Positions 1 through 64,000 of a stretch of 64,000 bases of DNA are shown here, piece by piece. Below the pieces are notes generated by a model that saw only the letters and a list, made by a program, of their open reading frames with translations, did not search any database and was not told the origin of the DNA. Within the stretch, counting starts at the first letter, position 1. The number at the start of each line of letters is the position of its first letter. A program made the position numbers and the translations under genes. Source of the DNA: Rufibacter sp. DG15C. Lineage in GTDB: Bacteria > Bacteroidota > Bacteroidia > Cytophagales > Hymenobacteraceae. The stretch covers positions 2,790,001 through 2,854,000 of the forward strand of contig NZ_CP010776.1 of NCBI RefSeq assembly GCF_001577755.1. Direction: 5' to 3'.

Positions 1-2
1 TG

Positions 3-608
3 GTACTGGGCAATTTTACGGCCTTATTGCAACAGGACATCAAACGCCTGATGGCCTATTCTTCCATTGCGCACGCGGGCTTTTTGTTGGTGACTTTGCT
101 GTGGGGCGGAAGCGCTTCAGCTTCTACCATTTTATTCTATGCCACGGTCTTACTGTTCTCCAACATGGGTTTCTTTCTGGTTATCCAGTTGCTGCAGAAT
201 GCCACTGGGTCAGCGGTGCTTAGTGATTGGGCCGGCTTAGGGAAGAAGGCGCCGTATGTGGGCGTGCTGGCCATGGTCTTTCTCATCAGCTTGATTGGCT
301 TGCCGCCTACGGGTGGGTTTGTGGCCAAGCTGTTGGTGTTCTCCCAGTTATGGGAGGGTTATCAGGTCACCGGACAATTAGTATTTTTTCTTTTGCTACT
401 AGGGGCACTCTTGCTTACCGCCGTGGCGTTGTATTACTATCTCAAGGTTCCCTTCACGCTTTTCATGCGCGGAAAGGAATACGGACAGAAAATAGCTTTT
501 CCTCTGGGGGCTTACTTATTTTTAGGCTTACTTTGCATACCGGTTCTGCTCTCCTTCTTTAAGGCAGACTGGTTGGTGAAAGTCCTGGAACAAGTGCTTT
601 CCCTTTAA
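3..608 (+). CDS. nuoN: NADH-quinone oxidoreductase subunit N, 3' part (5' end outside window)
   Basis: This is the C-terminal part of the antiporter-like proton-pumping subunit N of respiratory complex I, an integral inner-membrane protein. The frame is open from the left edge, and the first visible residues lead into the family motif LKRLMAYSSIAHAG-like (here IKRLMAYSSIAHAG), which is typical of NuoN. About 200 residues remain, with five or so hydrophobic segments and the GLPPTGGFVAK loop (around nt 297-326) conserved in NuoN. It ends 13 bp before the next gene, which may be co-transcribed. It is almost certainly the last gene of a nuo operon lying to the left, since nuoN is usually distal. 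Only the family assignment is inferred; the truncation is purely the window edge. Confidence 0.93.
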   Translation, partial: VLGNFTALLQQDIKRLMAYSSIAHAGFLLVTLLWGGSASASTILFYATVLLFSNMGFFLVIQLLQNATGSAVLSDWAGLGKKAPYVGVLAMVFLISLIGLPPTGGFVAKLLVFSQLWEGYQVTGQLVFFLLLLGALLLTAVALYYYLKVPFTLFMRGKEYGQKIAFPLGAYLFLGLLCIPVLLSFFKADWLVKVLEQVLSL

Positions 609-621
609 TTGATTCAGTCTT

Positions 622-2514
622 ATGAGTGACGCAATAAAACACGAGTGCGGTATTGCCCTGATTCGCCTTCGCAAGCCCCTTGACTACTACGCCCAGAAAT
701 ACGGGACTCCCATGTACGCCTTGCACAAGATGTACCTGCTCATGGAGAAACAGCATAATAGGGGACAAGATGGCGCAGGGTTGGCCAGTATTAAAATTGA
801 CACCAAACCCGGCACTGAGTACATAGCCCGCTACCGCTCCGTCAAGACCAAGGCCATTGACGCCATCTTCGGGAAGATCAGCGAGAAGTACGGCAAACTA
901 CTCCGCAAAAACCCCGAAGCCGCCAAAGATGTAGACTGGCTCCGCGACAACCTTCCTTTTCTGGGTGATGTGTACCTGGGCCACCTTCGCTACGGCACCC
1001 ACGGCGAAAACTCAGTAGACAACTGCCATCCCATGCTACGGGAGAACAACTGGCGCAACAGAAGCCTGGCCGTGGCCGGTAACTTCAACATGACCAACGT
1101 AGACGAGCTCTTCAACGTCCTCACCAACCTAGGTCAGCATCCTAAGCAGAAAATAGACACCGTCACGGTGCTGGAGAAAATAGGTCACTTCTTAGACGAG
1201 GAAAACCAACGCCTCTTTGACTACTACAAACCTGACCACAACAACGAGGAAATCACCCACCTTATAGAAGAAAACCTGGACCTGCAACGCGTGCTGCGCC
1301 GGGCCTGCAAGGATTTTGACGGCGGCTACGCCATGGCGGGGATGACGGGGTACGGTGCTTCGTTTGTAGTGCGTGACCCATCCGGGATTAGACCAGCGTA
1401 TTATTATGTGGATGATGAAGTGGTCGTAGTCGCTTCTGAGAAACCCGCCATCAAGACTGCCTTTGGCGTAGATTACAGCCAAATCAAGGAAATCACCCCG
1501 GGCCACGCCCTCATTATCAACAAGAACGGCACCACCTCTGAGCGCGAAGTGTTGCCGGCCCTAGAGAAAAAATCCTGCAGCTTTGAGCGCATCTATTTCT
1601 CCAGAGGCAATGACCCAGAGATTTACCAGGAGCGCAAAGCCCTGGGCAAACTACTCTGTCCGCAGATCCTAAAGGCCATCAACCACGATCTGGAAAACAC
1701 CGTTTTCTCCTACATCCCCAACACTGCCGAGACCTCTTACTACGGCATGATGGATGGCATTGAGGATTACCTTCGCAGTTACCGCAAGCAAGCCATCACG
1801 GAAGCCGGCAACGACCCCGAGAAACTGGAAACCATCCTTTCCTTTAAGCCACGGGTGGAGAAACTGGTGATCAAAGACGCCAAGCTCAGAACCTTCATCA
1901 CCGACAATGACCACCGCGATGACCTGGTGGCCCACGTGTATGACACTACCTATGAAGTGGTGAAAAAAGGCGTAGACACGGTAGTAGTGATTGACGACTC
2001 CATTGTCCGCGGCACTACTTTGGAGAAAAGCATCATCAAAATGCTGGACCGGCTGGGCCCTAAGAAAATCATCATCGTGTCCTGTGCGCCGCAGATCAGG
2101 TACCCAGATTGCTACGGTATTGACATGTCCAAGATGAAGGAGTTTGTGGCCTTCAGGGCATTGATGGGCCTGTTGAAAGACAACAACAAAGAAAATCTGG
2201 CCGAGGAGGTGTATGAACAATGCCGCCAAGCCGCGGGCACTTCGGCTTTCAAGGAGAAGAACTTCGTGCAGGCGCTGTATGAGGCCTTCTCTTACGAAGA
2301 GGTGAGTGCCAAGGTAGCCGAAATTGTCACCGCCAAAGGTATTCAAGCCGAGGTGGAAGTCATCTTTCAGACCGTAGACTCATTACACGAAGCCTGCCCG
2401 AACCATCTAGGCGACTGGTACTTTACGGGGAATTACCCAACTCCTGGCGGTACCAAAGTGGTAAACCGCGCCTTCATGAACTACATGGAGAAAAGCGAGG
2501 CCAGGGCGTATTAA
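622..2514 (+). CDS. Long PurF-like class II glutamine amidotransferase / amidophosphoribosyltransferase
   Basis: A 630-residue protein related to PurF, which makes phosphoribosylamine from PRPP and glutamine in the first step of purine synthesis. Residue Cys9 in HECGIALI is placed like the PurF catalytic cysteine exposed after cleavage of a short propeptide. The sequence HNRGQDGAGLASI and the RYGTHG segment fit the glutaminase domain. The PRPP loop VVVIDDSIVRGTT sits at about residues 454-466. Classic PurF is about 470-510 residues; the extra length is spread through the phosphoribosyltransferase half, and long forms of this kind are known in Bacteroidota. It may be the purine enzyme itself or a paralogue, and I cannot tell without knowing whether a short purF exists elsewhere. 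The ATG start is 13 bp after nuoN, and a strong hairpin plus a PAL element follow. Confidence 0.85.
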   Translation: MSDAIKHECGIALIRLRKPLDYYAQKYGTPMYALHKMYLLMEKQHNRGQDGAGLASIKIDTKPGTEYIARYRSVKTKAIDAIFGKISEKYGKLLRKNPEAAKDVDWLRDNLPFLGDVYLGHLRYGTHGENSVDNCHPMLRENNWRNRSLAVAGNFNMTNVDELFNVLTNLGQHPKQKIDTVTVLEKIGHFLDEENQRLFDYYKPDHNNEEITHLIEENLDLQRVLRRACKDFDGGYAMAGMTGYGASFVVRDPSGIRPAYYYVDDEVVVVASEKPAIKTAFGVDYSQIKEITPGHALIINKNGTTSEREVLPALEKKSCSFERIYFSRGNDPEIYQERKALGKLLCPQILKAINHDLENTVFSYIPNTAETSYYGMMDGIEDYLRSYRKQAITEAGNDPEKLETILSFKPRVEKLVIKDAKLRTFITDNDHRDDLVAHVYDTTYEVVKKGVDTVVVIDDSIVRGTTLEKSIIKMLDRLGPKKIIIVSCAPQIRYPDCYGIDMSKMKEFVAFRALMGLLKDNNKENLAEEVYEQCRQAAGTSAFKEKNFVQALYEAFSYEEVSAKVAEIVTAKGIQAEVEVIFQTVDSLHEACPNHLGDWYFTGNYPTPGGTKVVNRAFMNYMEKSEARAY

Positions 2515-2578
2515 TGTGCTGATTTTTCAATGTGCTGATGTGCTAGTTTTCAGCATACTACATGTGATAATTTAAAAA

Positions 2579-2614
2579 CGAAGAGGGCCGATTCATTGGA
2601 ATCGGCCCTCTTCG
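2579..2614. terminator. Bidirectional intrinsic terminator
   Basis: A 16-bp perfect stem (2579-2594 with 2599-2614) around an ATTG loop, preceded by an A-run and followed by a T-run, lies between two convergent genes. Its right-hand CGTTTTT is also the left arm of the adjacent PAL palindrome, so the two hairpins cannot form together. Confidence 0.85.
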
Positions 2615-2649
2615 TTTTTGGACTCTTTTTGGAAAAATAGGCCAAAAAC
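2614..2649. repeat. PAL palindrome copy 1
   Basis: Arms GTTTTTGG and CCAAAAAC with a central TTGGAAAAA part. It lies between convergent genes and shares its left arm with the preceding terminator. Confidence 0.8.
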
Positions 2650-2652
2650 AGA

Positions 2653-5600
2653 TTACTGTTTTATAAACCGTAGCCGGTGAGTAACTCTGTTTTGGCTTAC
2701 TTGTAAATAATAAGTACCGCTAGGTAAATGCTTTACACTCACCTTAGCAAAAGTATCCTCAGCCACAGGCGAATTTGAATAGACCTTCTGTCCAGTCGCG
2801 TTAAAGATTTGCACTTGGGTAGTGGCTCCTAATGCAAGACCAGATAAATGTAATTCGTCCTGCGCTGGATTTGGATATAAGGAAAGCTGAATTGACAGAG
2901 GAATGATACTCGCATGAATGGTCACAGTCTTGCTTAGCTCAAATGCACCATCCATATCAATCTGCTTAATTCTGTAGTAAGTTAATTGATTAGTAGGAAG
3001 CGCATGAACAAACTTGTAGTTCTGAACCGTGTTGCTGTTGCCCGCGCCTTTCACAATTCCAGCCGGTTTAAAGGTTCTGCCATCAAAAGAATACTCTACC
3101 TCAAAGCGGTCGTTGTTTATTTCAGTGGCGGTGGCCCATTCTATCACATTCTTCTCTTGCTGGCGCTTGCCGGTCACATAAAGCCACGTCACTGGCAGCA
3201 GGCCTGTAGTCGCATTCCCTATACCCAGCTGTCCAAACTGGGTCATAAAACTACGTTTGGCATAACCGCCCATCACCGTACGACCTTCTTTATTAGCACC
3301 TTCTAAAACGCCACCGCCGGTAGACCAGTCTCTTCCCGTAACAGAGTTCTTTGGTCTCACCAGTAAAGCAAATTGGTTATCTGTAAGATTAGTGCATCCC
3401 CTAAGTGAAGCAACTGCGGTGTATGTCCCGGTAGCTGGAACGGCATTGGGTTCTACCAGCCACGTCCCTTCGGTTTGCATGCTGGTATAATAGACATCAT
3501 TTTCCTCTAAGAGCATATCGCTGTCTTGGTGGTTGGTCAAGGGATTGAAGCTTACCAAAATGCTTTGAAAGCCATTTCCCGTAAGGTCATTAGACGTAAG
3601 GTCCAGCGTCCGTTTACCGTTTGCACTTCCTACCGGGAATTGGTAGACACCAGTATTCCCAATTGCTCTTCTGAGGTTGCCTTGGATGTATAATGCCGTG
3701 TCTACAATTGCCAGTGCAGAAGGACTGGTAGAAGCTATGGAAAGCTCTTTTGTGTCTGTTTTGAAAAAGCCACTCTTTAAGGTAAACGTACCAGTGACGG
3801 CCACAGAATTGGAGAGCGTTACACCATTACCGGTCTTGGCAACCAGCAAATTCGCTACAGTGGCAGGTAGGCCATTCCCGCTAACCATGTCAGAGGTGCC
3901 AATGAAGCCGTAATTTGCGCCAGAGGAAAAAGTTCTGTTGCCACTCACCCGGATGTTACCATCTAGCGAGCCTGTCCCGCTGGTTTTGATTCCTTGGGGA
4001 GATCCATATAATATAGTTGCTCCTGGTTGTACCGTAAAATTGCCGGTACCAGCAATGGTTCTAGTTGATACTACTTGAAAGACAGTAGGTGCATTCACGG
4101 ATAGCGTGCCACTCACATCAAAATTGGCGTTGGAAGTAAGATTACTTTCCCCATCTCTGGTATTGGCCTGTGCTGCGTTGAGTTGTAAATTGTAATAGGT
4201 GATTTTCTTGGAGGCACCATAGGTACCCCGTATACTTTGCGTCTGGCCATTAACTGTGCCATAATACTCAATGGTGCCGCCGGTCAGGTTATAAGGATTG
4301 TTGACGCCGGTTAATTCTGGCAACGTTCCCGTGCTTTTACCCAAACGCAACGTACCACCTGTCATGACAAGTCCGCCATCGCCTTTCAAGGATTTGTTGC
4401 TGGCGTCTAAAATGGCATTGGGCATAATCACCACGTTCTGCGTGATGGTGGTAGTGCTAGAGATTGTTTTGGCATTTGCCCCTAAGGTATTGTTTCCGCT
4501 TACTATCAAGGTTGGGTACGTACCGCCCTTCAAGGTCTGTGTGCCATTGCCCGCCAGTTCAATAGTACCAATAGTGATGTCATGGGTTCCTGACAGTTGC
4601 GGCACCGATACATTCAGCATTTGTATTTGGTACAAACCTCCTCGCATCACCAGTTTACCCGTACCAGTCACATCTGCATTCGCAGTGCCTAGCAACTTAC
4701 CCTGCCGGATCTCAAGCCGACCACCGTCAGGAGCCAAGGCGGTATTGTTAGAGATGTTGATACCGCTGGTTAAGGTGACGGAAGTGGGGTTATCTATGAT
4801 CACGATTTTGCCGCTGGCGGTACTAGTAAACACATTACCAGTTTGCTGCGGCACTTGACCGCTATAAATGAAGGTGGCTACTTGGTTAAAAGTGCGTCTA
4901 GTGTCTGTCACCTGCACATTCCCAGATGTACCTGTGGCATTGATTCCTTGTGCGCTAGTAATGTGCAAAGTACCACCTTGGTCTAGCCTGAAATATCCTT
5001 GACCCAAAATAACATAACCATTACCAGTGCCATCTACCCCGAAATCCAAAGCCGCACCGTTCTCTACCGTGACAGTACCCGCGTAAACAGAGTTATTTTG
5101 ATTAAGTGCTAAATTGTTAGCTAAACGCGCTTTACTACCGGTCTTTACGGTCAGTGAAACATGGTTCAGTTGTCCTGCTACGCTAATCGTTTGCCAATCG
5201 GTCCCTGTTAATTTAATTCCACTGGTACTAGTGCTTACCGTAGCGCTGTTGACTATGCTAGAAGTATTATCTACCAAAAGGTTTTCTTTCACCTCAAGCA
5301 AGGTAACGGCCGTTGCACTGGCAGTTTGGTTCAGTTGCAGAACTGTGCTATTTGCCATTTGCAGATCTTGCCCAACTACCAACGTACTGGTTCCATTGCT
5401 TTGATTTTGGCCAAAATAAGTACCACCAGATAAGGTAAGATGCTGCCCAAAATTAACCTGGCTATTTCCAGGAGATAGCAATAAAGAAGAAGTGGAAGGC
5501 AGCGAGAAATTGGTGGTAGAATAAGCCAGAGAGGCAGCACTGTTTATTAATTGCCACTGAGAACTTGTCTTGGAAAGTGCGATGCTCAATTTACCTAAAA

Positions 5601-6201
5601 GATACCCATTGGCTTGGATAGTCATTAATGACGGAGCGAAAAGCACCGCATTGGAAAGCGCATCTTCTATCCGTATTTCTGAGGTTGGGTCTAGCTGTTC
5701 TGTTCCTGCCCAAATGGTAGATTGCGCTTGATAGGTAGCAGATTTAATGGTGAGTTTTGCGCTAGCCCCCAACTTAAGAGTACCTTTTGAATGGACATCT
5801 CCTTGCATCAAAAGCGTGGCGCCAGATTCAATGGACAGAAGTGTATTAGTAGTTAAATAGGCTGAGGGATGTATAGTAGCAGTTTGTTGGACAGTCACAA
5901 ATACTTTATCCACTTCTAATGTGCCTTCCATTTGGACCGCGTGCTGCACATATAAAGTTGAATTGGCAGGCAAAGGATAAGAAGCCGGCACCCATGTACT
6001 ATTCGTGGTGAATTGCTCTAATTGCGCGGTTCCTGTTACCTGACCGATTGTACCACCAGAGGTAGTTCTGTAATCGCCTGCCCCGTACACTGGAGTGGTT
6101 TGCGCTAAAACAGAGCCACACCTGAAAATGGAAAAAGCCCATACCAACATCCAAACTTTGAACGAAGCAGAGCTTCTGCTTTTTGGTAATTGATCTTTCA
6201 T
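2653..6201 (-). CDS. Secreted T9SS type A sorting-domain protein, adhesin-like
   Basis: A 1182-residue extracellular or cell-surface protein. A signal peptide covers about residues 1-33, ending near SVLAQ. The next 950 or so residues are low-complexity, rich in Thr, Gly, Asn and Ser, with repeated short beta-type motifs such as GNGTQTL and GTGNF, resembling beta-helix adhesins. About residues 1020-1090 hold a segment typical of Bacteroidota surface proteins (LPVTWLYVTGKRQQEKNVIEW and EINNDRFEVEYSFDG). The last 75 or so residues form a type A T9SS sorting domain (LYPNPAQDELHLSG, then LPSGTYYLQV). No catalytic domain is visible. The gene is monocistronic, with a bidirectional terminator downstream and 386 bp of divergent intergenic DNA upstream. 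Ligand or function is unknown. Confidence 0.88.
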   Translation of the reverse strand: MKDQLPKSRSSASFKVWMLVWAFSIFRCGSVLAQTTPVYGAGDYRTTSGGTIGQVTGTAQLEQFTTNSTWVPASYPLPANSTLYVQHAVQMEGTLEVDKVFVTVQQTATIHPSAYLTTNTLLSIESGATLLMQGDVHSKGTLKLGASAKLTIKSATYQAQSTIWAGTEQLDPTSEIRIEDALSNAVLFAPSLMTIQANGYLLGKLSIALSKTSSQWQLINSAASLAYSTTNFSLPSTSSLLLSPGNSQVNFGQHLTLSGGTYFGQNQSNGTSTLVVGQDLQMANSTVLQLNQTASATAVTLLEVKENLLVDNTSSIVNSATVSTSTSGIKLTGTDWQTISVAGQLNHVSLTVKTGSKARLANNLALNQNNSVYAGTVTVENGAALDFGVDGTGNGYVILGQGYFRLDQGGTLHITSAQGINATGTSGNVQVTDTRRTFNQVATFIYSGQVPQQTGNVFTSTASGKIVIIDNPTSVTLTSGINISNNTALAPDGGRLEIRQGKLLGTANADVTGTGKLVMRGGLYQIQMLNVSVPQLSGTHDITIGTIELAGNGTQTLKGGTYPTLIVSGNNTLGANAKTISSTTTITQNVVIMPNAILDASNKSLKGDGGLVMTGGTLRLGKSTGTLPELTGVNNPYNLTGGTIEYYGTVNGQTQSIRGTYGASKKITYYNLQLNAAQANTRDGESNLTSNANFDVSGTLSVNAPTVFQVVSTRTIAGTGNFTVQPGATILYGSPQGIKTSGTGSLDGNIRVSGNRTFSSGANYGFIGTSDMVSGNGLPATVANLLVAKTGNGVTLSNSVAVTGTFTLKSGFFKTDTKELSIASTSPSALAIVDTALYIQGNLRRAIGNTGVYQFPVGSANGKRTLDLTSNDLTGNGFQSILVSFNPLTNHQDSDMLLEENDVYYTSMQTEGTWLVEPNAVPATGTYTAVASLRGCTNLTDNQFALLVRPKNSVTGRDWSTGGGVLEGANKEGRTVMGGYAKRSFMTQFGQLGIGNATTGLLPVTWLYVTGKRQQEKNVIEWATATEINNDRFEVEYSFDGRTFKPAGIVKGAGNSNTVQNYKFVHALPTNQLTYYRIKQIDMDGAFELSKTVTIHASIIPLSIQLSLYPNPAQDELHLSGLALGATTQVQIFNATGQKVYSNSPVAEDTFAKVSVKHLPSGTYYLQVSQNRVTHRLRFIKQ

Positions 6202-6587
6202 TTAATCTTTAATATTTGATTGAAAATTTTATTTGTCGCTTAACTTAAACTGCTAACTACTAGTTCAATAAGGACTGAGAATTTTACTGTCTGATAAATT
6301 TAGAAAGGTGAATAGGGGAATTTGAACTATAAAAAAATACCTTGCTAGGATTATCAGTTTATAGTCTAATCTCCAGGAAATAGGCCAAAATGAAGAATGG
6401 ATGGCAGGGTAATCTTGGTATACAAAATCCTTCGATCCAAAATTTATAGGACACCTAGTCTAAGCGTTAGGGCAGGAGCAACCATAGTGTTAAACTTTGC
6501 CATTAGCAATTTCCCAGCTCCCAGATAAAATCAGTAGGTTTGCAACTAGACAGGCAGGGGCGGAGAGGAGAAGGCTGACCCGGCGCA
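6202..6587. other. Divergent intergenic region without a gene
   Basis: AT-rich spacer between the T9SS protein (minus) and corA (plus), presumably holding both promoters. A degenerate half of a PAL palindrome (CCAGGAAATAGGCCAAAA) is visible near 6372-6390. I see no convincing riboswitch for the magnesium transporter gene. Confidence 0.5.
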
Positions 6588-7556
6588 ATGGACAGGCGTA
6601 TGATAAGATGTTTCTATTTAAAAGACGGCGAGCTGACCTGGGAGAAAAACCCAGAGACGTTTGACGCGCCAGAAGACAAAGGTCGCATCATCTGGGTAGA
6701 CCTGCAGGCGCCCTCAGACCATGAGCAACGCCGGGTAGAAGAAGCCTTCGGGATTGAGTTGTTCACCCAGCAAGAGGCCGCCGAGATTGAAAGCTCCTCA
6801 CGTTATTTTGAGGACGAGGGCGGGTTCTTTGAAGCCAACACGGCCTTTGTCATGCACCAGGACGGCTCCTACATCACGCGCCAAGTTTCCTTTATTCTAC
6901 AAAGAGACATCCTTTTCACCATGCGCCGTACGGACCTCAAGTCCTTCGGGGAGACGGTGCGCAAGATGAAGACCTTCAAAGGCACCACCATTAGGGCTAT
7001 TCAGGTCTGGCTGTTGCTGTTAGAGACCCAGATTGACAACGACGCCGACTTTATTGAGCACCTCACCCGCACTACCAACGTGATCAGTAAGCGCCTGGTA
7101 AAAGAGCAGTCTATTGAGGAAGAGGTCTTGATCAGGATCACCGAACTTCAGGAAAACACCATCCTCATCCGGGAGAGCATCGTGGATAAGCAACGGTTGG
7201 TTTCTTCCTTGCTCAGATCTTTCGCTGTTGATGAGCCTGAGAAGGAGCGTTTGCGCATTGTCATCAAAGACATTAACTCGCTTTTGCAACATACCCAGTT
7301 CAGCTTTGAGCGTCTGGAGTACTTGCAGAACACCTTCCTGGGTTTGGTGAACATTGAGCAGAACAAGGTCATCAAAATCTTCACGGTAGTAACCGTAGTG
7401 TTCATGCCGCCTACGCTCATTGCCAGCATCTACGGCATGAACTTTAAATTCATGCCCGAACTCAATTGGGTAGGAGGTTACCCGTTTGCCCTACTATTGA
7501 TGTTGCTGGCTTCCATGGGCTTCTTGTGGTATTTCAGGAGGAAGAAGTGGTTGTAG
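6588..7556 (+). CDS. corA: CorA family magnesium/divalent cation channel
   Basis: A 322-residue inner-membrane Mg2+ (possibly Co2+/Ni2+) channel of the CorA family, acting as a pentamer. The large N-terminal cytosolic part is followed by a long helical region (about residues 170-260) and two C-terminal transmembrane helices. The signature YGMN selectivity motif lies at about residues 282-285, between the helices. The length matches the family. The protein ends with the expected basic tail (WYFRRKKWL). It starts at the ATG following a purine-rich stretch (GGAGAGGAGAAGG) about 20 nt upstream. It converges on the VLRF1-like gene with a 61-bp gap that contains no PAL element. Confidence 0.9.
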   Translation: MDRRMIRCFYLKDGELTWEKNPETFDAPEDKGRIIWVDLQAPSDHEQRRVEEAFGIELFTQQEAAEIESSSRYFEDEGGFFEANTAFVMHQDGSYITRQVSFILQRDILFTMRRTDLKSFGETVRKMKTFKGTTIRAIQVWLLLLETQIDNDADFIEHLTRTTNVISKRLVKEQSIEEEVLIRITELQENTILIRESIVDKQRLVSSLLRSFAVDEPEKERLRIVIKDINSLLQHTQFSFERLEYLQNTFLGLVNIEQNKVIKIFTVVTVVFMPPTLIASIYGMNFKFMPELNWVGGYPFALLLMLLASMGFLWYFRRKKWL

Positions 7557-7588
7557 CCTTGAGGTGACAAGGCAAAATATGCAGAGGG

Positions 7589-7632
7589 GAGGAGCTGGAG
7601 CGGTCAAGGAAAATGGCCTAGTCCAGCTCCTC
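7589..7632. terminator. Possible hairpin at a convergent gene junction
   Basis: An 11-bp perfect inverted repeat (GAGGAGCTGGA at 7589-7599, TCCAGCTCCTC at 7622-7632) whose right arm overlaps the 3' end of the minus-strand gene. There is no clear T-run, so termination is only a possibility. Confidence 0.35.
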
Positions 7633-8373
7633 TTCTTCGTTTAGGTCTTCGGGGTCTTCTATATTCTCAAAATCTTCTTCTTCCTCGTCCTCTTCTTGTC
7701 CGTTTACGCCGCGCAGTAGTTTTTTCACCAATTCTTCCTGGGCAGGTTCATAGATGAGTTCGCCTTTCTGCAGGAAGCGGTTGATGTTGAGCATGACCTC
7801 ATAGATGGGCGTGTGCACGTGCTTCGGGATTTTGAAGATGCGCTCATCGCGTTTATCAAAAGGCGTTTTTACGTGTGAGTCGAAGAGGTAGGGCACCAAA
7901 ATCTTGGAGACGCTCATGCAAATGCGGTGCACCTGGTGGTCTTCAAAATACTCCTGCAAGCGTTCGTTGATGTTCTCAAAAAACTCCACCGTCTCGCCCA
8001 ATCGTACCCGTGACCCCGCTCTGCTCTTGCCCTTGGTCTTGAGGTGTTTAATCTGGCTCTTTCCCTGCTTTTTGCGCACCATATATGCCCTGAAGACCTT
8101 GTGATTCAAGTTAAAACCGTCTTCAAAATAACCCATGGCGCAACTCCCACTCTGCACCAGCAGAATGACATAATGCACGCTCTCAGCTTCTTCAATTAAT
8201 GCATGATTTGGCGGCGGAAGGGTGATGGGCAACCGGAAGAACGCTAATTCCTTCTCTTGCGCATCTACCAGCACCATGCGGTGTTTGCCATGGTCATACA
8301 CAGACCTAACCGCCGATTGGTGAATGTTCTGAAGAATTTGGGCAGAGGCGTCCCTGTTGAAGAAGCGGTTCAT
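7618..8373 (-). CDS. VLRF1-like (Vms1/ANKZF1-type) peptidyl-tRNA release factor homologue
   Basis: A 251-residue protein that I assign to the eRF1-related VLRF1 family, whose eukaryotic members Vms1/ANKZF1 release nascent chains from stalled 60S subunits. The diagnostic block is residues 91-107, HKVFRAYMVRKKQGKSQ, matching the family pattern of an aromatic/basic strand followed by a G-x-x-Q loop; Gln107 is the equivalent of the catalytic Gln. A second conserved block follows at 116-125 (KSRAGSRVRL) and then a helix (ETVEFFENINERL). The C-terminal 25 or so residues are nearly all Glu/Asp, and I see no zinc finger or ankyrin part. Ribosome rescue in this bacterium is inferred from the family. 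A PAL element separates it from the next minus-strand gene. Confidence 0.68.
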   Translation of the reverse strand: MNRFFNRDASAQILQNIHQSAVRSVYDHGKHRMVLVDAQEKELAFFRLPITLPPPNHALIEEAESVHYVILLVQSGSCAMGYFEDGFNLNHKVFRAYMVRKKQGKSQIKHLKTKGKSRAGSRVRLGETVEFFENINERLQEYFEDHQVHRICMSVSKILVPYLFDSHVKTPFDKRDERIFKIPKHVHTPIYEVMLNINRFLQKGELIYEPAQEELVKKLLRGVNGQEEDEEEEDFENIEDPEDLNEEEELD

Positions 8374-8387
8374 GGCTGGAAGAAAAG

Positions 8388-8425
8388 CGTTTTGGCCCTA
8401 ATTTCTAGAAAATGAGCCAAAAACG
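8388..8425. repeat. PAL palindrome copy 2
   Basis: Arms GTTTTGG and CCAAAAAC around a CTAG centre. It lies 3' of the minus-strand metallopeptidase-like gene and 5' of the VLRF1-like gene. Confidence 0.75.
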
Positions 8426-8436
8426 TTCAGCAATTG

Positions 8437-9090
8437 TTATCTAGGGTTGACGGTGCGCTTGATTTTGTCCCCTTGCGGGTGGGCCGCATGCGTGCAAGTC
8501 GCCGGGTCTGATTGGTGTAATGTCTTGCCTTCGCGGGTCATGTGGGAGCAAGGCCATGGATCAGTACCATGCGCAGAATGTTTGCAGGGCACTATAAAGT
8601 AATTTGACTCTTCGTCTAATTGCGCTATTCTATACTCTAAATGCTTAATGCGTTCCAGTTTGGCTAGGTTGGTCAATTCTTCTGTTTCACTTTTCTTTAG
8701 ATAATCCAACATGGCTAGCAAGATGGTCTTGTCCTGAGAATAGAGCGTCTCAATAGCGTATTTATCAGCGCCCACTTCCATGATGGTGTTCACTTGGGTC
8801 ATGTGTGCCGTAGTATCTTTTTTGAGTTTTCCTTTGCTTATATGCCCCCGTAAAAAATGACCGTACTCATGAGCTTGGTGGTAGGCTGTCACAAACGGTC
8901 CCACTTGTAATGCAAGGTTTGGGTTGTATTCAATCACTACGGCTTTGAGGCTGTCACTGTAGGTAACCTTGGCAATATCCTGTAAGTTGACGTTTGGGAC
9001 CAAAGGGGCAGGCGGCATCCATTTTTGAGCGAACGCGCTTGAGCTTAGGACTAATAATATGAGTAGAGCGTAAAAAACTTTTAGGGGCAT
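8437..9090 (-). CDS. Secreted zinc metallopeptidase-like protein (HEYGH)
   Basis: A 217-residue exported protein with a clear signal peptide (residues 1-21, ending AFAQ). The sequence HEYGHFLRGH at residues 74-83 contains the HExxH zinc-binding motif, and EVGAD at 105-109 sits where gluzincins supply the third ligand in an ExxAD-type helix, as in M48-like peptidases. The rest of the fold is short, so this could be a minimal peptidase or a degenerate relative. The C-terminal 50 or so residues are rich in His and Cys (PCKHSAHG, CSHMTREGK, CTHAAHP), suggesting extra metal binding. The substrate is unknown. It sits alone between two PAL elements, with 311 bp of upstream DNA. Confidence 0.6.
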   Translation of the reverse strand: MPLKVFYALLILLVLSSSAFAQKWMPPAPLVPNVNLQDIAKVTYSDSLKAVVIEYNPNLALQVGPFVTAYHQAHEYGHFLRGHISKGKLKKDTTAHMTQVNTIMEVGADKYAIETLYSQDKTILLAMLDYLKKSETEELTNLAKLERIKHLEYRIAQLDEESNYFIVPCKHSAHGTDPWPCSHMTREGKTLHQSDPATCTHAAHPQGDKIKRTVNPR

Positions 9091-9401
9091 GGGCTATTGG
9101 ATAGAATATGGAATTGATTTTTTAATCTGAATATTTAATTATCTAATATATAGCAATAAAGAGCAATAGGTAAACAGAACCCAGCAATTATCTTTAGTAA
9201 GGCATTAAGAGTGGTGTTCTGCAATTACAGAAGAACTGAAAGTGGCTTTGGTATAGCTGAAAACAGGATAGGCTAAAAATAGGGAAAGCTTCGTTTTTGG
9301 CTTGTTTTTTATAAAATAGGCCAAAAACGAAGCAATAGTAAGGCTGAGATTCAACCAAGAAGTGAAAGATTATAGTAGTGCCAAGGGCGAAGTTTCAACT
9401 A
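9091..9401. other. Gene-free intergenic region
   Basis: AT-rich spacer that should hold the promoter of the minus-strand peptidase-like gene on its left side. A degenerate PAL half (GAAAACAGGATAGGCTAAAAA-like, about 9259-9279) lies just before the full PAL copy 3. I see no gene. Confidence 0.5.
9288..9333. repeat. PAL palindrome copy 3
   Basis: Arms GCTTCGTTTTTGG and CCAAAAACGAAGC: the pairing extends outward by four bases beyond the core. It lies 3' of the small membrane protein gene at 9402-9665. Confidence 0.85.
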
Positions 9402-9665
9402 CTAAGCCATCAAGGTTTTAACCAGCGCAATGGCGGTGATGAGCAGCCAGATGGAGTTGAGCACCCAGCTGGCATGCGCTTTCTTGTTGACGGCGTAAAT
9501 GATGAGGAAAAAACAACCCAGCACGTTGAGGAGCAGGTACGTTAAAGACTGACTACTGATGAGGTTGAGTGTATTCAGGCTGAAGCCCAAGAGCGAGCAC
9601 AACGCCCCGGCCCAGCCTATGGCTTCTTTCAGGTATTTCCGTTGTAAAAAGGTGCTACTTTCCAT
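9402..9665 (-). CDS. Small membrane protein, CBU_0592-like
   Basis: An 87-residue protein with three hydrophobic segments (about residues 14-32, 40-58 and 66-85) and a short charged N terminus. It resembles the small CBU_0592-type membrane proteins whose function is unknown. The gene is divergent from the LysR-type regulator, with only 48 bp between the starts, so the two promoters must overlap. This is the classical arrangement in which a LysR regulator controls its divergent neighbour, but that is inference. No catalytic or binding motif is visible. Confidence 0.7.
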   Translation of the reverse strand: MESSTFLQRKYLKEAIGWAGALCSLLGFSLNTLNLISSQSLTYLLLNVLGCFFLIIYAVNKKAHASWVLNSIWLLITAIALVKTLMA

Positions 9666-9713
9666 ATTGCAAAGGAACGGCTGGCGGTCTTCTTAAAAAA
9701 TGCTAATCTTGGA

Positions 9714-10649
9714 TTGACTAATGCACCAACCACATCACAGAACCCCTTGGACATACAGCAGATAAAATATTTTCTGGCCCTATCGCAGGAACTGCACTTC
9801 TGGAACACCGCAGAGAAGATGTTCATCACGCAGTCTGCCTTGAGCCGACAAATCAAGGCCTTGGAGGACGAATTGGGCGTGACTTTGTTTGAACGAAGCA
9901 AGCGCAACGTGAAGCTCACCGAGGCCGGGGCTTTTCTGCGGGACCGGTGGGCGCCGTTGTTGGAGGAGATTGCCCGCACCCACCGGCAAGCCAAAAAGAT
10001 ACACGAAGGCGCCTTGGGCTCCATCACCATCGGGTACCCTGGGTCTGTGGCGTATGGGTTTCTGCCGGCGGTAGTGTCCCGCATTGCGCAGACTCTGCCA
10101 GAATTGAAAGTTGAATTGGTGGAGCCTGTAGACATCAGCTTTGAGGAGTTGCTGCTCAATTTCCAGATGGATTTGTCCTTTAGGCGAGATCCTGCCCAGA
10201 ACCCGTCGCTTACGTCCTTATGCCTTTACTCAGAACCGTTTGCCTTGATAGTGCCGCAGAATCATTGGGTGACGCAGGAGAATTTTAAGGGCCTGCAGGA
10301 CCTGCAGGAAGAGAAGTTCATCTTATCTGGCCTACACCAGAAGACGCATTACGTGAACACGCTCAAGCAGATTTTTACGGAATACAACTTTACGCCCAAC
10401 GTGCACATTGCTTCAGACTTCGGGACGATGATTCTGGGACTGGTGGCGCGTGGGCTGGGCATCTCCATCATGCCGAGTTCCTATGCGTTTGCCGCTCCGC
10501 CCAACGTGCGCTTCATCCATCTTCCGCAGAAAGTGAACCTGTACATGACATGGCGCAAAGATGATAACAGTCCCGTGCTCAAGAACGTTCTGGAACTGTC
10601 GCAACAGATAGCGCAGGAGTTCAGTCAAGGCGGTGATCCTTTGGGATAA
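9714..10649 (+). CDS. LysR family transcriptional regulator
   Basis: A 311-residue DNA-binding regulator. An N-terminal winged helix-turn-helix covers about residues 12-70 (FLALSQELHFWNTAEKMF, then SALSRQIKALEDELGVTLF and LTEAG), followed by a periplasmic-binding-like co-inducer domain (about residues 95-300). Length and order fit the LysR family. The start appears to be TTG at 9714: no ATG occurs in frame before the HTH, and a TTG at 9747 is the other option. It is divergent from a small membrane protein gene and followed by a PAL element and a bidirectional hairpin. The effector is unknown; targets may be the divergent gene or the quinone reductase-like gene 1.8 kb away. Confidence 0.88.
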   Translation: MTNAPTTSQNPLDIQQIKYFLALSQELHFWNTAEKMFITQSALSRQIKALEDELGVTLFERSKRNVKLTEAGAFLRDRWAPLLEEIARTHRQAKKIHEGALGSITIGYPGSVAYGFLPAVVSRIAQTLPELKVELVEPVDISFEELLLNFQMDLSFRRDPAQNPSLTSLCLYSEPFALIVPQNHWVTQENFKGLQDLQEEKFILSGLHQKTHYVNTLKQIFTEYNFTPNVHIASDFGTMILGLVARGLGISIMPSSYAFAAPPNVRFIHLPQKVNLYMTWRKDDNSPVLKNVLELSQQIAQEFSQGGDPLG

Positions 10650-10660
10650 GTCTGTTTTGC

Positions 10661-10697
10661 CATTTTTGACCTGTTTTCTGGAAAATACCCTAAAAAC
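10661..10697. repeat. PAL palindrome copy 4
   Basis: CTGG-centred copy with a left arm changed to CATTTTTGACC and a right arm TAAAAACG. It lies 11 bp after the LysR gene stop, between convergent genes. Confidence 0.75.
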
Positions 10698-10744
10698 GAA
10701 GCTTCTTCCTGAAGCCTGAATCCAAGCTGGTCCTTATTAAACAG

Positions 10745-10794
10745 CAAATGCCCCAGCACTGAATCCATGATAGAATTCTACGCTGGGGCATTTG
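10745..10794. terminator. Bidirectional hairpin between convergent genes
   Basis: A 13-bp perfect stem (CAAATGCCCCAGC at 10745-10757, its complement at 10782-10794) with a 24-nt loop. T-runs are weak, but the position between two gene ends supports a terminator. Confidence 0.6.
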
Positions 10795-10832
10795 GTGTTA
10801 ATTGTGATTTGGGTTTGTAGGAATTAGGATGC

Positions 10833-11213
10833 TTAATTGCTGTTCCAGATGTCTTTCTGCATTTTCCAGTGGTCGTTTTCGCGCTTCCAGACCGCCATGT
10901 ATTTACCGGTGTCTATGGGGTTGCTACCAGCGCCCTGCAAGGTATAGGTACCCAGCTCAATGGCGGTTAGCTCCAGTTGTTCTACCTCCACAGTTTCTAA
11001 CGTCATATGGGTAACGCCGTTGTCCCGGGCATTTTGCCAGAACTTACCAATGGCTTCCCGGCCTTGGATGACCTCGCTTCCGGCGGGCATGAGCAGCGCC
11101 GTGATAGTGTACAGGTTGGCCACGCCGGCGGTATCACCTTGGTTAAAGGAGGTGACAAAAGTTTGATTTAGGCTTTTGATGTCATCCGTAATGTCTGTGC
11201 TGAGTGCTTCCAT
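10833..11213 (-). CDS. SnoaL/DUF4440-like NTF2-fold protein
   Basis: A 126-residue soluble protein of the NTF2-like superfamily, close to the DUF4440/SgcJ group. Visible features are the N-terminal helix with FNQGDTAGVANLYT, the VIQGREAIGKFW segment after the first strand, and the final strands with YMAVWKREN and DHWKMQKDIWN, a common ending of this family. No signal peptide is present. Members include small-molecule isomerases or binding proteins, but most are uncharacterised, so no reaction can be assigned. It is transcribed alone on the minus strand. Confidence 0.8.
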   Translation of the reverse strand: MEALSTDITDDIKSLNQTFVTSFNQGDTAGVANLYTITALLMPAGSEVIQGREAIGKFWQNARDNGVTHMTLETVEVEQLELTAIELGTYTLQGAGSNPIDTGKYMAVWKRENDHWKMQKDIWNSN

Positions 11214-11418
11214 GGGAGGGTAGAGAATAAGTGGGAAATACGTGTACGCCAGTTGTTCAAGAACCCTGGAGACAACATAATTAAGACTGTCTGCCAGGTC
11301 CTTCGCCGAGGTGCCTGATTACCTTTCTGTTTTGCTTTGTACTCCTGATGAGCTCATGGTATTACGAACAATATAGCATCTGGATGGGAAGATGACAAAC
11401 GCACGCAAAAGGACTTCC

Positions 11419-11456
11419 CGTTTTTGGCCTATTTCCTGATAAACAAGCCAAAAACG
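11419..11456. repeat. PAL palindrome copy 5
   Basis: Arms CGTTTTTGG and CCAAAAACG with a CTGA centre. It lies 49 bp 3' of the minus-strand QorB-like gene. Confidence 0.85.
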
Positions 11457-11504
11457 AGAGGCACCTTATAAATGAGGAGACTTCCTTTCTGGGAACACGT
11501 CGAT

Positions 11505-12359
11505 CTAACTATTTCTCAGCGCCTCGGCCACGGTAACGGATAGGGGCGTTGTAGGCCGACCAATGAGCTTTGAAAGCTGGTGGCTGTCATCAAACAAATC
11601 TCCCTGTGAGGCCGAGATGTCCCAGCCGGCAATGGACTGCGCCAAGCCCTCGGGTAAGCCAAAGTCTGCCAGCGCTTGGGCATATTCTTCTTTTGAGAGG
11701 TTTTTATACGGGATAGTTTTGCCTGTCTGCCGCGAAATCTCAGCGGCCAAGTCTTGTAGGGTGTAGGCTTCATCGCCAGCTAGTTCATAGACCTTGCCTT
11801 CGTGGCCTTTGGTGGTGAGCACTACGGCGGCGGCCTCGGCAAAGTCGGCGCGGGCGGCAGAGGAGATCTTGCCCTCGCCGGCACTGCCAATGAAGGCGCC
11901 TCCAGCCAAAGCCCCACCAATAGAACCGGTGTAATTCTCAGTGTACCAGCCGTTGCGTAGAATGGTGTGCGGAATGCCGGATTCTTTCAAGGCTTCTTCG
12001 GTGGAGCGGTGCTCGCCGGCCAGGCTAAGGGTAGAAGTGTCTGCGTGCAAGAGGCTGGTGTACACAATCCATTTCACGCCCGCATTCTTGGCGGAGGCAA
12101 TCACATTTTGGTGCTGGGCCGCACGCTTGCCTACTTCACTGCCCGAGATGAGCAAGAGCGTGTCAATGCCCTGCAACGCGCTGTTCAAGGTGTCGGGCTT
12201 TTCGTAGTCGGCAAGGCGCGTTTCAATACCTAGGTCAGCGGCTTTCTCTGGAGAGCGCACCAGCCCGATGAGGGTATCTGTGGTTCCTTTTTCTTTTAGT
12301 TTCTGGATGACCAAACGGCCTAGATGACCAGTGGCTCCGGTAATGGCTATTCTCTTCAT
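11505..12359 (-). CDS. NmrA-like SDR, probable NAD(P)H:quinone oxidoreductase QorB type
   Basis: A 284-residue cytosolic atypical short-chain dehydrogenase. The N-terminal Rossmann motif GATGHLG is at residues 8-14 and VRSPEKAADLG follows the second strand. The classical YxxxK is absent, as is usual in the NmrA/QorB branch. The segments YTSLLHAD, HTILRNGWYTEN and YELAGDEAYTLQDLA closely follow the order seen in E. coli QorB (YtfG), which reduces quinones with NADPH. Substrate is inferred from the family. The gene stands alone with a PAL element downstream. Confidence 0.82.
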   Translation of the reverse strand: MKRIAITGATGHLGRLVIQKLKEKGTTDTLIGLVRSPEKAADLGIETRLADYEKPDTLNSALQGIDTLLLISGSEVGKRAAQHQNVIASAKNAGVKWIVYTSLLHADTSTLSLAGEHRSTEEALKESGIPHTILRNGWYTENYTGSIGGALAGGAFIGSAGEGKISSAARADFAEAAAVVLTTKGHEGKVYELAGDEAYTLQDLAAEISRQTGKTIPYKNLSKEEYAQALADFGLPEGLAQSIAGWDISASQGDLFDDSHQLSKLIGRPTTPLSVTVAEALRNS

Positions 12360-12458
12360 AGTGTTGTGGTTAAGTCTACTTGTGCTATACGAGAAGAGAA
12401 GAAATGGCTCCGCGAGAAAGATGAAAGGGATGCAGAGAATGAACTAAAGCGAAGTCAA

Positions 12459-12500
12459 CCCATTTTTGGCTTGTTTTCAGGAAAGGAGGTCAAAAATGGG
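12459..12500. repeat. PAL palindrome copy 6
   Basis: Outer arms CCCATTTTT and AAAAATGGG show a paired change (G-C to A-T) relative to the common CGTTTTT form. It abuts the stop codon of the minus-strand gene at 12503 by two bases. Confidence 0.85.
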
Positions 12501-12502
12501 TA

Positions 12503-13171
12503 TCAGCCCCTAAGGTATTCCACTAAAATAAAGATGGCGTAAATCCAGCTGTTGTAAACTAGCGTGTAGACCAAGCCATAGCCAATGCTTGCCGTAAGGC
12601 GCCCTCTGGTTTGATGACTGTGCCTGAAAACTAGCCGTAGCGCCCTGAAGAATATCCAGTACAGCATAGCCATGAAGGCAAAGAGGGCCACCAGCAGGAT
12701 TTCGCCAAAAAGCCACAGGGCTATGCTCAGCGCCAGGGCTACGGCTAACCAAACCACTATTCCCACCAAGACTCCTACGCAACCTTCATCACCGCCTAGG
12801 TCACCAACGTCAAAGCTATTGCTACTAGAGGAGTCGCTTGATTTGCCAGGGAAAGAAGGCATGAAATCTCCCATGCTGAGCCAACTACCACCAGATGATC
12901 CGTCTTTGTTCTTCTTTCTGAATGGAATTTTATCTGTGACTTGGCCTAACGTGTCTTTCAATTTGACGCCGCCATACAGGCCTATGCTTACAAAGGCAGA
13001 AAACACAACAGACAGAATGCTAGTGGACAGCAGAGAATTCTGGAAGAATGTATGCTCCCGCCCCAGACCAAACAAATACACGCCTATCACGGTCAGACCC
13101 AAAACCAAGAGAGTAAGAGAGAAGACGGTAGTAGAGTTGAGTAAGTACCGAGAGAGTGGTTTCTGTGACAT
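12503..13171 (-). CDS. Integral membrane protein of unknown function
   Basis: A 222-residue protein that I do not recognise. Two N-terminal hydrophobic segments (about residues 12-34 and 47-68) are followed by a soluble linker rich in Gly and Ser (about 84-125, including SSDSSSSNSF) and three more hydrophobic segments (about 131-150, 153-176 and 197-219). A short basic stretch lies between the third and last parts. It has no recognisable enzymatic motif. It is divergent from the cbb3 gene cluster, with a PAL copy in the shared upstream region, and may or may not be related to it. Confidence 0.6.
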   Translation of the reverse strand: MSQKPLSRYLLNSTTVFSLTLLVLGLTVIGVYLFGLGREHTFFQNSLLSTSILSVVFSAFVSIGLYGGVKLKDTLGQVTDKIPFRKKNKDGSSGGSWLSMGDFMPSFPGKSSDSSSSNSFDVGDLGGDEGCVGVLVGIVVWLAVALALSIALWLFGEILLVALFAFMAMLYWIFFRALRLVFRHSHQTRGRLTASIGYGLVYTLVYNSWIYAIFILVEYLRG

Positions 13172-13200
13172 AAGGCGTGATGAAAAAAAGCAGAGGCCGC

Positions 13201-13238
13201 CGATTTTGGTTTGATTTCTGGAAAATAGGCTAAAAACG
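13201..13238. repeat. PAL palindrome copy 7 (in a divergent region)
   Basis: CTGG-centred copy, CGATTTTGG left arm and TAAAAACG right arm. It is one of the few copies lying upstream of both flanking genes rather than 3' of one. Confidence 0.75.
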
Positions 13239-13478
13239 AAAGCGCCGCAACTTGAGACAAAAGCTTTCTAGCCGTAAGTAAGCGCTTGGATCATTTTTGC
13301 CTTACTGCCTCCCTTTGACATCAATCACCCCCTAAACTGACTTCTGTCATCTTTTCTGAGGCGCCTTCTCAAGACCTTTGTAACAACTCAAAGAGAAAGG
13401 TAAGCGCTGTTCCTCTCATTTCACTTCTTCAGCGCCGGGCCAGCCTCCAAGAGGGTACAACATAACCCAGGAAACGCT

Positions 13479-13703
13479 ATGAACATCATCTACTTACTTA
13501 TCTGCATCAGCCTCATCATGGCGATCCTATTTTTAAGTGCGTTCCTGACCGCTGTGCGCAGTGGCCAATATGAGGATGACTACACCCCTTCGGTGAGAAT
13601 CCTGTTTGACAACGAGTTGACGCACGCGCCTACCCAAAACTCTACTAAATCCCTTACTATTTCTACTTCTAAACCTATGGAGGACACCGCACATGTTAGC
13701 TGA
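13479..13703 (+). CDS. ccoS: cbb3 oxidase maturation protein CcoS
   Basis: A 74-residue small membrane protein with one N-terminal helix (about residues 3-25) and the CcoS signature AVRSGQYEDDYTP followed by RILFDNE. CcoS is needed for heme/copper cofactor insertion into cbb3-type oxidase. The C-terminal 25 or so residues are an extra Thr/Ser-rich tail compared with typical 50-60 residue CcoS. Its last 11 bases overlap the start of ccoNO, which implies translational coupling. The gene ccoI, a copper ATPase often upstream of ccoS, is not here. Confidence 0.9.
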   Translation: MNIIYLLICISLIMAILFLSAFLTAVRSGQYEDDYTPSVRILFDNELTHAPTQNSTKSLTISTSKPMEDTAHVS

Positions 13704-15876
13704 GGTTCTAAAAACACCCGGGCAGACGGTCAAAGACACCGTCAAAACCGTGGAAACTTTCTACTATGACAACAAGATTGTCAGAGACTTTACCTATGCC
13801 ACCCTGTTCTGGGGGATAGCCGGCATGCTCATTGGGGTGATCATTGCGTTCCAGTTGGCGCGCCCCGAAATGAACATGGGCACCGAGTATACCACCTTCG
13901 GGCGGGTACGGCCTTTGCACACCAATGCCGTGATTTTTGCCTTTGTGGGCAACGGCATTTTCATGGGCGTGTACTACTCGTTGCAACGTCTTTGTAAGGC
14001 GCGCATGTACTCAGACGTGTTGAGCAGAATCCACTTCTGGGGCTGGCAGCTGATTATCCTTTCGGCGGTGATCACGCTTCCGTTGGGCTACACTACTTCT
14101 AAAGAGTACGCCGAGCTGGAGTGGCCCATTGACATTGCCATTACCTTGATCTGGGTGGTATTTGGCTGGAACATGTTTAGCACCATCATCAAACGCCGCG
14201 AGCGCCACATGTACGTGGGTATCTGGTTCTACATTGCCACCTTCCTGACGGTAGCGGTATTGCACATTGTCAACTCCTATGAGATTCCGGTAACGTTCAT
14301 GAAGTCGTATTCTGGCTACGCCGGGGTGCAGGATGCGCTGGTACAGTGGTGGTATGGCCACAACGCAGTCGCATTCTTCCTGACTACGCCATACCTGGGC
14401 ATGATGTACTACTTCCTGCCTAAGGCGGCGAATAGACCGGTTTACTCTTATAGACTGTCTATCATCCACTTCTGGTCTTTGATTTTCATCTACATCTGGG
14501 CCGGTCCTCACCACTTGTTGTACACCGCGTTGCCAGACTGGGCGCAGTCTTTAGGAGTGGTGTTCTCTGTGATGCTGATTGCGCCAAGCTGGGGTGGTAT
14601 GATCAACGGTCTCTTAACGCTAAGAGGCGCTTGGGATAAAGTACGCACAGAGCCGGTGCTTAAGTTCATGGTGGTGGCAATCACCGCCTATGGTATGGCC
14701 ACCTTTGAAGGACCGCTGTTGTCTTTGAAAAACGTGAATGCCATTGCCCACTTTACTGACTGGATAGTAGCACACGTACACGTAGGCGCCCTGGGCTGGA
14801 ACGGCTTCCTAACCTTCGGGATTATCTATTGGTTGTTGCCACGCATCTTCAGAACAGAATTATATTCTAAGAAACTGGCCAACTGGCACTTTTGGTTAGG
14901 CACGCTGGGTATCCTGTTCTATGCCATCCCTATGTACTGGGCAGGTTTCACCCAAGGCTTAATGTGGAAACAGTTCACCAATGAAGGCCTCTTGCAGTAC
15001 TCTAACTTCTTAGAGACCGTCTTGCAGATTGTGCCTATGTACTACCTGCGTGGAATTGGTGGCGTGTTGTACCTGAGTGGCGTGTTTGTGATGTTGTACA
15101 ACGTCATCAAGACTGTGAAGAGCGGCAACCTGCTTGCCAATGAAGAAGCCCAGGCCGCTCCGTTAATGGCCGCCGAGGTGATTACTACCCCAGGTCAACA
15201 CAAAGGCCATTGGCACAGAATCATTGAGCGCCGTCCGGTACAAATGGCCGTTTGGGCTACGGTGGCCATCGCGATTGGTGGTATTGTAGAGATGGTGCCT
15301 ACGTTCCTGGTAGAATCTAACGTGCCTACCATTGACTCTGTGAAACCTTACACCTCATTGGAGTTGCAAGGGCGTGACGTGTACATCAAAGAGGGTTGTG
15401 TGAACTGCCATACACAAATGGTGAGACCGTTCCGTTCTGAGACCGAGCGCTACGGAGAATACTCTAAGGCCGGCGAGTTTGTCTATGACCGTCCGTTCCT
15501 GTGGGGTTCTAAGCGGACGGGTCCAGACTTGCATAGAATTGGCGGTAAGTACCCAGACTCTTGGCACTATAACCACATGCTGGATCCAACCTCTATGTCG
15601 CCGGGTTCTATCATGCCTGTCTATCCTTGGTTGCTAGAGAAAGACCTGGACATCTCAGACACCAAAGCCAAGATAGAGGCCATGCAGAAAATGGGTGTAC
15701 CGTATGAGTCCGGCTACGCCGATAGAGCCAACGAGGACCTCATGAAACAGGCCCGCGCCATTAGTGCCGGTCTGCGCAAGGAAAACATTGAGGTGAAACC
15801 TGAGAAGGAGATCATCGCCCTCATTGCCTACCTGCAACGCCTGGGTACTGACATTAAAGTGCAAGAAGAAAAATAG
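13693..15876 (+). CDS. ccoNO: cbb3-type cytochrome c oxidase, fused subunits I and II (CcoN-CcoO)
   Basis: A 727-residue fusion of the catalytic heme-copper subunit and the mono-heme c subunit of the high-affinity terminal oxidase, which reduces O2 and pumps protons in the inner membrane. The first 480 or so residues are CcoN with 12 or so helices and heme/CuB histidine segments (RPLHTNAV, WWYGHNAVAFF, PHHLLYTALPDW, HVHVGALGWNGF). A linker and one helix (about 515-535) lead to the CcoO part with the heme c motif CVNCH followed by TQMVRPFRSE near residues 572-588, and RTGPDLHRIGG later. Fused CcoNO is known in Bacteroidota. It is coupled to ccoS upstream; a 110-bp repeat-bearing gap separates it from ccoQ. 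Confidence 0.95.
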   Translation: MLAEVLKTPGQTVKDTVKTVETFYYDNKIVRDFTYATLFWGIAGMLIGVIIAFQLARPEMNMGTEYTTFGRVRPLHTNAVIFAFVGNGIFMGVYYSLQRLCKARMYSDVLSRIHFWGWQLIILSAVITLPLGYTTSKEYAELEWPIDIAITLIWVVFGWNMFSTIIKRRERHMYVGIWFYIATFLTVAVLHIVNSYEIPVTFMKSYSGYAGVQDALVQWWYGHNAVAFFLTTPYLGMMYYFLPKAANRPVYSYRLSIIHFWSLIFIYIWAGPHHLLYTALPDWAQSLGVVFSVMLIAPSWGGMINGLLTLRGAWDKVRTEPVLKFMVVAITAYGMATFEGPLLSLKNVNAIAHFTDWIVAHVHVGALGWNGFLTFGIIYWLLPRIFRTELYSKKLANWHFWLGTLGILFYAIPMYWAGFTQGLMWKQFTNEGLLQYSNFLETVLQIVPMYYLRGIGGVLYLSGVFVMLYNVIKTVKSGNLLANEEAQAAPLMAAEVITTPGQHKGHWHRIIERRPVQMAVWATVAIAIGGIVEMVPTFLVESNVPTIDSVKPYTSLELQGRDVYIKEGCVNCHTQMVRPFRSETERYGEYSKAGEFVYDRPFLWGSKRTGPDLHRIGGKYPDSWHYNHMLDPTSMSPGSIMPVYPWLLEKDLDISDTKAKIEAMQKMGVPYESGYADRANEDLMKQARAISAGLRKENIEVKPEKEIIALIAYLQRLGTDIKVQEEK

Positions 15877-15975
15877 ACATAAGACACAAGATTCAAGACA
15901 CAAGACAGAGACATTTCATTTTCTATATCATAAGAAAAAAGTCTTACATCTTGGGTCTTGCGTCCTGAGTCTCAA
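15877..15975. repeat. Degenerate CAAGACACAAGA-type intergenic repeat
   Basis: The spacer contains several variants of a short unit (AAGACACAAGATTCAAGACA) followed by the opposite-strand form (CTTACATCTTGGGTCTTGCG), so the two halves form an imperfect inverted repeat. A similar block lies at 19711-19760. The type is common in Bacteroidota intergenic DNA, to my knowledge. Confidence 0.6.
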
Positions 15976-15986
15976 AAAATAGAGCC

Positions 15987-16184
15987 ATGTATAAGAACAT
16001 ACTTCAATCCATAGCCGGCATAGAGATTTATCCTATCATCTCCTTTATCATCTTCTTCGCCTTTTTCATTGGGCTGTTAGGATATGTGCTGGTAGTCAAC
16101 AGAGACCATGTGCGCGCCATGAAGGCCATGCCCCTGCAAAACGAAAACGGATTCAACGCTTTAGAAACAGAACTACGGTCATGA
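15987..16184 (+). CDS. ccoQ: CcoQ/FixQ-like cbb3 oxidase subunit
   Basis: A 65-residue single-helix protein. One membrane segment covers about residues 16-38 and is followed by VVNRDHVRAM, a charged stretch like that of FixQ/CcoQ subunits that stabilise the oxidase. The assignment rests on size, topology and position between ccoNO and ccoP rather than on strong sequence motifs. Its stop overlaps the start of ccoP (ATGA), which suggests translational coupling. Confidence 0.8.
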   Translation: MYKNILQSIAGIEIYPIISFIIFFAFFIGLLGYVLVVNRDHVRAMKAMPLQNENGFNALETELRS

Positions 16185-17392
16185 GACGCCTAACCAGAAT
16201 ATGTTGGCTGGCTGCTTTACTAAGCGCCAATACCTTGTGGCAACCTGCCCAGGCGCAGGACGCCGTTAAAGGGAAAGCCGTTTTTGATACCAACTGCGCC
16301 GTCTGCCACAGCGTCACAGAACAAGTGGTAGGCCCCGCGCTCAAAGACGTGCACAAACGCCGCGATGAGAAGTGGATCACCAGCTTCGTGAAGAATTCCA
16401 CCAAGATGGTCTCTTCTGGAGACAAGCAAGCGGTGGAAGTGTTTGAGAAGTTCGGGAAAGTGCCCATGACCTCTTTTGAAAGCACCCTGTCTGAAGGCGA
16501 CATCAAAGACGTCATTGCCTATGTGAAGGCAGAAAGTGAACCCCCCGCAGTAGCCGAAGTTCCTAAAACTGAGGTGACCAAAGGCGATGATTCTACCAAG
16601 GAACCAGTTGCCACCCCAGCTTTCAGCCTGAAGGACATGCCCGCCACTACTTTGGTGCTGCTTTGTTTGGTAGCCTTCTTGTTGTTGATTGTGATGACCG
16701 TTTTGATTGTCACTTTCTTCCAGGCATTGCCCATCCTGAGCCACTTGTATGAGCGCCCGGCCTTGCGCAACACGACCATGGCGCGTGTCATTGCCCTCTT
16801 ACGCGGTGATACCACCACGCTAGTTGGCCAGCACAAGGACATCTTGATGGAAGACCATTCTTATGACGGTATCCATGAATTTGACAACGACCTGCCACCT
16901 TGGTGGAAGTACATGTTCTACGCTACCATCGTGTTTGGGGTAGTGTACCTCTTAAACTACCACGTGCTAGGCAGTGGCCAATTACAAGACGCAGAATACC
17001 AAGCCGAGGTACAGCAAGCGTCCCTCTTGAATCCTGCCAGCAGTGAAGGCAACGCCAATGAGGTCACCAACTTCACGGCCCTGAAAGACGCTCCGCAGCT
17101 AGAGGCTGGTAAAGCCACTTTCATTCAGAACTGTGCGGCTTGTCATGGTCAGGAAGGCCAGGGAACCGTTGGGCCTAACCTCACAGATGAGTTCTGGCTG
17201 CACGGCGGCGATGTGAATGCCGTTTACAAAACCGTGAAATACGGCGTGACCAGCAAAGGCATGGTGGCTTGGCAGAAAAAGCTAAGCGATAACCAGATCT
17301 TAGAAGTATCTAGCTACATTTTAAGTATTCAAGGCACCAAGCCTGCCAATGCCAAGGCTCCGCAAGGAGAGAAGGTAGAGGCGAAGAAATAA
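16181..17392 (+). CDS. ccoP: cbb3 oxidase subunit III (CcoP) with an extra N-terminal cytochrome c domain
   Basis: A 403-residue protein with unusual order. A signal peptide (residues 1-25) precedes a class I cytochrome c domain with CAVCH at residues 39-43 and a likely Met ligand in KVPMTSF. An acidic/Pro linker leads to a transmembrane helix (about 154-180), the CcoP N-terminal motif DGIHEFDNDLPPWW (near 228-241), a second helix (about 245-262), and a C-terminal cytochrome c domain with CAACH at 318-322. Standard CcoP is about 300 residues, with both hemes c after the membrane anchor. Here one heme domain is moved to the front, so the protein has two hemes in a different layout. The extra domain probably delivers electrons from a periplasmic donor (inference). 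Confidence 0.9.
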   Translation: MRRLTRICWLAALLSANTLWQPAQAQDAVKGKAVFDTNCAVCHSVTEQVVGPALKDVHKRRDEKWITSFVKNSTKMVSSGDKQAVEVFEKFGKVPMTSFESTLSEGDIKDVIAYVKAESEPPAVAEVPKTEVTKGDDSTKEPVATPAFSLKDMPATTLVLLCLVAFLLLIVMTVLIVTFFQALPILSHLYERPALRNTTMARVIALLRGDTTTLVGQHKDILMEDHSYDGIHEFDNDLPPWWKYMFYATIVFGVVYLLNYHVLGSGQLQDAEYQAEVQQASLLNPASSEGNANEVTNFTALKDAPQLEAGKATFIQNCAACHGQEGQGTVGPNLTDEFWLHGGDVNAVYKTVKYGVTSKGMVAWQKKLSDNQILEVSSYILSIQGTKPANAKAPQGEKVEAKK

Positions 17393-17412
17393 GTTTAGTT
17401 TTTAGTTTGTGA

Positions 17413-17445
17413 AAAGCCTTTCCTGCTACAGGAAGGGCTTTTTTT
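17413..17445 (+). terminator. Intrinsic terminator after ccoP
   Basis: A 12-bp stem (17413-17424 with 17430-17441, one G-U pair) followed by seven or eight T residues, 20 bp after the ccoP stop. Confidence 0.85.
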
Positions 17446-17462
17446 ATAAGTATGATTGAATG

Positions 17463-17500
17463 CGTTTTTGGCTTGTTTTCTGGGAAATAGGCTTAAAACG
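17463..17500. repeat. PAL palindrome copy 8
   Basis: CTGG-centred copy downstream of the ccoP terminator. It forms the left bracket of the 17537-17967 dispersed repeat. Confidence 0.85.
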
Positions 17501-17536
17501 ATTCTCTGTTTAAGCCTTGATTAGGAAAGGAGCTTC

Positions 17537-17967
17537 TTTGTCCCCCTTTGAAGGGGGTAGGGGGATGACTTGCTATATCTGATTATTACCTTCCGCCTCT
17601 GCCTCCCAAACTCATCACTACCAATTTCATTTTCCCTTACTTTCTACCCGCGTCTGTCACTTTTCTCCTTGATGCTCAACCTAACCAAAAGAATCAAGAA
17701 CCACCGAACTCGCTGCCGCTCAGACAGGCGGTGGTTCAGTTTTGTGCACCTGGCCAATGTGATTCGTTTCATGGCGGGCTTACGCCATTGCTGATTGATA
17801 CGCTACTGCCTGCTCCCTGCCTATGCTCCGGGCGCACAGCCAGGGCTGCCCTGCGCAAGGTCGGTCGGCGAGCGGACTGCTGTTGGAGACGCAGGAATGC
17901 GTTTTGCGCTGGCGCGGAGATTTTTGTTGTAGAGACAACGGCACTGCCTTGTCCCTAGCGTGCATCG
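17537..17967. repeat. Dispersed intergenic repeat, copy A
   Basis: Two blocks are shared almost exactly with 24819-25330. The first is a hairpin-forming segment around CCCCCTTTGAAGGGGG (17541-17557 area). The second holds TGTCACTTTTCTCCTTGATG, CCAAAAGAATCAAGAA, CTCGCTGCCGCTCAGACAG, GGGCGCACAGCCAGGGCTGC and CACTGCCTTGTC in the same order. Reading frames are not preserved between copies, so the short open frames here are not genes. It lies between PAL copies 8 and 9. Confidence 0.8.
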
Positions 17968-17990
17968 GATAAAACGGATGCGCCAAGGGA

Positions 17991-18026
17991 CGTTTTTGGG
18001 CTGTTTTCTGGAAAACAGGCCAAAAA
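17991..18026. repeat. PAL palindrome copy 9
   Basis: Near-consensus copy: CGTTTTTGGGCTGTTTT, CTGG, AAAACAGGCCAAAAAA. It forms the right bracket of the dispersed repeat and is 194 bp upstream of ccoG. Confidence 0.85.
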
Positions 18027-18219
18027 AGCTTCATAAATGTTTACCTAACTCGCAACTCATGTTAAAAGGTGAGATAAATCATTTTCAGGGATGATGAAGG
18101 CAATGGTATGCGGGGTGGGGGCGGGGTAATTTTACAACAGGTTCAAAGGAGAGGAAACACTTCTGCTTCTGAGCCAGAAAGTACAAGCTCGCTGCCGGGC
18201 GCACAACCGGTATGAGACC
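18027..18219. other. Spacer upstream of ccoG with a dispersed-repeat remnant
   Basis: No gene. The stretch 18183-18208 carries CTCGCTGCCG and GGGCGCACA, both of which also occur in the dispersed repeat copies, joined here without the material between them. It looks like a deleted third copy sitting directly before ccoG. Confidence 0.45.
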
Positions 18220-19620
18220 ATGAGTAATATTCTATCAGAGCCTGAAACCTTCCGGGATCATATATCCACGGTAGACAAAGACGGCAAACGGGTGTGGGTG
18301 TACCCTAAAAAGCCCTCCGGTAAACTATACCAATACCGCAAGTACGTGAGCTACCTGCTCCTGACCATGCTCTTCACTGGTCCGTTCTGGAAGGTGAACG
18401 GTCTGCCGGTGCTCATGCTCAACTTCCCGGCGCGTAAGTTCATCTTGTTCGGGCAGATCTTCTGGCCGCAGGATTTCTTCATCCTGTTGCTGGGTTTCAT
18501 GGCGTTTGTAGTGTTCATCATCTTGTTCACGGTGGTGTATGGACGTGTTTTCTGTGGCTGGATTTGTCCGCAGACCATTTTCATGGAAATGGTGTTCAGG
18601 CGCATTGAATACTGGATTGAAGGCGATGCCCCGCAGCAAAAAGCGTTGGACCGCGCGCCCATGTCTTTTGAGAAGGTCTGGAAGAAGACGGCCAAGCACA
18701 CGCTGTTTGTGCTTGTGTCCTTTGTGATTGCCCATACGTTCCTGGCCTACATCATTGGAGTTGAGGACCTCTGGCAGATTGTGACAGACTCTCCTGCTAA
18801 CCATATGGGTGACCTTGTTTCGCTTATTATGTTTACTGGAGTGTTCTACTTTATCTTCTCCAGGTTTAGAGAGCAGGTGTGTACCATTGTCTGCCCCTAT
18901 GGAAGGTTGCAAGGAGTAATGCAAGACAAGCAGACCATTACGGTAGCCTATGACTACCAGCGCGGCGAACCCAGAAGCAAGCTGCGTAAAAACCAGATTC
19001 GTACGGAAGGAGATTGCATTGACTGCCACCAGTGCGTGCAGGTCTGCCCGACGGGGATTGACATCCGGGACGGGGCTCAGCAGATGGAATGCATTAACTG
19101 CACCGCCTGTATTGACGCCTGCAACAACATCATGGACCTCATCAACAAGCCGCACGGCCTGATTAGAATGACGTCTGAGGAAAGCATTGAAGAGAAGAAG
19201 CCTTGGAAATTGACCCCTCGTGTGAAGCTCTACACCACCATTCTAGTATTGTTGATGTCAGCCTTCGGGACGTTGCTGGCCACCAGAAGCAACGTGGACG
19301 CGACCATTCTGCGTACGCCGGGCATGTTGTACCAGAATACGGAGAGCGGTGGCGTCAGCAACCTTTACAACATCACAGTCATCAACAAAACAGACATTCA
19401 GATGCCTATCACCTTGAAGCTCATATCACCGAAGGGCACCATCAAGGTCATCCGGAATGAGTTGGTGTTACCGAAGCAAGGTTTGGTAGAGGGCGTGTTT
19501 TTTGCTGAAATCCCAAAAAACAGCCTGGAATTGGCGAGCTCAGAAATCACCATTGGCGTGTACAGCGGCAACCAACTTCTCACCACCGAAACCACTAAGT
19601 TCCTGGGGCCAGGTCATTAA
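18220..19620 (+). CDS. ccoG: Cytochrome c oxidase accessory protein CcoG (polyferredoxin)
   Basis: A 466-residue inner-membrane iron-sulfur protein that acts in cbb3 oxidase maturation; CcoG is described as a cupric reductase supporting copper delivery. Four or five transmembrane helices occupy about residues 40-210 and one more about 335-355. Two 4Fe-4S ferredoxin motifs are visible, CIDCHQCVQVCPTG near 266-279 and CINCTACIDACNN near 290-302, and the early CGWICPQ segment is typical of the family. A C-terminal immunoglobulin-like domain (about 370-466) completes the protein. It is followed by fixH after a 163-bp repeat-bearing gap. Confidence 0.94.
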   Translation: MSNILSEPETFRDHISTVDKDGKRVWVYPKKPSGKLYQYRKYVSYLLLTMLFTGPFWKVNGLPVLMLNFPARKFILFGQIFWPQDFFILLLGFMAFVVFIILFTVVYGRVFCGWICPQTIFMEMVFRRIEYWIEGDAPQQKALDRAPMSFEKVWKKTAKHTLFVLVSFVIAHTFLAYIIGVEDLWQIVTDSPANHMGDLVSLIMFTGVFYFIFSRFREQVCTIVCPYGRLQGVMQDKQTITVAYDYQRGEPRSKLRKNQIRTEGDCIDCHQCVQVCPTGIDIRDGAQQMECINCTACIDACNNIMDLINKPHGLIRMTSEESIEEKKPWKLTPRVKLYTTILVLLMSAFGTLLATRSNVDATILRTPGMLYQNTESGGVSNLYNITVINKTDIQMPITLKLISPKGTIKVIRNELVLPKQGLVEGVFFAEIPKNSLELASSEITIGVYSGNQLLTTETTKFLGPGH

Positions 19621-19783
19621 TGTGCTATTTTTTGATTTGAAGATTTGGAGATGTTCAAATTTGAAAATGTCACTAAATATTAAACAAGTGAGCAAATCGC
19701 AAATGACATAGAAATGCTTAAAAGAAGTCTTGCGTCTTGTGTCTGACATCTTGCGTCTTCTAAAATAACTAACGTTTACTAAA
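19621..19783. repeat. Repeat-rich spacer between ccoG and fixH
   Basis: After the stop comes TTAATGTGCTATTTTTTGAT, which resembles the 3' spacer of the PurF-like gene (AATGTGCTGATTTTTCAATG). At 19711-19760 there is a block of CTTGCGTCTTGTGTCTGACA-type repeats related to 15877-15975. No gene is present. Confidence 0.55.
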
Positions 19784-20257
19784 ATGTCTATCCATACCAA
19801 TACCCCCGCAGTACCAAAGAAGTCTCTTCTTCCTTACATCATCATTTCGGCGTTTCTGCTGTTCATCTGCTACATAGGCATGCTGGTGTATGGCACCATG
19901 CAGAGCGACGTGGACTTGGTAAGCAAGGACTATTACGCCAAAGAACTGGCTTACAATGAGCGCATGCAACAGTTAAGCCACGCGCAACAGCTAGAACAGC
20001 CCATCCAGATTATTGCGGCACAGGCGGCAGGTCAATTGGTGGTGCAGTTCCCCGCAGAGCTAAGGAAAGCCACGGGGTCGGTGTTGTTTTTCAGGCCTTC
20101 TGACGTGACGCTTGACTTTGAGGTACCTTTGAAACTGAACGCTGACGGTTTGCAACACTTCACTACCGGCTCCCTGACCAAAGGGCTATGGCGCGTGCAG
20201 GTGGTGGGCAAAGTAGGCGACAAGGAATATTATCAGCAACAAGACGTAACGCTCTAA
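19784..20257 (+). CDS. fixH: FixH family protein (cbb3 oxidase accessory)
   Basis: A 157-residue membrane-anchored protein. One N-terminal transmembrane helix (about residues 14-37) is followed by DVDLVSKDYYAKELAYNE, the hallmark of FixH/CcoH proteins, and a periplasmic beta-rich domain. It associates with the assembling cbb3 oxidase. The start ATG is clear, and the stop is 3 bp before the next gene, so the two are translationally close. Function comes from the family and the position. Confidence 0.88.
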   Translation: MSIHTNTPAVPKKSLLPYIIISAFLLFICYIGMLVYGTMQSDVDLVSKDYYAKELAYNERMQQLSHAQQLEQPIQIIAAQAAGQLVVQFPAELRKATGSVLFFRPSDVTLDFEVPLKLNADGLQHFTTGSLTKGLWRVQVVGKVGDKEYYQQQDVTL

Positions 20258-20260
20258 ACC

Positions 20261-20965
20261 ATGTGGTGGGCTGGATTGGTCATAGGTTTTATCAGTAGTT
20301 TTCATTGCGTAGGGATGTGCGGCCCTATTGCAATGGCGCTACCTGTTGGCAGGGGTACCGGCGCTTCCTTTCTGGGAGGCCGGCTCCTGTACAACATAGG
20401 CCGACTTACTACCTATGTAGTGTTAGGTGCTGTGGCTGGGGCTATTGGTTCAACCTTGAACCTGGCGGGCTGGCAACAAACGCTGTCCATAGCCTCTGGC
20501 GTCATGATGCTTTTGTTGGTAGTGTTACCCGCCGCTACTTCTAATAAAATAAACCGCTGGTTGGGCACCGAAAAATGGTGGAACGCCCTAAGAAAGGCCA
20601 TGGCCAAGCACTTCGGGAATGGGTCGCCAAGAGCCTTGTACCAGATTGGCGTCTTGAACGGATTGTTGCCGTGCGGGATGGTGTATTTTGCCTTGGCCGG
20701 GGCCATCAGTGCGCCGGGTGTGGGCGGAGCCATGTTGTATATGGCCATGTTCGGGCTGGGGACCATTCCTTTAATGTGGCTGGTGTCTCTGTCCGGTAAA
20801 ATGATTCAGCCCAAGATGCGCTACTACATGCGCACCGCGGTTCCGTATGTGGCCGGATGTCTGGCCGTCTTGTTCATTCTTAGAGGCCTTAACCTGGGCG
20901 TACCCTACGTGAGCCCGCAACTGGTGACTACCACCTCTGAGGTTTCGGTTTGTCACGTTCCTTAA
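20261..20965 (+). CDS. Sulfite exporter TauE/SafE-like (DsbD/CcdA-like) membrane protein
   Basis: A 234-residue polytopic inner-membrane protein with about six helices. The N-terminal HCVGMCGPIAMALP motif and the later NGLLPCGMVYFALAGA segment place it in the TauE/SafE_2 (DsbD-like) family that is regularly found next to cbb3 genes in Bacteroidota. The two conserved Cys-containing motifs suggest metal (copper) or thiol transfer, and copper handling for the oxidase is a reasonable inference from context. It is 3 bp after fixH. Its 3' end is followed by the stress-protein gene after 29 bp. Confidence 0.85.
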   Translation: MWWAGLVIGFISSFHCVGMCGPIAMALPVGRGTGASFLGGRLLYNIGRLTTYVVLGAVAGAIGSTLNLAGWQQTLSIASGVMMLLLVVLPAATSNKINRWLGTEKWWNALRKAMAKHFGNGSPRALYQIGVLNGLLPCGMVYFALAGAISAPGVGGAMLYMAMFGLGTIPLMWLVSLSGKMIQPKMRYYMRTAVPYVAGCLAVLFILRGLNLGVPYVSPQLVTTTSEVSVCHVP

Positions 20966-20994
20966 TCAGAAATATACCTATCAAAAAACAGACT

Positions 20995-21888
20995 ATGAAC
21001 TCGCTAAGAATTCTACTTCCTTTCAATTTCACAGACGCCTGCGTGACCGCTTTGCGCTATGCGTACCAGTTTGCCGACCACATAGGTGCAGACATTACGC
21101 TGTTGCATTGCACTGGCGCTTTGCAACTCACGCCCACCTTTGAAAGCCAATTGGTGATGCGTCTGAGGAGCTTCGCGGAGCGCCATGCCCGCCAAGTTAC
21201 CGCTGGCATAGGCACCGAACCTCTTATTGAATGCTCCATCAAAGAAGGCGATCTAAGAAAGCATTTAACCCAGCTGGTGGACGAGTGGGACATTGACATG
21301 CTGGTGTCCCCGGCAGACTATCTGCTGGCTGGATTGGAGCAGCAAGAGGTAGTGGCCTTGCCCGAGTTAGTGAAGTGTCCTATTCTTTTAGTGCCAAGCA
21401 ACGCCGTTTTTCAGCCGTTAAAGGAGATTGTCTTCAGTCTGGACGTAACAGATACCAATGAGGCCGTCATGAAACGCGTGCAGAAGCTGGCCCAGAAGTT
21501 CAATGTGCACCTTACGCTGTTGCACTTGCACAGCCAGCTAGACGGCGTGAGTTTCTGCCAGGTGAAGAAGGCCGCCGCCACGCTTAAAACGGAATTGCCG
21601 TACCCCAACCTGGACATTGTCTGCCAGGAAGAGGATGATTTGCTGGAAGGCCTGAACAGTTTCTCCGGAAGAGCTACGCCAGACTTGTTTGTGCTAGCCA
21701 CCAGAGACACGCACCTGTTACAGGAATACTTCTCTAGTGATTACCGCAAGACTAGTCCCGGCCATTTGCGCACGCCTTTGCTCAACCTGTACCAAGCCAG
21801 AAAGACCCCTTGCTCAGCCAGTTGCCGCCATTGCAACCATGAGGTGAAAGAAGAGGATACTGCGGCAAAGGCTGGTTTGGCTACCTAG
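20995..21888 (+). CDS. Tandem universal stress protein (UspA-like)
   Basis: A 297-residue protein with two UspA-like halves. The first begins RILLPFNFTDACVTALRYA and contains TLLHCTG; the second begins EIVFSLDVTDTNEAV with LTLLHLHSQ. The G-x2-G-x9-GS ATP-binding pattern is not clearly kept, so it may not bind ATP. The C-terminal tail has three cysteines (PCSASCRHCNHE), a CxxC-like cluster. I place the start at ATG 20995; an upstream in-frame TTG at 20950 would overlap the preceding gene. It is probably part of the oxidase operon. Confidence 0.85.
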   Translation: MNSLRILLPFNFTDACVTALRYAYQFADHIGADITLLHCTGALQLTPTFESQLVMRLRSFAERHARQVTAGIGTEPLIECSIKEGDLRKHLTQLVDEWDIDMLVSPADYLLAGLEQQEVVALPELVKCPILLVPSNAVFQPLKEIVFSLDVTDTNEAVMKRVQKLAQKFNVHLTLLHLHSQLDGVSFCQVKKAAATLKTELPYPNLDIVCQEEDDLLEGLNSFSGRATPDLFVLATRDTHLLQEYFSSDYRKTSPGHLRTPLLNLYQARKTPCSASCRHCNHEVKEEDTAAKAGLAT

Positions 21889-21906
21889 CGTGTTATCATA
21901 TAATAG

Positions 21907-21944
21907 CGTTTTTGGCTTGTTTTTCAGGAAACAGGCTAAAAACG
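21907..21944. repeat. PAL palindrome copy 10
   Basis: Arms CGTTTTTGG and CTAAAAACG, 18 bp after the stress-protein gene. Its right arm AAAAACG is also the outer arm of the following terminator. Confidence 0.85.
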
Positions 21945-21987
21945 GCAAGTCCCGACAGTGCGTTAACTGGCGGGACTTGCCGTTTTT
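21938..21987. terminator. Bidirectional intrinsic terminator sharing an arm with PAL copy 10
   Basis: A 17-bp perfect stem (AAAAACGGCAAGTCCCG at 21938-21954 with 21971-21987), 16-nt loop and flanking A/T runs, between convergent genes. Confidence 0.85.
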
Positions 21988-22003
21988 ATAGAGCATGCAT
22001 GGC

Positions 22004-22450
22004 TTATTTTTCAGCCTTGGCTAAATGAGTTGCACCTTTTAAGGCGTCTTCTTCATAGGCCATTTTCATGTAGTGCATCACTTCCTCATTTACGTCCTCG
22101 GGTTCATAAATCCTGAGCCAGTGGTTGGTTTGCTTTTCGCCTACGTGGCCAATCTTATGAAAGCACAGCGTGTCTGCGTAAACTTTGCTGAGCGGTATGT
22201 ACACGTCCAGGAAGGTGCGGCCCATTTTGTAAATCATGCAAAAGCGGGTGTTCTTGGCCAGCGATAACATAGACTTGGATGGATGAATTCGGAAGTCTCC
22301 GATGGTGCGGTACTGGTCCAGAAAATGGTGGTACAGCGCAAGTACTTTCTCAGGTTTGCCGCGCAGAAAGTCGGCCTCGGTTTTGTCCAGGCAAGAGTGG
22401 GCTTGGTTGGTTCTCAGGAACTGTTGGGTGCAGATTTCGCAGGTCCACAT
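22004..22450 (-). CDS. DUF5655-like protein with N-terminal zinc finger
   Basis: A 148-residue soluble protein. Residues 3-20 hold CEICTQQF and a later HSC, a Cys2-His-Cys zinc-finger-like arrangement. The rest matches the DUF5655 pattern (VLALYHHFLDQYRTIGD, then SMLSLAKNTRFCMIY and HWLRIYEPEDVNEEV). DUF5655 domains are related to a DNA-transport/nuclease-associated fold but have no established activity. It is downstream of signal peptidase I on the same strand, separated by a PAL element, and converges on the stress-protein gene. Confidence 0.72.
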   Translation of the reverse strand: MWTCEICTQQFLRTNQAHSCLDKTEADFLRGKPEKVLALYHHFLDQYRTIGDFRIHPSKSMLSLAKNTRFCMIYKMGRTFLDVYIPLSKVYADTLCFHKIGHVGEKQTNHWLRIYEPEDVNEEVMHYMKMAYEEDALKGATHLAKAEK

Positions 22451-22461
22451 GGGCGTGAGGT

Positions 22462-22499
22462 CGTTTTTGGGGTATTTTTTGGAAAGTAGGCCAAAAACG
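22462..22499. repeat. PAL palindrome copy 11
   Basis: Arms CGTTTTTGG and CCAAAAACG, between two minus-strand genes, 3' of lepB. Confidence 0.85.
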
Positions 22500-22565
22500 G
22501 CACTTCCGCAAGAAAAGCCGGTGGCTAGGTTTTGGTAAAAATGCCAGCCATTTAACTAAAGGAGC

Positions 22566-23690
22566 TTAGTTTACGGTATGCATCAAGCGGTTCCATCTAA
22601 TCTTGTCCGTGAGGCTGGCTGTGGAGTCAGCGGACATCCAGATCAGGACGGCTTTGCCTACAATGTATTCTTCGGGCACAAAGCCCCAGTACCTGGAGTC
22701 ATTGGAGTTGTGGCGGTTGTCGCCCATCATGAAATAGTAGTTCTGCTTAAAGGTGTAGTGGGTGAGTTCTTTGCCGTTCTGGTAGAGCCTGCCGTTCCTT
22801 TTCTCCACCTTATCATTATGCTCGTACACCCTTATAGCTTTTTCATACAGGGGCAGCGTGGCTGGCGTGAGGGCCACCGTGGCGCCCGCTTTGGGAATGT
22901 ACAGCGGCCCGAAATTGTCCTGGTTCCAGGCATGCGTGGCCGGCGTCTGCGGAAACACCTGCACTTCTGGGGTGCCCGGCGCTGCTTTTAAGGCCACCAC
23001 CTCTTTGATGAAGTCAAAGGAGCGGAGCTTTGCCGCCGTTTCTGGCGAGGTATGCACATAATAACCATCCTGCGCGGCCATCACCTCACGTATGCCCTGC
23101 TTTTTGAAGAATCTCTCCTGCACGTAGCCATCGGTTTTAAGGTAATAGCTGAATTGTAGCTTGGCGGGGTCTTCCTGGGCGGTTCCGTTAAGATATACTT
23201 GGCCGTCTTTGATCTGGAGGGTGTCTCCGGCCACGCCTATGCACCGCTTTATCAAGAAGGTTTTCAAATCCACTGGTCGTTCCTCTTCCTGGGGGTGGTT
23301 GAAAACGACGGCATCATTGCGTTTAACTTCAGAAATGCCTGGCAGACGGTAAGACGGCAACTGAATCACCTCTGAGAAGGAGGGAATGTTGGTGCCCCAG
23401 AGCGTCTGGTGGGTAAGCGGAGCCTGCAGCGGAGTCATGGGCGTGCGCGAACCGTAGTGCAACTTGCTTACATACAAATGGTCTCCGGTGAGCAGCGAGC
23501 CTTCCATGGAAGAAGTAGGAATGGCATACGCCTCAAAGGTCAGCCACCGGATGATGGTGGCGCAGACTACTGCAAACATGAGAGCGTCGCCCCATTCCCG
23601 CACCGCAGATTTCTTGACTTTGGGAGCAGTAGTTTTGTCTTTTCTTTTCCAGAAATATTGGGCCATGGAAATGCGTGCTAAGTACAACAT
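22566..23690 (-). CDS. lepB: Signal peptidase I
   Basis: A 374-residue inner-membrane serine protease that removes signal peptides from exported proteins. A transmembrane helix (about residues 35-55) precedes the box B motif [14 protein letters not shown] with nucleophile Ser61, and the general base is Lys148 in [15 protein letters not shown]. The late [17 protein letters not shown] box is intact. The protein is longer than the E. coli enzyme because of an insertion between Lys148 and the last box (about residues 170-310), usual in Bacteroidota. The start may be ATG 23690 or ATG 23666 (MAQYFW). It is monocistronic with PAL copies on both sides. Confidence 0.93.
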
Positions 23691-23864
23691 TAGAATATAT
23701 AATAAAACTATATTCCAGTTGGATTATTGTACACAGACGTCTCTTTAACACATAGTAAGCGTGGCTTAGGGTTCAATTGCTGTTCCCATATAATGGCTGA
23801 TAGTGTCCAGTTTATCTAACCGCCTTTCATATAACTACGACAGCACTCACAGGTAAAGGACAGG

Positions 23865-23901
23865 CGTTTTTAGCTTAGTTCCTGGAAAACAGGCTAAAAA
23901 C
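23865..23901. repeat. PAL palindrome copy 12
   Basis: Arms CGTTTTTAGC and GCTAAAAAC with matched GC-to-AT changes in both arms, CTGG centre. It lies 3' of the DUF1456 gene. Confidence 0.85.
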
Positions 23902-23935
23902 AAAAACCACAGCGTTGGGGCTGTGGTTTAGTGCT

Positions 23936-24304
23936 TTATCTCTTACTTCTGAAAGGCCGTCTATCGTCTTCTCTTGGCTGATCCCTGCTGTCCTCACGGT
24001 TTCTGCCGCCGTCCCGGTCCTGGCTATTTCTATCTCTGGGAGCAGAAGCTGGCTTCTGTGGTTGGTCTGTACCTGCTTTTTTGGGTTCCATGGGCCCGCG
24101 CATGTGAATGACTAGTCCGTTCAGGAAGTTGCGCAGCAGTTGGTCGCCGCAGGGTTGGTAGTTGGGGTGGTCCTCCTTCCGGAAGATGGCGCCCAACTCA
24201 CTCTTGGTGACGTTGAAGTCTACCAGCCTGAGGATGTCTATGATCTGGTCATCGCGCAGTTGCAAGGCCACGCGTAGTTTCTTGAGGATATCGTTGTTGG
24301 TCAT
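23936..24304 (-). CDS. DUF1456 (YehS-like) family protein
   Basis: A 122-residue protein. Residues 1-72 form one DUF1456 domain (NNDILKKLRVALQLRDDQII, then FNVTKSELGAIFRKEDHPNY and CGDQLLRNFLNGL). E. coli YehS has two such repeats, so this is about half. The C-terminal 45 residues are disordered and rich in Arg, Asp and Pro, a tail that could bind nucleic acid, though that is only inference. Function of the family is unknown. The gene stands alone on the minus strand. Confidence 0.82.
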   Translation of the reverse strand: MTNNDILKKLRVALQLRDDQIIDILRLVDFNVTKSELGAIFRKEDHPNYQPCGDQLLRNFLNGLVIHMRGPMEPKKAGTDQPQKPASAPRDRNSQDRDGGRNREDSRDQPREDDRRPFRSKR

Positions 24305-24410
24305 AGGCGTTTATCAATGGGCCGTCTTTGGATAGTACGGCAAATGGGGCATTCTGTAGATAAAGGATAAAATTACGGTTTCTTTTCAGCTTTCTACTGA
24401 GAGGCTTTAT

Positions 24411-24441
24411 TTTAGGATGCCCCCGTTTTTCTCTACTTTTA
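24411..24441 (+). promoter_or_regulatory. Predicted Bacteroidota-type promoter of the YciI-like gene
   Basis: TTTA at 24411-24414, a 19-bp spacer, and TACTTTTA at 24434-24441 match the TTTG-N19-TAnnTTTG pattern with one change in each box, 21 bp before the ATG. Confidence 0.5.
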
Positions 24442-24462
24442 GCTTCTTAATTAGAACTGACT

Positions 24463-24753
24463 ATGACACAATACTTAGTTACCGGCACAGATTTCACCAC
24501 CGAGGGCGCCTTGGACCACCGCATGGCCATCCGGCCCCAGCACATTGACATGATGAAAAACCTGAAGGAAAGCGGCAACTTTCTCTTGGGTGGCGCTTTT
24601 CTAGATGAGCAAGGCATCATGCGCGGCTCCTCTTTGGTGTTGCAATTTGAGACCGAGTCAGACTTGCAAAAGTGGATGTCTGAAGAACCGTATATCCTGA
24701 ACAAAGTCTGGGAGACGGTGGATGTAAAGCAGTATAAGATTGCCCAGATATAA
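24463..24753 (+). CDS. YciI family protein
   Basis: A 96-residue protein with the YCII-related ferredoxin-like fold. Visible are the early Asp in GTDF, the conserved HRMAIRPQHIDMMKNLKESG region with the His used in the family, the GGAFLDEQG turn and the EEPYILNKVWETV segment near the end. YciI-like proteins are small putative enzymes or adaptors of uncertain activity. It is alone on the plus strand, with a predicted promoter and a PAL copy 9 bp after the stop. Confidence 0.85.
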   Translation: MTQYLVTGTDFTTEGALDHRMAIRPQHIDMMKNLKESGNFLLGGAFLDEQGIMRGSSLVLQFETESDLQKWMSEEPYILNKVWETVDVKQYKIAQI

Positions 24754-24762
24754 ACAGTTTGT

Positions 24763-24800
24763 CGTTTTTGGCTTGTTTTCTGGAAAATAGGCCAAAAAAC
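24763..24800. repeat. PAL palindrome copy 13
   Basis: CGTTTTTGGCTTGTTTT, CTGG, AAAATAGGCCAAAAAA. It lies 3' of the YciI-like gene and brackets the dispersed repeat copy B on its left. Confidence 0.85.
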
Positions 24801-24818
24801 TTTTATAATTAGACCTTT

Positions 24819-25330
24819 TTTGTCCCCCTTTGAAGGGGGTAGGGGGATGACGTACGAGTTCTGAGTCGCTAGTCCAGAGTTCTGAGTCTAGAATCCGGAG
24901 TTCAAAAAAGCCTTTATTTTCGCCCGCCGTTGTTGGTGTTCTCACCAACGACCTTAATTTCCGTTCAAGCCTCTACCTTCCAACACCGTCCTCCCCAATC
25001 CTCCTTCCTTGCTTTCTATTAGCGTTTGTCACTTTTCTCCTTGATGAGAAAAGTAACCAAAAGAATCAAGAAGAAAAGAAACTCGCTGCCGCTCAGACAG
25101 CTTTTCTTCATTCTCTGCACCTGGCGAGCGCTATTCATCCATAGCCCGCTTACGCTTCTGCCAATTGAAAAGCTACTACATCTCCCTCCCATGCTCCGGG
25201 CGCACAGCCAGGGCTGCCCTGCGCAAGGTCGGTCGGCTATCAGATTGCTAGGAGAGACGTTGCAATGCCTTTCTGAGCTGACGCGGTGCATTGTAGAGAC
25301 AATGGCACTGCCTTGTCTCTCACGCATTGC
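24819..25330. repeat. Dispersed intergenic repeat, copy B
   Basis: Counterpart of 17537-17967, with the same ordered blocks: TTTGTCCCCCTTTGAAGGGG, TGTCACTTTTCTCCTTGATG, CCAAAAGAATCAAGAA, CTCGCTGCCGCTCAGACAG, ATGCTCCGGGCGCACAGCC, CTGCGCAAGGTCGGTCGGC and CACTGCCTTGTC. About 170 bp between the first two blocks are unrelated to copy A. The segment GATGAGAAAAGTAACC here is changed in copy A. Open frames within it are not conserved, so I call no gene. Confidence 0.8.
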
Positions 25331-25372
25331 CATCTGCTTCATCTATAGAATTCTATGAGGGATTAAGATGCT

Positions 25373-25410
25373 CGTTTTTCGCCTATTTCCCAGAAAACAG
25401 AACAAAAACG
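25373..25410. repeat. PAL palindrome copy 14
   Basis: CCAG-type centre (CCCAGAAAA), left arm CGTTTTTCGCC, right arm AACAAAAACG. It lies 3' of the minus-strand DUF2628-like gene and brackets dispersed repeat B on its right. Confidence 0.8.
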
Positions 25411-25422
25411 GAGACGTAGCTT

Positions 25423-25911
25423 TTACTGGCCCATCAATAGCAAGACTAGCAACATCACGGCAATCACAATATGCGGGATAAAGGTGACGCCGCCTTTCTG
25501 GCTGAGTAGTTCAAGGGCGGTGTCTTCGTTGGGCGTGGCGGCAATGGCTTTGTCAACTTCGCGCTGGGCCTGGCGCATGTAAAAATAGTTGGCCAAAAAA
25601 CCCGTCACCAATCCCCAGAAAAGCATAGCGCCTCTTTCATACCAGAAGGCATTTACAGCGGTGATGAATTTCTGCTCCAGCAGGTAGTTTAACAGGATGG
25701 ACTGACCAACCACCACTACCAGCAGAAACAGCGCAAAGCGGTTCATCTTGCGGTAAAGCAGCCAAGGCAGACCCAGAAAGAAGGCGTAGAAGTTGAAGGT
25801 GAACTTTCGGCCGGCCTGGTACTGCTCCAGCTTGTCATAATAGTAGTCATGACTCTGCCCGAAATAGGTGCGGTAGTATATCTCTTTGTCTTCTTCGGAC
25901 ATGGTACTCAA
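25423..25911 (-). CDS. DUF2628-like membrane protein
   Basis: A 162-residue protein. A charged N terminus (about 1-35, with YYRTYFGQSHDYYYDKLE) is followed by KFTFNFYAFFLGLPWLLYRK, the typical DUF2628 signature, and then three or four hydrophobic helices (about 43-52, 56-74, 90-108 and 144-160). Members are inner-membrane proteins of unknown function. The gene is monocistronic, with a spacer of 137 bp before the helicase gene end. Confidence 0.7.
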   Translation of the reverse strand: MSTMSEEDKEIYYRTYFGQSHDYYYDKLEQYQAGRKFTFNFYAFFLGLPWLLYRKMNRFALFLLVVVVGQSILLNYLLEQKFITAVNAFWYERGAMLFWGLVTGFLANYFYMRQAQREVDKAIAATPNEDTALELLSQKGGVTFIPHIVIAVMLLVLLLMGQ

Positions 25912-25974
25912 TTCTGAATTAGGTAAACAGTTAGCCTGATTGAATGTAGATGGCTAACCCAGCTATAAAGGTAA

Positions 25975-26018
25975 CGAGAAACGAACGTTTCTCGCCTACT
26001 TCATAGCAGCCAGAAACG
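25975..26018. other. Small hairpin and degenerate PAL-like sequence
   Basis: A 9-bp perfect inverted repeat (CGAGAAACG at 25975-25983, CGTTTCTCG at 25986-25994) overlaps a decayed PAL-like palindrome (CGTTTCTCGCC to GGCCAGAAACG-like, to 26018), downstream of the helicase gene. Confidence 0.4.
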
Positions 26019-26048
26019 CAAATCTGCTAAAAGGAACGTGCCGCCAAC

Positions 26049-29000
26049 TTAACTCACCAAGTGCAGCAGGTCCTGTTTGGAGAGGGTGTCCAGAAACGGC
26101 GCGTCTGTTTTAACCAGGTTCTTAGCCAGTTCTTTCTTGCCGGTCTGCAAGGTCATGATTTTCTCCTCAATGGTGTCGGGGCAGATGAGTCTAACCGCTA
26201 CTACGTTCTGGTGCTGGCCAATGCGGTGCGCGCGGTCAATGGCTTGGTTTTCTACGGCCGGGTTCCACCACGGGTCTACCAGATAGACGTAGTCGGCGGC
26301 GGTGAGGTTGAGGCCGGTGCCACCCGCCTTCAAGCTAATCAGGAAGACCCGCACCTCAGGCTTGCTCTGGAAGTTGTCTACCTTACTGCCGCGCTGGGTG
26401 GTCTGCCCGGTTAGGTACTCAAAAGGAATGTCGCGCTTCTCCAGCTCTGGCCTGATGAGGTCCAGCATGGACACGAACTGCGAAAACACCAGTATCTTGT
26501 GATAAGGGGCCTTGTTCTCAATCTGCTCCAGCAAAGCTTCAATTTTAGACGAAGAATCGCCATACGAGGCATCATCAGGCAAGAGCGCCGGTGAGTTGCA
26601 AATCTGCCGAAGCTTGGTCAAGCCCTTGAGTACGTGCATGCGGCTTTTTGGCAAGTCGTCTTCTGGTTGGCCTAGTAAGAAATCACGGACTTCCTTGGCG
26701 TGGCTCTCATAGACCTGACGCTGTTCCAAGCCCATCTCGCAGTAAATGACCATCTCTGTTTTGTCTGGCAATTCACTGGCTACTTGTTCTTTGGTGCGGC
26801 GCAACAAAAAGGGCTGGATTTTCTTCTGCAAATCGGCAGCGCGCTTGGTTTCCTTGAACTTGTCAATGGGCGTGGCATAATGGTCCCGGAAATAGCGCTT
26901 GTCGCCCAGCAGGCCCGGGCACGCGAAGGATAGTTGCCCGTACAAATCCATGGTGTTATTCTCCACGGGCGTACCGGTGAGCACCATGCGGTTTCTGGCC
27001 TGTAGCAATCGGGCCGCTTTGTAACGTTGGGATTCTGGATTCTTGATGGCTTGACTCTCGTCCAGGAAGATGTAATGGAAGAGCACCTCCTTCAGGGCTT
27101 TTATCTCAGACAGTAAAGTGCCGTAAGATGTCAAGACCACGTCTACCAAGCCAAATTCCTTTCGGCCACGCTCTGCACCATAGAAGGTGTGCACTTTTAA
27201 GCTAGGCGCGAATTTGGCCAGCTCCAGTTGCCAGTTGAACAACAAGGACGTAGGCACTATCACCAGATGCGGTCCCGCTTGCCGTTTGGTTTTGAGAACC
27301 AGCATAAACGCAATCACCTGAACGGTTTTGCCCAAGCCCATGTCATCTGCCAGGCAGCCACCAAAGTTGAGGTCATCCAAGTGGTTGAGCCAGTTGAGGC
27401 CTTGGTGTTGATAGGTGCGTAAGGTGGCCTGCAATTCTTTAGGCACGGGTACTTGCGGCAACTTGGCTTTGGGTTGCATCTTCTTCTGCAAGCCGGTTAG
27501 CTCCTTTTTGACCTCGGTAGAGAGCACTTCATCTTCATACAGCTCCGTGATGTTGGCAAACTGTACTTTGGGCGTGCGTAACTGTTCTTCCACTACATCG
27601 CCTAGCCTAAAGTAGCGCGCCAAGCGGTCTATCCATTCCTGGGGAAGGATGCCTAAAGTGCCATCGTCTAACTGCACGTAGCGCGTCTTGTTCTTGACGG
27701 CCTTGGCCAGTTGTTTAAGCGAGGCTTTCTGTTTGCCGTAAAGTAAGTCAATGTGGGTGTCAAACCAGTCAATGCCGCTCTCCATAGAGATGGACAGCGT
27801 ACCTTTGAATGGACTGAATTTGTTGCCCTGCAGTTGGTTGAAGCCCAACATGGTGATGCCCTGGCTTCGCCAGTTGGCAAACGCCTCCAGAAACCATTCT
27901 TCATTCAAGAACTGGTCCTTGTGCAGGTAAAAACTGCTCTGTGTGAGTTGGTTTTCCAAGTCTGGGTGTTCTTGCAGTACCGCGCGCAGAAACGAAAGCT
28001 CTGTGTTCTCGTCCCTGGTCACCGTGAATGGTTTCCCACGTGCGTCTGTGGCATAAATCTGCTTCTTGGACAATATCGGTACCTCTGCCTCACCGTAATG
28101 AATGGCCGGCGTGAGCAGTACGTAGGGCATGGACTCTGACAGGTACAAGACTTTCTCAAATGGCTGGTCGAAGCCTTGTTCTTTTATCTGTTTGGCGGTG
28201 GCGGGCTGCAGGAATGTGTAGGTGATTTTGATTTGGTGCTCCAGGTTGGCCAGCACCTGCACCCTGAACTCCTCAAACTTAGAAGCATGCAGAACCAGTT
28301 GGTTGTGGTGCTTTTTGAAAAACTCGATGACGCGCAAAACGCCTTCGTCCTCTACCAGGTACAGCGTATTTTTTAGGTGCAGGAAGTAGTTGAACTTGAC
28401 CTGCAAATCTGGGAAGTCATAGGCTTGGTCTTCTACCTGCAGATGCCCCGTTACCTCATAAAAATCGTTTTGCAAATGCACCGTCAGCTGTAAGTTTACC
28501 GGCAGAGTTTTCACCTGCACGGGCGTCAAGGCGCTGGCCGTGACATTGGGTGATTTGTCAGTGTCGTGCCAGTAGAAATCCAGGTGCAAGGGGTTTTTTA
28601 GAAGGGCTTTTAAAGCCTCCAGATCTGCCGAGGTCCTGACTGTGTTGTAGTTGTTCTGGAACTTGGAAATGCCGCTGAAAAACTTGAGCTCCTCAGGGTT
28701 CTGAGTCTGCCACAGGAAATCAAACGGCGCCAGGGCTTTCAACGGATTCTTGATTTTGCCGTCCCTGGTCAAGGGCGCTTCCATCAATTCCAGGTGCAAA
28801 TGGTTGTAAAACCGGTGCTTGCCCATGACCACTATTTGCCTAACTCCGTCAGCCGAATTAGGTGCTACGGGAAGCGACGGGGCAGATGGCGCTAATTCTT
28901 CGGCAATGAACGCACTGGTGAAGGTATGAATGGGAAACAGCTCCTTGCGACGCGGTTCTATGTGCAGGGTTTTGTTGCTGTACTCCAGCTCAAAGAAGGA

Positions 29001-29438
29001 ATCCAGGTTGGGTTCGTTCTCCAGACCGTACGGCACAGCGGCCTTCTGTAGTTTCTGGTGCCGCAGAGCTGAGTCAAAGAACACGCGTATTTCCTCACGG
29101 TACAACAGGCACTGCAGCACCTGCACTTGGTGCGTGCAGAGTTTGTCTTTGGGTGCGGGACAGGCACAGTCCAAGCCTAGACGCTGGTCCAGTTGCCGCA
29201 CCACCACAGGTTGAAACACGATGCTGCTAAACGGATTGACAAACGACCCAAAGTCTACTTGAATGGACAGAGGATGGATGTCTACATAGCCCCTTGATTC
29301 TGGCAACACGCGCTCGGCGCTATGGGCTTCCAGCCAGTCAAACGTGAGCGCGTTCAGGTCCACTTGCTCAATGACAAATTCAGAGGCAGAAGAAGACGCA
29401 GGTACGTGGTTAACCGGTTGGTCAGGGGAGGAGGTCAT
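26049..29438 (-). CDS. SNF2 family DEAD/DEAH-box helicase with SWIM zinc finger
   Basis: A 1129-residue SWI2/SNF2-type ATPase likely to remodel or translocate on DNA or RNA-polymerase complexes. A CACPAPKDKLCTH element near residues 93-105 fits a SWIM zinc finger (CxC then CxH). The ATPase core starts near residue 670, with Walker A in DDMGLGKTVQ (about 697-706), motif II LDESQAIKNPES (about 790-800), LTGTPVENN, and the C-terminal helicase half with ILVFSQFVSMLDL and IDRAHRIGQ. The middle 550 residues are a beta-rich region found in bacterial SNF2 proteins. The substrate is unknown. An HD-domain gene lies 17 bp upstream on the same strand, so they may be one operon. Confidence 0.92.
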   Translation of the reverse strand: MTSSPDQPVNHVPASSSASEFVIEQVDLNALTFDWLEAHSAERVLPESRGYVDIHPLSIQVDFGSFVNPFSSIVFQPVVVRQLDQRLGLDCACPAPKDKLCTHQVQVLQCLLYREEIRVFFDSALRHQKLQKAAVPYGLENEPNLDSFFELEYSNKTLHIEPRRKELFPIHTFTSAFIAEELAPSAPSLPVAPNSADGVRQIVVMGKHRFYNHLHLELMEAPLTRDGKIKNPLKALAPFDFLWQTQNPEELKFFSGISKFQNNYNTVRTSADLEALKALLKNPLHLDFYWHDTDKSPNVTASALTPVQVKTLPVNLQLTVHLQNDFYEVTGHLQVEDQAYDFPDLQVKFNYFLHLKNTLYLVEDEGVLRVIEFFKKHHNQLVLHASKFEEFRVQVLANLEHQIKITYTFLQPATAKQIKEQGFDQPFEKVLYLSESMPYVLLTPAIHYGEAEVPILSKKQIYATDARGKPFTVTRDENTELSFLRAVLQEHPDLENQLTQSSFYLHKDQFLNEEWFLEAFANWRSQGITMLGFNQLQGNKFSPFKGTLSISMESGIDWFDTHIDLLYGKQKASLKQLAKAVKNKTRYVQLDDGTLGILPQEWIDRLARYFRLGDVVEEQLRTPKVQFANITELYEDEVLSTEVKKELTGLQKKMQPKAKLPQVPVPKELQATLRTYQHQGLNWLNHLDDLNFGGCLADDMGLGKTVQVIAFMLVLKTKRQAGPHLVIVPTSLLFNWQLELAKFAPSLKVHTFYGAERGRKEFGLVDVVLTSYGTLLSEIKALKEVLFHYIFLDESQAIKNPESQRYKAARLLQARNRMVLTGTPVENNTMDLYGQLSFACPGLLGDKRYFRDHYATPIDKFKETKRAADLQKKIQPFLLRRTKEQVASELPDKTEMVIYCEMGLEQRQVYESHAKEVRDFLLGQPEDDLPKSRMHVLKGLTKLRQICNSPALLPDDASYGDSSSKIEALLEQIENKAPYHKILVFSQFVSMLDLIRPELEKRDIPFEYLTGQTTQRGSKVDNFQSKPEVRVFLISLKAGGTGLNLTAADYVYLVDPWWNPAVENQAIDRAHRIGQHQNVVAVRLICPDTIEEKIMTLQTGKKELAKNLVKTDAPFLDTLSKQDLLHLVS

Positions 29439-29455
29439 GCAAAAATGAGGTGGTA

Positions 29456-30019
29456 TTAAGAGGCGCTTTGGGGCAAGGGCGTGAGTTGAAGTTCCTCGGC
29501 GTGAGCCTGCAAGGTGCCAATGATGAAGGTGATATGCTCGGTTAAATCAACGCCCAGCATCTCAGCACCCAAACGTACTTCGCCGCGGTCTACGGAGGCC
29601 GCAAAGCTGGCTTGCTTCAATTTTTTAAGAACAGATTTGGCTTCCAAGCCGTCCAGCCGCTGGGGTCTTACCTGCGCACAGGCCACCACAAAGCCGGTTA
29701 CCTCGTCACAAGCTAAAAGCGCTTTGTCCAGAAGGGTATCATAGCTAATGCCCCAATGGCTGTAGTGCGCCGAGATGGCATGGGCCATCTCTTCTTCGCC
29801 CTTTTCTCTGAGCAGCTCCACAATCACGTGGGGGTGACGGTCTGGGAAAGCTTCATAATCCGCGTCATGCAAGAGGCCAGTATTGCCCCATCGCTCTTCG
29901 TCCTGATTTAATTTCTGGGCATAGGCGCGCATGACCAGTTCCACGGTGCGGGCATGGCGCAACAGGCTTTCGCCTTTGGTGTATTCCTGTAATATCTGGA
30001 GGGCTTCTTCTCTTAACAT
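29456..30019 (-). CDS. HD-domain phosphohydrolase-like protein
   Basis: A 187-residue cytosolic protein of the HD superfamily. RHARTVELVMRAYA supplies the first His, and TGLLHDADYEAFPDRH contains the HD pair; AISAHYSHWG gives the next His. The residues match the metal-coordination pattern of HDIG-type hydrolases, which act on nucleotides or related phosphates. The substrate is not identifiable. I choose ATG at 30019 rather than a TTG at 30034. It precedes the helicase gene with a 17-bp gap. Confidence 0.82.
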   Translation of the reverse strand: MLREEALQILQEYTKGESLLRHARTVELVMRAYAQKLNQDEERWGNTGLLHDADYEAFPDRHPHVIVELLREKGEEEMAHAISAHYSHWGISYDTLLDKALLACDEVTGFVVACAQVRPQRLDGLEAKSVLKKLKQASFAASVDRGEVRLGAEMLGVDLTEHITFIIGTLQAHAEELQLTPLPQSAS

Positions 30020-30034
30020 AATTGTAGTGACCAA

Positions 30035-30149
30035 TAAATACTAAGTAGTGGCGATTGATGAATGAATAAAAATGATTGGACAGAAGTTAAAAATTAAAAG
30101 TTAATCATTGTTCATTTTCTATTAATCATTATTCACTGCTCAATATTCA
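30035..30149. repeat. AT-rich spacer with short direct repeats
   Basis: Repeated variants of TTAATCATTRTTCA (around 30101-30149) and AAATTAAAAGTTAATCATTG-type sequence, a common low-complexity intergenic style in Bacteroidota. No gene is seen. Confidence 0.4.
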
Positions 30150-30377
30150 TTAATGATGATGGTGATGGTCATCGTCCTCAGGATTATGGCGCAGGTTTTG
30201 GATGGTGCCAAACACAAACAGTACGGCCCAGCAGAGGTAGAGGTAATTGAACGACTCAATGTCTTTGCCCAGGAAATGTAGCAGCACGTGGGCCAGCAGA
30301 GACATGATAATCCCGGTGAGCGCTATGAACTGGAACGAGTTCATAGCTTTAGGATTGAATACTTTAGACCATTCCAT
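30150..30377 (-). CDS. Small two-helix membrane protein with natural oligo-His tail
   Basis: A 75-residue protein that I do not recognise. Two hydrophobic segments (about residues 17-36 and 43-62) are followed by a polar tail ending EDDDHHHHH. The poly-acidic/His end is genuine, being encoded by consecutive CAT/CAC codons next to GAT/GAC codons, and could bind metal ions. The gene is alone on the minus strand, between the HD gene and the small secreted protein pair. It is a plausible real gene because of its clean topology and ATG start. Confidence 0.6.
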   Translation of the reverse strand: MEWSKVFNPKAMNSFQFIALTGIIMSLLAHVLLHFLGKDIESFNYLYLCWAVLFVFGTIQNLRHNPEDDDHHHHH

Positions 30378-30536
30378 AAGGTGTCTTCAAAAGGTGGTAG
30401 AGGCTGGCGCTGCCAAATTGAGTATACGGGAATTCCTGATAGCAGAGATGCCAGCGTAGTTTCCCTGCAAAGGTAGGCAAATACGAAGAACTGCCGGTTA
30501 TCAGAAAATCTAGAGCCGACAATATAAGTAAAAGAA

Positions 30537-30592
30537 GCGTCCCCTCGTTTTTGGCCTGTTTTCCAGAAAACAAGCCAAAAACGAGGGGACGC
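30537..30592. repeat. PAL palindrome copy 16, extended 56-nt form
   Basis: GCGTCCCCTCG extends the left arm and CGAGGGGACGC the right arm, giving about 27 bp of near-perfect pairing with a CCAG-type centre. It lies 14 bp 3' of the minus-strand gene at 30606 and probably terminates it. The number 15 is reserved for the degenerate copy at about 25986-26018. Confidence 0.9.
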
Positions 30593-30605
30593 CGACTGTT
30601 TGAGT

Positions 30606-30995
30606 TTATCTGCCTAACGAGGCCATTACTTGGGTAGGCTGCGTGAATTCTCTTCTAGATTCTTTAAAGCGCTTGTATTGCACATACTGCTGCGCGTTCA
30701 AAATCCTAAAGATGCGTTCATGGTATTCCTGTTCCAGTTGGCTTCGCTTTAAATCTTCTTGGCGTTGGGTAAGCTGGGCGGCCTGCTGCTGCAACGTGGC
30801 CAGCTTGGTAAACCGTTCGCGGTTGTATTTGTAGAGTTGCACCGCGTCTGCTTCATTGAGTTGTAAGACTGAGACCATTTCTCTGGTCAGTTTATCGGCG
30901 GCTTTGTGTACTTGGGTGATGGGCGTTTGGGCCTGGGAGAGGTTGCTTACCAAGAACAAAGAAAGCAGTAGCATATAAAGAGTAACTCTGTGCAT
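30606..30995 (-). CDS. Small secreted helical protein, paralogue of 31197-31589
   Basis: A 129-residue exported protein with a signal peptide (about residues 1-22, ending LSQAQ). The mature part is predicted all-helical with long charged heptads (ERFTKLATLQQQAAQLTQRQ and LEQEYHERIFRILNAQQYVQ). It shares the pattern of a Leu-Asn-Glu helix start, an ER block, a long charged helix and an ILNA/MLNTRQ-V-Y-F motif with the next gene upstream, so the two are likely related. They recall periplasmic Spy/CpxP-like chaperones, but I have no proof of that. A PAL hairpin follows its stop. Confidence 0.6.
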   Translation of the reverse strand: MHRVTLYMLLLSLFLVSNLSQAQTPITQVHKAADKLTREMVSVLQLNEADAVQLYKYNRERFTKLATLQQQAAQLTQRQEDLKRSQLEQEYHERIFRILNAQQYVQYKRFKESRREFTQPTQVMASLGR

Positions 30996-31151
30996 AGGAA
31001 AGGATTTGTCTGTTGCTGTAGTTGTTTTGCCTGGTTGGGCATGTCAGGTGAATATACGCTGGCACGTATATTCTGGTTTTTACATGTTTCTAAGCAACTA
31101 ATTGAATTATAGTAAGATGTGAGGTTAGATAGGTGTTATAAGGCACAAAAA

Positions 31152-31176
31152 AAGCCCCGCTTTTTGGGCGGGGCTT
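31152..31176 (-). terminator. Intrinsic terminator for the minus-strand gene 31197-31589
   Basis: A 9-bp GC-rich stem (AAGCCCCGC and GCGGGGCTT) and, on the minus strand, a seven-T tail, 20 bp after the stop codon. Confidence 0.85.
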
Positions 31177-31196
31177 AAAAATAAAGTTACTGGTGC

Positions 31197-31589
31197 TTAT
31201 TTTTTGGGGGAGGCCTTCAACTGCTGTACAATAGCCAAGTAGTTTGCTTCTGGTTTCTGTTTGAATTCAGCGTAAGCAGTCACTTGACGGGTATTGAGCA
31301 TGTTAAATAATTTTACTTCAAATTCATCCTCAATCTCCCGAAGGCGCACATCACGTTGCTCTTGGTCATCGGCGTACAGTTTATCGGCCTCAGTGGCTTT
31401 AGACAAACGTTCCTGATTCAAGGCCTTCAGTTTGATGTACTCATCCTCGTTCAAGCCCATGTTTTGCATCATGACTCTGGTGAGGTTGCTAGATGCCTGG
31501 TCCAATGCCGGAGTAGAAGGCGTTTGCTGGGCAGCAGCAGAGAAAACAAAAGACAAAAAGAAGAATACAGTAAGAGTAAAATTTTTCAT
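31197..31589 (-). CDS. Small secreted helical protein, paralogue of 30606-30995
   Basis: A 130-residue exported protein. A signal peptide covers about residues 1-21 (MKNFTLTVFFFLSFVFSAAA). The mature part is helical: LTRVMMQNMGLNEDEYIKLK, then ALNQERLSK, an acidic stretch EADKLYADDQEQRD, and FEVKLFNMLNTRQVTAYAEF. The layout is shared with the neighbour at 30606. I choose ATG 31589, because the frame upstream only adds a less likely extension. The promoter is probably in the 430-bp AT-rich region upstream. No function is known. Confidence 0.6.
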   Translation of the reverse strand: MKNFTLTVFFFLSFVFSAAAQQTPSTPALDQASSNLTRVMMQNMGLNEDEYIKLKALNQERLSKATEADKLYADDQEQRDVRLREIEDEFEVKLFNMLNTRQVTAYAEFKQKPEANYLAIVQQLKASPKK

Positions 31590-32024
31590 AATGGTACTGG
31601 TTTTGTTAAACAATTAGTATGCTTTAATGGCTGGATTGGTCTTGGATTGGCTTGAAAATCTATCATTTCAGATATATGCTCTTTAACGGTTTGTTATAAT
31701 TAGGGTTTTGCTAAATGTGCTGAAATCTGGGGTTTATAGATTTTTTCTAATCACCTTATTTGATTTGTTCAATTTTGAGTTCTATAGATATTTCTAAATA
31801 TTTATATTATCTGGTATATGAATCTCATTATATAATGAAAGGGTAATATTTGGTTAAGATAGATTCGGCTGGTTTGGCTGAGAATTGTTTGTTCACTAAA
31901 AAAGAAAGGAAAAGGACGGCTTTAGAGACATGCAGCAACGCAATGAGGCCCCGGTTTTGGTCTGTTTTCTAGAAAACAGACCAAAACCGGGGCCTCGTAC
32001 AATAATGATTGAAGTGTAGTTATT
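31590..32024. other. AT-rich intergenic region with PAL copy 17
   Basis: A 435-bp gap between the secreted helical protein start and the porP gene end, rich in A/T runs (31681-31860). Besides the palindrome at 31945-31996 I see no gene. Confidence 0.5.
31945..31996. repeat. PAL palindrome copy 17, perfect 52-nt form
   Basis: A perfect 26-bp palindrome without a spacer, centred on CT|AG. The arms GAGGCCCCGGTTTTGG and GGTCTGTTTTCT differ from consensus, yet every change is matched on the other arm. It lies 28 bp 3' of the porP/sprF-like gene. Confidence 0.92.
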
Positions 32025-33038
32025 TTACCATAGCCATTGGGGACAAATTAACCGGCTCTTATTCTGAAGCTTAATTCCGACGATCAATTCGTGGCTTCCG
32101 GCTGTGGCCTTACTCAATTCTGAGGTGGTGAGGTCATAGGAGTAGCCAATGTCCATCAGGTAATTGATGTTCATGCCGGCCATGGCAGCCACCGCATCAT
32201 TGTGCCTGTAAGACACTCCGGCCCAAACTCGGTTCATGTAGGTTGTCTTAAAATTAACATCTACCGCAATGGGGCTGGGCTGGGCCATCTTCACCATGAT
32301 GGATGGCTCCAAGGACAGGTCATATCGTATCTTTAACCGATAGCCGCCAGTCAGGAAGAAGTGCGGTTGTAAATCTTGTTGGGCAACGTACATGCCTTCT
32401 GCGTTGGCGGTGCTCTTAGATACCAGCTGGGCCGCTGACGCTCCCACATAAAAGAAATCTGAATAGATCCAGGTGCCTAAACCCAGGTCAAATTTGGTTC
32501 TGGCCATTTGGCCAGGCTGGATGGTAGGGTCATTGCTGTGGTTTAACCTGAGGGCGTTTCCGTCTAGTCTGGTCTGTTGTACCCCGCCCGCAATGCCCAC
32601 CGACATGTTCACCCTCCTGGTCAGGGGATGGTGGTAGGCATACGTGCCCGTGAGGTTGCTGGTGTTCAACGGGCCCGTTTTATCCGTCTGGGCCAAGGCG
32701 CCAAACCCGTGGTGCGGTCTGGATTTATGGTACTTGGTGGTGCGGTTGTTGGCAGCGGCCATTCTGGGAATAAACCCTTTGGGCGCAGAAACCGCAGATT
32801 TACGGTCGCTGGCTCCAAGGGAGGTGTGCCCACTAATGTAATACGTTACCGGTGCGCCCTCAAGGCCTACCCACTGACGGCGCGTCCCCATTCTTATGTC
32901 TGTGTAACTCTCAATCCCTGATAGGGCAGGATTGAGCAGATAGTTATTGAACAGGTACTGGCTGTACTGCGGTTTCTGCTGGGCAAAGGCGGGTGCTGCC
33001 AAAAACAGAAAGAAGAACAAGTGTGCAAGCTTTTTCAT
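32025..33038 (-). CDS. PorP/SprF family type IX secretion membrane protein
   Basis: A 337-residue outer-membrane beta-barrel-type protein. A signal peptide (residues 1-19, AAPAFAQ) precedes QYSQYLFNNYLLNPALSGIE, the classic PorP/SprF start. The rest alternates short hydrophobic strands (YYISGHTSLG, GVQQTRLDG, VWAGVSYRHNDAVAAM and SYDLTTSEL). PorP/SprF proteins help secrete or anchor partner proteins of the T9SS. It ends 5 bp after the giant 2130-residue protein in transcription order, so they are one operon, and it probably handles that partner (inference from context). Confidence 0.93.
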   Translation of the reverse strand: MKKLAHLFFFLFLAAPAFAQQKPQYSQYLFNNYLLNPALSGIESYTDIRMGTRRQWVGLEGAPVTYYISGHTSLGASDRKSAVSAPKGFIPRMAAANNRTTKYHKSRPHHGFGALAQTDKTGPLNTSNLTGTYAYHHPLTRRVNMSVGIAGGVQQTRLDGNALRLNHSNDPTIQPGQMARTKFDLGLGTWIYSDFFYVGASAAQLVSKSTANAEGMYVAQQDLQPHFFLTGGYRLKIRYDLSLEPSIMVKMAQPSPIAVDVNFKTTYMNRVWAGVSYRHNDAVAAMAGMNINYLMDIGYSYDLTTSELSKATAGSHELIVGIKLQNKSRLICPQWLW

Positions 33039-33043
33039 GTGGC

Positions 33044-36000
33044 TTACTTAATAATGGTTACGTTTCCGGACAATGGTTCCTCTTTTCCGCCCAAGCGGAT
33101 TAAGTAATAATAAGTGGCAGCTGGCAAGGGTTGGCCTTTCATGGTGCCATCCCACGGCGTCTGATAGTTTTTAGACTCAAACACCTTGTTGCCCCAACGG
33201 TTAAAGACTTCTATGTGCGCCTCTGGGTAGCCTTTCAAGGTTGGAATGTCCCAGTTGTCATTGATGCCGTCATTGTTAGGGGTGAAGCCGTTTGGTATCT
33301 CTATTGCGGGCAATACCGTGATGGTCACTTGGTCTGTAGAAGTACAGCCTTCGGCCGTGGTCACCGTCACCGTATAGGTAGTGGTGGCCTTAGGTTTGGC
33401 TACTGGGTTGGCTACTTTGTCATTGTTCAAGCCCAAGCTTGGTGACCATTGGTAACTTACACCGCCGGTTGCCGTCAACTCCGCGAATCTGCCAAAGGCA
33501 ATGGTCACGTCCTGGCCGGCATTGGCCGTTGGTACCGGAATGTTCACCGTTACCGGCACGCGCTCACTGGCACAGCTCTGAGAAACAGATTGTACATAAT
33601 AAGTAGTGGTGCTCTGTAGAATAGGGGTAGTAAAGGTGCTTCCGGCCTGTACCAACTTGCCGCCTTGCGCTTGGGTGTACCATTCCAATGCCACGCCGGT
33701 GGCTGGCGTTTGCAAGGAGGCTGTCAACGTAACGGTGTTGCCGGCGCACAAGAAGACATCTTTGGCCACCGGAGCTTTGGGTAAAGGCGTTACTGTTACT
33801 TGGATAACATTGCTTACCTCACTAGTACAGCTACCTGACAAAACCATGCGTCTAAACCAAGTTGTTCTCACCAAAGCACCAGACTCATAATGCTGAGCAG
33901 AAGTCACACCAGCTGCTGTGGTAAAGCCTGAGGTAGCGCTGGTGGTACTGCTTTCCCAAACGTAAGTGTAGCTTCCGCTTCCGCCAGTGGGTAGTGAACC
34001 CATCAGTTTGGTTGGGGCAGTGCCCGCGCAGACAATCTGGGTAGAAGAAATAGAATTGTTGGCTACCTTATTATAGACTTCTACTTTGATCTCATTAGAG
34101 AGCGTGGCCACTCCGTTTACCACTACTTTTCTGCGGTACCAAGTGGTTACTTCCAGCACGGGCACATTAAAGTCTTTGGCCGTGGCCGGAGAAGGATTGC
34201 CAATCAAGACATACTCTGTATTCTGTGTTTTCTTCTCCCAATAGTACTGGACATCTGACAAGTTGCCGTCTGGCTCATTACCCTTGATGACAAAGTTGGA
34301 AGGCTCTTTGTAGCACACTTGGCCGCCGCCAACAATAGTGTTGTCAGTAAACGCCTTGAACACGGTTACCCTTGCCGCATCTGAGAAGCTAGAACAGTCA
34401 ACATACTTAGACTTGGCCTGGCGCATGAAGAAAGTAGTTTCTTGCAAAGCAACTGGCTGGTAGTCTTTGGAAGTGGCTCCGGCAATCGGTTCGAAATCTG
34501 CCATGCTAGCTGTCTTGTACCACCATTGAATGGTGTAGTCAGCGGGGATGGCGCTCCCTCTCAATAGGGAAGGGGTAGTGCCAGCCGCTTTCAGCTGATT
34601 CATTGGGGTGATGTAGTTGGCGCCCTCGGCTAAAGGCATGTTTACCTTAATCTCAATCTCCTGACTGAAATCCTCGGCACATTCGCCGGCTTTCACGCTG
34701 CGCTTGAACTTGGTGTCACTCAGCAACATCTGAGCATGCTGGTAATCTTTGTCTGTGGCACCCGGTATTTCCTGGAAAGTGGTTTTGTTTTTGGCTTTGA
34801 TGTACCATTGGTATTCATACTGGCCATTACCACCGGTTGGGGTGCTCCCCACTAGTTTCTCAGGAATAGTGGCATAACATACATCGGCTACGCCCTGAAT
34901 GGCATTCTGGCTGATTTTCTCCTCTACTCTCACGGTTACAGTTGTGGCAGGACCCACGCACAATGCCGGTGCAGAAATGACACGAACATGGTAGGTGGTG
35001 GTAGCCGTAAGCACCGGGGTTTCAAAGGTGCCACCAGATCTGGTTGTGAAGAGAATAGCACCCGTGGTAGCGTCCAGCCATTGGATGGTGCCCTCGCCGG
35101 TAGCGGTAAGTTTAGCTTTAGTGCCAGTACAAATAGTGGCATTCTCAGCAACAGGGGCCGCCGGTATTGGATTCACAAATACTTCAATGGTGTTGGATTC
35201 AGCAACCTCACAAGCCCCAGATCTCACTAATCTTCTGTATTGGGTATTGCTCAAAGCAGCACCCGGATTGAACGTAGACAGCGTGTCTTTGGAAGAGGTG
35301 TTCACAAAAGGCTGTGAAGCGTCAGTTCTAGACTGCCATTGGTAGCAGTAGATTTTACCGTCTCCGCCAGAAACCGGCCCACCTAAGGTAATAGAAGGCG
35401 CTACCCCATAGCAAACCTCGGGAGAGCCTTGGGTGATGGAGATGTTGTTAGACACTGGTACGTCTACGGTGATTTTAACAGCGTTGGAATGCGTTTCACA
35501 GTCAGCCGAGGTCACTACTCTTCTAAACCAGGTGTGTGTATACAAATTGCCGGGCAGGTACGTAGCCAAAGTATCTTCAAACGATGTGTTTTTGAAGGGC
35601 TTGCTTATATCTGTAGTGAACTGCCATTGGTAGTGGTACTGACCATTGCCGCCAGTTGGGGCAGTGGCCGCTAACAGCTTGGTAGGAGAAGAACCTGTAC
35701 ATACAGACTGTTCACCGCTGGCAATGGACTCACTTAGTAGAGGCAATACCTTTACTGTTACAGCCACCCGCTCAGATGATAAGCAACCGTCTGCCGTCTT
35801 GCTCTCTACATAATATAAGTATGGTCTGGCTTCTGGTAGATCGGCCGCAGAAATGGTCAGGCTGTTGCTGGTTTTAATGAAGGTACCTGCTTGGTCAAAC
35901 CATTGGAAGGTAACACCTGCCTTCGGGATGGCATTTAAAGTAGCACCACCGCCCACGCACACCTCCAGGCTAGTTTTGGCCAATACCGGTAAGGCTGGTC

Positions 36001-39000
36001 TAGGTGACATCTGCAAGACCAAGGTATTACTCTCTAATTGGCAGCTGCCTGAAATGGCCACTCTTCTAAACCAAGTATTTGGCTGGGTAATGTTGATAGG
36101 TTGGTAGGTAGCATTGGTGTTGGCACCAGGGGCTGGTTCAAAGGCGTCTGCCAAAGAGGTCTTCATCTCCCAACGGTACTGAATGCCTTCTACTGGATCA
36201 CCACCCGTCACCGGTGCCACTTCCTGCAATACAGGGGGCGTAAGGCCTTCACAGAACTTAAGCGTGCCAGGTAAAACATTGTTGGCTAGCGCTGGGGTTA
36301 CTACTATTTCAATTGAGTTAGAATAAGACTCACACGCGCCCAATTTTACTTTGCGTCTAAACCAGGTGGTCTGTCCAAGGTTTGTAGCCGTGTAAGAAAG
36401 ACTATTTTTAGAAGAACCGGTAGCATCTTTGAATACCTTCTCATCACCAGCATCCAGGCTGTATTGCCAGGTGTACACCGGAGAACCAGACCCGCCGGTT
36501 GGCACCAAACCTTTGATGACAGGAGACTCGCCGGCGCAGACGCGGGTAACGTCCAGGATAGTGTTGTTGGTGATCTCTGGCTCTACTGTGATTTTAATGG
36601 CCGTACGGCTAACAGTACAGCCACCGGTAGCTTCTGACTGTACGTAATAAGTAACTGTAATGGCGCTGCCTGTAGTGTTGGTTAAGACAGGCGTCACAAA
36701 GGTGTTGCCTGTGTATAGCAGGTTTCCATCAGTGGCTGCATCGTACCAAGTGTAAGGGCCGCTTGGCGCGGTGGCTTTCAGCTCTGCGCTAGAACCGCTA
36801 CAGATGGTGCTGCGGGTGGCGATCACGGTTGGCGGTAAAGACAATGGATTGACTTGCACCTCCACGGCCTCAGAAATGCTCTCACACCCGTTCATTACAA
36901 TCTTTCTACGGAACCAGCGGCTGTTTGGCAGGGCTTCCGGTTGGAAGGAAGTTAAGGTGCCGGTTCCTTTGGCCAGCGTGAACGTGCCTGTTTTAGAAGG
37001 GCTGCTTTCCCAGACAAAAGTTGACTCAGAACCGTCTCCACCTAGTAAGGGCTCGGCTACAATGGCTGAAGGAACAGTACCGGCACAGATGAAGTCTGAA
37101 GGAGTAACCAGTACATTTTGCGTGATAGGAGGCACTACGGTAATCTTAATGGCAGGCGTGCTTTCTGTACAGGCGCCCAAGGTTACCACCCTTCTAAACC
37201 AGGTTGTAACCGTCAATACTCTGGAAGGAAGATTCTGGCTGGTAAAGGAAGGAAGGTCTGTAAAGTTCTCACCGTCCGTGCTCATCTGCCATTGGTAGGC
37301 TGGTGATCCGAATCCGCCTTTGGCCGCGCTGGCAGCAATATTACCGCTGGCGCTGCCTTCGCAGATGCCTTTGGGCAAAGTGGTGATAGTGTTGTTGGTA
37401 ATGGATGGGTGAACCGTCACCGTCACTTTGGAACGGGTTATTGATCTACAGCCTCCAATTACAGTGATGCTCCCGGCATAGAAAGTGGTGGTGGCTGTTA
37501 AAAGCGTGTCTAATGTATTGCCTACATAGAAAGGAATATCACTATTGGCAGCAGAGAACCATTCAATCTTAGAGTTGGGTACCGAAGTTCCCAGAACCGC
37601 TCTGCTGTTGGCGCAAATGGCGGGGTTGCTGCTAATGACAGGCGCAACTGGTTGCTCTTGTACAGTTACCTCTACTGGCGTCCGGATAGAACTAGCGCAA
37701 TTATTTTCTGACAAAGCCTCTACATAATAAGTAGTAGAAGTTGGCAGCACAGGAGTTGTAAAACTTTGGCCTGTAAATAAAGGAGTCGTATCTGTGGCCG
37801 AGGCATACCATTTATAAGTGGCCGCGTCACCCGTAGCCTCTAATGTAGCCGAAGTTCCTTTGCATACCAACACTGGGGCTACCGTTGGGGCAGCAGGCAG
37901 GGCATTGATTGTGACGGTTTGGGTAGCTGTGACAGATTCGCCACACTCATTCCAAGTCTGCACTTTTACTTGGTATGTGCCCACTTTGGTAAATACAATG
38001 GATGGATAGGCTTCGGTGGCCATGTAGGGCTCCAAGAACTGGGCGCCGTCTTTGCTGTCCATGCTCCATTGGTACCGCGTAATATTGCTTCCCTGCGCCT
38101 TGTAAAGTGGAGTATGCGCGGCATTTGCAGGTCCAAACACCAATGTCTGCGGTCCGCAATACTTTGCATTGGCTGGCAACGTCACGGTAGGAGCTGCTAA
38201 AACAGTCACATCTTCAAAATAGGAAGTGGTGCCGCATGTGTTTTTAGCCGTCAGGGTAATTCTGTAGGTGCCTGCGTTTTGAAAGGTAAACGAAGGGTGC
38301 GTAGACGTAGAGTCGCCTTGGGCAAACGTAACGCCGGTAGCCGGAGACACTGACCATTTGTATGCCGCGCTCGTACCGGTGCTCAGGTTTTGCGCAGCAA
38401 AGGTGTTAGGGGCGCAGCTGTTTAACTGCTCTGGCCGTAAGGTGAAAGCCGCTTTGGTAGGGTCTTCAATGGTGATGGTTTCACTGTGCTGGTCTCCTGG
38501 ACAGACGGCGCTGTTCCCCACCGGGGTGATGGTTAAGGTAATGTTGTATTGACCCGAGGTATGGAATATAACTTCTGGCTCTTCAGAGAACTCATCTGTG
38601 TCATTGACAAAGCTCCAACCGGTAGCAGGCTCAATACTCCATTTGCGGTTATAGCCACCGCTGTTGTTGGGGTTGTATGGGTTAAAACCGCCAGTAGACG
38701 TGTCTTTTAATTTTATCACGCTTTCCACGCAACGGGAAGGTGACTTGAACTCAAAATCAGATTTAGGATTGCCAGAAACCACAAAACCACTAATGGTGGC
38801 TGGAGTCTTTCGGTTATAACAGTCAATGGCTACCCCAGAGATGGTAAAGCCGTTTTCTTTTTTAGAGGAAGAATGTTCAAAAACGTGGTCAATGCTGGAG
38901 GGGATGTTGCTTTGGTTGAAATACAGGGTATCACTGCCGTCGTCAAACCAGATCTTGTAAGCGGTGGTTGGCGAGTTGTTGCTGACGCCAGTAATGTTAA

Positions 39001-39436
39001 AGGTATAGGTGGCCGGGGCGCAAGAAGAAGTATTCCCCACGTTCTGCAAACCAAAGCCGGGGTTGGTGCCATTGTATACAGCGTACGTCTTGCTAGAAGT
39101 ACATCCGCTCTGGCTGGTAACCGTCACCTTCAAATCAAACTTGCCTCTGGTTTTGTATTGGTGCGTAGCTGAAGAAAAGGATGAGGTGTAAGTGTTTTGT
39201 GAACCGTCCCCCCATTCAATCAAATAAGATTGGTTGGTGGCTTTGGTGGTAGAGGTATTCTTTACGGAAAGGTTGAACTCAAAAGGCCCAATCACGGGGC
39301 TACATTTGATGAAATTCTCCTTGTTGACATCCTCCAGGGCCGCGTCTGGCTTGTCTGGGCACGTCTGCGCCAAAGAGGCAAAGGACAACAAGAAAAAGAA
39401 AGGTAATAAGCTTAAATATTTTTGAACAGACGCCAT
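33044..39436 (-). CDS. Giant secreted PKD/Ig-repeat protein with gliding-type C-terminal domain
   Basis: A 2130-residue surface or secreted protein. A signal peptide covers about residues 1-24. The N-terminal third has PKD-like domains (repeats of YLIEWGDGSQNT, SDTLYF and TYRITLTAKN types). The remainder consists of many Ig-like modules of two kinds: about six ending TTYYV-x-C and about ten ending with an [FY]xRRxVxxGxC pattern, such as TTWFRRVVTLGAC, HTWFRRVVTSADC and TTWFRRMVLSGSC. The last 95 residues form the gliding motility-associated (CHU_C/type B) sorting domain with PNGFTPNNDGINDNWD and FNRWGNKVFES. It is exported by the T9SS with PorP/SprF 5 bp downstream. I prefer ATG 39436 over GTG 39457. 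No enzyme domain is visible; an adhesin or structural role is likely. Confidence 0.9.
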   Translation of the reverse strand: MASVQKYLSLLPFFFLLSFASLAQTCPDKPDAALEDVNKENFIKCSPVIGPFEFNLSVKNTSTTKATNQSYLIEWGDGSQNTYTSSFSSATHQYKTRGKFDLKVTVTSQSGCTSSKTYAVYNGTNPGFGLQNVGNTSSCAPATYTFNITGVSNNSPTTAYKIWFDDGSDTLYFNQSNIPSSIDHVFEHSSSKKENGFTISGVAIDCYNRKTPATISGFVVSGNPKSDFEFKSPSRCVESVIKLKDTSTGGFNPYNPNNSGGYNRKWSIEPATGWSFVNDTDEFSEEPEVIFHTSGQYNITLTITPVGNSAVCPGDQHSETITIEDPTKAAFTLRPEQLNSCAPNTFAAQNLSTGTSAAYKWSVSPATGVTFAQGDSTSTHPSFTFQNAGTYRITLTAKNTCGTTSYFEDVTVLAAPTVTLPANAKYCGPQTLVFGPANAAHTPLYKAQGSNITRYQWSMDSKDGAQFLEPYMATEAYPSIVFTKVGTYQVKVQTWNECGESVTATQTVTINALPAAPTVAPVLVCKGTSATLEATGDAATYKWYASATDTTPLFTGQSFTTPVLPTSTTYYVEALSENNCASSIRTPVEVTVQEQPVAPVISSNPAICANSRAVLGTSVPNSKIEWFSAANSDIPFYVGNTLDTLLTATTTFYAGSITVIGGCRSITRSKVTVTVHPSITNNTITTLPKGICEGSASGNIAASAAKGGFGSPAYQWQMSTDGENFTDLPSFTSQNLPSRVLTVTTWFRRVVTLGACTESTPAIKITVVPPITQNVLVTPSDFICAGTVPSAIVAEPLLGGDGSESTFVWESSPSKTGTFTLAKGTGTLTSFQPEALPNSRWFRRKIVMNGCESISEAVEVQVNPLSLPPTVIATRSTICSGSSAELKATAPSGPYTWYDAATDGNLLYTGNTFVTPVLTNTTGSAITVTYYVQSEATGGCTVSRTAIKITVEPEITNNTILDVTRVCAGESPVIKGLVPTGGSGSPVYTWQYSLDAGDEKVFKDATGSSKNSLSYTATNLGQTTWFRRKVKLGACESYSNSIEIVVTPALANNVLPGTLKFCEGLTPPVLQEVAPVTGGDPVEGIQYRWEMKTSLADAFEPAPGANTNATYQPINITQPNTWFRRVAISGSCQLESNTLVLQMSPRPALPVLAKTSLEVCVGGGATLNAIPKAGVTFQWFDQAGTFIKTSNSLTISAADLPEARPYLYYVESKTADGCLSSERVAVTVKVLPLLSESIASGEQSVCTGSSPTKLLAATAPTGGNGQYHYQWQFTTDISKPFKNTSFEDTLATYLPGNLYTHTWFRRVVTSADCETHSNAVKITVDVPVSNNISITQGSPEVCYGVAPSITLGGPVSGGDGKIYCYQWQSRTDASQPFVNTSSKDTLSTFNPGAALSNTQYRRLVRSGACEVAESNTIEVFVNPIPAAPVAENATICTGTKAKLTATGEGTIQWLDATTGAILFTTRSGGTFETPVLTATTTYHVRVISAPALCVGPATTVTVRVEEKISQNAIQGVADVCYATIPEKLVGSTPTGGNGQYEYQWYIKAKNKTTFQEIPGATDKDYQHAQMLLSDTKFKRSVKAGECAEDFSQEIEIKVNMPLAEGANYITPMNQLKAAGTTPSLLRGSAIPADYTIQWWYKTASMADFEPIAGATSKDYQPVALQETTFFMRQAKSKYVDCSSFSDAARVTVFKAFTDNTIVGGGQVCYKEPSNFVIKGNEPDGNLSDVQYYWEKKTQNTEYVLIGNPSPATAKDFNVPVLEVTTWYRRKVVVNGVATLSNEIKVEVYNKVANNSISSTQIVCAGTAPTKLMGSLPTGGSGSYTYVWESSTTSATSGFTTAAGVTSAQHYESGALVRTTWFRRMVLSGSCTSEVSNVIQVTVTPLPKAPVAKDVFLCAGNTVTLTASLQTPATGVALEWYTQAQGGKLVQAGSTFTTPILQSTTTYYVQSVSQSCASERVPVTVNIPVPTANAGQDVTIAFGRFAELTATGGVSYQWSPSLGLNNDKVANPVAKPKATTTYTVTVTTAEGCTSTDQVTITVLPAIEIPNGFTPNNDGINDNWDIPTLKGYPEAHIEVFNRWGNKVFESKNYQTPWDGTMKGQPLPAATYYYLIRLGGKEEPLSGNVTIIK

Positions 39437-40067
39437 GGTGCCAGTTAGAGTGCTCACGGTGAAAAACTATCTTATATGGGAAGGCGCAAGCAAATGCCCA
39501 CGCCAGACTACATCAGGGAGGAAGAAACTGGGACTAAGCCGCTAAGAAAACGGGTTGCAGGGAAGGCTTAGGCAAGGAGAAGCCCCTGCTCATAGACAAG
39601 AAAAACCGATATAAGGAAGTAGTGTGGAAGGCGAAATTTAATCTAACGGGCAAGTAAGAATTTCTCATAGCAATCTTAAATTGTACTGTTCTCTTTAAAG
39701 TGCTAGTCAGAGGTAAGCCTGAGGTAGCGGATTAAATTAGAATAGTGATGTTAAATTAGTTCATTTGAACGGGTTAACATTTAAAATTGAAACTTAAGTT
39801 CAGAGGATTCGTAAAATTCTATCTTTTTTTAATTTTCAATTTATTGCATTATTTTTATTGAGGTAGGGAGGGTGAAAACAACTAAATATTTTAAAAAATA
39901 TATTTGTTTTTATTGCAGAATATGAAGGAAACCAATAACTTTAGAGAGTTCTCAAAAAGGATGGGAAAGAAGGAGACGGTAAAATTGGTTTAACCGGAAA
40001 ATGAAGTGCTTCGGCTAGAAAGAAGACCGGCTCACCGAATTTTAAAGGCAGGGCCAAATTATCCATC
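39437..40067. other. AT-rich intergenic region
   Basis: Promoter region of the giant-protein operon on the minus strand, with long A/T runs (39780-39910). No open frame, repeat or structured RNA is convincing here. Confidence 0.5.
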
Positions 40068-40270
40068 TACCTTTGACACAGTTAAACGAACAAAAACGTA
40101 TACACTAGTTGACGTTATGATATAAAGGAGCAGCGGGGCACTTTTGCCTCGGCAAGAGAGACAAAGGTTCTGGCGCTTATTGGGGGATATGCTACAGACA
40201 CTGATGACACTTGTTCCGCTGGCTCCTGTTTTCACAGCCCTTCAGACTACACCTCTGAAGGGCTTTTTTT
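40068..40270 (+). ncRNA. Candidate structured small RNA with intrinsic terminator
   Basis: A gene-free stretch carries a TACCTTTG box at 40068-40075, then at 40126-40140 the sequence AGGAGCAGCGGGGCA, which pairs with TGTTCCGCTGGCTCCT at 40212-40227 over 15 base pairs (two G-U, one bulged G). Inside is a small hairpin (TTTGCCTCGGCAAG, 40143-40156). An 11-bp stem (40236-40246 with 40254-40264) and seven T's follow. This looks like a transcript of roughly 140-190 nt. I could not match it to 4.5S, 6S, tmRNA or RNase P RNA. The alternative is a long leader of the next gene. Confidence 0.4.
40236..40270 (+). terminator. Strong intrinsic terminator
   Basis: Stem AGCCCTTCAGA with TCTGAAGGGCT, 7-nt loop, seven T's. 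It lies upstream of the zinc-ribbon gene and downstream of no protein gene, supporting the RNA candidate. Confidence 0.85.
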
Positions 40271-40321
40271 ATGCCTTTCCCGCAGCTCTCCTCCCCAAGC
40301 CATCTTTCCTTGCTTTTTTTG

Positions 40322-40329
40322 TATCTTTG
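40322..40329 (+). promoter_or_regulatory. Predicted -7 promoter box
   Basis: A perfect Bacteroidota -7 match, TATCTTTG, 23 bp upstream of the ATG at 40353. No good -33 box is seen. Confidence 0.4.
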
Positions 40330-40352
40330 ACAAGAATAGAACAAACGCCCCA

Positions 40353-40985
40353 ATGAAGCAGAACCTGACAGAGACCGAACGCGAAGTAATAAAGCTGATC
40401 ACCTTTTTCAAGAAGCGTGGTGAGCGCCTGGCGCAGGAGGGAGCGTTAACGCAAGAACATGAAGACCTCAACACCGCCTGTGAGCGCCTCACAGAGAAAA
40501 TATATGCGCACGCAGATTTCAGGCAGCAAGTGCAGGAAAAGACCGAGACCTTGCGCGGCATTATTGAAGACCAGGCCCAGTGCCCCAACTGCGGAAAGTC
40601 TGACATGCTCAAGAAAGTGAGCGTGGCCACCAATGAACTGGGCTGGAAGTCTAACCGCTACAAGTGCCGCCGCGACAACATAGAATTCACCTGGAACCGT
40701 CCCAACAACCCCTGGGACATGATTCCCTTCCTGGAGCTTTGCCTGCATGAACTGGACAAGAACCTGGAAGGCCCAGAGATGGATCCAGCCTTAAAGGAAC
40801 GTGCCCAAGGCGCCCGTGACCACATGGCCGTGAGCCTGGAGCAGCTGCGCACCGCCATTGCCTCTGCTGACGCTGAGCGCCTGAGAATGGAGGAGCAAGA
40901 CGTAGAGATGAACAAGATGCTCCACGAATTCAAAAAGTACCTCATGATTGAGAAAATCAAGATGGAGCCCTTCAGCGACAACTAA
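40353..40985 (+). CDS. Zinc-ribbon coiled-coil protein of unknown function
   Basis: A 210-residue soluble protein. An N-terminal helical region (1-76) precedes a zinc-ribbon half CPNCGKSDMLKKV at residues 77-89, followed by YKCRRDNIEFTWNRPNN, where one more Cys is visible. The C-terminal part (about 120-210) is helical and charged (RMEEQDVEMNKMLHEFKKYL). With only three Cys in view, zinc binding may be partial. I do not recognise the family. The gene is alone, downstream of the candidate RNA and upstream of a PAL copy. Confidence 0.6.
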   Translation: MKQNLTETEREVIKLITFFKKRGERLAQEGALTQEHEDLNTACERLTEKIYAHADFRQQVQEKTETLRGIIEDQAQCPNCGKSDMLKKVSVATNELGWKSNRYKCRRDNIEFTWNRPNNPWDMIPFLELCLHELDKNLEGPEMDPALKERAQGARDHMAVSLEQLRTAIASADAERLRMEEQDVEMNKMLHEFKKYLMIEKIKMEPFSDN

Positions 40986-41008
40986 AAGTTGCTAACTGCT
41001 TTTATTGC

Positions 41009-41054
41009 GTCCCGTTTTTGGGCTGTTTTCTGGAAAACAGCCCAAAAACGGGAC
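41009..41054. repeat. PAL palindrome copy 18
   Basis: Arms GTCCCGTTTTTGGGCTG and CAGCCCAAAAACGGGAC: 22 bp perfectly paired around a CTGG centre. It lies 24 bp after the zinc-ribbon gene and is followed by TTTT, a likely terminator. Confidence 0.92.
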
Positions 41055-41165
41055 TTTTGCTTTTAGGCACCCAGGTCAAGAAATTATTAAGGTTCTAGAA
41101 GGCTGCTCACAAAAGAAGGTGACATCCGTATAAACACGTGATTTTACTTATTAAACCAAGAAGCC

Positions 41166-41432
41166 ATGCCCATTGACCAAGACATCATCACCAACTCAGA
41201 TGAGAGCAAAAAACTGCCAGACAGCAACCCATCGCCAACCACGGGCAACCACTCAGAAGCTGAGAACATAGCCAAGCCAGACATTGGTGGTGACCCGCTG
41301 CAAGCCAAAGAAACAGATTACCTGGACACAGAACCAGAAGGAGAGCAGGCCGAAGGTAACGTAGCCGCCACCAATGAGGAAGATACTCAAAAGTTAGACG
41401 GGAGTAATGCTAACAATCTAAGAACCAAATAA
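41166..41432 (+). CDS. Small acidic disordered protein
   Basis: An 88-residue protein with almost no hydrophobic residues, rich in Glu, Asp, Asn, Thr and Pro (TGNHSEAENIAKPDIGGD, then EPEGEQAEGN). It is predicted fully disordered and hydrophilic. The start ATG lies in a typical context (GAAGCCATGCCC). I do not recognise it; such proteins are often stress-induced in this phylum, but that is inference. A PAL copy follows 27 bp after the stop, and the Gly/Arg-rich gene next door is likewise disordered. Confidence 0.55.
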   Translation: MPIDQDIITNSDESKKLPDSNPSPTTGNHSEAENIAKPDIGGDPLQAKETDYLDTEPEGEQAEGNVAATNEEDTQKLDGSNANNLRTK

Positions 41433-41458
41433 TTGTAGGCAAGGCATTGTTCTTGAAA

Positions 41459-41501
41459 TCCGTTTTTGGTTTGTTTTCCAGGAAATAAGCCAAAAACCGG
41501 A
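41459..41501. repeat. PAL palindrome copy 19
   Basis: TCCGTTTTTGG and CCAAAAACCGGA arms with a CCAG-type centre. It lies 27 bp after the acidic-protein gene. Confidence 0.85.
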
Positions 41502-41555
41502 TGTCCTTTGGCCTCGTTAAGCTATACTATTCATGTACCTTAAATTGTTTGAGTT

Positions 41556-42545
41556 ATGAATAGAAATGAGCAGAGAGAGGATTACGGGCGCCATGAAAAC
41601 CAGCGCCGCGTAGAGAATGACCAGCACCAAGGTGGCCAACACTTTGGTGCAGAAAATAACTACCGTGACCAAAGCCGCAGGCACCCGTCAGAAGATGACC
41701 GCGGCGCCGGACGTCACGGCTACCCGGCCCATCACGGAGAACAATCTTCTTCTATGCGGTGGGAAGGCAGCCACCATGACTATGGCAGAGACCCGCACCG
41801 CCAGGGAGAACGTTTCGACAACCCAAGAGTCTTGTCCAGTGAAAGCAACAGCAGCCTGGAAGGCGCCAGCCGAAACTACGGCAGCATGGGCAGCTACGGC
41901 GGAGCCCAGGGCTGGGGGAGTTCCAGAAACGGAGCCCACCAGGATTCCAGGGTAGGCTTCAACTCTACCAGCGGCCACGGTGGTGCTGACAATAGACATA
42001 GAGAACCACGCCAGTTCTACGGTGCCTACCGCGACCACAACAGCTTTGCTCCCGGTGAGCGGGAACAGTATGACGGCACTAGCCGCTATGGTTCCCAAGG
42101 CGCAGATGCCACCAAAGGTTGGCAGCCCTCAGAACACGTAGGCACTAGCCATTACTCTAGAAACATGCAAGACAATGACCCTTCCCGCGGTAGAGAAGAT
42201 GACAGTTCTTATGAGATCTATGATGACGCCCAGTCTCATTACAACAGAGGCGAATACGGGAACATGATTGGCGGCGGCTCTTACCTAGAGAGTGGCTTTG
42301 ACCGTAGGGCAGTCAGGGAGAACAGCGCCATGATGGGGTACAACGCCCCAAGACGCCACCACTTTAACCAAGAAGGCGAAGGCGCCAGAAGTGAAAATTA
42401 CGGCAACATGGCCGGGTCGCTCAGCTATGGGAACGCAGAAGACTACCGAAGCCAGGAGGGCCGGGACCGGCGCTATGACCCCATGAGCGGGCACATCCGC
42501 GGGCAAGGTGCGCAACCGCCTTCCAGGGAAGATTTTAATTGGTAA
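41556..42545 (+). CDS. Long disordered Gly/Arg/His/Tyr-rich protein
   Basis: A 329-residue hydrophilic protein lacking any transmembrane segment, with biased composition (Gly, Arg, Asp, His, Ser, Tyr). It contains recurring short motifs such as NYGSMGSYGG, NYGNMAGSLSYGN, RYGSQGAD and HYSRNMQDNDPS. It resembles the low-complexity stress proteins common in soil bacteria, and no enzyme domain is visible. The alternating G-Y/R-D pattern could support condensate-type behaviour, which is only speculation. It starts 124 bp after the acidic-protein gene and ends just before a terminator and PAL copy 20. Confidence 0.55.
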   Translation: MNRNEQREDYGRHENQRRVENDQHQGGQHFGAENNYRDQSRRHPSEDDRGAGRHGYPAHHGEQSSSMRWEGSHHDYGRDPHRQGERFDNPRVLSSESNSSLEGASRNYGSMGSYGGAQGWGSSRNGAHQDSRVGFNSTSGHGGADNRHREPRQFYGAYRDHNSFAPGEREQYDGTSRYGSQGADATKGWQPSEHVGTSHYSRNMQDNDPSRGREDDSSYEIYDDAQSHYNRGEYGNMIGGGSYLESGFDRRAVRENSAMMGYNAPRRHHFNQEGEGARSENYGNMAGSLSYGNAEDYRSQEGRDRRYDPMSGHIRGQGAQPPSREDFNW

Positions 42546-42564
42546 TGATTTAATTAGGAAAGAA

Positions 42565-42594
42565 GGCTGCTCCAAAAGGGCAGCTTTTTTTTTT
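42565..42594 (+). terminator. Intrinsic terminator
   Basis: A short hairpin (GCTGCTCC, AAAA, GGGCAGC, one bulge) followed by ten T's, 20 bp after the disordered-protein stop. Confidence 0.75.
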
Positions 42595-42630
42595 GTTAAA
42601 CTGGTGGTAAGTTATCCTTATGGTTTTGGC

Positions 42631-42668
42631 CGTTTTTGGCCTCTTTTCCCAGAATCAGGGCAAAAACG
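42631..42668. repeat. PAL palindrome copy 20
   Basis: CGTTTTTGGCC left arm, CAGGGCAAAAACG-like right arm, CCAG-type centre. It follows the terminator of the disordered-protein gene. Confidence 0.8.
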
Positions 42669-42732
42669 AGTGGAAGCGTGGCAGCGCTCAGATAATCTCA
42701 TGGATTCCTGTGCGTTCTAGAAATGTAGGTTC

Positions 42733-42740
42733 TACCTTTG
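42733..42740 (+). promoter_or_regulatory. Predicted -7 box of the Sco/cytochrome operon
   Basis: A perfect TACCTTTG, 31 bp upstream of the first ATG (42772). The -33 region is weak. Confidence 0.4.
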
Positions 42741-42771
42741 CCCCATGTTACACCTTTTGATGCATTAAAGG

Positions 42772-43212
42772 ATGAAAAGGAATCAATGGCTTATAGTGGT
42801 TGGCCTGTGCGCCTGTTTGGGCTGCGACCGCGGAAACACCGTGAAAGTTGAAAAGGCCCCTGAGAAGACCCGAATAGACCTACTTAAAGACGAAGTGATG
42901 GCAAAACATGACTCGGCTATGGCCAAATATGGGGAGCTGTATATAGAGCGAAAACGCCTTTCACAGCAGGCAGACTCTGTTCCTGAGAGCAACGCCGCCC
43001 TAAAAGAAAAGTATGGTGAGAGTATTTTGGCTTTAATCAAAGCAGATGACGCCATGATGCAATGGATGCGTTCTTATCAAGCTCCGGACTCGCTTTCTGA
43101 AGACGCAGCCCTCCAATACCTGCAAAAAGAGAAACAAGAGATAGAGGTAATCCAGCAGCAAATTAAGACAAGCCTGGCCAAAGCCAAAGCTTTGAATCTT
43201 CCCAAAAAATAA
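42772..43212 (+). CDS. Predicted lipoprotein, helical
   Basis: A 146-residue exported lipoprotein. Signal with lipobox CACLGC at about residues 13-18, Cys18 being the likely acylated residue. The mature part is helical and charged (DLLKDEVMAKHDSAMAKYGE, then EDAALQYLQKEKQEIEVIQQ) with a coiled-coil look at the end. I do not recognise a domain. It is the first of a tight plus-strand operon with an SCO1-like and a cytochrome c protein (3-bp gaps), suggesting a role near respiratory copper/heme handling or cytochrome maturation. Confidence 0.7.
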   Translation: MKRNQWLIVVGLCACLGCDRGNTVKVEKAPEKTRIDLLKDEVMAKHDSAMAKYGELYIERKRLSQQADSVPESNAALKEKYGESILALIKADDAMMQWMRSYQAPDSLSEDAALQYLQKEKQEIEVIQQQIKTSLAKAKALNLPKK

Positions 43213-43215
43213 ATC

Positions 43216-43866
43216 ATGACCAAATCTCTTTTATATGCCGGCCTATTCACCTTGGCGCTGGCCAGTTGTCAATCCAAGGTGGGAGAAGAAAAGCAACTAC
43301 CCATCCTAGGTCCGCGCGAGCCCAAGGTCACCATGGTGGACGGAAAGCCCCAGGTAGACACCATCTACCATTCCATCCCTGACTTCAAGTTCATAGACCA
43401 GGACAGCCAACAGGTGACGCAAGAAACAGTGGCCGGCAAAATCTACGTAGCCGACTTTTTCTTCACCAGTTGCCCCTCCATTTGCCCGAAGATGAAGAGC
43501 CAGATGTTGCGCGTGTACGAGAAATACAAAGACAACCCAAAGGTGATCTTGCTTTCGCATTCCATTGATCCCACGCATGACACGGTGGCTGTTTTGAAAG
43601 AATATGCAGAACGTCTAGGCGTGGACAGTAAGAAATGGCACTTCTTGACCGGAGATAAAGACACGATCTTGGGCATGGCTCAGAACCATTACATGACCAG
43701 TGCCTTAGAAGACAAAGAGGCGCCGGGTGGTTTTGCGCACAGCGGGGCCTTTTTGCTGGTAGATGAAAAGCGCCATGTCAGAGGGCATTATGACGGCACC
43801 ATGGCGCCAGACGTGGATCGGCTCATGCAAGACATAGATTTGCTTTTGCAAGAGAAAAAGAAATAG
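43216..43866 (+). CDS. SCO1/SenC family copper-chaperone-like lipoprotein
   Basis: A 216-residue thioredoxin-fold protein. Signal with lipobox LASC (Cys18) points to membrane attachment. The CPSICPKM motif (CxxxC, residues 93-97) binds copper and a conserved His occurs later (around residue 174, HSGAFLLVDEK context). SCO proteins deliver Cu to CuA centres of cytochrome oxidases or act as thiol reductants. cbb3 lacks CuA, so another oxidase elsewhere may be the client (inference). Gaps to both neighbours are 3 bp. Confidence 0.92.
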   Translation: MTKSLLYAGLFTLALASCQSKVGEEKQLPILGPREPKVTMVDGKPQVDTIYHSIPDFKFIDQDSQQVTQETVAGKIYVADFFFTSCPSICPKMKSQMLRVYEKYKDNPKVILLSHSIDPTHDTVAVLKEYAERLGVDSKKWHFLTGDKDTILGMAQNHYMTSALEDKEAPGGFAHSGAFLLVDEKRHVRGHYDGTMAPDVDRLMQDIDLLLQEKKK

Positions 43867-43869
43867 GCC

Positions 43870-44274
43870 ATGGCCCTGAATAGAATCTTACTGGTGTTGG
43901 GTGTCTTGGGCTTTGGCATTGTGCTGGCGGGCTGTTTCACAGAACGGGGCAAGGAAGGCAAACTCCTGTATGGCCGGCATTGCGCTAATTGCCACCTGGA
44001 TAATGGGGAGGGACTACGCGGCGTGATTCCGCCGTTGGCAGGTTCAGATTACCTGGACAAGCACCGTGATGAACTGGCTTGTCTCATCAGGAACGGTATC
44101 AGTGGTCCCATTGAGGTAAACGGTAGAATGTACAACCAAGCCATGCCTGCTAACAAAGGCTTAACAGAGGCAGACATCACCAATATTCTAAATTACCTGC
44201 ATTCAGAATTTAAAAGCCCCTCAACCCGTGTTTCATTGGATGAAGTAAAGACGCAATTAAAAGAATGTCTTTGA
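43870..44274 (+). CDS. Mono-heme cytochrome c lipoprotein
   Basis: A 134-residue class I cytochrome c. Signal with lipobox LAGC near residues 15-18; heme motif CANCH near residues 38-42, preceded by KLLYGRH; a possible Met ligand lies in YNQAMPANKGLTEAD, followed by the typical terminal helix ITNILNYLHSEF. It is the last gene of the three-gene operon and is followed by a strong bidirectional terminator. It is probably an electron carrier on the outer face of the inner membrane. Confidence 0.9.
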   Translation: MALNRILLVLGVLGFGIVLAGCFTERGKEGKLLYGRHCANCHLDNGEGLRGVIPPLAGSDYLDKHRDELACLIRNGISGPIEVNGRMYNQAMPANKGLTEADITNILNYLHSEFKSPSTRVSLDEVKTQLKECL

Positions 44275-44319
44275 GTTGAGTAAATATGTTAAACACGGTG
44301 TGCTGGTGAAGTATACTCT

Positions 44320-44359
44320 AAAAGAAAAGGCGGCCTATTGTTTGGCCGCCTTTTCTTTT
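44320..44359. terminator. Bidirectional intrinsic terminator
   Basis: A 16-bp perfect stem (AAAAGAAAAGGCGGCC and its complement) with an 8-nt loop, between convergent genes. Confidence 0.88.
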
Positions 44360-44375
44360 AATGCGCTAGCGGTGA

Positions 44376-44741
44376 TTAATTTCCGGTAGTGCCGGCGGTA
44401 GTGCCACCAGCTGTGGTGCCAGTTGAGCCCGTGGTGCTCATGCCAGTTGTAGTCCCTGTAGTAGTGCCAGTCGTTACGCCGGTGGTAGTTGCAGTAGTGC
44501 TGGCAGTGGTAGCCGTGGTGCCAGTGGTGGTTGTGGTGTTCATGGTGTCAGTCATGCCAGAATTGGTAGGCGTTTCCATGTCTGTGGTAGAGCTGGTGCC
44601 ATCGTTCATGGAGCCACTGTTTACCGTGGGGTTGTTGGGCGTAGTTCCATTGGCTTGATCTTCTTTGTTGCTTCCGCAGGAAGGAAGGAGAGTGATGGCA
44701 AATGCTCCAGCGGTCATCCAGATTGAGATTTTCTTTTTCAT
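44376..44741 (-). CDS. Thr/Gly-rich repetitive lipoprotein
   Basis: A 121-residue putative lipoprotein. The N-terminal signal ends with lipobox LLPSC (Cys22). The mature region is almost only Thr, Gly, Ser, Met and Asn, with short tandem units such as TTTGTTAT and TGTTTGTTTG. DNA-level variants of GTAGTGCCAG underlie it, so length may vary between strains. No domain is recognised. It is likely a cell-surface spacer or glycosylated linker (inference). Its mRNA ends at the shared terminator. Confidence 0.65.
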   Translation of the reverse strand: MKKKISIWMTAGAFAITLLPSCGSNKEDQANGTTPNNPTVNSGSMNDGTSSTTDMETPTNSGMTDTMNTTTTTGTTATTASTTATTTGVTTGTTTGTTTGMSTTGSTGTTAGGTTAGTTGN

Positions 44742-45046
44742 AGGTTTTGAAAGGTTAGGTATTATAGGTTACAACTCTACTCTTACGCGGGCGCACAACT
44801 TCAAGGCATAAATTGTCATTAATTCTAAACCGAGGCAGCGTAGAACTGTTTCAAAAGCTATCCATAGGATGGGCCTTAACCATCGGACTTGCATCAGAAG
44901 GTTTGTAGAAGGATGGGCTTGAGTAGCTATTTTAGTTTTTTTTTGCTGTTAAGGTTAACTATCAGATTAATAGTGAGTTAGTTATTTGCTAAAATATTTG
45001 GGTGTTTAGACCTTGCGGATGTTCTAAAAAGCTAATAAATTTAGCT

Positions 45047-46144
45047 ATGGTAGAGCGAGGTAGTCATCAGTCATCAGCTCCCTTTAAGGGATCTGAAGCC
45101 AGGAAAGGTAGAGGGGCGCAATACAATCCTAAGAATCCATACTTAAACCAAGAGTATGTAGTCACCCACTTAGAGGGCCTGGATGAAGAGTGGACACCCC
45201 AATCTAAGACGCAATTCTTAACTGAGAACCCCAAGAAAATCGTCAATGAAGTTAGCTCCCCTGACCTTGGTTTGAGCTACTCCATGAACCCATACCAAGG
45301 CTGTGAACATGGCTGTGTTTACTGCTATGCGCGCAACACACATGCCTATTGGGGGATGGGGGCAGGGCTAGATTATGAGCAGAAAATCATAGTCAAGGAA
45401 AACGCTCCGCAGCTACTAAGGCAACAGCTGGAGAACCCCAGATGGAAGGTGCGACCCATCATGCTGGCGGGCAACACAGATTGCTACCAACCCACAGAAG
45501 CCAAGCGTAAAATTACCCGTCAGCTGCTGGAGGTGCTGCTCCAATACAAGCACCCGGTGAGCGTCATTACCAAGAACGCACTCATTCTCCGTGACCTTGA
45601 TTTATTACAAGAATTGCACAAGCACCGCTTGGTGCATTTGAACATCTCCATTACCACCTTGCAAGAAGAACTTCGGCAAAAATTGGAGCCGCGCACGGCC
45701 ACGGGCATAAGAAGATTAGCGGTGGTGAAGACTCTAGCCGAGGCCGGTCTGCCGGTGAATGTGATGGTGGCTCCCATCATTCCAAGTCTAAATGACCAAG
45801 AGATCCCTGCTATTTTGCAAGCCTCGGCCAATGCCGGAGCGCTCTCAGCGGCCTATACCGTAGTAAGGTTAAACGGAGCGGTAGGGGAGATTTTTGAGGA
45901 CTGGGTACTCAAGGCATATCCAGATAGGGCGGCCAAAGTGCTGGACCAAATCAAGTCTTGCCACGGCGGATCTCTCAATGATAGTCAGTTTGGAAGGCGC
46001 ATGCACGGCGAAGGCCAATGGGCAGAAACTATCAAATCCCTCTTTAAAATTTACCACAGAAAATATTTTGCAGGCAGGTCAATGCCTCCGTATGACTTCT
46101 CCCAGTTCACTCCCAAAAGCGGAAAGCAGCTCTCTATGTTTTAA
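45047..46144 (+). CDS. PA0069 family radical SAM protein
   Basis: A 365-residue radical S-adenosylmethionine protein. The CEHGCVYCYAR motif (CxxxCxxC) binds the 4Fe-4S cluster and is preceded by SPDLGLSYSMNPYQG, typical of the PA0069/SplB-like branch (spore photoproduct lyase-related). Other family landmarks are LAGNTDCYQPTEAK and VITKNALILRDLDLL. The reaction of this subfamily is unknown; SplB repairs DNA photoproducts, but no such role can be assigned here. I place the start at ATG 45047, because the frame upstream to a GTG at 45002 is not homologous in style. Confidence 0.88.
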   Translation: MVERGSHQSSAPFKGSEARKGRGAQYNPKNPYLNQEYVVTHLEGLDEEWTPQSKTQFLTENPKKIVNEVSSPDLGLSYSMNPYQGCEHGCVYCYARNTHAYWGMGAGLDYEQKIIVKENAPQLLRQQLENPRWKVRPIMLAGNTDCYQPTEAKRKITRQLLEVLLQYKHPVSVITKNALILRDLDLLQELHKHRLVHLNISITTLQEELRQKLEPRTATGIRRLAVVKTLAEAGLPVNVMVAPIIPSLNDQEIPAILQASANAGALSAAYTVVRLNGAVGEIFEDWVLKAYPDRAAKVLDQIKSCHGGSLNDSQFGRRMHGEGQWAETIKSLFKIYHRKYFAGRSMPPYDFSQFTPKSGKQLSMF

Positions 46145-46744
46145 CTATGGTCATTGAGTAGCCGCAACTGTGTGTAAAAGTATATGTGAAGTGTAGCTTT
46201 AAGAGAAAGAGATTAAAAACCTGGCAAGTAATATAGTAAGAACACTATATGACAACGTGTCAGGTGGTTTTTGGAGGGATAATGAAAGGTCTGGTAGTGC
46301 CATGTGCAGGAAAAGCCAGTGAATCCTCCAGATTTTCGGCGATTAGCCTCATTATTGGCCTATAGGTGCATGATTTGGCTTTAGTTTGAGAGGTGTTAGG
46401 TAGCTAAATCAGCTGTTAGAAGAAGCTGGAATGGCCAATTGCGCTTAGGTGAGATGTTCCACGGTCTTCCAAGGTTTTCACTCGAAATTTTTATACTAAT
46501 TTTTAAATCAAGTGGATAGCACCTTGTATCTTTTGATTTACTTTAACCGGTAGATTTTGATCTAGTCAAGGATACCTTACGCCATGATTTTGCCGTTCTA
46601 CTATTGTACGGTCATGGTACTAAGGAGTTGATAGTAGCAGCTGTCTAGGCCTCTATTAGATTTGAAGATTCTGACCTTGGGCTTTCCGTTCCACTTCCTC
46701 TATCTGTATCTTTAAGCTTGCAAGTTTTACCTTAACGTGTTGCG
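46145..46744. other. Gene-free region of about 600 bp
   Basis: No plausible ORF with coding character, no PAL, and only a small inverted element near 46232-46252 (TAATATAGTAAGAACACTAT). A TATCTTTA box at about 46707-46714 could be the promoter of the downstream gene. I see no recognised RNA. Confidence 0.4.
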
Positions 46745-47884
46745 GTGGCTGCCCAAAAAACCAGAAGAAGTTTTCTGTTTAAACTGATTGTCTTCCTAAA
46801 TATAGGAGTGGCAGTTTGGTTGCTGTTGGCGCACATCTGCTCTTATATAAACCCAGGTAGTTTCTGGGTGGCCAGCCTTTTTGCCTTGACCTACCCTGGC
46901 ATTTTGTTGGTGAACATTCTCTTTGTGGTGTACTGGTTGTTGGTAAAGAGCCGAGCCCTGTTCATCTCCTTGTTCGTGCTGCTCATTGGCTTGGACAACT
47001 TGAGGGCGCAGGTGCAGTTGAACTTGTTCCCGGCAGAGGTGCCAGCCGTAGCCGAGAAAATCAGAGTGTTGAGTTTTAACGCTAGGCTCTTTGATTTGTA
47101 CAATTGGACAGGCAACCCATTAACCCGAGAGAAGATCTTTAAAATGGTGCAGGACGAGGCCCCCAGTGTGGTGTGCTTCCAAGAGTTTTACACCTCTACC
47201 AAGGCCGGCCGAAACAACCTTGACACTCTGCTCCACCTGCAGAAAACCACCCAAAAGCACGTCGCTTACACAGAGACAAAACGGGAGACCGACCATTGGG
47301 GCATTGCTACTTTTAGTACTTATCCTATTGTCAATAGGGGTAATATTATGTTTAATGAAGTGACCAACAATCTCTGCATTTATACAGATATTAAAGTAGG
47401 CCCAGACACGGTGCGGGTATACAATGTGCACCTGCAATCTAACCGGTTTAAGCGGGAAGATTATGAGTTCTTGGGTAACCCCAATGCCAAGCCCACCAAT
47501 GATGAGAAACTCACCGCCTCCCGCAATATTATCATGCGGTTAAAGGTAGGGGCCGTCAAGCGGGCACAGCAGGTAGAGGTAGTGGCCAAGCACATTCAGC
47601 AGTCACCTTACCCTGTAATTGTATGCGGCGACTTCAATGATCCGCCGGCCTCTTTTACGTATAATAAAATTAGCAAAGGGCTGCAAGACGCCTTCATAGA
47701 GAGTGGCTGGGGCCTAGGCAATACCTATGATGGCATGTTCTCTATTCTACGGATAGATTACCTGTTGCATGACAATCGAATGGTAGGAAGTGGCTACCGT
47801 GCCATCCGGCAGAAGCTGTCAGACCATTATCCAATTGTGAGTGACCTTTGGTTGAAACCAAAAGACGCAGCAGTAAAGCCTTAA
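46745..47884 (+). CDS. Endonuclease/exonuclease/phosphatase-fold membrane protein
   Basis: A 379-residue protein. Three N-terminal hydrophobic segments (about 10-32, 38-58 and 66-82) anchor a C-terminal EEP domain starting near residue 104 (IRVLSFNARLFDLY). Motifs FQEFYTS, NVHLQSNRF, VICGDFNDPP (Asp and Asn of the metal/phosphate site) and a terminal SDHYPIVSDL are all present. EEP enzymes hydrolyse phosphodiesters in nucleic acids or lipids; the substrate is unknown. The start is GTG 46745, since no ATG lies in frame upstream of the first helix. It converges on the CDF transporter gene across PAL copy 21. Confidence 0.85.
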   Translation: MAAQKTRRSFLFKLIVFLNIGVAVWLLLAHICSYINPGSFWVASLFALTYPGILLVNILFVVYWLLVKSRALFISLFVLLIGLDNLRAQVQLNLFPAEVPAVAEKIRVLSFNARLFDLYNWTGNPLTREKIFKMVQDEAPSVVCFQEFYTSTKAGRNNLDTLLHLQKTTQKHVAYTETKRETDHWGIATFSTYPIVNRGNIMFNEVTNNLCIYTDIKVGPDTVRVYNVHLQSNRFKREDYEFLGNPNAKPTNDEKLTASRNIIMRLKVGAVKRAQQVEVVAKHIQQSPYPVIVCGDFNDPPASFTYNKISKGLQDAFIESGWGLGNTYDGMFSILRIDYLLHDNRMVGSGYRAIRQKLSDHYPIVSDLWLKPKDAAVKP

Positions 47885-47899
47885 TCAGAAAGCGGAGAT

Positions 47900-47938
47900 C
47901 GTTTTTAGCATGTTTTCCAAAAAAAGAGGCCAAAAACG
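47900..47938. repeat. PAL palindrome copy 21
   Basis: CGTTTTTAGC left arm, GCCAAAAACG right arm, less symmetric interior. It lies between convergent genes. Confidence 0.75.
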
Positions 47939-47944
47939 GAAGCG

Positions 47945-48940
47945 TTAGACCAAGACGTGCTTTTGGTTTTCAATGACGTTCTCAAGCGTCCATTCCACCC
48001 TCCCTACAAATGCATTCTCCCGTACATGGCAGTCAGACTTGGTGCACAGTTTACAGCTGTCAGGGGGCAGGCAAGGGTCTAGGTGTACAAACAATTCTAC
48101 CACATCGCCTAGCTCTTCTGTGATGATCTCCTGTAAGGCGTCTACCTCCGCATGGGACTCAACCAGGTTGAAGTACCAAGGCAGGGTTAAATGGCAGTCA
48201 ATGTGCAGTTGCCGCCCGTACTTGATGACGCGCATGTTGTGCAGGTCTATCCAGTTTTCGCGGCGGCGTTGGTTCAACACAGAGATGATGCGGGAAATCA
48301 ATTCGTGGTCGGCCTCGTCCATGACCCCAGAGATGGAGTTACGGACCAGTCCGTAGCCCGTGTACGTGATGATAGACCCAAATATGATGGCCACCACGGC
48401 ATCCAGCCAGATGTACTCAAAGAAGTAGATGGCCAGCAAGCCTATGATCAAGCCAAGGCTGGTATAGGCATCTGTGAGCAGGTGTTTGCCATTGGCGATG
48501 ATGGTGAGGGAGTGCTGGTTGGTGCCGGTGCGCACCAGGTAACGGCCTGCCAGGTAGTTGGCGCCGCCGGTAACCAGCGTTAGGATAATACCCCAATCTA
48601 AGCGTTCAATAGGGTGTGGATAGAGCAGGTTGTAGATGGATTTGATGATGATGGCTATACCGGCCAGTAAAATCAGCGTGCCTTCAAAGCCAGAAGACAG
48701 GAATTCTATCTTACCATGGCCGTAGGGATGGTCCTGGTCCTTGGGTTTGGCGGCCAGGTACACGCTGTACAAGGCAAACCCACCCGTCACAAAGTTGATG
48801 ATAGACTCAAGGGCATCCGTAAAGATGGCGTTGGAGTGCGTGAGAAAGTAGGCAGCGAACTTGATGCTGAGAAGCAAAAAGGCCAACACCAACATAAACG
48901 CCATTAAACGAATAGGAGAGGGAGCCGAGGTTGTAGGCAT
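47945..48940 (-). CDS. Cation diffusion facilitator (CDF) transporter
   Basis: A 331-residue inner-membrane divalent-metal/proton antiporter. Six transmembrane segments span about residues 6-205, with DALESIINFVTGGFALYSVY, HPYGHGKIEFLSSGFEG and HLLTDAYTSLGL carrying the typical Asp/His metal sites. The C-terminal cytosolic domain contains INDLHNMRVIKYG-like and HIDCHLTLPW. A Cys/Asp-rich tail (PCLPPDSCKLCTKSDC) before the end is unusual and could bind zinc. I place the start at ATG 48940; the upstream TTG 48967 is less likely. Substrate metal is not determined. Confidence 0.9.
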   Translation of the reverse strand: MPTTSAPSPIRLMAFMLVLAFLLLSIKFAAYFLTHSNAIFTDALESIINFVTGGFALYSVYLAAKPKDQDHPYGHGKIEFLSSGFEGTLILLAGIAIIIKSIYNLLYPHPIERLDWGIILTLVTGGANYLAGRYLVRTGTNQHSLTIIANGKHLLTDAYTSLGLIIGLLAIYFFEYIWLDAVVAIIFGSIITYTGYGLVRNSISGVMDEADHELISRIISVLNQRRRENWIDLHNMRVIKYGRQLHIDCHLTLPWYFNLVESHAEVDALQEIITEELGDVVELFVHLDPCLPPDSCKLCTKSDCHVRENAFVGRVEWTLENVIENQKHVLV

Positions 48941-49116
48941 AAGAGTAAGTTGGGAAAACCATTCCAACCTATCAAACGCAAGCAGGTAAATGGGGGTGCA
49001 AAAGTACGCTGTTTTTTAGCGCAGACATGCACGCACATTAAAAGAAATGAGAGCGGTAACCACAAGGTGCTCTGCCAAACATGGTTGGCTAAATAATCAC
49101 CAAGAGGAGAGGTGGC
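48941..49116. other. Intergenic region upstream of the CDF gene
   Basis: Presumed promoter region for the minus-strand CDF gene. No other gene is convincing in this part. Confidence 0.4.
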
Positions 49117-49203
49117 TTAGCCGAAGAGCAAGGTCAACAACCACGTCACGAAAGAAGCCAACAGGCCCAAGAAGAAAAATAAAAAGCCAAGAAATGGTTG
49201 CAT
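49117..49203 (-). CDS. 28-residue single-helix membrane miniprotein
   Basis: A very small minus-strand ORF, too short for most gene callers: MQPFLGFLFFFLGLLASFVT followed by WLLTLLFG. It is almost entirely hydrophobic, with a polar N terminus and a Gly at the end, as in other bacterial single-span miniproteins. Support comes from an AAAGGGA sequence about 4 bp before the ATG and from a promoter with the Bacteroidota pattern (TTTG, 19 bp, TACCTTTA) at 49227-49257, which would give a leader of only 15-20 nt. The function is unknown; it might bind or regulate a membrane transporter such as the neighbouring CDF protein. Confidence 0.55.
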   Translation of the reverse strand: MQPFLGFLFFFLGLLASFVTWLLTLLFG

Positions 49204-49226
49204 GTCAGTCCCTTTTACGTTCAAAG

Positions 49227-49257
49227 TAAAGGTAGACAATTTTTAAGATGCAACAAA
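49227..49257 (-). promoter_or_regulatory. Predicted promoter of the membrane miniprotein
   Basis: On the minus strand TTTG (49257-49254), 19 bp, then TACCTTTA (49234-49227): close to the TTTG-N19-TAnnTTTG consensus, 23 bp before the ATG at 49203. Confidence 0.6.
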
Positions 49258-49362
49258 CCCTTTAATTAATCATATTGTAGGGGTTGTGTATTTAATTTCA
49301 ATAGCGTAGTTTCGTTGTTCGTACATTAATGTGCTTTCCCAAATTCTTTTGATCACACTCCT

Positions 49363-49557
49363 ATGAGTATCACTGCAAAGAAAAAAGTGGCTGCACAGCC
49401 TATTGAAAAGCTTTTGAAGAACAACCTTCTTCTGTCTACAGACCCAACAACCATCAAAGAATCTATTTGCCGGCTTCAGGAATTGAGGCAGGCTTACATA
49501 GACCACGCAGAGGCAGGCAAGAATGTACTAAGACTGCCTGCGCTAAAAAGCCGGTAA
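49363..49557 (+). CDS. Small hypothetical protein
   Basis: A 64-residue soluble protein, Lys/Leu-rich, with predicted helices (EKLLKNNLLLST, then TIKESICRLQELRQAYIDHA). I do not recognise it. Composition and codon use look like a real gene, and the stop is followed by a very strong hairpin. No domain or localisation can be assigned. The alternative is a spurious open frame. Confidence 0.5.
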   Translation: MSITAKKKVAAQPIEKLLKNNLLLSTDPTTIKESICRLQELRQAYIDHAEAGKNVLRLPALKSR

Positions 49558-49581
49558 ACGTAGTAGGGTTCACTTGTTTTG

Positions 49582-49642
49582 AACCCCCTTGCACGCAGAA
49601 GCCCGCCATTACCAATGGCGGGCTTCTGCGTGCAAGGGGGTT
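49582..49642. terminator. Long perfect bidirectional hairpin
   Basis: A 29-bp perfect stem (49582-49610 with 49614-49642) around a 3-nt ACC loop, 14 bp before the end of the minus-strand regulator gene and 25 bp after the plus-strand small gene. It probably terminates both. Confidence 0.9.
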
Positions 49643-49656
49643 TGTTTTGGTTACAA

Positions 49657-50307
49657 CTAGTCTATCAAGCCTTGTTGTATGGCATATTTAATGAGGGTGG
49701 CCGTGTTCTTAGCCTTGGTTTTCTCAATCAGATGCTGACGGTGAGACTCTATGGTGCGTTTGCTAGCAAAGAGCTTGTCCGCGATTTCGGCGTTGGTATA
49801 TCCCTCTGCAATCAGCCTTAGCACTTCCATTTCGCGCTTAGAGAGGTCTGAGGTTCCTTTGCCAGAAAACTCCTGTTGCTCTCCAGGGCCATTGTTTACC
49901 CGGTTCAAGAGATTTAAGGCCACTTCAGAACAGATATAAGAGTTGTTCTCGGCCACGGTTTTGATGGCATGGATAAGTTCTGTGCGTCCGGCCGTCTTTA
50001 AGACGTAGCCCAAGGCCCCGGCAGTGCGCACCTTGGTCACATAGCTGTCTTGGTCCAGCATGGTCAAAATCAGCACTTTCACATGTGGGTACTTGGCCTG
50101 CACTTGGGTGAGGGCCTCAAAACCGTCCATGACGGGCATATTCAGATCCAGCATGACCACGTCTGGCGTCACTGTCTCTAGCAGTTCCAAGAGCTGGGCG
50201 CCGTTCTCCGCCTCTCCAACCACCTGTATAGATCTGTCTGACTTAAGAAGCGATTTAAGACCATCTCTGATCAAGGTATGGTCGTCTGTTATTATAACTT
50301 TTATCAT
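49657..50307 (-). CDS. NarL/FixJ-type response regulator
   Basis: A 216-residue two-component regulator. The receiver domain (about residues 1-120) has the acidic pair DDHTLIRDGLK and phospho-acceptor Asp in VVMLDLNMPVMDG, plus the conserved Lys near VLKTAG. The LuxR-type HTH is at about 150-215 (LSKREMEVLRLIAEGYTNAE, then KRTIESHRQHLIEKT). It acts as a DNA-binding transcription factor. The likely partner is the PAS histidine kinase 1.1 kb away on the same strand, which is of the HisKA_3 type that normally pairs with NarL regulators. The two STAS genes between them run in the opposite direction. Confidence 0.95.
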   Translation of the reverse strand: MIKVIITDDHTLIRDGLKSLLKSDRSIQVVGEAENGAQLLELLETVTPDVVMLDLNMPVMDGFEALTQVQAKYPHVKVLILTMLDQDSYVTKVRTAGALGYVLKTAGRTELIHAIKTVAENNSYICSEVALNLLNRVNNGPGEQQEFSGKGTSDLSKREMEVLRLIAEGYTNAEIADKLFASKRTIESHRQHLIEKTKAKNTATLIKYAIQQGLID

Positions 50308-50506
50308 TGTGTTGCTGATATTCTATTAGACAAGCCTTCTTGTGCGTTTTGTTAAAAAGAAATACTTGGTTTTAGGTATTAAAAATACGGCCTACTCATT
50401 TCTTTACCACCATCCCTGTTACGTAAAATCTCGACTTAAGTGAAGAATGAGTATTAGTACTTGATTTTATAGTATTTACCCTCATATAGGAAAAAAATGT
50501 TATACT

Positions 50507-50514
50507 TATGTTTG
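50507..50514 (+). promoter_or_regulatory. Predicted -7 box of the first STAS gene
   Basis: A perfect TATGTTTG, 36 bp before the ATG at 50551. No clear -33 box. Confidence 0.4.
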
Positions 50515-50550
50515 TAAACCAGTGACTGCTAAGCATAAAGGAGGTTGAAA

Positions 50551-50925
50551 ATGGAGGGTAGATATGACAAAAGCGTGCAGGCTACATATTTAGCGGATCA
50601 TACGCCCCTTGTTATCCTGCAGGGAAGTTTAGATGAGGCGTATGCAGGAACATTACTGAATGTGCTGCATGAAGCCACCCCCTGGAAAAGCCCCTTTATT
50701 CTAGTAGACTTTGGTAAAATCATCCAGGTGTCCCCCACTGGATTACGCCTTTTGTTGCCTTTAATCTCTCATTTACAGGCCCAAAAGAAAAACCTGGTAC
50801 TGTTCAACCTAAGAAAAGACATCCACGAGGTTGTGAGCAGTTCTGGTTTTGACTCGTTGGTAGTGATTAAGCCTACCTTTCAAGATGCCCTCCAGTACGT
50901 GCAGCTGCCTCCCAAATTTGCGTAA
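50551..50925 (+). CDS. STAS-domain protein without the usual phospho-Ser
   Basis: A 124-residue STAS-fold protein, the type used as an anti-sigma factor antagonist. The pattern LVILQGSLDEAYAGTLLN and the ILVDFGKIIQVSPTGLRLLL block identify the fold. At the position where SpoIIAA/RsbV carry the phosphorylated Ser of DS[ST]G, this protein has SPTG, so regulation by phosphorylation there is doubtful. A canonical Shine-Dalgarno AAAGGAGG at 50537-50544, unusual for this phylum, fixes the ATG at 50551. It lies 62 bp before the second STAS gene, in the same orientation, between a response regulator and a kinase on the other strand. Confidence 0.82.
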   Translation: MEGRYDKSVQATYLADHTPLVILQGSLDEAYAGTLLNVLHEATPWKSPFILVDFGKIIQVSPTGLRLLLPLISHLQAQKKNLVLFNLRKDIHEVVSSSGFDSLVVIKPTFQDALQYVQLPPKFA

Positions 50926-50987
50926 GGCAAATGCCCGTTGAAAAAAGAATTTTTTTTCTTATTTTCATCAAATAAACAGACAAGTCC

Positions 50988-51329
50988 ATGAAGATTGTAA
51001 TAGAACAAGAGCCGCAGGCTTATATCCTGCGCTTGGTTGGGGAAATGGATGCGTCTACATGTTTAGAAGTAGACCGCGCCATAGAAGATGCGCTACTAAG
51101 ACCAATCTCACAGCTTTGGATTGACTGCCAAGGATTAAAATATATATCTTCTGCGGGCTTGGGGGTATTCATCTCACATTTGGGCACCCTAGAAAGCCTG
51201 CACATACCCATGGTCTTGTATGGAATGAGTGACCAAGTGAGAAACGTGTTTGAATTACTGGGCTTGCACATGATCATGACCATTGTGCCAACAAAAGAAG
51301 AGGCAGCCCTACAGGTTAAACAATGCTAA
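50988..51329 (+). CDS. STAS-domain anti-sigma factor antagonist-like protein
   Basis: A 113-residue SpoIIAA/RsbV-like protein. IEQEPQAYILRLVGEMDAST begins the fold and LWIDCQGLKYISSAGLGVFI carries ISSAG, in which the first candidate Ser is kept. It would be the switchable member of the local STAS set if a cognate RsbW-type kinase exists, but none is encoded in this window. It follows the first STAS gene after 62 bp and converges on the histidine kinase gene across PAL copy 22. Function beyond the family is unknown. Confidence 0.85.
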   Translation: MKIVIEQEPQAYILRLVGEMDASTCLEVDRAIEDALLRPISQLWIDCQGLKYISSAGLGVFISHLGTLESLHIPMVLYGMSDQVRNVFELLGLHMIMTIVPTKEEAALQVKQC

Positions 51330-51352
51330 CTATTCTGTTGCTTTCAGGTTCA

Positions 51353-51392
51353 CCATTTTTGGCCTGTTTTCTGGAAACCAGGCCAAAAATGG
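51353..51392. repeat. PAL palindrome copy 22
   Basis: Arms CCATTTTTGGCCTG and CAGGCCAAAAATGG, paired A-T replacement of the usual C-G, CTGG centre. It lies between convergent genes. Confidence 0.92.
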
Positions 51393-51402
51393 CGGGCTAA
51401 CC

Positions 51403-54400
51403 TTATTTGGTGGGTATCTCAATCGTAATAATAGTACCTTCCTTCTCTGACGAGGTCACAGTCAGTTCTCCTTGCAACAGCTTTAATCTGTCTTGTAGCG
51501 TCTTAAGTCCCATGCCCTTTGAGGCAGGCTTGTCCATTTCTTGGGTGCATATCCCTTTGCCGTTATCTTCTACCCGCACCCGTACTGCGGTTCCTTTGTC
51601 AACTACTTGCACCAAGGCCTCTGTGGCGTGGGCGTGTTTCATGACGTTGTTGAGCAGCTCCTGCACAAACCGGAAGATGTGGGTCTCCAGCGCATAATCC
51701 TTGGGTTGGCTGAATCCCGTTACCACGCATTGAATGGAAAGGCTCTTGGACGTAAGACGGGTAGCCAGGTCCTTAAGAGCTGACTTAAGCCCGAAGTCCT
51801 GCAACACCCTGGGAATGAGTTCATGCGCCAAGGTACGGGTCTCTTTGATGGCCTCCTCTAAAAAACCAGACACCTTGGCAACGGGCTCTATCAAATTCAC
51901 GTCAATGGTGCTTTTGGTCTGCAATTCTTCTAAATGAAGTTTGGCCGCATAGAGAAGCTGGGCCAGGCTGTTGTGCAGGGCCTCGGCTATGCGTTTGCGC
52001 TCTTCGTTTTGCGTGGTGAGTACGGCCTCCATCACCGCCTTTTGCTGCGAAAGCTCATACTGTGTTTCTGCCTTCTGTTTGGCTTTCTGGACCGTCACAT
52101 CCCAGACAATTCCTAAAACCCCTATCACTTCTTTATTAGCGCCAAAAAGTGGTGCAAAGTTCACCTCAAAAGACCTGTTGGTTGGCAAGAAGGGCAAGTG
52201 TTTAATGGTTACCTGCGCGCCTTGTAAAACCCTCTGCAGGTTCTGCAGAAGCGTGCCAGGCTTTGACTTGGGCAAGAAGGATTGGATTGGTTTGCCCAAC
52301 ACTTGTTCCCTGGGGAGGGAGGTAATCTGTTCCATGGCCTTGTTCCAGGCCGTTACACGCAGGGACTTGTCAAAAGCGATAATACCGTTGATGTGGGTTT
52401 CCAGCAGGTTCTCAGAGAATTCCTTTTCTAGAATTAGCTTTTCCTGGGCTTCATGCAGGTCTGTAATGTCAATCCCAAAGGCAATGCCTACCTGGTTCTG
52501 TTTTTCTAGAAAGCCGTAGTTCTTGAAATAGGAGTTTTTGCCCTGATACGGAAAAGCGGCTGTAAAGCTTTTGACTTCTCCTGAGAGTATTCCGGAGAAG
52601 TTCTCTTTTAAGAATGGGAAGACGTCATAGATTAATTTGCCTTTGAGCTCATTGTCTTGCATCCCCACGGCTTTCAACCCGTTTCCTCTAATCTCCAGGT
52701 ACCGGCCCTCCTGGTCCACCACCGCCAACACCAATGGTAAGTTTTTCAGCAATTGGTCCAGGAGCATGTTGCGGTATTGGGCTTCTGCCTCGGCGGCTTT
52801 TTGTTCAGTGATGTCTAAACAGAACCCAATGCCGCCTTTAGTGTCTTTGTCATGCACAAAGTAATTCTGCTTGTACCGTTTCTTGCCGTTTACCTCAGAC
52901 TCGGCAATGAAAAAGTCAGAATGCCCTTTTAAAACCTGCTGAATGTTAGGCACAATGCTGGGATTCACTTCTGAGATAAGCCTGCCTTCCAGCTCGTGGT
53001 CTTTGTAGCCCAAAGAAGCCAAACCAGAACCCACTGATTCTATGATGCGGCCTTCTGGGTCTAAGCGCCAGATAATCACTGGCAAGTTCTCCAGAATGGC
53101 ACGTATGGTTTTGTGCAGGCGCTGCAACTCCTGTTCTGCCCGCATCTTCTCTGTGATGTCCTGCGCCGTGCCCACCAGTTGCACCGGCACACCAGAGGCT
53201 CCACGCTTAAAGACCGTCTCCCTGAACTGGATGTTGCGCCAATTGGCTTTCTTGTCTTTAATGCGCACCACGTACTCCAGTACCCGTCCTTCCTCTACCT
53301 GGGCAAAACGCTTGGCGCGGTTCAGCAGCAGATGTTCATCCTCTGGGTGGTAAAGGGTGTCTAACAAGTCACGTGGGTGGCCCTGGATGTCTTTTTCTGA
53401 ATACCCTAAGAAGGATAGAAAGTTGCGGTTGTTGTAGACATTGCGGCCCGCCTGTAAATCCTCAATATAAAGGAAGTCAGGTATGGCTTCGGCCATCTTT
53501 TTGACCAGCAATTGGCTTTCTTGCAGCTTGTCATTGGCAATGCGCTGCTGCGTCACGTCTTCTGAGGTGAGCACCAATCCGTCTTCCAGTTTGGTGGCCA
53601 CGCAGTTAAGCCAGTGGGCTTGGTTGTTGACGGTGAGCTGGGCGGTGAACGTAGCCGGTTTGTTGTCCTCCAAGACCTGTTCCAGGGTAGTGAAATAACC
53701 CTTCTCCTTCATCTCAGGCAACAAGTCAGACAGGCGGTGTTTGCGCAGCTGCCCTAAGGTATGGTCCAGGAAAATCTCTGCGGTTCTGTTCAATAGCACC
53801 CATTCAAAGTCAATGAGCTTGCCTTTATGGTCCCGCACGGCTTTCAATACTTGGATGGCATTCAAAGAGTTATTGACAATGGCAGAAAGCAACGCCTCTT
53901 TGTTGAAGAGCTCTATATGGGCCGTCTTGCGCTCCGTCACATCTACAAAAGCAATGCGGCACTGGTCGGTGTCATTCTGCCGGCGCAACAACAGTCCTTC
54001 TAGCTGGGCATAGAAAATGGCGCCCGTGCTGGACACCACCTGCAGTTCTACCGTCTCTGGACCATTGGAGAGCAGAACCTTCCTGAAGAACCCGTAGTAG
54101 GCATCCAAGTAGTCTGGGTGCACAAACTGACTGAACCTACGGGCAAGCAAGTTCTGCTGGGTAGTGGCCAAAAGGTCCATTCCCTTGGCATTGGCCTCTT
54201 CAATGATGCCGTGCTCATCTAGGGTCACATACCCAAAAGGGGAGTAATGGTATAAGTCCTGGTATTTGGCCGTGACGGCTTCCAGCTCCTGGGTGGTCAT
54301 TTGCAGCTGGTGGTTTTGCATCTCCAATTCCACCTGGTGGGTTTGTAACTCCTGAATGAGGCGTTTAATCTCATGCGGCGTCATCTTCTGCACATCCTCC

Positions 54401-54501
54401 TCGCTCACGGGCTTTTGTAATTTCTCGGCTTCTTTTCTAAGCAGGGAGAAATCATGGGCCAGACCAATAGAGACTTTCTTTTCTTCACTCATAGCGCACA
54501 T
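51403..54501 (-). CDS. Multi-PAS sensor histidine kinase (HisKA_3 type)
   Basis: A 1032-residue cytosolic sensor kinase with no transmembrane segment visible. An N-terminal helix (about 25-75) is followed by several PAS domains (around 75-780, with repeats such as YHYSPFGYVTLDEHGIIEEA, FLSFLGYSEKDIQGHP and IIAFDKSLRVTAWNKAMEQI) and PAC segments (VDVTERKTAH, AQDITEKMRAEQEL, VWDVTVQKAKQKAE). The phospho-His lies in RKRIAEALHNSLAQLLY (near 835-850). The HATPase domain shows FVQELLNNVMKHAHA, VEDNGKGI and KGMGLKTLQDRL. It may start at ATG 54501 or 54492. The likely partner is the NarL regulator at 49657. It lies 27 bp after the CheB-CheR hybrid gene in the same orientation. Confidence 0.93.
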   Translation of the reverse strand: MCAMSEEKKVSIGLAHDFSLLRKEAEKLQKPVSEEDVQKMTPHEIKRLIQELQTHQVELEMQNHQLQMTTQELEAVTAKYQDLYHYSPFGYVTLDEHGIIEEANAKGMDLLATTQQNLLARRFSQFVHPDYLDAYYGFFRKVLLSNGPETVELQVVSSTGAIFYAQLEGLLLRRQNDTDQCRIAFVDVTERKTAHIELFNKEALLSAIVNNSLNAIQVLKAVRDHKGKLIDFEWVLLNRTAEIFLDHTLGQLRKHRLSDLLPEMKEKGYFTTLEQVLEDNKPATFTAQLTVNNQAHWLNCVATKLEDGLVLTSEDVTQQRIANDKLQESQLLVKKMAEAIPDFLYIEDLQAGRNVYNNRNFLSFLGYSEKDIQGHPRDLLDTLYHPEDEHLLLNRAKRFAQVEEGRVLEYVVRIKDKKANWRNIQFRETVFKRGASGVPVQLVGTAQDITEKMRAEQELQRLHKTIRAILENLPVIIWRLDPEGRIIESVGSGLASLGYKDHELEGRLISEVNPSIVPNIQQVLKGHSDFFIAESEVNGKKRYKQNYFVHDKDTKGGIGFCLDITEQKAAEAEAQYRNMLLDQLLKNLPLVLAVVDQEGRYLEIRGNGLKAVGMQDNELKGKLIYDVFPFLKENFSGILSGEVKSFTAAFPYQGKNSYFKNYGFLEKQNQVGIAFGIDITDLHEAQEKLILEKEFSENLLETHINGIIAFDKSLRVTAWNKAMEQITSLPREQVLGKPIQSFLPKSKPGTLLQNLQRVLQGAQVTIKHLPFLPTNRSFEVNFAPLFGANKEVIGVLGIVWDVTVQKAKQKAETQYELSQQKAVMEAVLTTQNEERKRIAEALHNSLAQLLYAAKLHLEELQTKSTIDVNLIEPVAKVSGFLEEAIKETRTLAHELIPRVLQDFGLKSALKDLATRLTSKSLSIQCVVTGFSQPKDYALETHIFRFVQELLNNVMKHAHATEALVQVVDKGTAVRVRVEDNGKGICTQEMDKPASKGMGLKTLQDRLKLLQGELTVTSSEKEGTIITIEIPTK

Positions 54502-54528
54502 TCAAAAGCGTATAGATGGCCTTCTGCG

Positions 54529-57495
54529 TTAATTCTCAAATACCTCCATGGCCAACAGAATCTTAAACGGCTTGTTTTCCGTCTGCTCTACCCGGCGGGT
54601 GTTTAAAATAATCCTACGGTAGCCTAACACCGGAAATTCATGTTCCAGCACCTCATTCTTAATGTCTATGCGTTCTTCTAACACCCGCTCCATTAAAAGG
54701 CGCAGGCCCGGGATATCCCATTGCCCGTTGCCCAAATGGTACAGCCACTGGCCCTTCAACTGCTCTGGAATTAACTGAAACGTCTGCGCGAAGGCGTTGC
54801 TGGCACATTCTACCCGCAGTTGGCCGTCTAAGACCACCAAGGGCTGCTGGATAATGTCAATAATGTTGGCGGCATACAGGCTGGTGGCGGCTACGCTGGC
54901 CTCCAGGTTCTTGAAGTTGGTGATGTTGGTGAAAGTGACCACCGCCCCGTCAATGAAGTTGTCTGCCGTGCGGTACGGCAAAATGCGCATAGAGTACCAC
55001 TGCTGCTCATCTATTGTTTGCAGGTGCACCTCTTTGCTGCGCAGGCGTTCCAACACCTCCTGCACGTCTTCTGGGATGCGCTGGTACTTAAGGTTAGAGG
55101 CTATGTGCGTAATGGAGCGGCCCACATCTGCCCTAATCAAGTTAAAGATCTGGGTGGCCTGCGGCGTAAAGTTTTTGATGTTGAGCTTGTTGTCCAGGAA
55201 GATGGTGGCCACCTCTGTGCTGTCCAACAGGTTCTTCATGTCATTGTTAGAGTTGGTGAGCTCTTCTGTCTTGGTTTGGTATTGTAGGTTGATGGTCATG
55301 AGCTCCTCATTGAGAGACTGCATCTCTTCCTTGTTGGTCATGGACTCCTCATTGGTGCTTTGCAGTTCCTCGTTGGCGCTTTGCAGTTCCTCGTTGGTAG
55401 ACTTCAACTCTTCAAGGGAGGAATTCATCTCTTCAATGGTAGACTGCAGGCGCTGTTTGGTATAGAGCAGCTCTTTTTCCAATTCTTTGATGCGGTCATC
55501 CTTGGCCGAGGACTCTTCTGCATTGTCTTTCTTACCTTTTCTGCTTCTGCGGGGGGGCATGTCTTCAAAGACCACCATCAGCATGCCTTTTAAAGGGTCT
55601 GGCTCCTTCAGCGGCGATACGGTAAGCTTGATGTTTTTGGTGTTTTGGTCGGTTTTTACCTGAATGTTCTCTGCCGTAACAGGTTCATTGAGCACCAAAG
55701 CCCTGCTCACCAGGTTATCCAGTTCAAAATTGAGGCCTTCGCGGGCCATGTCAAACAGGTTGAAGGTGGCCTGCCCCTGCGCCGGCTCCAGGTAGTTGCC
55801 CGTTCTACCGTGCACATAGAAAATATCACCTTTCATGTTGATAATCACAGAAGGAGGAGCAAAGTGCTGAAGCAGCACGCTTTGCACCACGGCACTCAGG
55901 TTGTTTTCTTTTTTCACGGTAATGGCCGGCTCAGGGTTTGTTTTCACGGAGTCAAAGGAAGGGGTAAAGGCAAACGGGAACTCTACCAGCCTGGACAGGG
56001 GGATGGTGGTTTCATTGCGGCGAGATATTTTCCATTTACTGTCTAAGGTGGTGAACATATCTGGGAACCCAGACAAGGTCTCTGAAGACCCTAGAAACAG
56101 CAGCCCGTTGGGGTTCAGGGAATAATGAAACACCGGGAACAGTTTCTTCTGCAGGTCTGCTGACAGGTAAATGAGCAAGTTGCGGCAGGTGAGCAGGTCC
56201 AGTTTGGTGAAAGGTGCATCACGGTTGACGTTGTGCACGGCAAACACCACCATTTCCCGTAGTTCTTTCTTGACGTGGTACTGGCTATCTACCTTGTTGA
56301 AATATCGTTTTAGGCGCTCAGGCGAAACATCGGCGGTGATGTTATCCAGGTAAACGGCGGCTCGGGCGCGGTCAATGGCCTCTGGGTCAATGTCCGTGGC
56401 AAAGACCTGTATCTTTAGACGCAGGCCTAGCTTTTCAACAACCTCTTGCAGCAGGATGGCAATAGAATAGGCCTCCTCGCCGGTTGAGCAGCCTGCCACC
56501 CATACGCGCACATAATCACCGTCCTGTTTGGTTTTGAGCAGTTCTGGCAGGTACTTCTCCTGCAGCAGGGCAAAGGCCTCTCCATCCCTAAAGAACTTGG
56601 TCACGCCAATCAACAACTCCTTGAATAGCAGCTCTACCTCCTGAGGATTCTCTTGCAGAAAATGTACGTACTCTGAGAACTGCACAATCTGATGGCTGTT
56701 CATGCGCCGCTCTATGCGCCTAAAGATGGTGTTGCGTTTGTACAAGGAGAAGTCATGCCCCGTTTTATTTTTGATAAGGGAGAAAATCTTCTGGAGCATT
56801 TGGGTGGACTTGTGCGCCTCTGCCATTTGGTCGCCTTTTAGGGGCGGCATCTTGGCGTAGGCCAGCAGCTTATCCGGCATTTCCTCAACGGGTAGAACGT
56901 GGTCTACAAACTCGGTCTTGATGGCGTTTTTGGGCATGGCGTCAAACCGGGCTGTTTCTGGGGTCTGTACCATCACCATCCCAAAGTTTTCCATGATCAT
57001 TTTCACGCCCAGCGTCCCGTCTGCGCCCATCCCTGATAAGATGATGCCAATGGCGTGCTCGCGCCGGTTCATGGCCAGGCTTTGGAAAAAGTAGTCAATG
57101 GGCATGCGTTGGCCGTTGGGCTGCTCTGGGGCGTGCAGCCTGAAAAAGCCCTTCTCCAGTGAGGTTTCTTTGTTGGACGGTACCACGTACACATGCTCTG
57201 GTTGCACCGGCAAATGATCAGTCACTTCTTGCACGGGCAAGGAGGTGTAGCGCTGAATAATGTCTGTCATCATGCCTTTCTGGGTAGGATCCAGGTGGGG
57301 AACCACTACGTAGGCCATGCCAGTACCCATGGGCAGGTGCTGAAAGAACGTCTCAAACCCTTCCAGGGACCCGGCGGAGCCACCAATCCCCACCACTTGA
57401 AAGTCTTGGCTGCGCTTGTCTTGCTTAAGACCTAGAGGAGCGTGAGGAGTAGGGGTAACTGGGGCTGTAGAAGGCTCAGTTTCTGTTCTTTCCAT
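54529..57495 (-). CDS. CheB-CheR-PAS hybrid protein
   Basis: A 988-residue protein. Residues about 30-215 form a CheB-type methylesterase domain (VGIGGSAGSLEGFETFF, VVVPHLDPTQKG and ILSGMGADGTLGV cover the Ser-His-Asp triad). Residues 240-500 form a CheR methyltransferase domain with the SAM-binding motif VWVAGCSTGEEAYSI. A coiled coil of repeated EELQSANEELQSTNEE (about 670-730) leads into PAS domains. Such fusions occur in many bacteria and can act in non-chemotactic signalling. The receiver domain of classical CheB is missing. It is the first gene of a probable operon with the kinase. Note that the two enzymes normally have opposite activities. Confidence 0.93.
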   Translation of the reverse strand: MERTETEPSTAPVTPTPHAPLGLKQDKRSQDFQVVGIGGSAGSLEGFETFFQHLPMGTGMAYVVVPHLDPTQKGMMTDIIQRYTSLPVQEVTDHLPVQPEHVYVVPSNKETSLEKGFFRLHAPEQPNGQRMPIDYFFQSLAMNRREHAIGIILSGMGADGTLGVKMIMENFGMVMVQTPETARFDAMPKNAIKTEFVDHVLPVEEMPDKLLAYAKMPPLKGDQMAEAHKSTQMLQKIFSLIKNKTGHDFSLYKRNTIFRRIERRMNSHQIVQFSEYVHFLQENPQEVELLFKELLIGVTKFFRDGEAFALLQEKYLPELLKTKQDGDYVRVWVAGCSTGEEAYSIAILLQEVVEKLGLRLKIQVFATDIDPEAIDRARAAVYLDNITADVSPERLKRYFNKVDSQYHVKKELREMVVFAVHNVNRDAPFTKLDLLTCRNLLIYLSADLQKKLFPVFHYSLNPNGLLFLGSSETLSGFPDMFTTLDSKWKISRRNETTIPLSRLVEFPFAFTPSFDSVKTNPEPAITVKKENNLSAVVQSVLLQHFAPPSVIINMKGDIFYVHGRTGNYLEPAQGQATFNLFDMAREGLNFELDNLVSRALVLNEPVTAENIQVKTDQNTKNIKLTVSPLKEPDPLKGMLMVVFEDMPPRRSRKGKKDNAEESSAKDDRIKELEKELLYTKQRLQSTIEEMNSSLEELKSTNEELQSANEELQSTNEESMTNKEEMQSLNEELMTINLQYQTKTEELTNSNNDMKNLLDSTEVATIFLDNKLNIKNFTPQATQIFNLIRADVGRSITHIASNLKYQRIPEDVQEVLERLRSKEVHLQTIDEQQWYSMRILPYRTADNFIDGAVVTFTNITNFKNLEASVAATSLYAANIIDIIQQPLVVLDGQLRVECASNAFAQTFQLIPEQLKGQWLYHLGNGQWDIPGLRLLMERVLEERIDIKNEVLEHEFPVLGYRRIILNTRRVEQTENKPFKILLAMEVFEN

Positions 57496-57783
57496 ATAGA
57501 ATGTACGTATTGATGAGGGGCGGGTAGAAGGGTTAGGCTACTGTTCCCTGTAGGCCATCAGGTTCCAAGTCTGGAAGTACCAAGGCGCTTTCTTCTTACA
57601 AGGTACAAAAATATGGAGGTTTGCCGGCCTAAAACCGCGGTGAGGTGCAAGAAACCGCATTTATACTGATGTATTCCCTTTGGTTTCCCTGCCAGACCAT
57701 GATCTGCATTGATCTTCAGAGGGTACGAATGTCCAGTCTGGGCTTAACCTGCGTATTATCAAAACGGACCAACATCTCCTTGC
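57496..57783. other. Divergent promoter region of two CheB-type genes
   Basis: A 288-bp spacer between the minus-strand CheB-CheR gene and the plus-strand CheB gene. It should contain both promoters; I see no PAL copy and no gene. Confidence 0.4.
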
Positions 57784-58821
57784 ATGAAACTTCCCCACCA
57801 TGAAATCATTGTGATTGGTACCTCAGCCGGGGGCATGGCCGTCCTCTGCGATCTGTTAAGCCAATTGCCCAAAGACTTGCCCGCCGCCATCTTCATTGTG
57901 CAGCACCTGGCCCGCGACTCCAACGCCGAAGTACTGGTAGACCGCTTAAATAAAATAACCCCACTTACATGTCAGGTGGCCCAGCATGAGCAAGCCATAG
58001 AAATGGGGCATGTCTATTTTGTACCACAAGACAACCACCTGCTGTTGCAGAAAGGCAAGATGCTGGTCACCAAAGGCCCACGGGAGAATTTGTTCAGGCC
58101 CGCCATTGATCCCTTGTTCAGGAGCGCAGCTGCGGCGTACGGCCCCAGGGTAATCGGCATTGTCTTAACGGGCATGTTGCAGGACGGCACGGTGGGCATG
58201 GAGATGATCAAGCGGAGCGGCGGCATAACCATGGTGCAGAAGCCGGAGGACGCCGAGTACCCAGACATGCCCTTAAGCGTCTTGCATGAGGTAGAGGTAG
58301 ACTATGTGGTGAGCATTTCAGAGATGGGAGCGCTGTTAGAGGAACTGGTGTTTGTGCCGGCCTCGTCTTCTAATGAAATTCCCGAGGACATCACCTTTGA
58401 GGCCACCATTGCCGAACGGGTCATGCTTGACTCTGGTGAGATAGGGCAGATTGACCTATTGGGCACCCGGGCGCCATATTCTTGCCCAGACTGCGGGGGT
58501 GCGCTCTGGGAGGTAAGCCAAGGCCACATTAAACACTTTAGGTGCCACGCCGGTCATTCCTTTACGGCCGAAGCGCTCTTAAACGCCAACATAGACTCCA
58601 TAGAAGAAACGCTTTGGATTGCCTTGCGCATGTTAGAGGAGCGACGCACCATGCTTAGTGCCATGGCAGAGCAAGACCGAAAGAAAGGGCATAACGCTTG
58701 GTCAGTATCACAGCAGGAGCGGGCAGATGAGCTTAAGGTCCACATTGCCCGCATTAGGCGGCTGCTGCTCTCCAATGCCAACTCCAAGAACCGCCAACAA
58801 GACGAAGAAGAACGAGCCTGA
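57784..58821 (+). CDS. Stand-alone CheB-type methylesterase with C-terminal zinc-binding-like part
   Basis: A 345-residue protein. The first 190 or so residues form a CheB catalytic domain with no receiver: IVIGTSAGGMAVL (Ser), IVQHLARDSNAE (His) and GIVLTGMLQDGTVGM (Asp). About residues 232-265 contain CPDCGGALWEVSQGHIKHFR then CHAGHSF, a CxxC/HxCH cluster that looks like a zinc knuckle. The remaining tail is helical. It may demethylate a chemoreceptor or a signalling protein, though no MCP, CheA or CheW gene is in the window. It is divergent from the CheB-CheR hybrid. Confidence 0.9.
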   Translation: MKLPHHEIIVIGTSAGGMAVLCDLLSQLPKDLPAAIFIVQHLARDSNAEVLVDRLNKITPLTCQVAQHEQAIEMGHVYFVPQDNHLLLQKGKMLVTKGPRENLFRPAIDPLFRSAAAAYGPRVIGIVLTGMLQDGTVGMEMIKRSGGITMVQKPEDAEYPDMPLSVLHEVEVDYVVSISEMGALLEELVFVPASSSNEIPEDITFEATIAERVMLDSGEIGQIDLLGTRAPYSCPDCGGALWEVSQGHIKHFRCHAGHSFTAEALLNANIDSIEETLWIALRMLEERRTMLSAMAEQDRKKGHNAWSVSQQERADELKVHIARIRRLLLSNANSKNRQQDEEERA

Positions 58822-58823
58822 TT

Positions 58824-58860
58824 GTTTTTAACCTACTTTCTGGAAAACAACCCAAAAACG
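58824..58860. repeat. PAL palindrome copy 23
   Basis: Three bases after the stand-alone CheB stop: GTTTTTAACC left arm, AACCCAAAAACG right arm, CTGG centre. Confidence 0.8.
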
Positions 58861-59186
58861 ACTCAAGCCTGAAACGGACAGATGGTGCATGCAGCTACAA
58901 ATTGCGGGCAATTTTACTTACTCAAACATGATGGTTTCTGAGTGCCAGATTTTTACAAGAGAAGGGACATAACAACCAGTTTCCTCCTGAAATGTTTAAA
59001 AGTGGGGGCTCTAGTTTCTGAATTTTATTTAGATGATTGGCTTGTAAAAATATGGCAAAGCGCCTCTGGAGGCTATGAATAGCGTTTTTCTAATTTAGAT
59101 TATCCGTATAAATACAGTATTTTTAGTAACCTCCGGGTAGGCATTTCGTTCAACTCTAGGCATGTAAAAGCTGCCTTTACCCCCAT
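58861..59186. other. Gene-free intergenic region
   Basis: AT-rich spacer that probably holds the promoter of the small plus-strand gene at 59187. No recognisable element is seen. Confidence 0.4.
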
Positions 59187-59477
59187 ATGAGAGAAGAAGA
59201 TATCGTGCTGAAAGCCATTCATAGACTGGTGAAGGGAGATCCTTCGCCGGTTCATTTACCCCTTTCCCCAGACACCATCAGTGTGATGTCTGGCATGTCC
59301 TTGGAGCGGGTGATTTCATGTTGTAAAGTGTTGGAGTGTCATGGGTACCTCACCAGCTGCAACCTGTCCAACTTTACCAGTTACTACATTACCAAAGCCG
59401 GAATTTCAGAGCTAAAGAACGGCTCCCTAAAATTGAGCACATACCACTTGCTGCCCGCTTCTTACAAGAGAGCGTAA
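59187..59477 (+). CDS. Small winged-helix-like protein
   Basis: A 96-residue protein with the order helix, helix-turn-helix (SPDTISVMSGMSLERVISCCKV), then a strand-rich wing (GYLTSCNLSNFTSYYITKAG), which resembles a small winged-helix DNA-binding fold. Family assignment is not certain. It is transcribed alone on the plus strand, downstream of the stand-alone CheB gene, and is followed by a terminator plus PAL copy 24. It could be an ordinary small regulator. Confidence 0.5.
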   Translation: MREEDIVLKAIHRLVKGDPSPVHLPLSPDTISVMSGMSLERVISCCKVLECHGYLTSCNLSNFTSYYITKAGISELKNGSLKLSTYHLLPASYKRA

Positions 59478-59519
59478 GCATACCCATATCCCATACCAAA
59501 ATAAAACTATGACCCAGAG

Positions 59520-59546
59520 CCCCTCCTGCACAAGGAAGGGTTTTCT
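59520..59546 (+). terminator. Intrinsic terminator fused to PAL copy 24
   Basis: CCCCTCCT and AGGAAGGG pair (one mismatch) around a short loop, followed by TTTTCTGTTTTT, whose end is the left arm of the next PAL. Confidence 0.7.
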
Positions 59547-59582
59547 GTTTTTAGCCTGTTTTCCAGAAATCAGGCTAAAAAC
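59547..59582. repeat. PAL palindrome copy 24
   Basis: CCAG-type centre; arms GTTTTTAGCCTG and CAGGCTAAAAAC, with matched T-A changes on both sides. Confidence 0.88.
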
Positions 59583-59820
59583 GACTGAGGCATTTGGGGC
59601 ATCAATCTGTAAAGTAACCCAAGCCTTGCATGCAAAAGGGTAATCTCTGCTGATAGCTATATCTGGGTAAGTGTCTTAAAATCAGTGTTTATACAATGCG
59701 TTTGCCGTGTTTTATCAAGGGCTGATCAAGGGCCAATCGCGTATAATTGGGTATACCTCTATAATTGATTGCTTCCAAAGCTGAAGGAGTGTGCAAATGT
59801 GAAGTTGAGCGCGACTGGCC

Positions 59821-60180
59821 ATGCAAAAGATTATAACCGAAAATATAGGAGACAAAGTGATTGTCCTTTTGCAAGGCGATGTGGACACTTGTGACAAGAG
59901 GTTAAGCCGACGCTTACTGAGCGTCAGGCAAAAGCACAAGGAGGGCCATGTCTGGGTAGACTGTGATACTGTGGAGTGCATCAGGCAGTTGGGGATGTGC
60001 CATTTCATCAACCAACTCCTGGTCCTCCGAAACCAGCAACTGCACGTAGTGCTGGTAAACCCAAACCAGCTTATGCAACATGCCCTCAAAGCATGTCGCT
60101 TAGATGCTTATTTCAGCTACAGGGCCAATCTGGAGCAAGCCTATGAAGGCGTCTACTCCCAAGAAATTTCTCCTAGATAG
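59821..60180 (+). CDS. STAS-like protein with degenerate phospho site
   Basis: A 119-residue protein of STAS-like architecture: KVIVLLQGDVDTCDKRLSRR at the start and VWVDCDTVECIRQLGMCHFI in the middle, where anti-sigma antagonists have DS[ST]GL. Here it is RQLG, with no Ser or Thr, so the classical phospho-switch is missing. A final helix (LMQHALKACRLDAYFSY) fits the fold. It is the third STAS member of the region, alone on the plus strand, with a 340-bp gap before it. Confidence 0.65.
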   Translation: MQKIITENIGDKVIVLLQGDVDTCDKRLSRRLLSVRQKHKEGHVWVDCDTVECIRQLGMCHFINQLLVLRNQQLHVVLVNPNQLMQHALKACRLDAYFSYRANLEQAYEGVYSQEISPR

Positions 60181-60323
60181 ATTTCTAAAGCTTTCAAGAA
60201 ACTCACCCCAGTTTATCTTAATTCCAACCAGAAAAGTCCTGAATTCCGCAATCATTTAACCTCTTGGTTTTCTTGAAAGCAGGCTATCCGCCTCTAGGTA
60301 ATCTTCTGGCAAGTTTTAGGACT

Positions 60324-60806
60324 TTACTGGAAAGGCACCATCTCAGCCCAAAGCGTATCAAACTCATACAAGTAGGGTTTTACCAGCAGCGGGTCTGAGG
60401 AAATTAACAGGTTTTCATGGTTGTAGAGCGCGGCGCTTCTAGTCCAGTTGTAGCTGCCCGTGAGCACGTGTGTTTGGTCAATCACCGCAAACTTATGGTG
60501 CATGTGGTTGGCAGTGTTGTCTACGCGTATGGTCAGGCCCGCCAGCCCCAGTTCCTTAATATCTGATCCCTTGTCAAACAGCTTCTCGTTGTCGGTGAGC
60601 AGTTCAATGGCCACGCCTTTCTGGAACGCTTGCAATATGGCCCTGGTAATGCGGTCATCTGAGATGGTGAACACGCAAATCTTGAGCGACGACTTGGCGG
60701 CTAGAATGCAGGAAATGATGGCGTTGAGGCATTCTTCGCCGGGGCTAAAGTAAACGCCGGTTTTAATTTTGGCCGCAGAAGGAGAGAGGAAGGACGAAAG
60801 GGACAT
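60324..60806 (-). CDS. Phospholipase D-like nuclease-type protein, single HKD
   Basis: A 160-residue PLD-superfamily protein. One HxKx4D motif, HHKFAVID at residues 103-110, followed by THVLTGSYNWTRSA, is characteristic of the small Nuc/Zucchini-like branch, which functions as dimers on DNA, RNA or cardiolipin. A hydrophobic stretch (ISCILAAKSSLKICVFTI) is present but no clear signal peptide. Its substrate cannot be decided from sequence. It is alone on the minus strand and divergent from the coiled-coil protein across PAL copy 25. Confidence 0.88.
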   Translation of the reverse strand: MSLSSFLSPSAAKIKTGVYFSPGEECLNAIISCILAAKSSLKICVFTISDDRITRAILQAFQKGVAIELLTDNEKLFDKGSDIKELGLAGLTIRVDNTANHMHHKFAVIDQTHVLTGSYNWTRSAALYNHENLLISSDPLLVKPYLYEFDTLWAEMVPFQ

Positions 60807-60876
60807 GGCGCTAAGAGTTAAGTGACACTGGCTGAAGATAACGGTTCTGCCCAGGACTAGGTTGGTGGCCCGCTTC

Positions 60877-60914
60877 CGTTTTCGGCCTGATTCCCAGAAA
60901 ACAGCCTAAAAATG
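60877..60914. repeat. PAL palindrome copy 25 (in a divergent region)
   Basis: CCGTTTTCGGCC left arm and GCCTAAAAATGG-like right arm, CCAG-type centre. It lies upstream of both flanking genes rather than 3' of one. Confidence 0.75.
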
Positions 60915-61099
60915 GCATTGGTTTTCTGGCTTTGCCGCTAGCCTTGCACTCAATAAATAGAAGCGTGGACCGTTGAAATAGTATTACCGAAGAAAAAAGT
61001 TTGAAAAACCGGAGAAGTGGCCATTAGGGCTTTTACCCTTCAAAGGAAATCAGTAGCTTTATTTTCACAGGTTGTATTTTTTGACTTTAACTAGTACGT

Positions 61100-61780
61100 A
61101 TGAAAGCCCTCGCCCTTTCAATCCTTTTTAGTGCTACCATCCTAACCGCAGGCATGGCGCAGACCCAAACCAGAACCGCAACGCCGGTCAGAAACCGCGC
61201 CGCCTATACGTTACAGCAACAATTCAACTCCTTAAAATTCAGGTCATCTTCCTACACAGAGAAGGGCCAAGGGTACCGGGTAGTGCGCGAAAGCGGCTTA
61301 GACGCCCTCTTAAGAAGTGTCCAGGATACCTTGCAGGCACGGCAGCAAAGCATTAAGAACGCAGGCAAGGAAACGGCCGTGGCCTTGGCCAAAACCCAAC
61401 AAGAACTAGCCGACCAGAAAGCCCAGGTACTGGCCTTGCAGCAGGAGAACGCCAAAAAAGACCAACAGCTGCAGCAGGGCGCGCATGACGTGGCCAGCCT
61501 CACCGTGTTGGGCATGGACATGGACAAGCAAGTGTATGTGTGGCTCAGTTTGGGAATCATCCTAGGCTTGGGCGTTTTAGCGGCGGCCCTTTCTGTCATG
61601 TACAAAAACAGCAACGCCGAGGCACAGGAGAAAATACATGCCTTTGAAGAGGTAAACGAAGAGTTCAAGAACTACAAGCAAGCCGCCCGTGACAAAGAGA
61701 TCAAGCTGAAGCGTGAGCAGCAGTCAGAAGCCAACAAGGTAGAAGAATTGAAGCAGCAGCTGGCGCAGTTGAGAAACTAA
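61100..61780 (+). CDS. Membrane-anchored coiled-coil protein
   Basis: A 226-residue protein. An N-terminal signal-like hydrophobic stretch (about residues 1-20, GMAQ) is followed by a long Gln/Ala/Lys-rich helix (about 70-130, ALAKTQQELADQKAQVLALQ), one transmembrane segment (about 147-167, VYVWLSLGIILGLGVLAAAL) and a second coiled coil to the end (NEEFKNYKQAARDKEIKLKR). With the signal removed, the first coil would lie in the periplasm and the second in the cytoplasm. I do not recognise the family. It is alone on the plus strand with a terminator-like hairpin downstream. Confidence 0.6.
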   Translation: MKALALSILFSATILTAGMAQTQTRTATPVRNRAAYTLQQQFNSLKFRSSSYTEKGQGYRVVRESGLDALLRSVQDTLQARQQSIKNAGKETAVALAKTQQELADQKAQVLALQQENAKKDQQLQQGAHDVASLTVLGMDMDKQVYVWLSLGIILGLGVLAAALSVMYKNSNAEAQEKIHAFEEVNEEFKNYKQAARDKEIKLKREQQSEANKVEELKQQLAQLRN

Positions 61781-61840
61781 CACGCATTGCCCGTGATTTT
61801 TTCTTAAGCAAACATACAGGCCGGTTAGGCTAAAACATTC

Positions 61841-61891
61841 AATGGGTGGTGAGCTTTTCTACTACAAGAAGGCCCGCCACCCATTATTTTT
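61841..61891 (+). terminator. Hairpin terminator between plus-strand genes
   Basis: A 9-bp outer stem AATGGGTGG with CCACCCATT (61841-61849, 61877-61885), partly paired interior and a TATTTTTT tail. Confidence 0.65.
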
Positions 61892-61942
61892 TCCGGCTTC
61901 ATTTTTACCTTACTTGTGCAACCAGTCCAACCATCCTTACCT

Positions 61943-62452
61943 ATGGAATTGAATCAAATACTATTACAGGAGTTCAAGCAAGAGGCCAAAAGCACTAGAA
62001 GAATGCTGGAGCGCATTCCCTCAGACAAATTTGAGTGGCAGCCGCATTCCAAAAGCACGCCCTTGGGCACCTTGGCCGCGCACGTAGCAGAAATCCCAGA
62101 GATGTTCATTGCGGGCTCATTGGGCTCAGAAGAGAAGGACTTTGTCAAAGAGAAATACAAACCGTTCAAGCCAACTACCACTGAAGAGCTGCTCGCCTAC
62201 CATGACCAGGTGGTGGCCAACGTCACTGAAGTTCTCACCAACGCAACTTATGCAGACCTGGGTAAAAACTGGACGCTTCGGCACGGGGAACATGTGATTT
62301 TTTCTATGCCCAAGACAGCGGTGATTAGAAACGTAGCCCTAAACCACCTCATCCACCACCGCGGGCAATTGTCTGTTTATTTAAGGTTGCTGGACATTCC
62401 GGTGCCGGGCATGTACGGCCCAACCGCTGATGATGCCTTCAAAGGTGCATAG
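61943..62452 (+). CDS. DinB family protein
   Basis: A 169-residue protein of the DinB four-helix-bundle family, which often binds a divalent metal with three His residues. TLAAHVAEIPEMFI gives the first His and HLIHHRGQLSVYLRLLDIPV the other two, followed by the usual GPTADD end. DinB proteins include thiol-dependent enzymes and proteins of unknown role; no specific substrate is suggested. I choose ATG 61943 (MELNQIL) over an in-frame GTG 61916. It is followed 23 bp later by PAL copy 26. Confidence 0.88.
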   Translation: MELNQILLQEFKQEAKSTRRMLERIPSDKFEWQPHSKSTPLGTLAAHVAEIPEMFIAGSLGSEEKDFVKEKYKPFKPTTTEELLAYHDQVVANVTEVLTNATYADLGKNWTLRHGEHVIFSMPKTAVIRNVALNHLIHHRGQLSVYLRLLDIPVPGMYGPTADDAFKGA

Positions 62453-62475
62453 CCAAGTCTTTGTTATTATTCAAG

Positions 62476-62517
62476 TCCGTTTTTGACCTGATTTCCTAGA
62501 AACAGGCCAAAAACGGA
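62476..62517. repeat. PAL palindrome copy 26
   Basis: TCCGTTTTTGACC and GGCCAAAAACGGA arms with an extended outer pair. It lies 3' of the DinB gene. Confidence 0.85.
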
Positions 62518-62665
62518 ATTTTGGTATAAGCTTACTTTTCAGTCCTATTATATCACCATTGGATATTTGATTTACCCTAACTAAGCAAGCTGCCAAAAAT
62601 ATATAATTGATTTATAGAACCACATACCCTAACAAGTCCGTATTTACAACATGACTTCTAAAAGG

Positions 62666-62703
62666 CGTTTTTGGGCTGTTTTACAGGAATTTAGCTAAAA
62701 ACG
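62666..62703. repeat. PAL palindrome copy 27
   Basis: CGTTTTTGGGCTGTTTT left arm and AGCTAAAAACG right arm, less regular centre, 149 bp after copy 26 in the same intergenic region and upstream of the desaturase gene. Confidence 0.8.
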
Positions 62704-62795
62704 GATTACTGGGAAAATTTAAACCAAATGGTTTCCTAGACCAGTTGAATTAATACTAACGTAGAAAGCGTTACCTTTAAAGTCAGTTATAGATA

Positions 62796-62803
62796 TAAAT
62801 TTG
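62796..62803 (+). promoter_or_regulatory. Predicted -7 box of the desaturase gene
   Basis: A perfect TAAATTTG, 51 bp upstream of the ATG. No clear -33 partner. Confidence 0.35.
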
Positions 62804-62854
62804 TGCCGAAGGCGTTTATTCATCTGTAGCCTTCTCATCATCTAATTACTATTT

Positions 62855-63922
62855 ATGGCTACGCCAAGATTTTTGCAACCCACTGGCTTTCACGCAGAGC
62901 TGAAAAACCGGATCAATCAGTACTTCACCGATCGTGGTACATCTCCCACCGGTAACTATAAGCTTTACACCAAAGCGATCATCCTCATCTCCAGCTTAAT
63001 CTTATTGTATGTGCACTTAGTGTTCTTCACCCCAACCGTGTGGGTGGCGCTATTAGAATGCGTTTTGCTGGGCGGCGTAACCGCGGCCATTGGCTTTAAC
63101 GTGATGCATGACGGTGGTCACGGGAGTTTCAGTAAGAAGAAGTGGCTGAATGAGCTTGCCGGACTTTCTTTGAACGTGATGGGGGCCAACATCTTTATGT
63201 GGACCACCAAGCACAACGTCATTCACCACACCTACACCAATATTGACGGCGTAGACGATGACCTGGACGCACGTCCGTTCTTGCGTTTATGTGAGAACCA
63301 GAAGCACCTGGGCATTCACAAATACCAGCATTTTTATTTCTGGGGAGCGTATGCCATGTTGTACATCTACTGGATTTTCTTCACGGACTACGTAAAGTAT
63401 TTCACTCAGAAAGTGGGCGATATTCCATTAAAGAAAATGAAGCGCGCTGACCACATCTCGTTCTGGGCGTTTAAAGTGCAGCACTTTTTGATGTTTGTGG
63501 TAGTGCCCATTTACATGGTGGGCTTCTTGCCTTGGTTGGTAGGTTTCTTGGTGTATGGCATGTTCACGGGCTTGGTGTTGAGCATTGTGTTCCAGTTGGC
63601 ACATACCGTAGAAGACGCCCATTTCCCGGTGGCCACTGTTGAAACCAACAAAATTGAAGACGAGTGGGCCATTCACCAATTGCGTACCACGGCCAATTTT
63701 GCGACTAAGAACAAAGTGGTTTCTTGGTTGACGGGCGGTTTGAACTTCCAGATTGAGCACCACTTATTCCCTAAAATCTCACACGTGCATTATCCTGAGA
63801 TCAGCAAAATCATAAAACAGACTTGCGCTGAGTATAAGATTCCGTATATTGAGTACGAAAAAACAAGAACGGCCATTGCTTCTCACATTTCACACTTGAG
63901 ATATCTGGCTAAGGCTGCATAA
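62855..63922 (+). CDS. Fatty acid desaturase (acyl-lipid/acyl-CoA type)
   Basis: A 355-residue integral-membrane di-iron desaturase. Three His boxes are complete: HDGGH (about residue 87-91), HNVIHH (about 120-125) and QIEHHLFPKISHVHYPEI near the end, where the HH pair and a later His complete the site. About four transmembrane helices (about 43-62, 68-90, 170-190 and 210-245) fit the family. It introduces a double bond into membrane-lipid acyl chains, aiding fluidity at low temperature. The position of the double bond cannot be told. It is alone on the plus strand with a strong terminator and PAL copy 28 downstream. Confidence 0.92.
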   Translation: MATPRFLQPTGFHAELKNRINQYFTDRGTSPTGNYKLYTKAIILISSLILLYVHLVFFTPTVWVALLECVLLGGVTAAIGFNVMHDGGHGSFSKKKWLNELAGLSLNVMGANIFMWTTKHNVIHHTYTNIDGVDDDLDARPFLRLCENQKHLGIHKYQHFYFWGAYAMLYIYWIFFTDYVKYFTQKVGDIPLKKMKRADHISFWAFKVQHFLMFVVVPIYMVGFLPWLVGFLVYGMFTGLVLSIVFQLAHTVEDAHFPVATVETNKIEDEWAIHQLRTTANFATKNKVVSWLTGGLNFQIEHHLFPKISHVHYPEISKIIKQTCAEYKIPYIEYEKTRTAIASHISHLRYLAKAA

Positions 63923-63946
63923 GCTCCCATACCTGACACTAACTAC

Positions 63947-63991
63947 AAAACAGCAAGGCCTGAATCTACCAGATTCAGGCCTTGCTGTTTT
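63947..63991 (+). terminator. Strong intrinsic terminator running into PAL copy 28
   Basis: A 21-bp perfect stem (63947-63967 with 63971-63991) around ACC, preceded by an A-run. The T-run at its end is the left arm of the next palindrome. Confidence 0.9.
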
Positions 63992-64000
63992 TGGCCCGTT
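63987..64000. repeat. PAL palindrome copy 28, cut by the window edge
   Basis: Only the left arm GTTTTTGGCCCGTT is visible; the rest lies outside the window. Confidence 0.7.

Follow-up and report, generated by a model that had tools for sequence, protein, structure and literature searches.

Vms1/ANKZF1 is central to eukaryotic ribosome quality control, and a small gene in the Rufibacter DNA analysed here (a stretch of 64,000 nucleotides, hereafter the window) raises the question of whether bacteria of this lineage encode a relative that frees nascent chains from stalled ribosomes. An earlier note on the same DNA had proposed a Vms1/ANKZF1-like release factor candidate, pointing to two motif blocks, HKVFRAYMVRKKQGKSQ and KSRAGSRVRL, as the core of VLRF1 release factors. 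The candidate is supported by the sequence profile, the predicted fold and the residues of the catalytic loop, and we infer release activity.

Gene layout and family assignment

The 251-residue open reading frame of the earlier note is real and occupies positions 7618–8373 on the minus strand (no strand had been given), with its ATG at 8373 and its stop codon at 7618–7620; the plus strand over the same interval has several stops. The open reading frame list, a match to the Pfam family PF18826 and its presence as a single copy in the source genome, one contig of 4.14 Mb, define it as a bVLRF1 gene. The encoded protein starts with a small alpha/beta extension (residues 1–60; 8194–8373, minus strand) predicted with high confidence (pLDDT 95–98 over residues 1–50). 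The VLRF1 catalytic domain (residues 68–203; 7765–8172, minus strand) has an eRF1 middle-domain/RNase H-like fold, as judged from the Pfam match and from an AlphaFold model whose best match is Vms1. Within this domain lie the catalytic loop and the basic stretch that follows it (residues 91–125, HKVFRAYMVRKKQGKSQIKHLKTKGKSRAGSRVRL; 7999–8103, minus strand), which are invariant or nearly so in an alignment of 55 homologues. This segment contains both motif blocks, HKVFRAYMVRKKQGKSQ at residues 91–107 and KSRAGSRVRL at residues 116–125. The protein ends in a tail (residues 226–251; 7621–7698, minus strand) that is predicted to be mostly disordered (pLDDT about 51–55) and is as highly acidic as had been noticed, with Asp or Glu at 18 of its 26 positions.

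Pfam found bVLRF1 as the only domain of the protein; neither a decoding or Pelota-type domain nor a Rei1-type zinc finger, ankyrin repeats or VIM was detected. PF18826 (bVLRF1, Bacteroidetes VLRF1 release factor) covers residues 68–203 with E = 5e-29 and 101.6 bits against a cut-off of 27, which excludes a chance match of the two blocks and bears out the proposed VLRF1 membership. The same family was matched by all 55 members of the homologue alignment, two of which also match baeRF_family10 weakly, and the source genome has no match to acVLRF1 (PF18859). When a profile built from 11 relatives was compared with every PDB chain, it retrieved only yeast Vms1 (three distinct sequences, E about 3e-6). 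The alignment is ungapped through the catalytic segment and equates R100, K102, G104, S106 and Q107 with Vms1 R288, K290, G292, S294 and Q295. The GxuQ motif, with a tiny residue before the glutamine, is thus present as G104-K-S-Q107; this loop is part of the definition of the bVLRF-1 family, which was predicted in 2019 by Burroughs and Aravind and whose bacterial members were described as stand-alone (PMC6514570).

Collectively, these results support assigning the gene product to the VLRF1 branch within the eRF1 superfamily; among solved structures, Vms1 is its closest relative. The family itself is already a published prediction (PMC6514570) and is represented in Pfam, such that the gene is a further member and largely known. 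Our literature search found no experiment or biochemical data on any bacterial VLRF1 member.

The catalytic loop and the proposed release step

An AlphaFold2 model built with the 55-sequence alignment reached a pLDDT of 85 and a pTM of 0.81, with low pLDDT at loop residues 101–120 and in the acidic tail; residues 101–120 are predicted to be mobile, as expected of a GGQ-type loop. Comparison of the model with Vms1, which had been suggested as a check, placed it inside the eRF1/VLRF1 fold and closest to Vms1. In Foldseek, Vms1 chains ranked ahead of all others (E 9e-6 to 5e-5) and were followed by eRF1 and Balon; VIA-align gave a Z of 11.4 against Vms1 6r86 (rmsd 3.2, 134 aligned). The VIA-align alignment to Vms1 6r84 has its end points at model residues 1 and 209, a range that takes in the N-terminal extension, which is thus possibly shared with eukaryotic VLRF-1. 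With Z scores of about 11 for eRF1 (nearly tied with Vms1), about 8–10 for Pelota and about 9–10 for Balon, the fold alone cannot tell release factors and hibernation factors apart. The fold fixes the superfamily, and the choice of the VLRF1 branch follows from the sequence profiles and the conserved loop.

Because the fold is common to Balon and Pelota as well (Z 8–10), and because two alignment members weakly match baeRF_family10, the protein might be a non-catalytic A-site factor that acts in hibernation or ribosome splitting. We regard such a role as very improbable, since the catalytic glutamine is invariant in bVLRF1 and missing from Balon and Dom34, a Balon-type NCBIfam model scores only 12.5 bits on the 251-residue protein against a cut-off of 330, Pfam finds no Pelota-type domain and bVLRF1 has no regular genomic partner.

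Loop conservation points towards catalysis. Among the 55 aligned sequences, which are 39–67% identical to the Rufibacter protein, the invariant positions are H91, R95, Y97, R100, K102, G104, Q107, G115–S117 and G120–R122. The glutamine had been numbered correctly in the earlier note; its codon (8053–8055, minus strand) encodes the equivalent of Vms1 Gln295 in the ungapped HMMER alignment with the Vms1 PDB chains, and the residue is kept in all homologues inspected. The loop reads GKSQ in 78 of 91 distinct homologues, GTSQ in 7 and GVSQ in 4, the remainder having GKAQ or GMSQ, and in more divergent homologues, drawn from other families of the order, it is GKAQ, GFSQ, GRSQ or GKFQ, always with the glutamine. 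Such constancy at 39–67% overall identity indicates a catalytic, not merely structural, role. In Vms1, the substitutions R288A, G292A (and G292A/G293A) and Q295L and deletion of S294 abolish or impair function and release (PMC5989216).

We therefore consider it probable that bVLRF1 is a relative of Vms1/ANKZF1 that frees nascent chains from stalled ribosomes or split 50S subunits independently of a stop codon. In the mechanism that we envisage, the protein would enter the A site of a stalled ribosome, or of a split 50S subunit that still carries peptidyl-tRNA, and the mobile GKSQ loop with Q107 would be pushed into the peptidyl-transferase centre. The nascent chain would then be freed without the reading of a stop codon, presumably by ester hydrolysis or by cleavage at the CCA end.

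These two chemistries mirror divergent descriptions of the eukaryotic proteins, as that of Vms1 has been described as ester hydrolysis (PMC5989216, PMC6514570) and recent papers present Vms1/ANKZF1 as an endonuclease that acts at the CCA end (PMC12868832, PMC11317155). A variant of the preferred reading that differs in chemistry only, in which bVLRF1 cuts the tRNA near its CCA end and the tRNA is then mended, is a tentative alternative. Besides the recent papers, the loop residues common to Vms1 and bVLRF1 are compatible with it, as is a PhnP/RNase Z-related MBL hydrolase encoded directly upstream of rqcH in the source genome. However, the MBL–rqcH pair occurs in 5 of 10 genomes without bVLRF1 and is missing from 4 of 8 with it, and Burroughs and Aravind favour a hydrolase over a nuclease (PMC6514570).

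Distribution and relation to other rescue factors

bVLRF1 was found in 31 of the 59 nearest genomes, in 75 of 291 genomes sampled from the order (about a quarter, covering 33 of 115 genera) and in 5 of 296 genomes sampled from the phylum, all five of which belong to the same order as the source genome. Its distribution is patchy even inside the family, with no bVLRF1 among the genomes listed for genera g5 and g6. Its absence from most genomes of the phylum implies a dispensable role. Across 81 loci there was no regularly conserved neighbour or operon, and the gene thus looks standalone; the commonest neighbour cluster, present at 24 of these loci, is confined to Hymenobacteraceae-type genomes. 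A mobile-element origin was rejected, with no match in plasmid records, phage records or viral contigs.

In the window, the upstream gene on the same strand (8437–9090) encodes a secreted-looking product with a HEYGH metalloprotease-like motif and without a confident family match, and its adjacency to bVLRF1 is not conserved. A CorA-type Mg2+/Co2+ transporter gene (6588–7556, plus strand) is convergent with bVLRF1, and a gene of the CorA cluster lies close to bVLRF1 in 8 of 80 related loci.

The source genome also carries tmRNA, ArfB, RqcH, Pth and MutS2, which makes bVLRF1 an addition to these factors and not a replacement; its role is probably that of a backup alongside tmRNA, ArfB, RqcH and Pth. 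A role as a substitute for ArfB was rejected, as both genes are present in the source genome and in most related genomes.

The NFACT/RqcH protein of the source genome (520 amino acids, with NFACT_N and NFACT-R matches) raises an alternative, in which bVLRF1 serves specifically to terminate the alanine tailing driven by RqcH in bacterial RQC, as a direct counterpart of Vms1 acting with Rqc2. Co-occurrence is compatible with such a role. All 31 bVLRF1 genomes among the 59 relatives encode NFACT/RqcH and the five NFACT-less genomes all lack bVLRF1 (Fisher p = 0.02, uncorrected for kinship), and in the order sample NFACT was found in 68 of 75 bVLRF1 genomes against 60 expected (p = 0.007, or 0.07 in high-quality genomes). 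The association thus exceeds expectation in raw counts, yet it is loose: the effect is weak, and both kinship and reduced genomes confound it.

Strict coupling of the two genes was rejected on the basis of four genomes from a single genus (G435, G494, G563 and G568; loci L157–L160, genus g208, family f19), all near-complete at 99%, which encode bVLRF1 and lack both NFACT_N and NFACT-R. Their loops are intact (GKSQ, GRSQ, GVSQ and GKSQ, respectively). Two further genomes of that genus, G448 and G549, have both bVLRF1 and RqcH, and the absence of RqcH from the other four therefore reads as loss rather than poor detection. In addition, most RqcH genomes lack bVLRF1, the gene has no genomic linkage to rqcH, and release in Bacillus subtilis RQC has been assigned to Pth (PMC11633108, PMC11317155), which is present in the source genome. 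These observations argue against the strict model and make a dedicated terminator unlikely; that bVLRF1 does not strictly depend on RqcH is a useful new constraint on the family.

Next to rqcH in the source genome (L141:1770–3332), we observed a gene for an MBL-fold hydrolase of the PRK02113/PhnP-related group (L141:1006–1767; G000:C1:3987505–3988266) that ends 2 bases before rqcH and is more distantly related to RNase Z. Of 18 other genomes of the order that were examined, with or without bVLRF1, 9 have the MBL gene no more than about 1 kb upstream of rqcH; the hydrolase is possibly an RQC accessory enzyme. Coupling of bVLRF1 to the hydrolase was not supported, the MBL–rqcH pair being equally common without bVLRF1.

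The acidic tail and comparison with known systems

The C-terminal tail varies in length and sequence among homologues and is not family-defining, since several relatives have only a short tail or none. Many homologues end in an acidic stretch and a tryptophan. A Trp falls within the last three residues of 56 of 105 distinct tails, compared with 9 (maximum 19) when the last 30 residues were shuffled, a figure that is not a probability as the sequences are related. Such tails occur at all 21 loci from L090 to L110 and at the distant loci L001, L166, L174 and L176; the Rufibacter tail is acidic but has no terminal Trp. The Trp-ended acidic tail is a small new feature of the family that spans several families of bacteria and looks like a possible ancestral short docking motif. 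A more speculative and rather doubtful extension of the release-factor reading is that bVLRF1 is an RqcH-independent rescue factor beside ArfA/RF2, ArfB and Pth whose acidic, Trp-ended tail docks to a ribosomal or quality-control partner, and which was later taken into RQC by eukaryotes as Vms1. Vms1/ANKZF1 has been proposed to descend from the bacterial bVLRF1 family (PMC6514570).

If a bacterial member is active, especially without RqcH, the release step would be separable from C-terminal tailing, and bVLRF1 would add one rescue factor to the bacterial list. Rufibacter, Pontibacter and Adhaeribacter are cultured genera, which makes the activity testable.

Compared with the bVLRF-1 family as published (PF18826, PMC6514570), the Rufibacter protein shows no essential difference, having the same profile, the same GxuQ loop and the same form of a small stand-alone Bacteroidetes protein, although its tail, unlike that of many relatives, is long and acidic with no Trp at its end. 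With Vms1/ANKZF1 (eVLRF-1; PDB 5whg, 6r84, 6r86 and 6r87) it shares the catalytic domain fold and the equivalence of R288, G292 and Q295 to R100, G104 and Q107, but it is bacterial, has no zinc finger, ankyrin repeats or VIM, and its partnership with RqcH is not strict. The Balon/baeRF-1 families have the eRF1-type middle-domain fold in common with bVLRF1, whereas Balon also has decoding and EF-Tu-binding domains in a three-domain aeRF1 architecture and lacks a GGQ motif (PMC10901736). Finally, ArfB (NF006718) is, like bVLRF1 with its putative activity, a single-component bacterial rescue release factor with a catalytic glutamine, but its fold is unrelated and it is encoded by a separate gene in the same genome.
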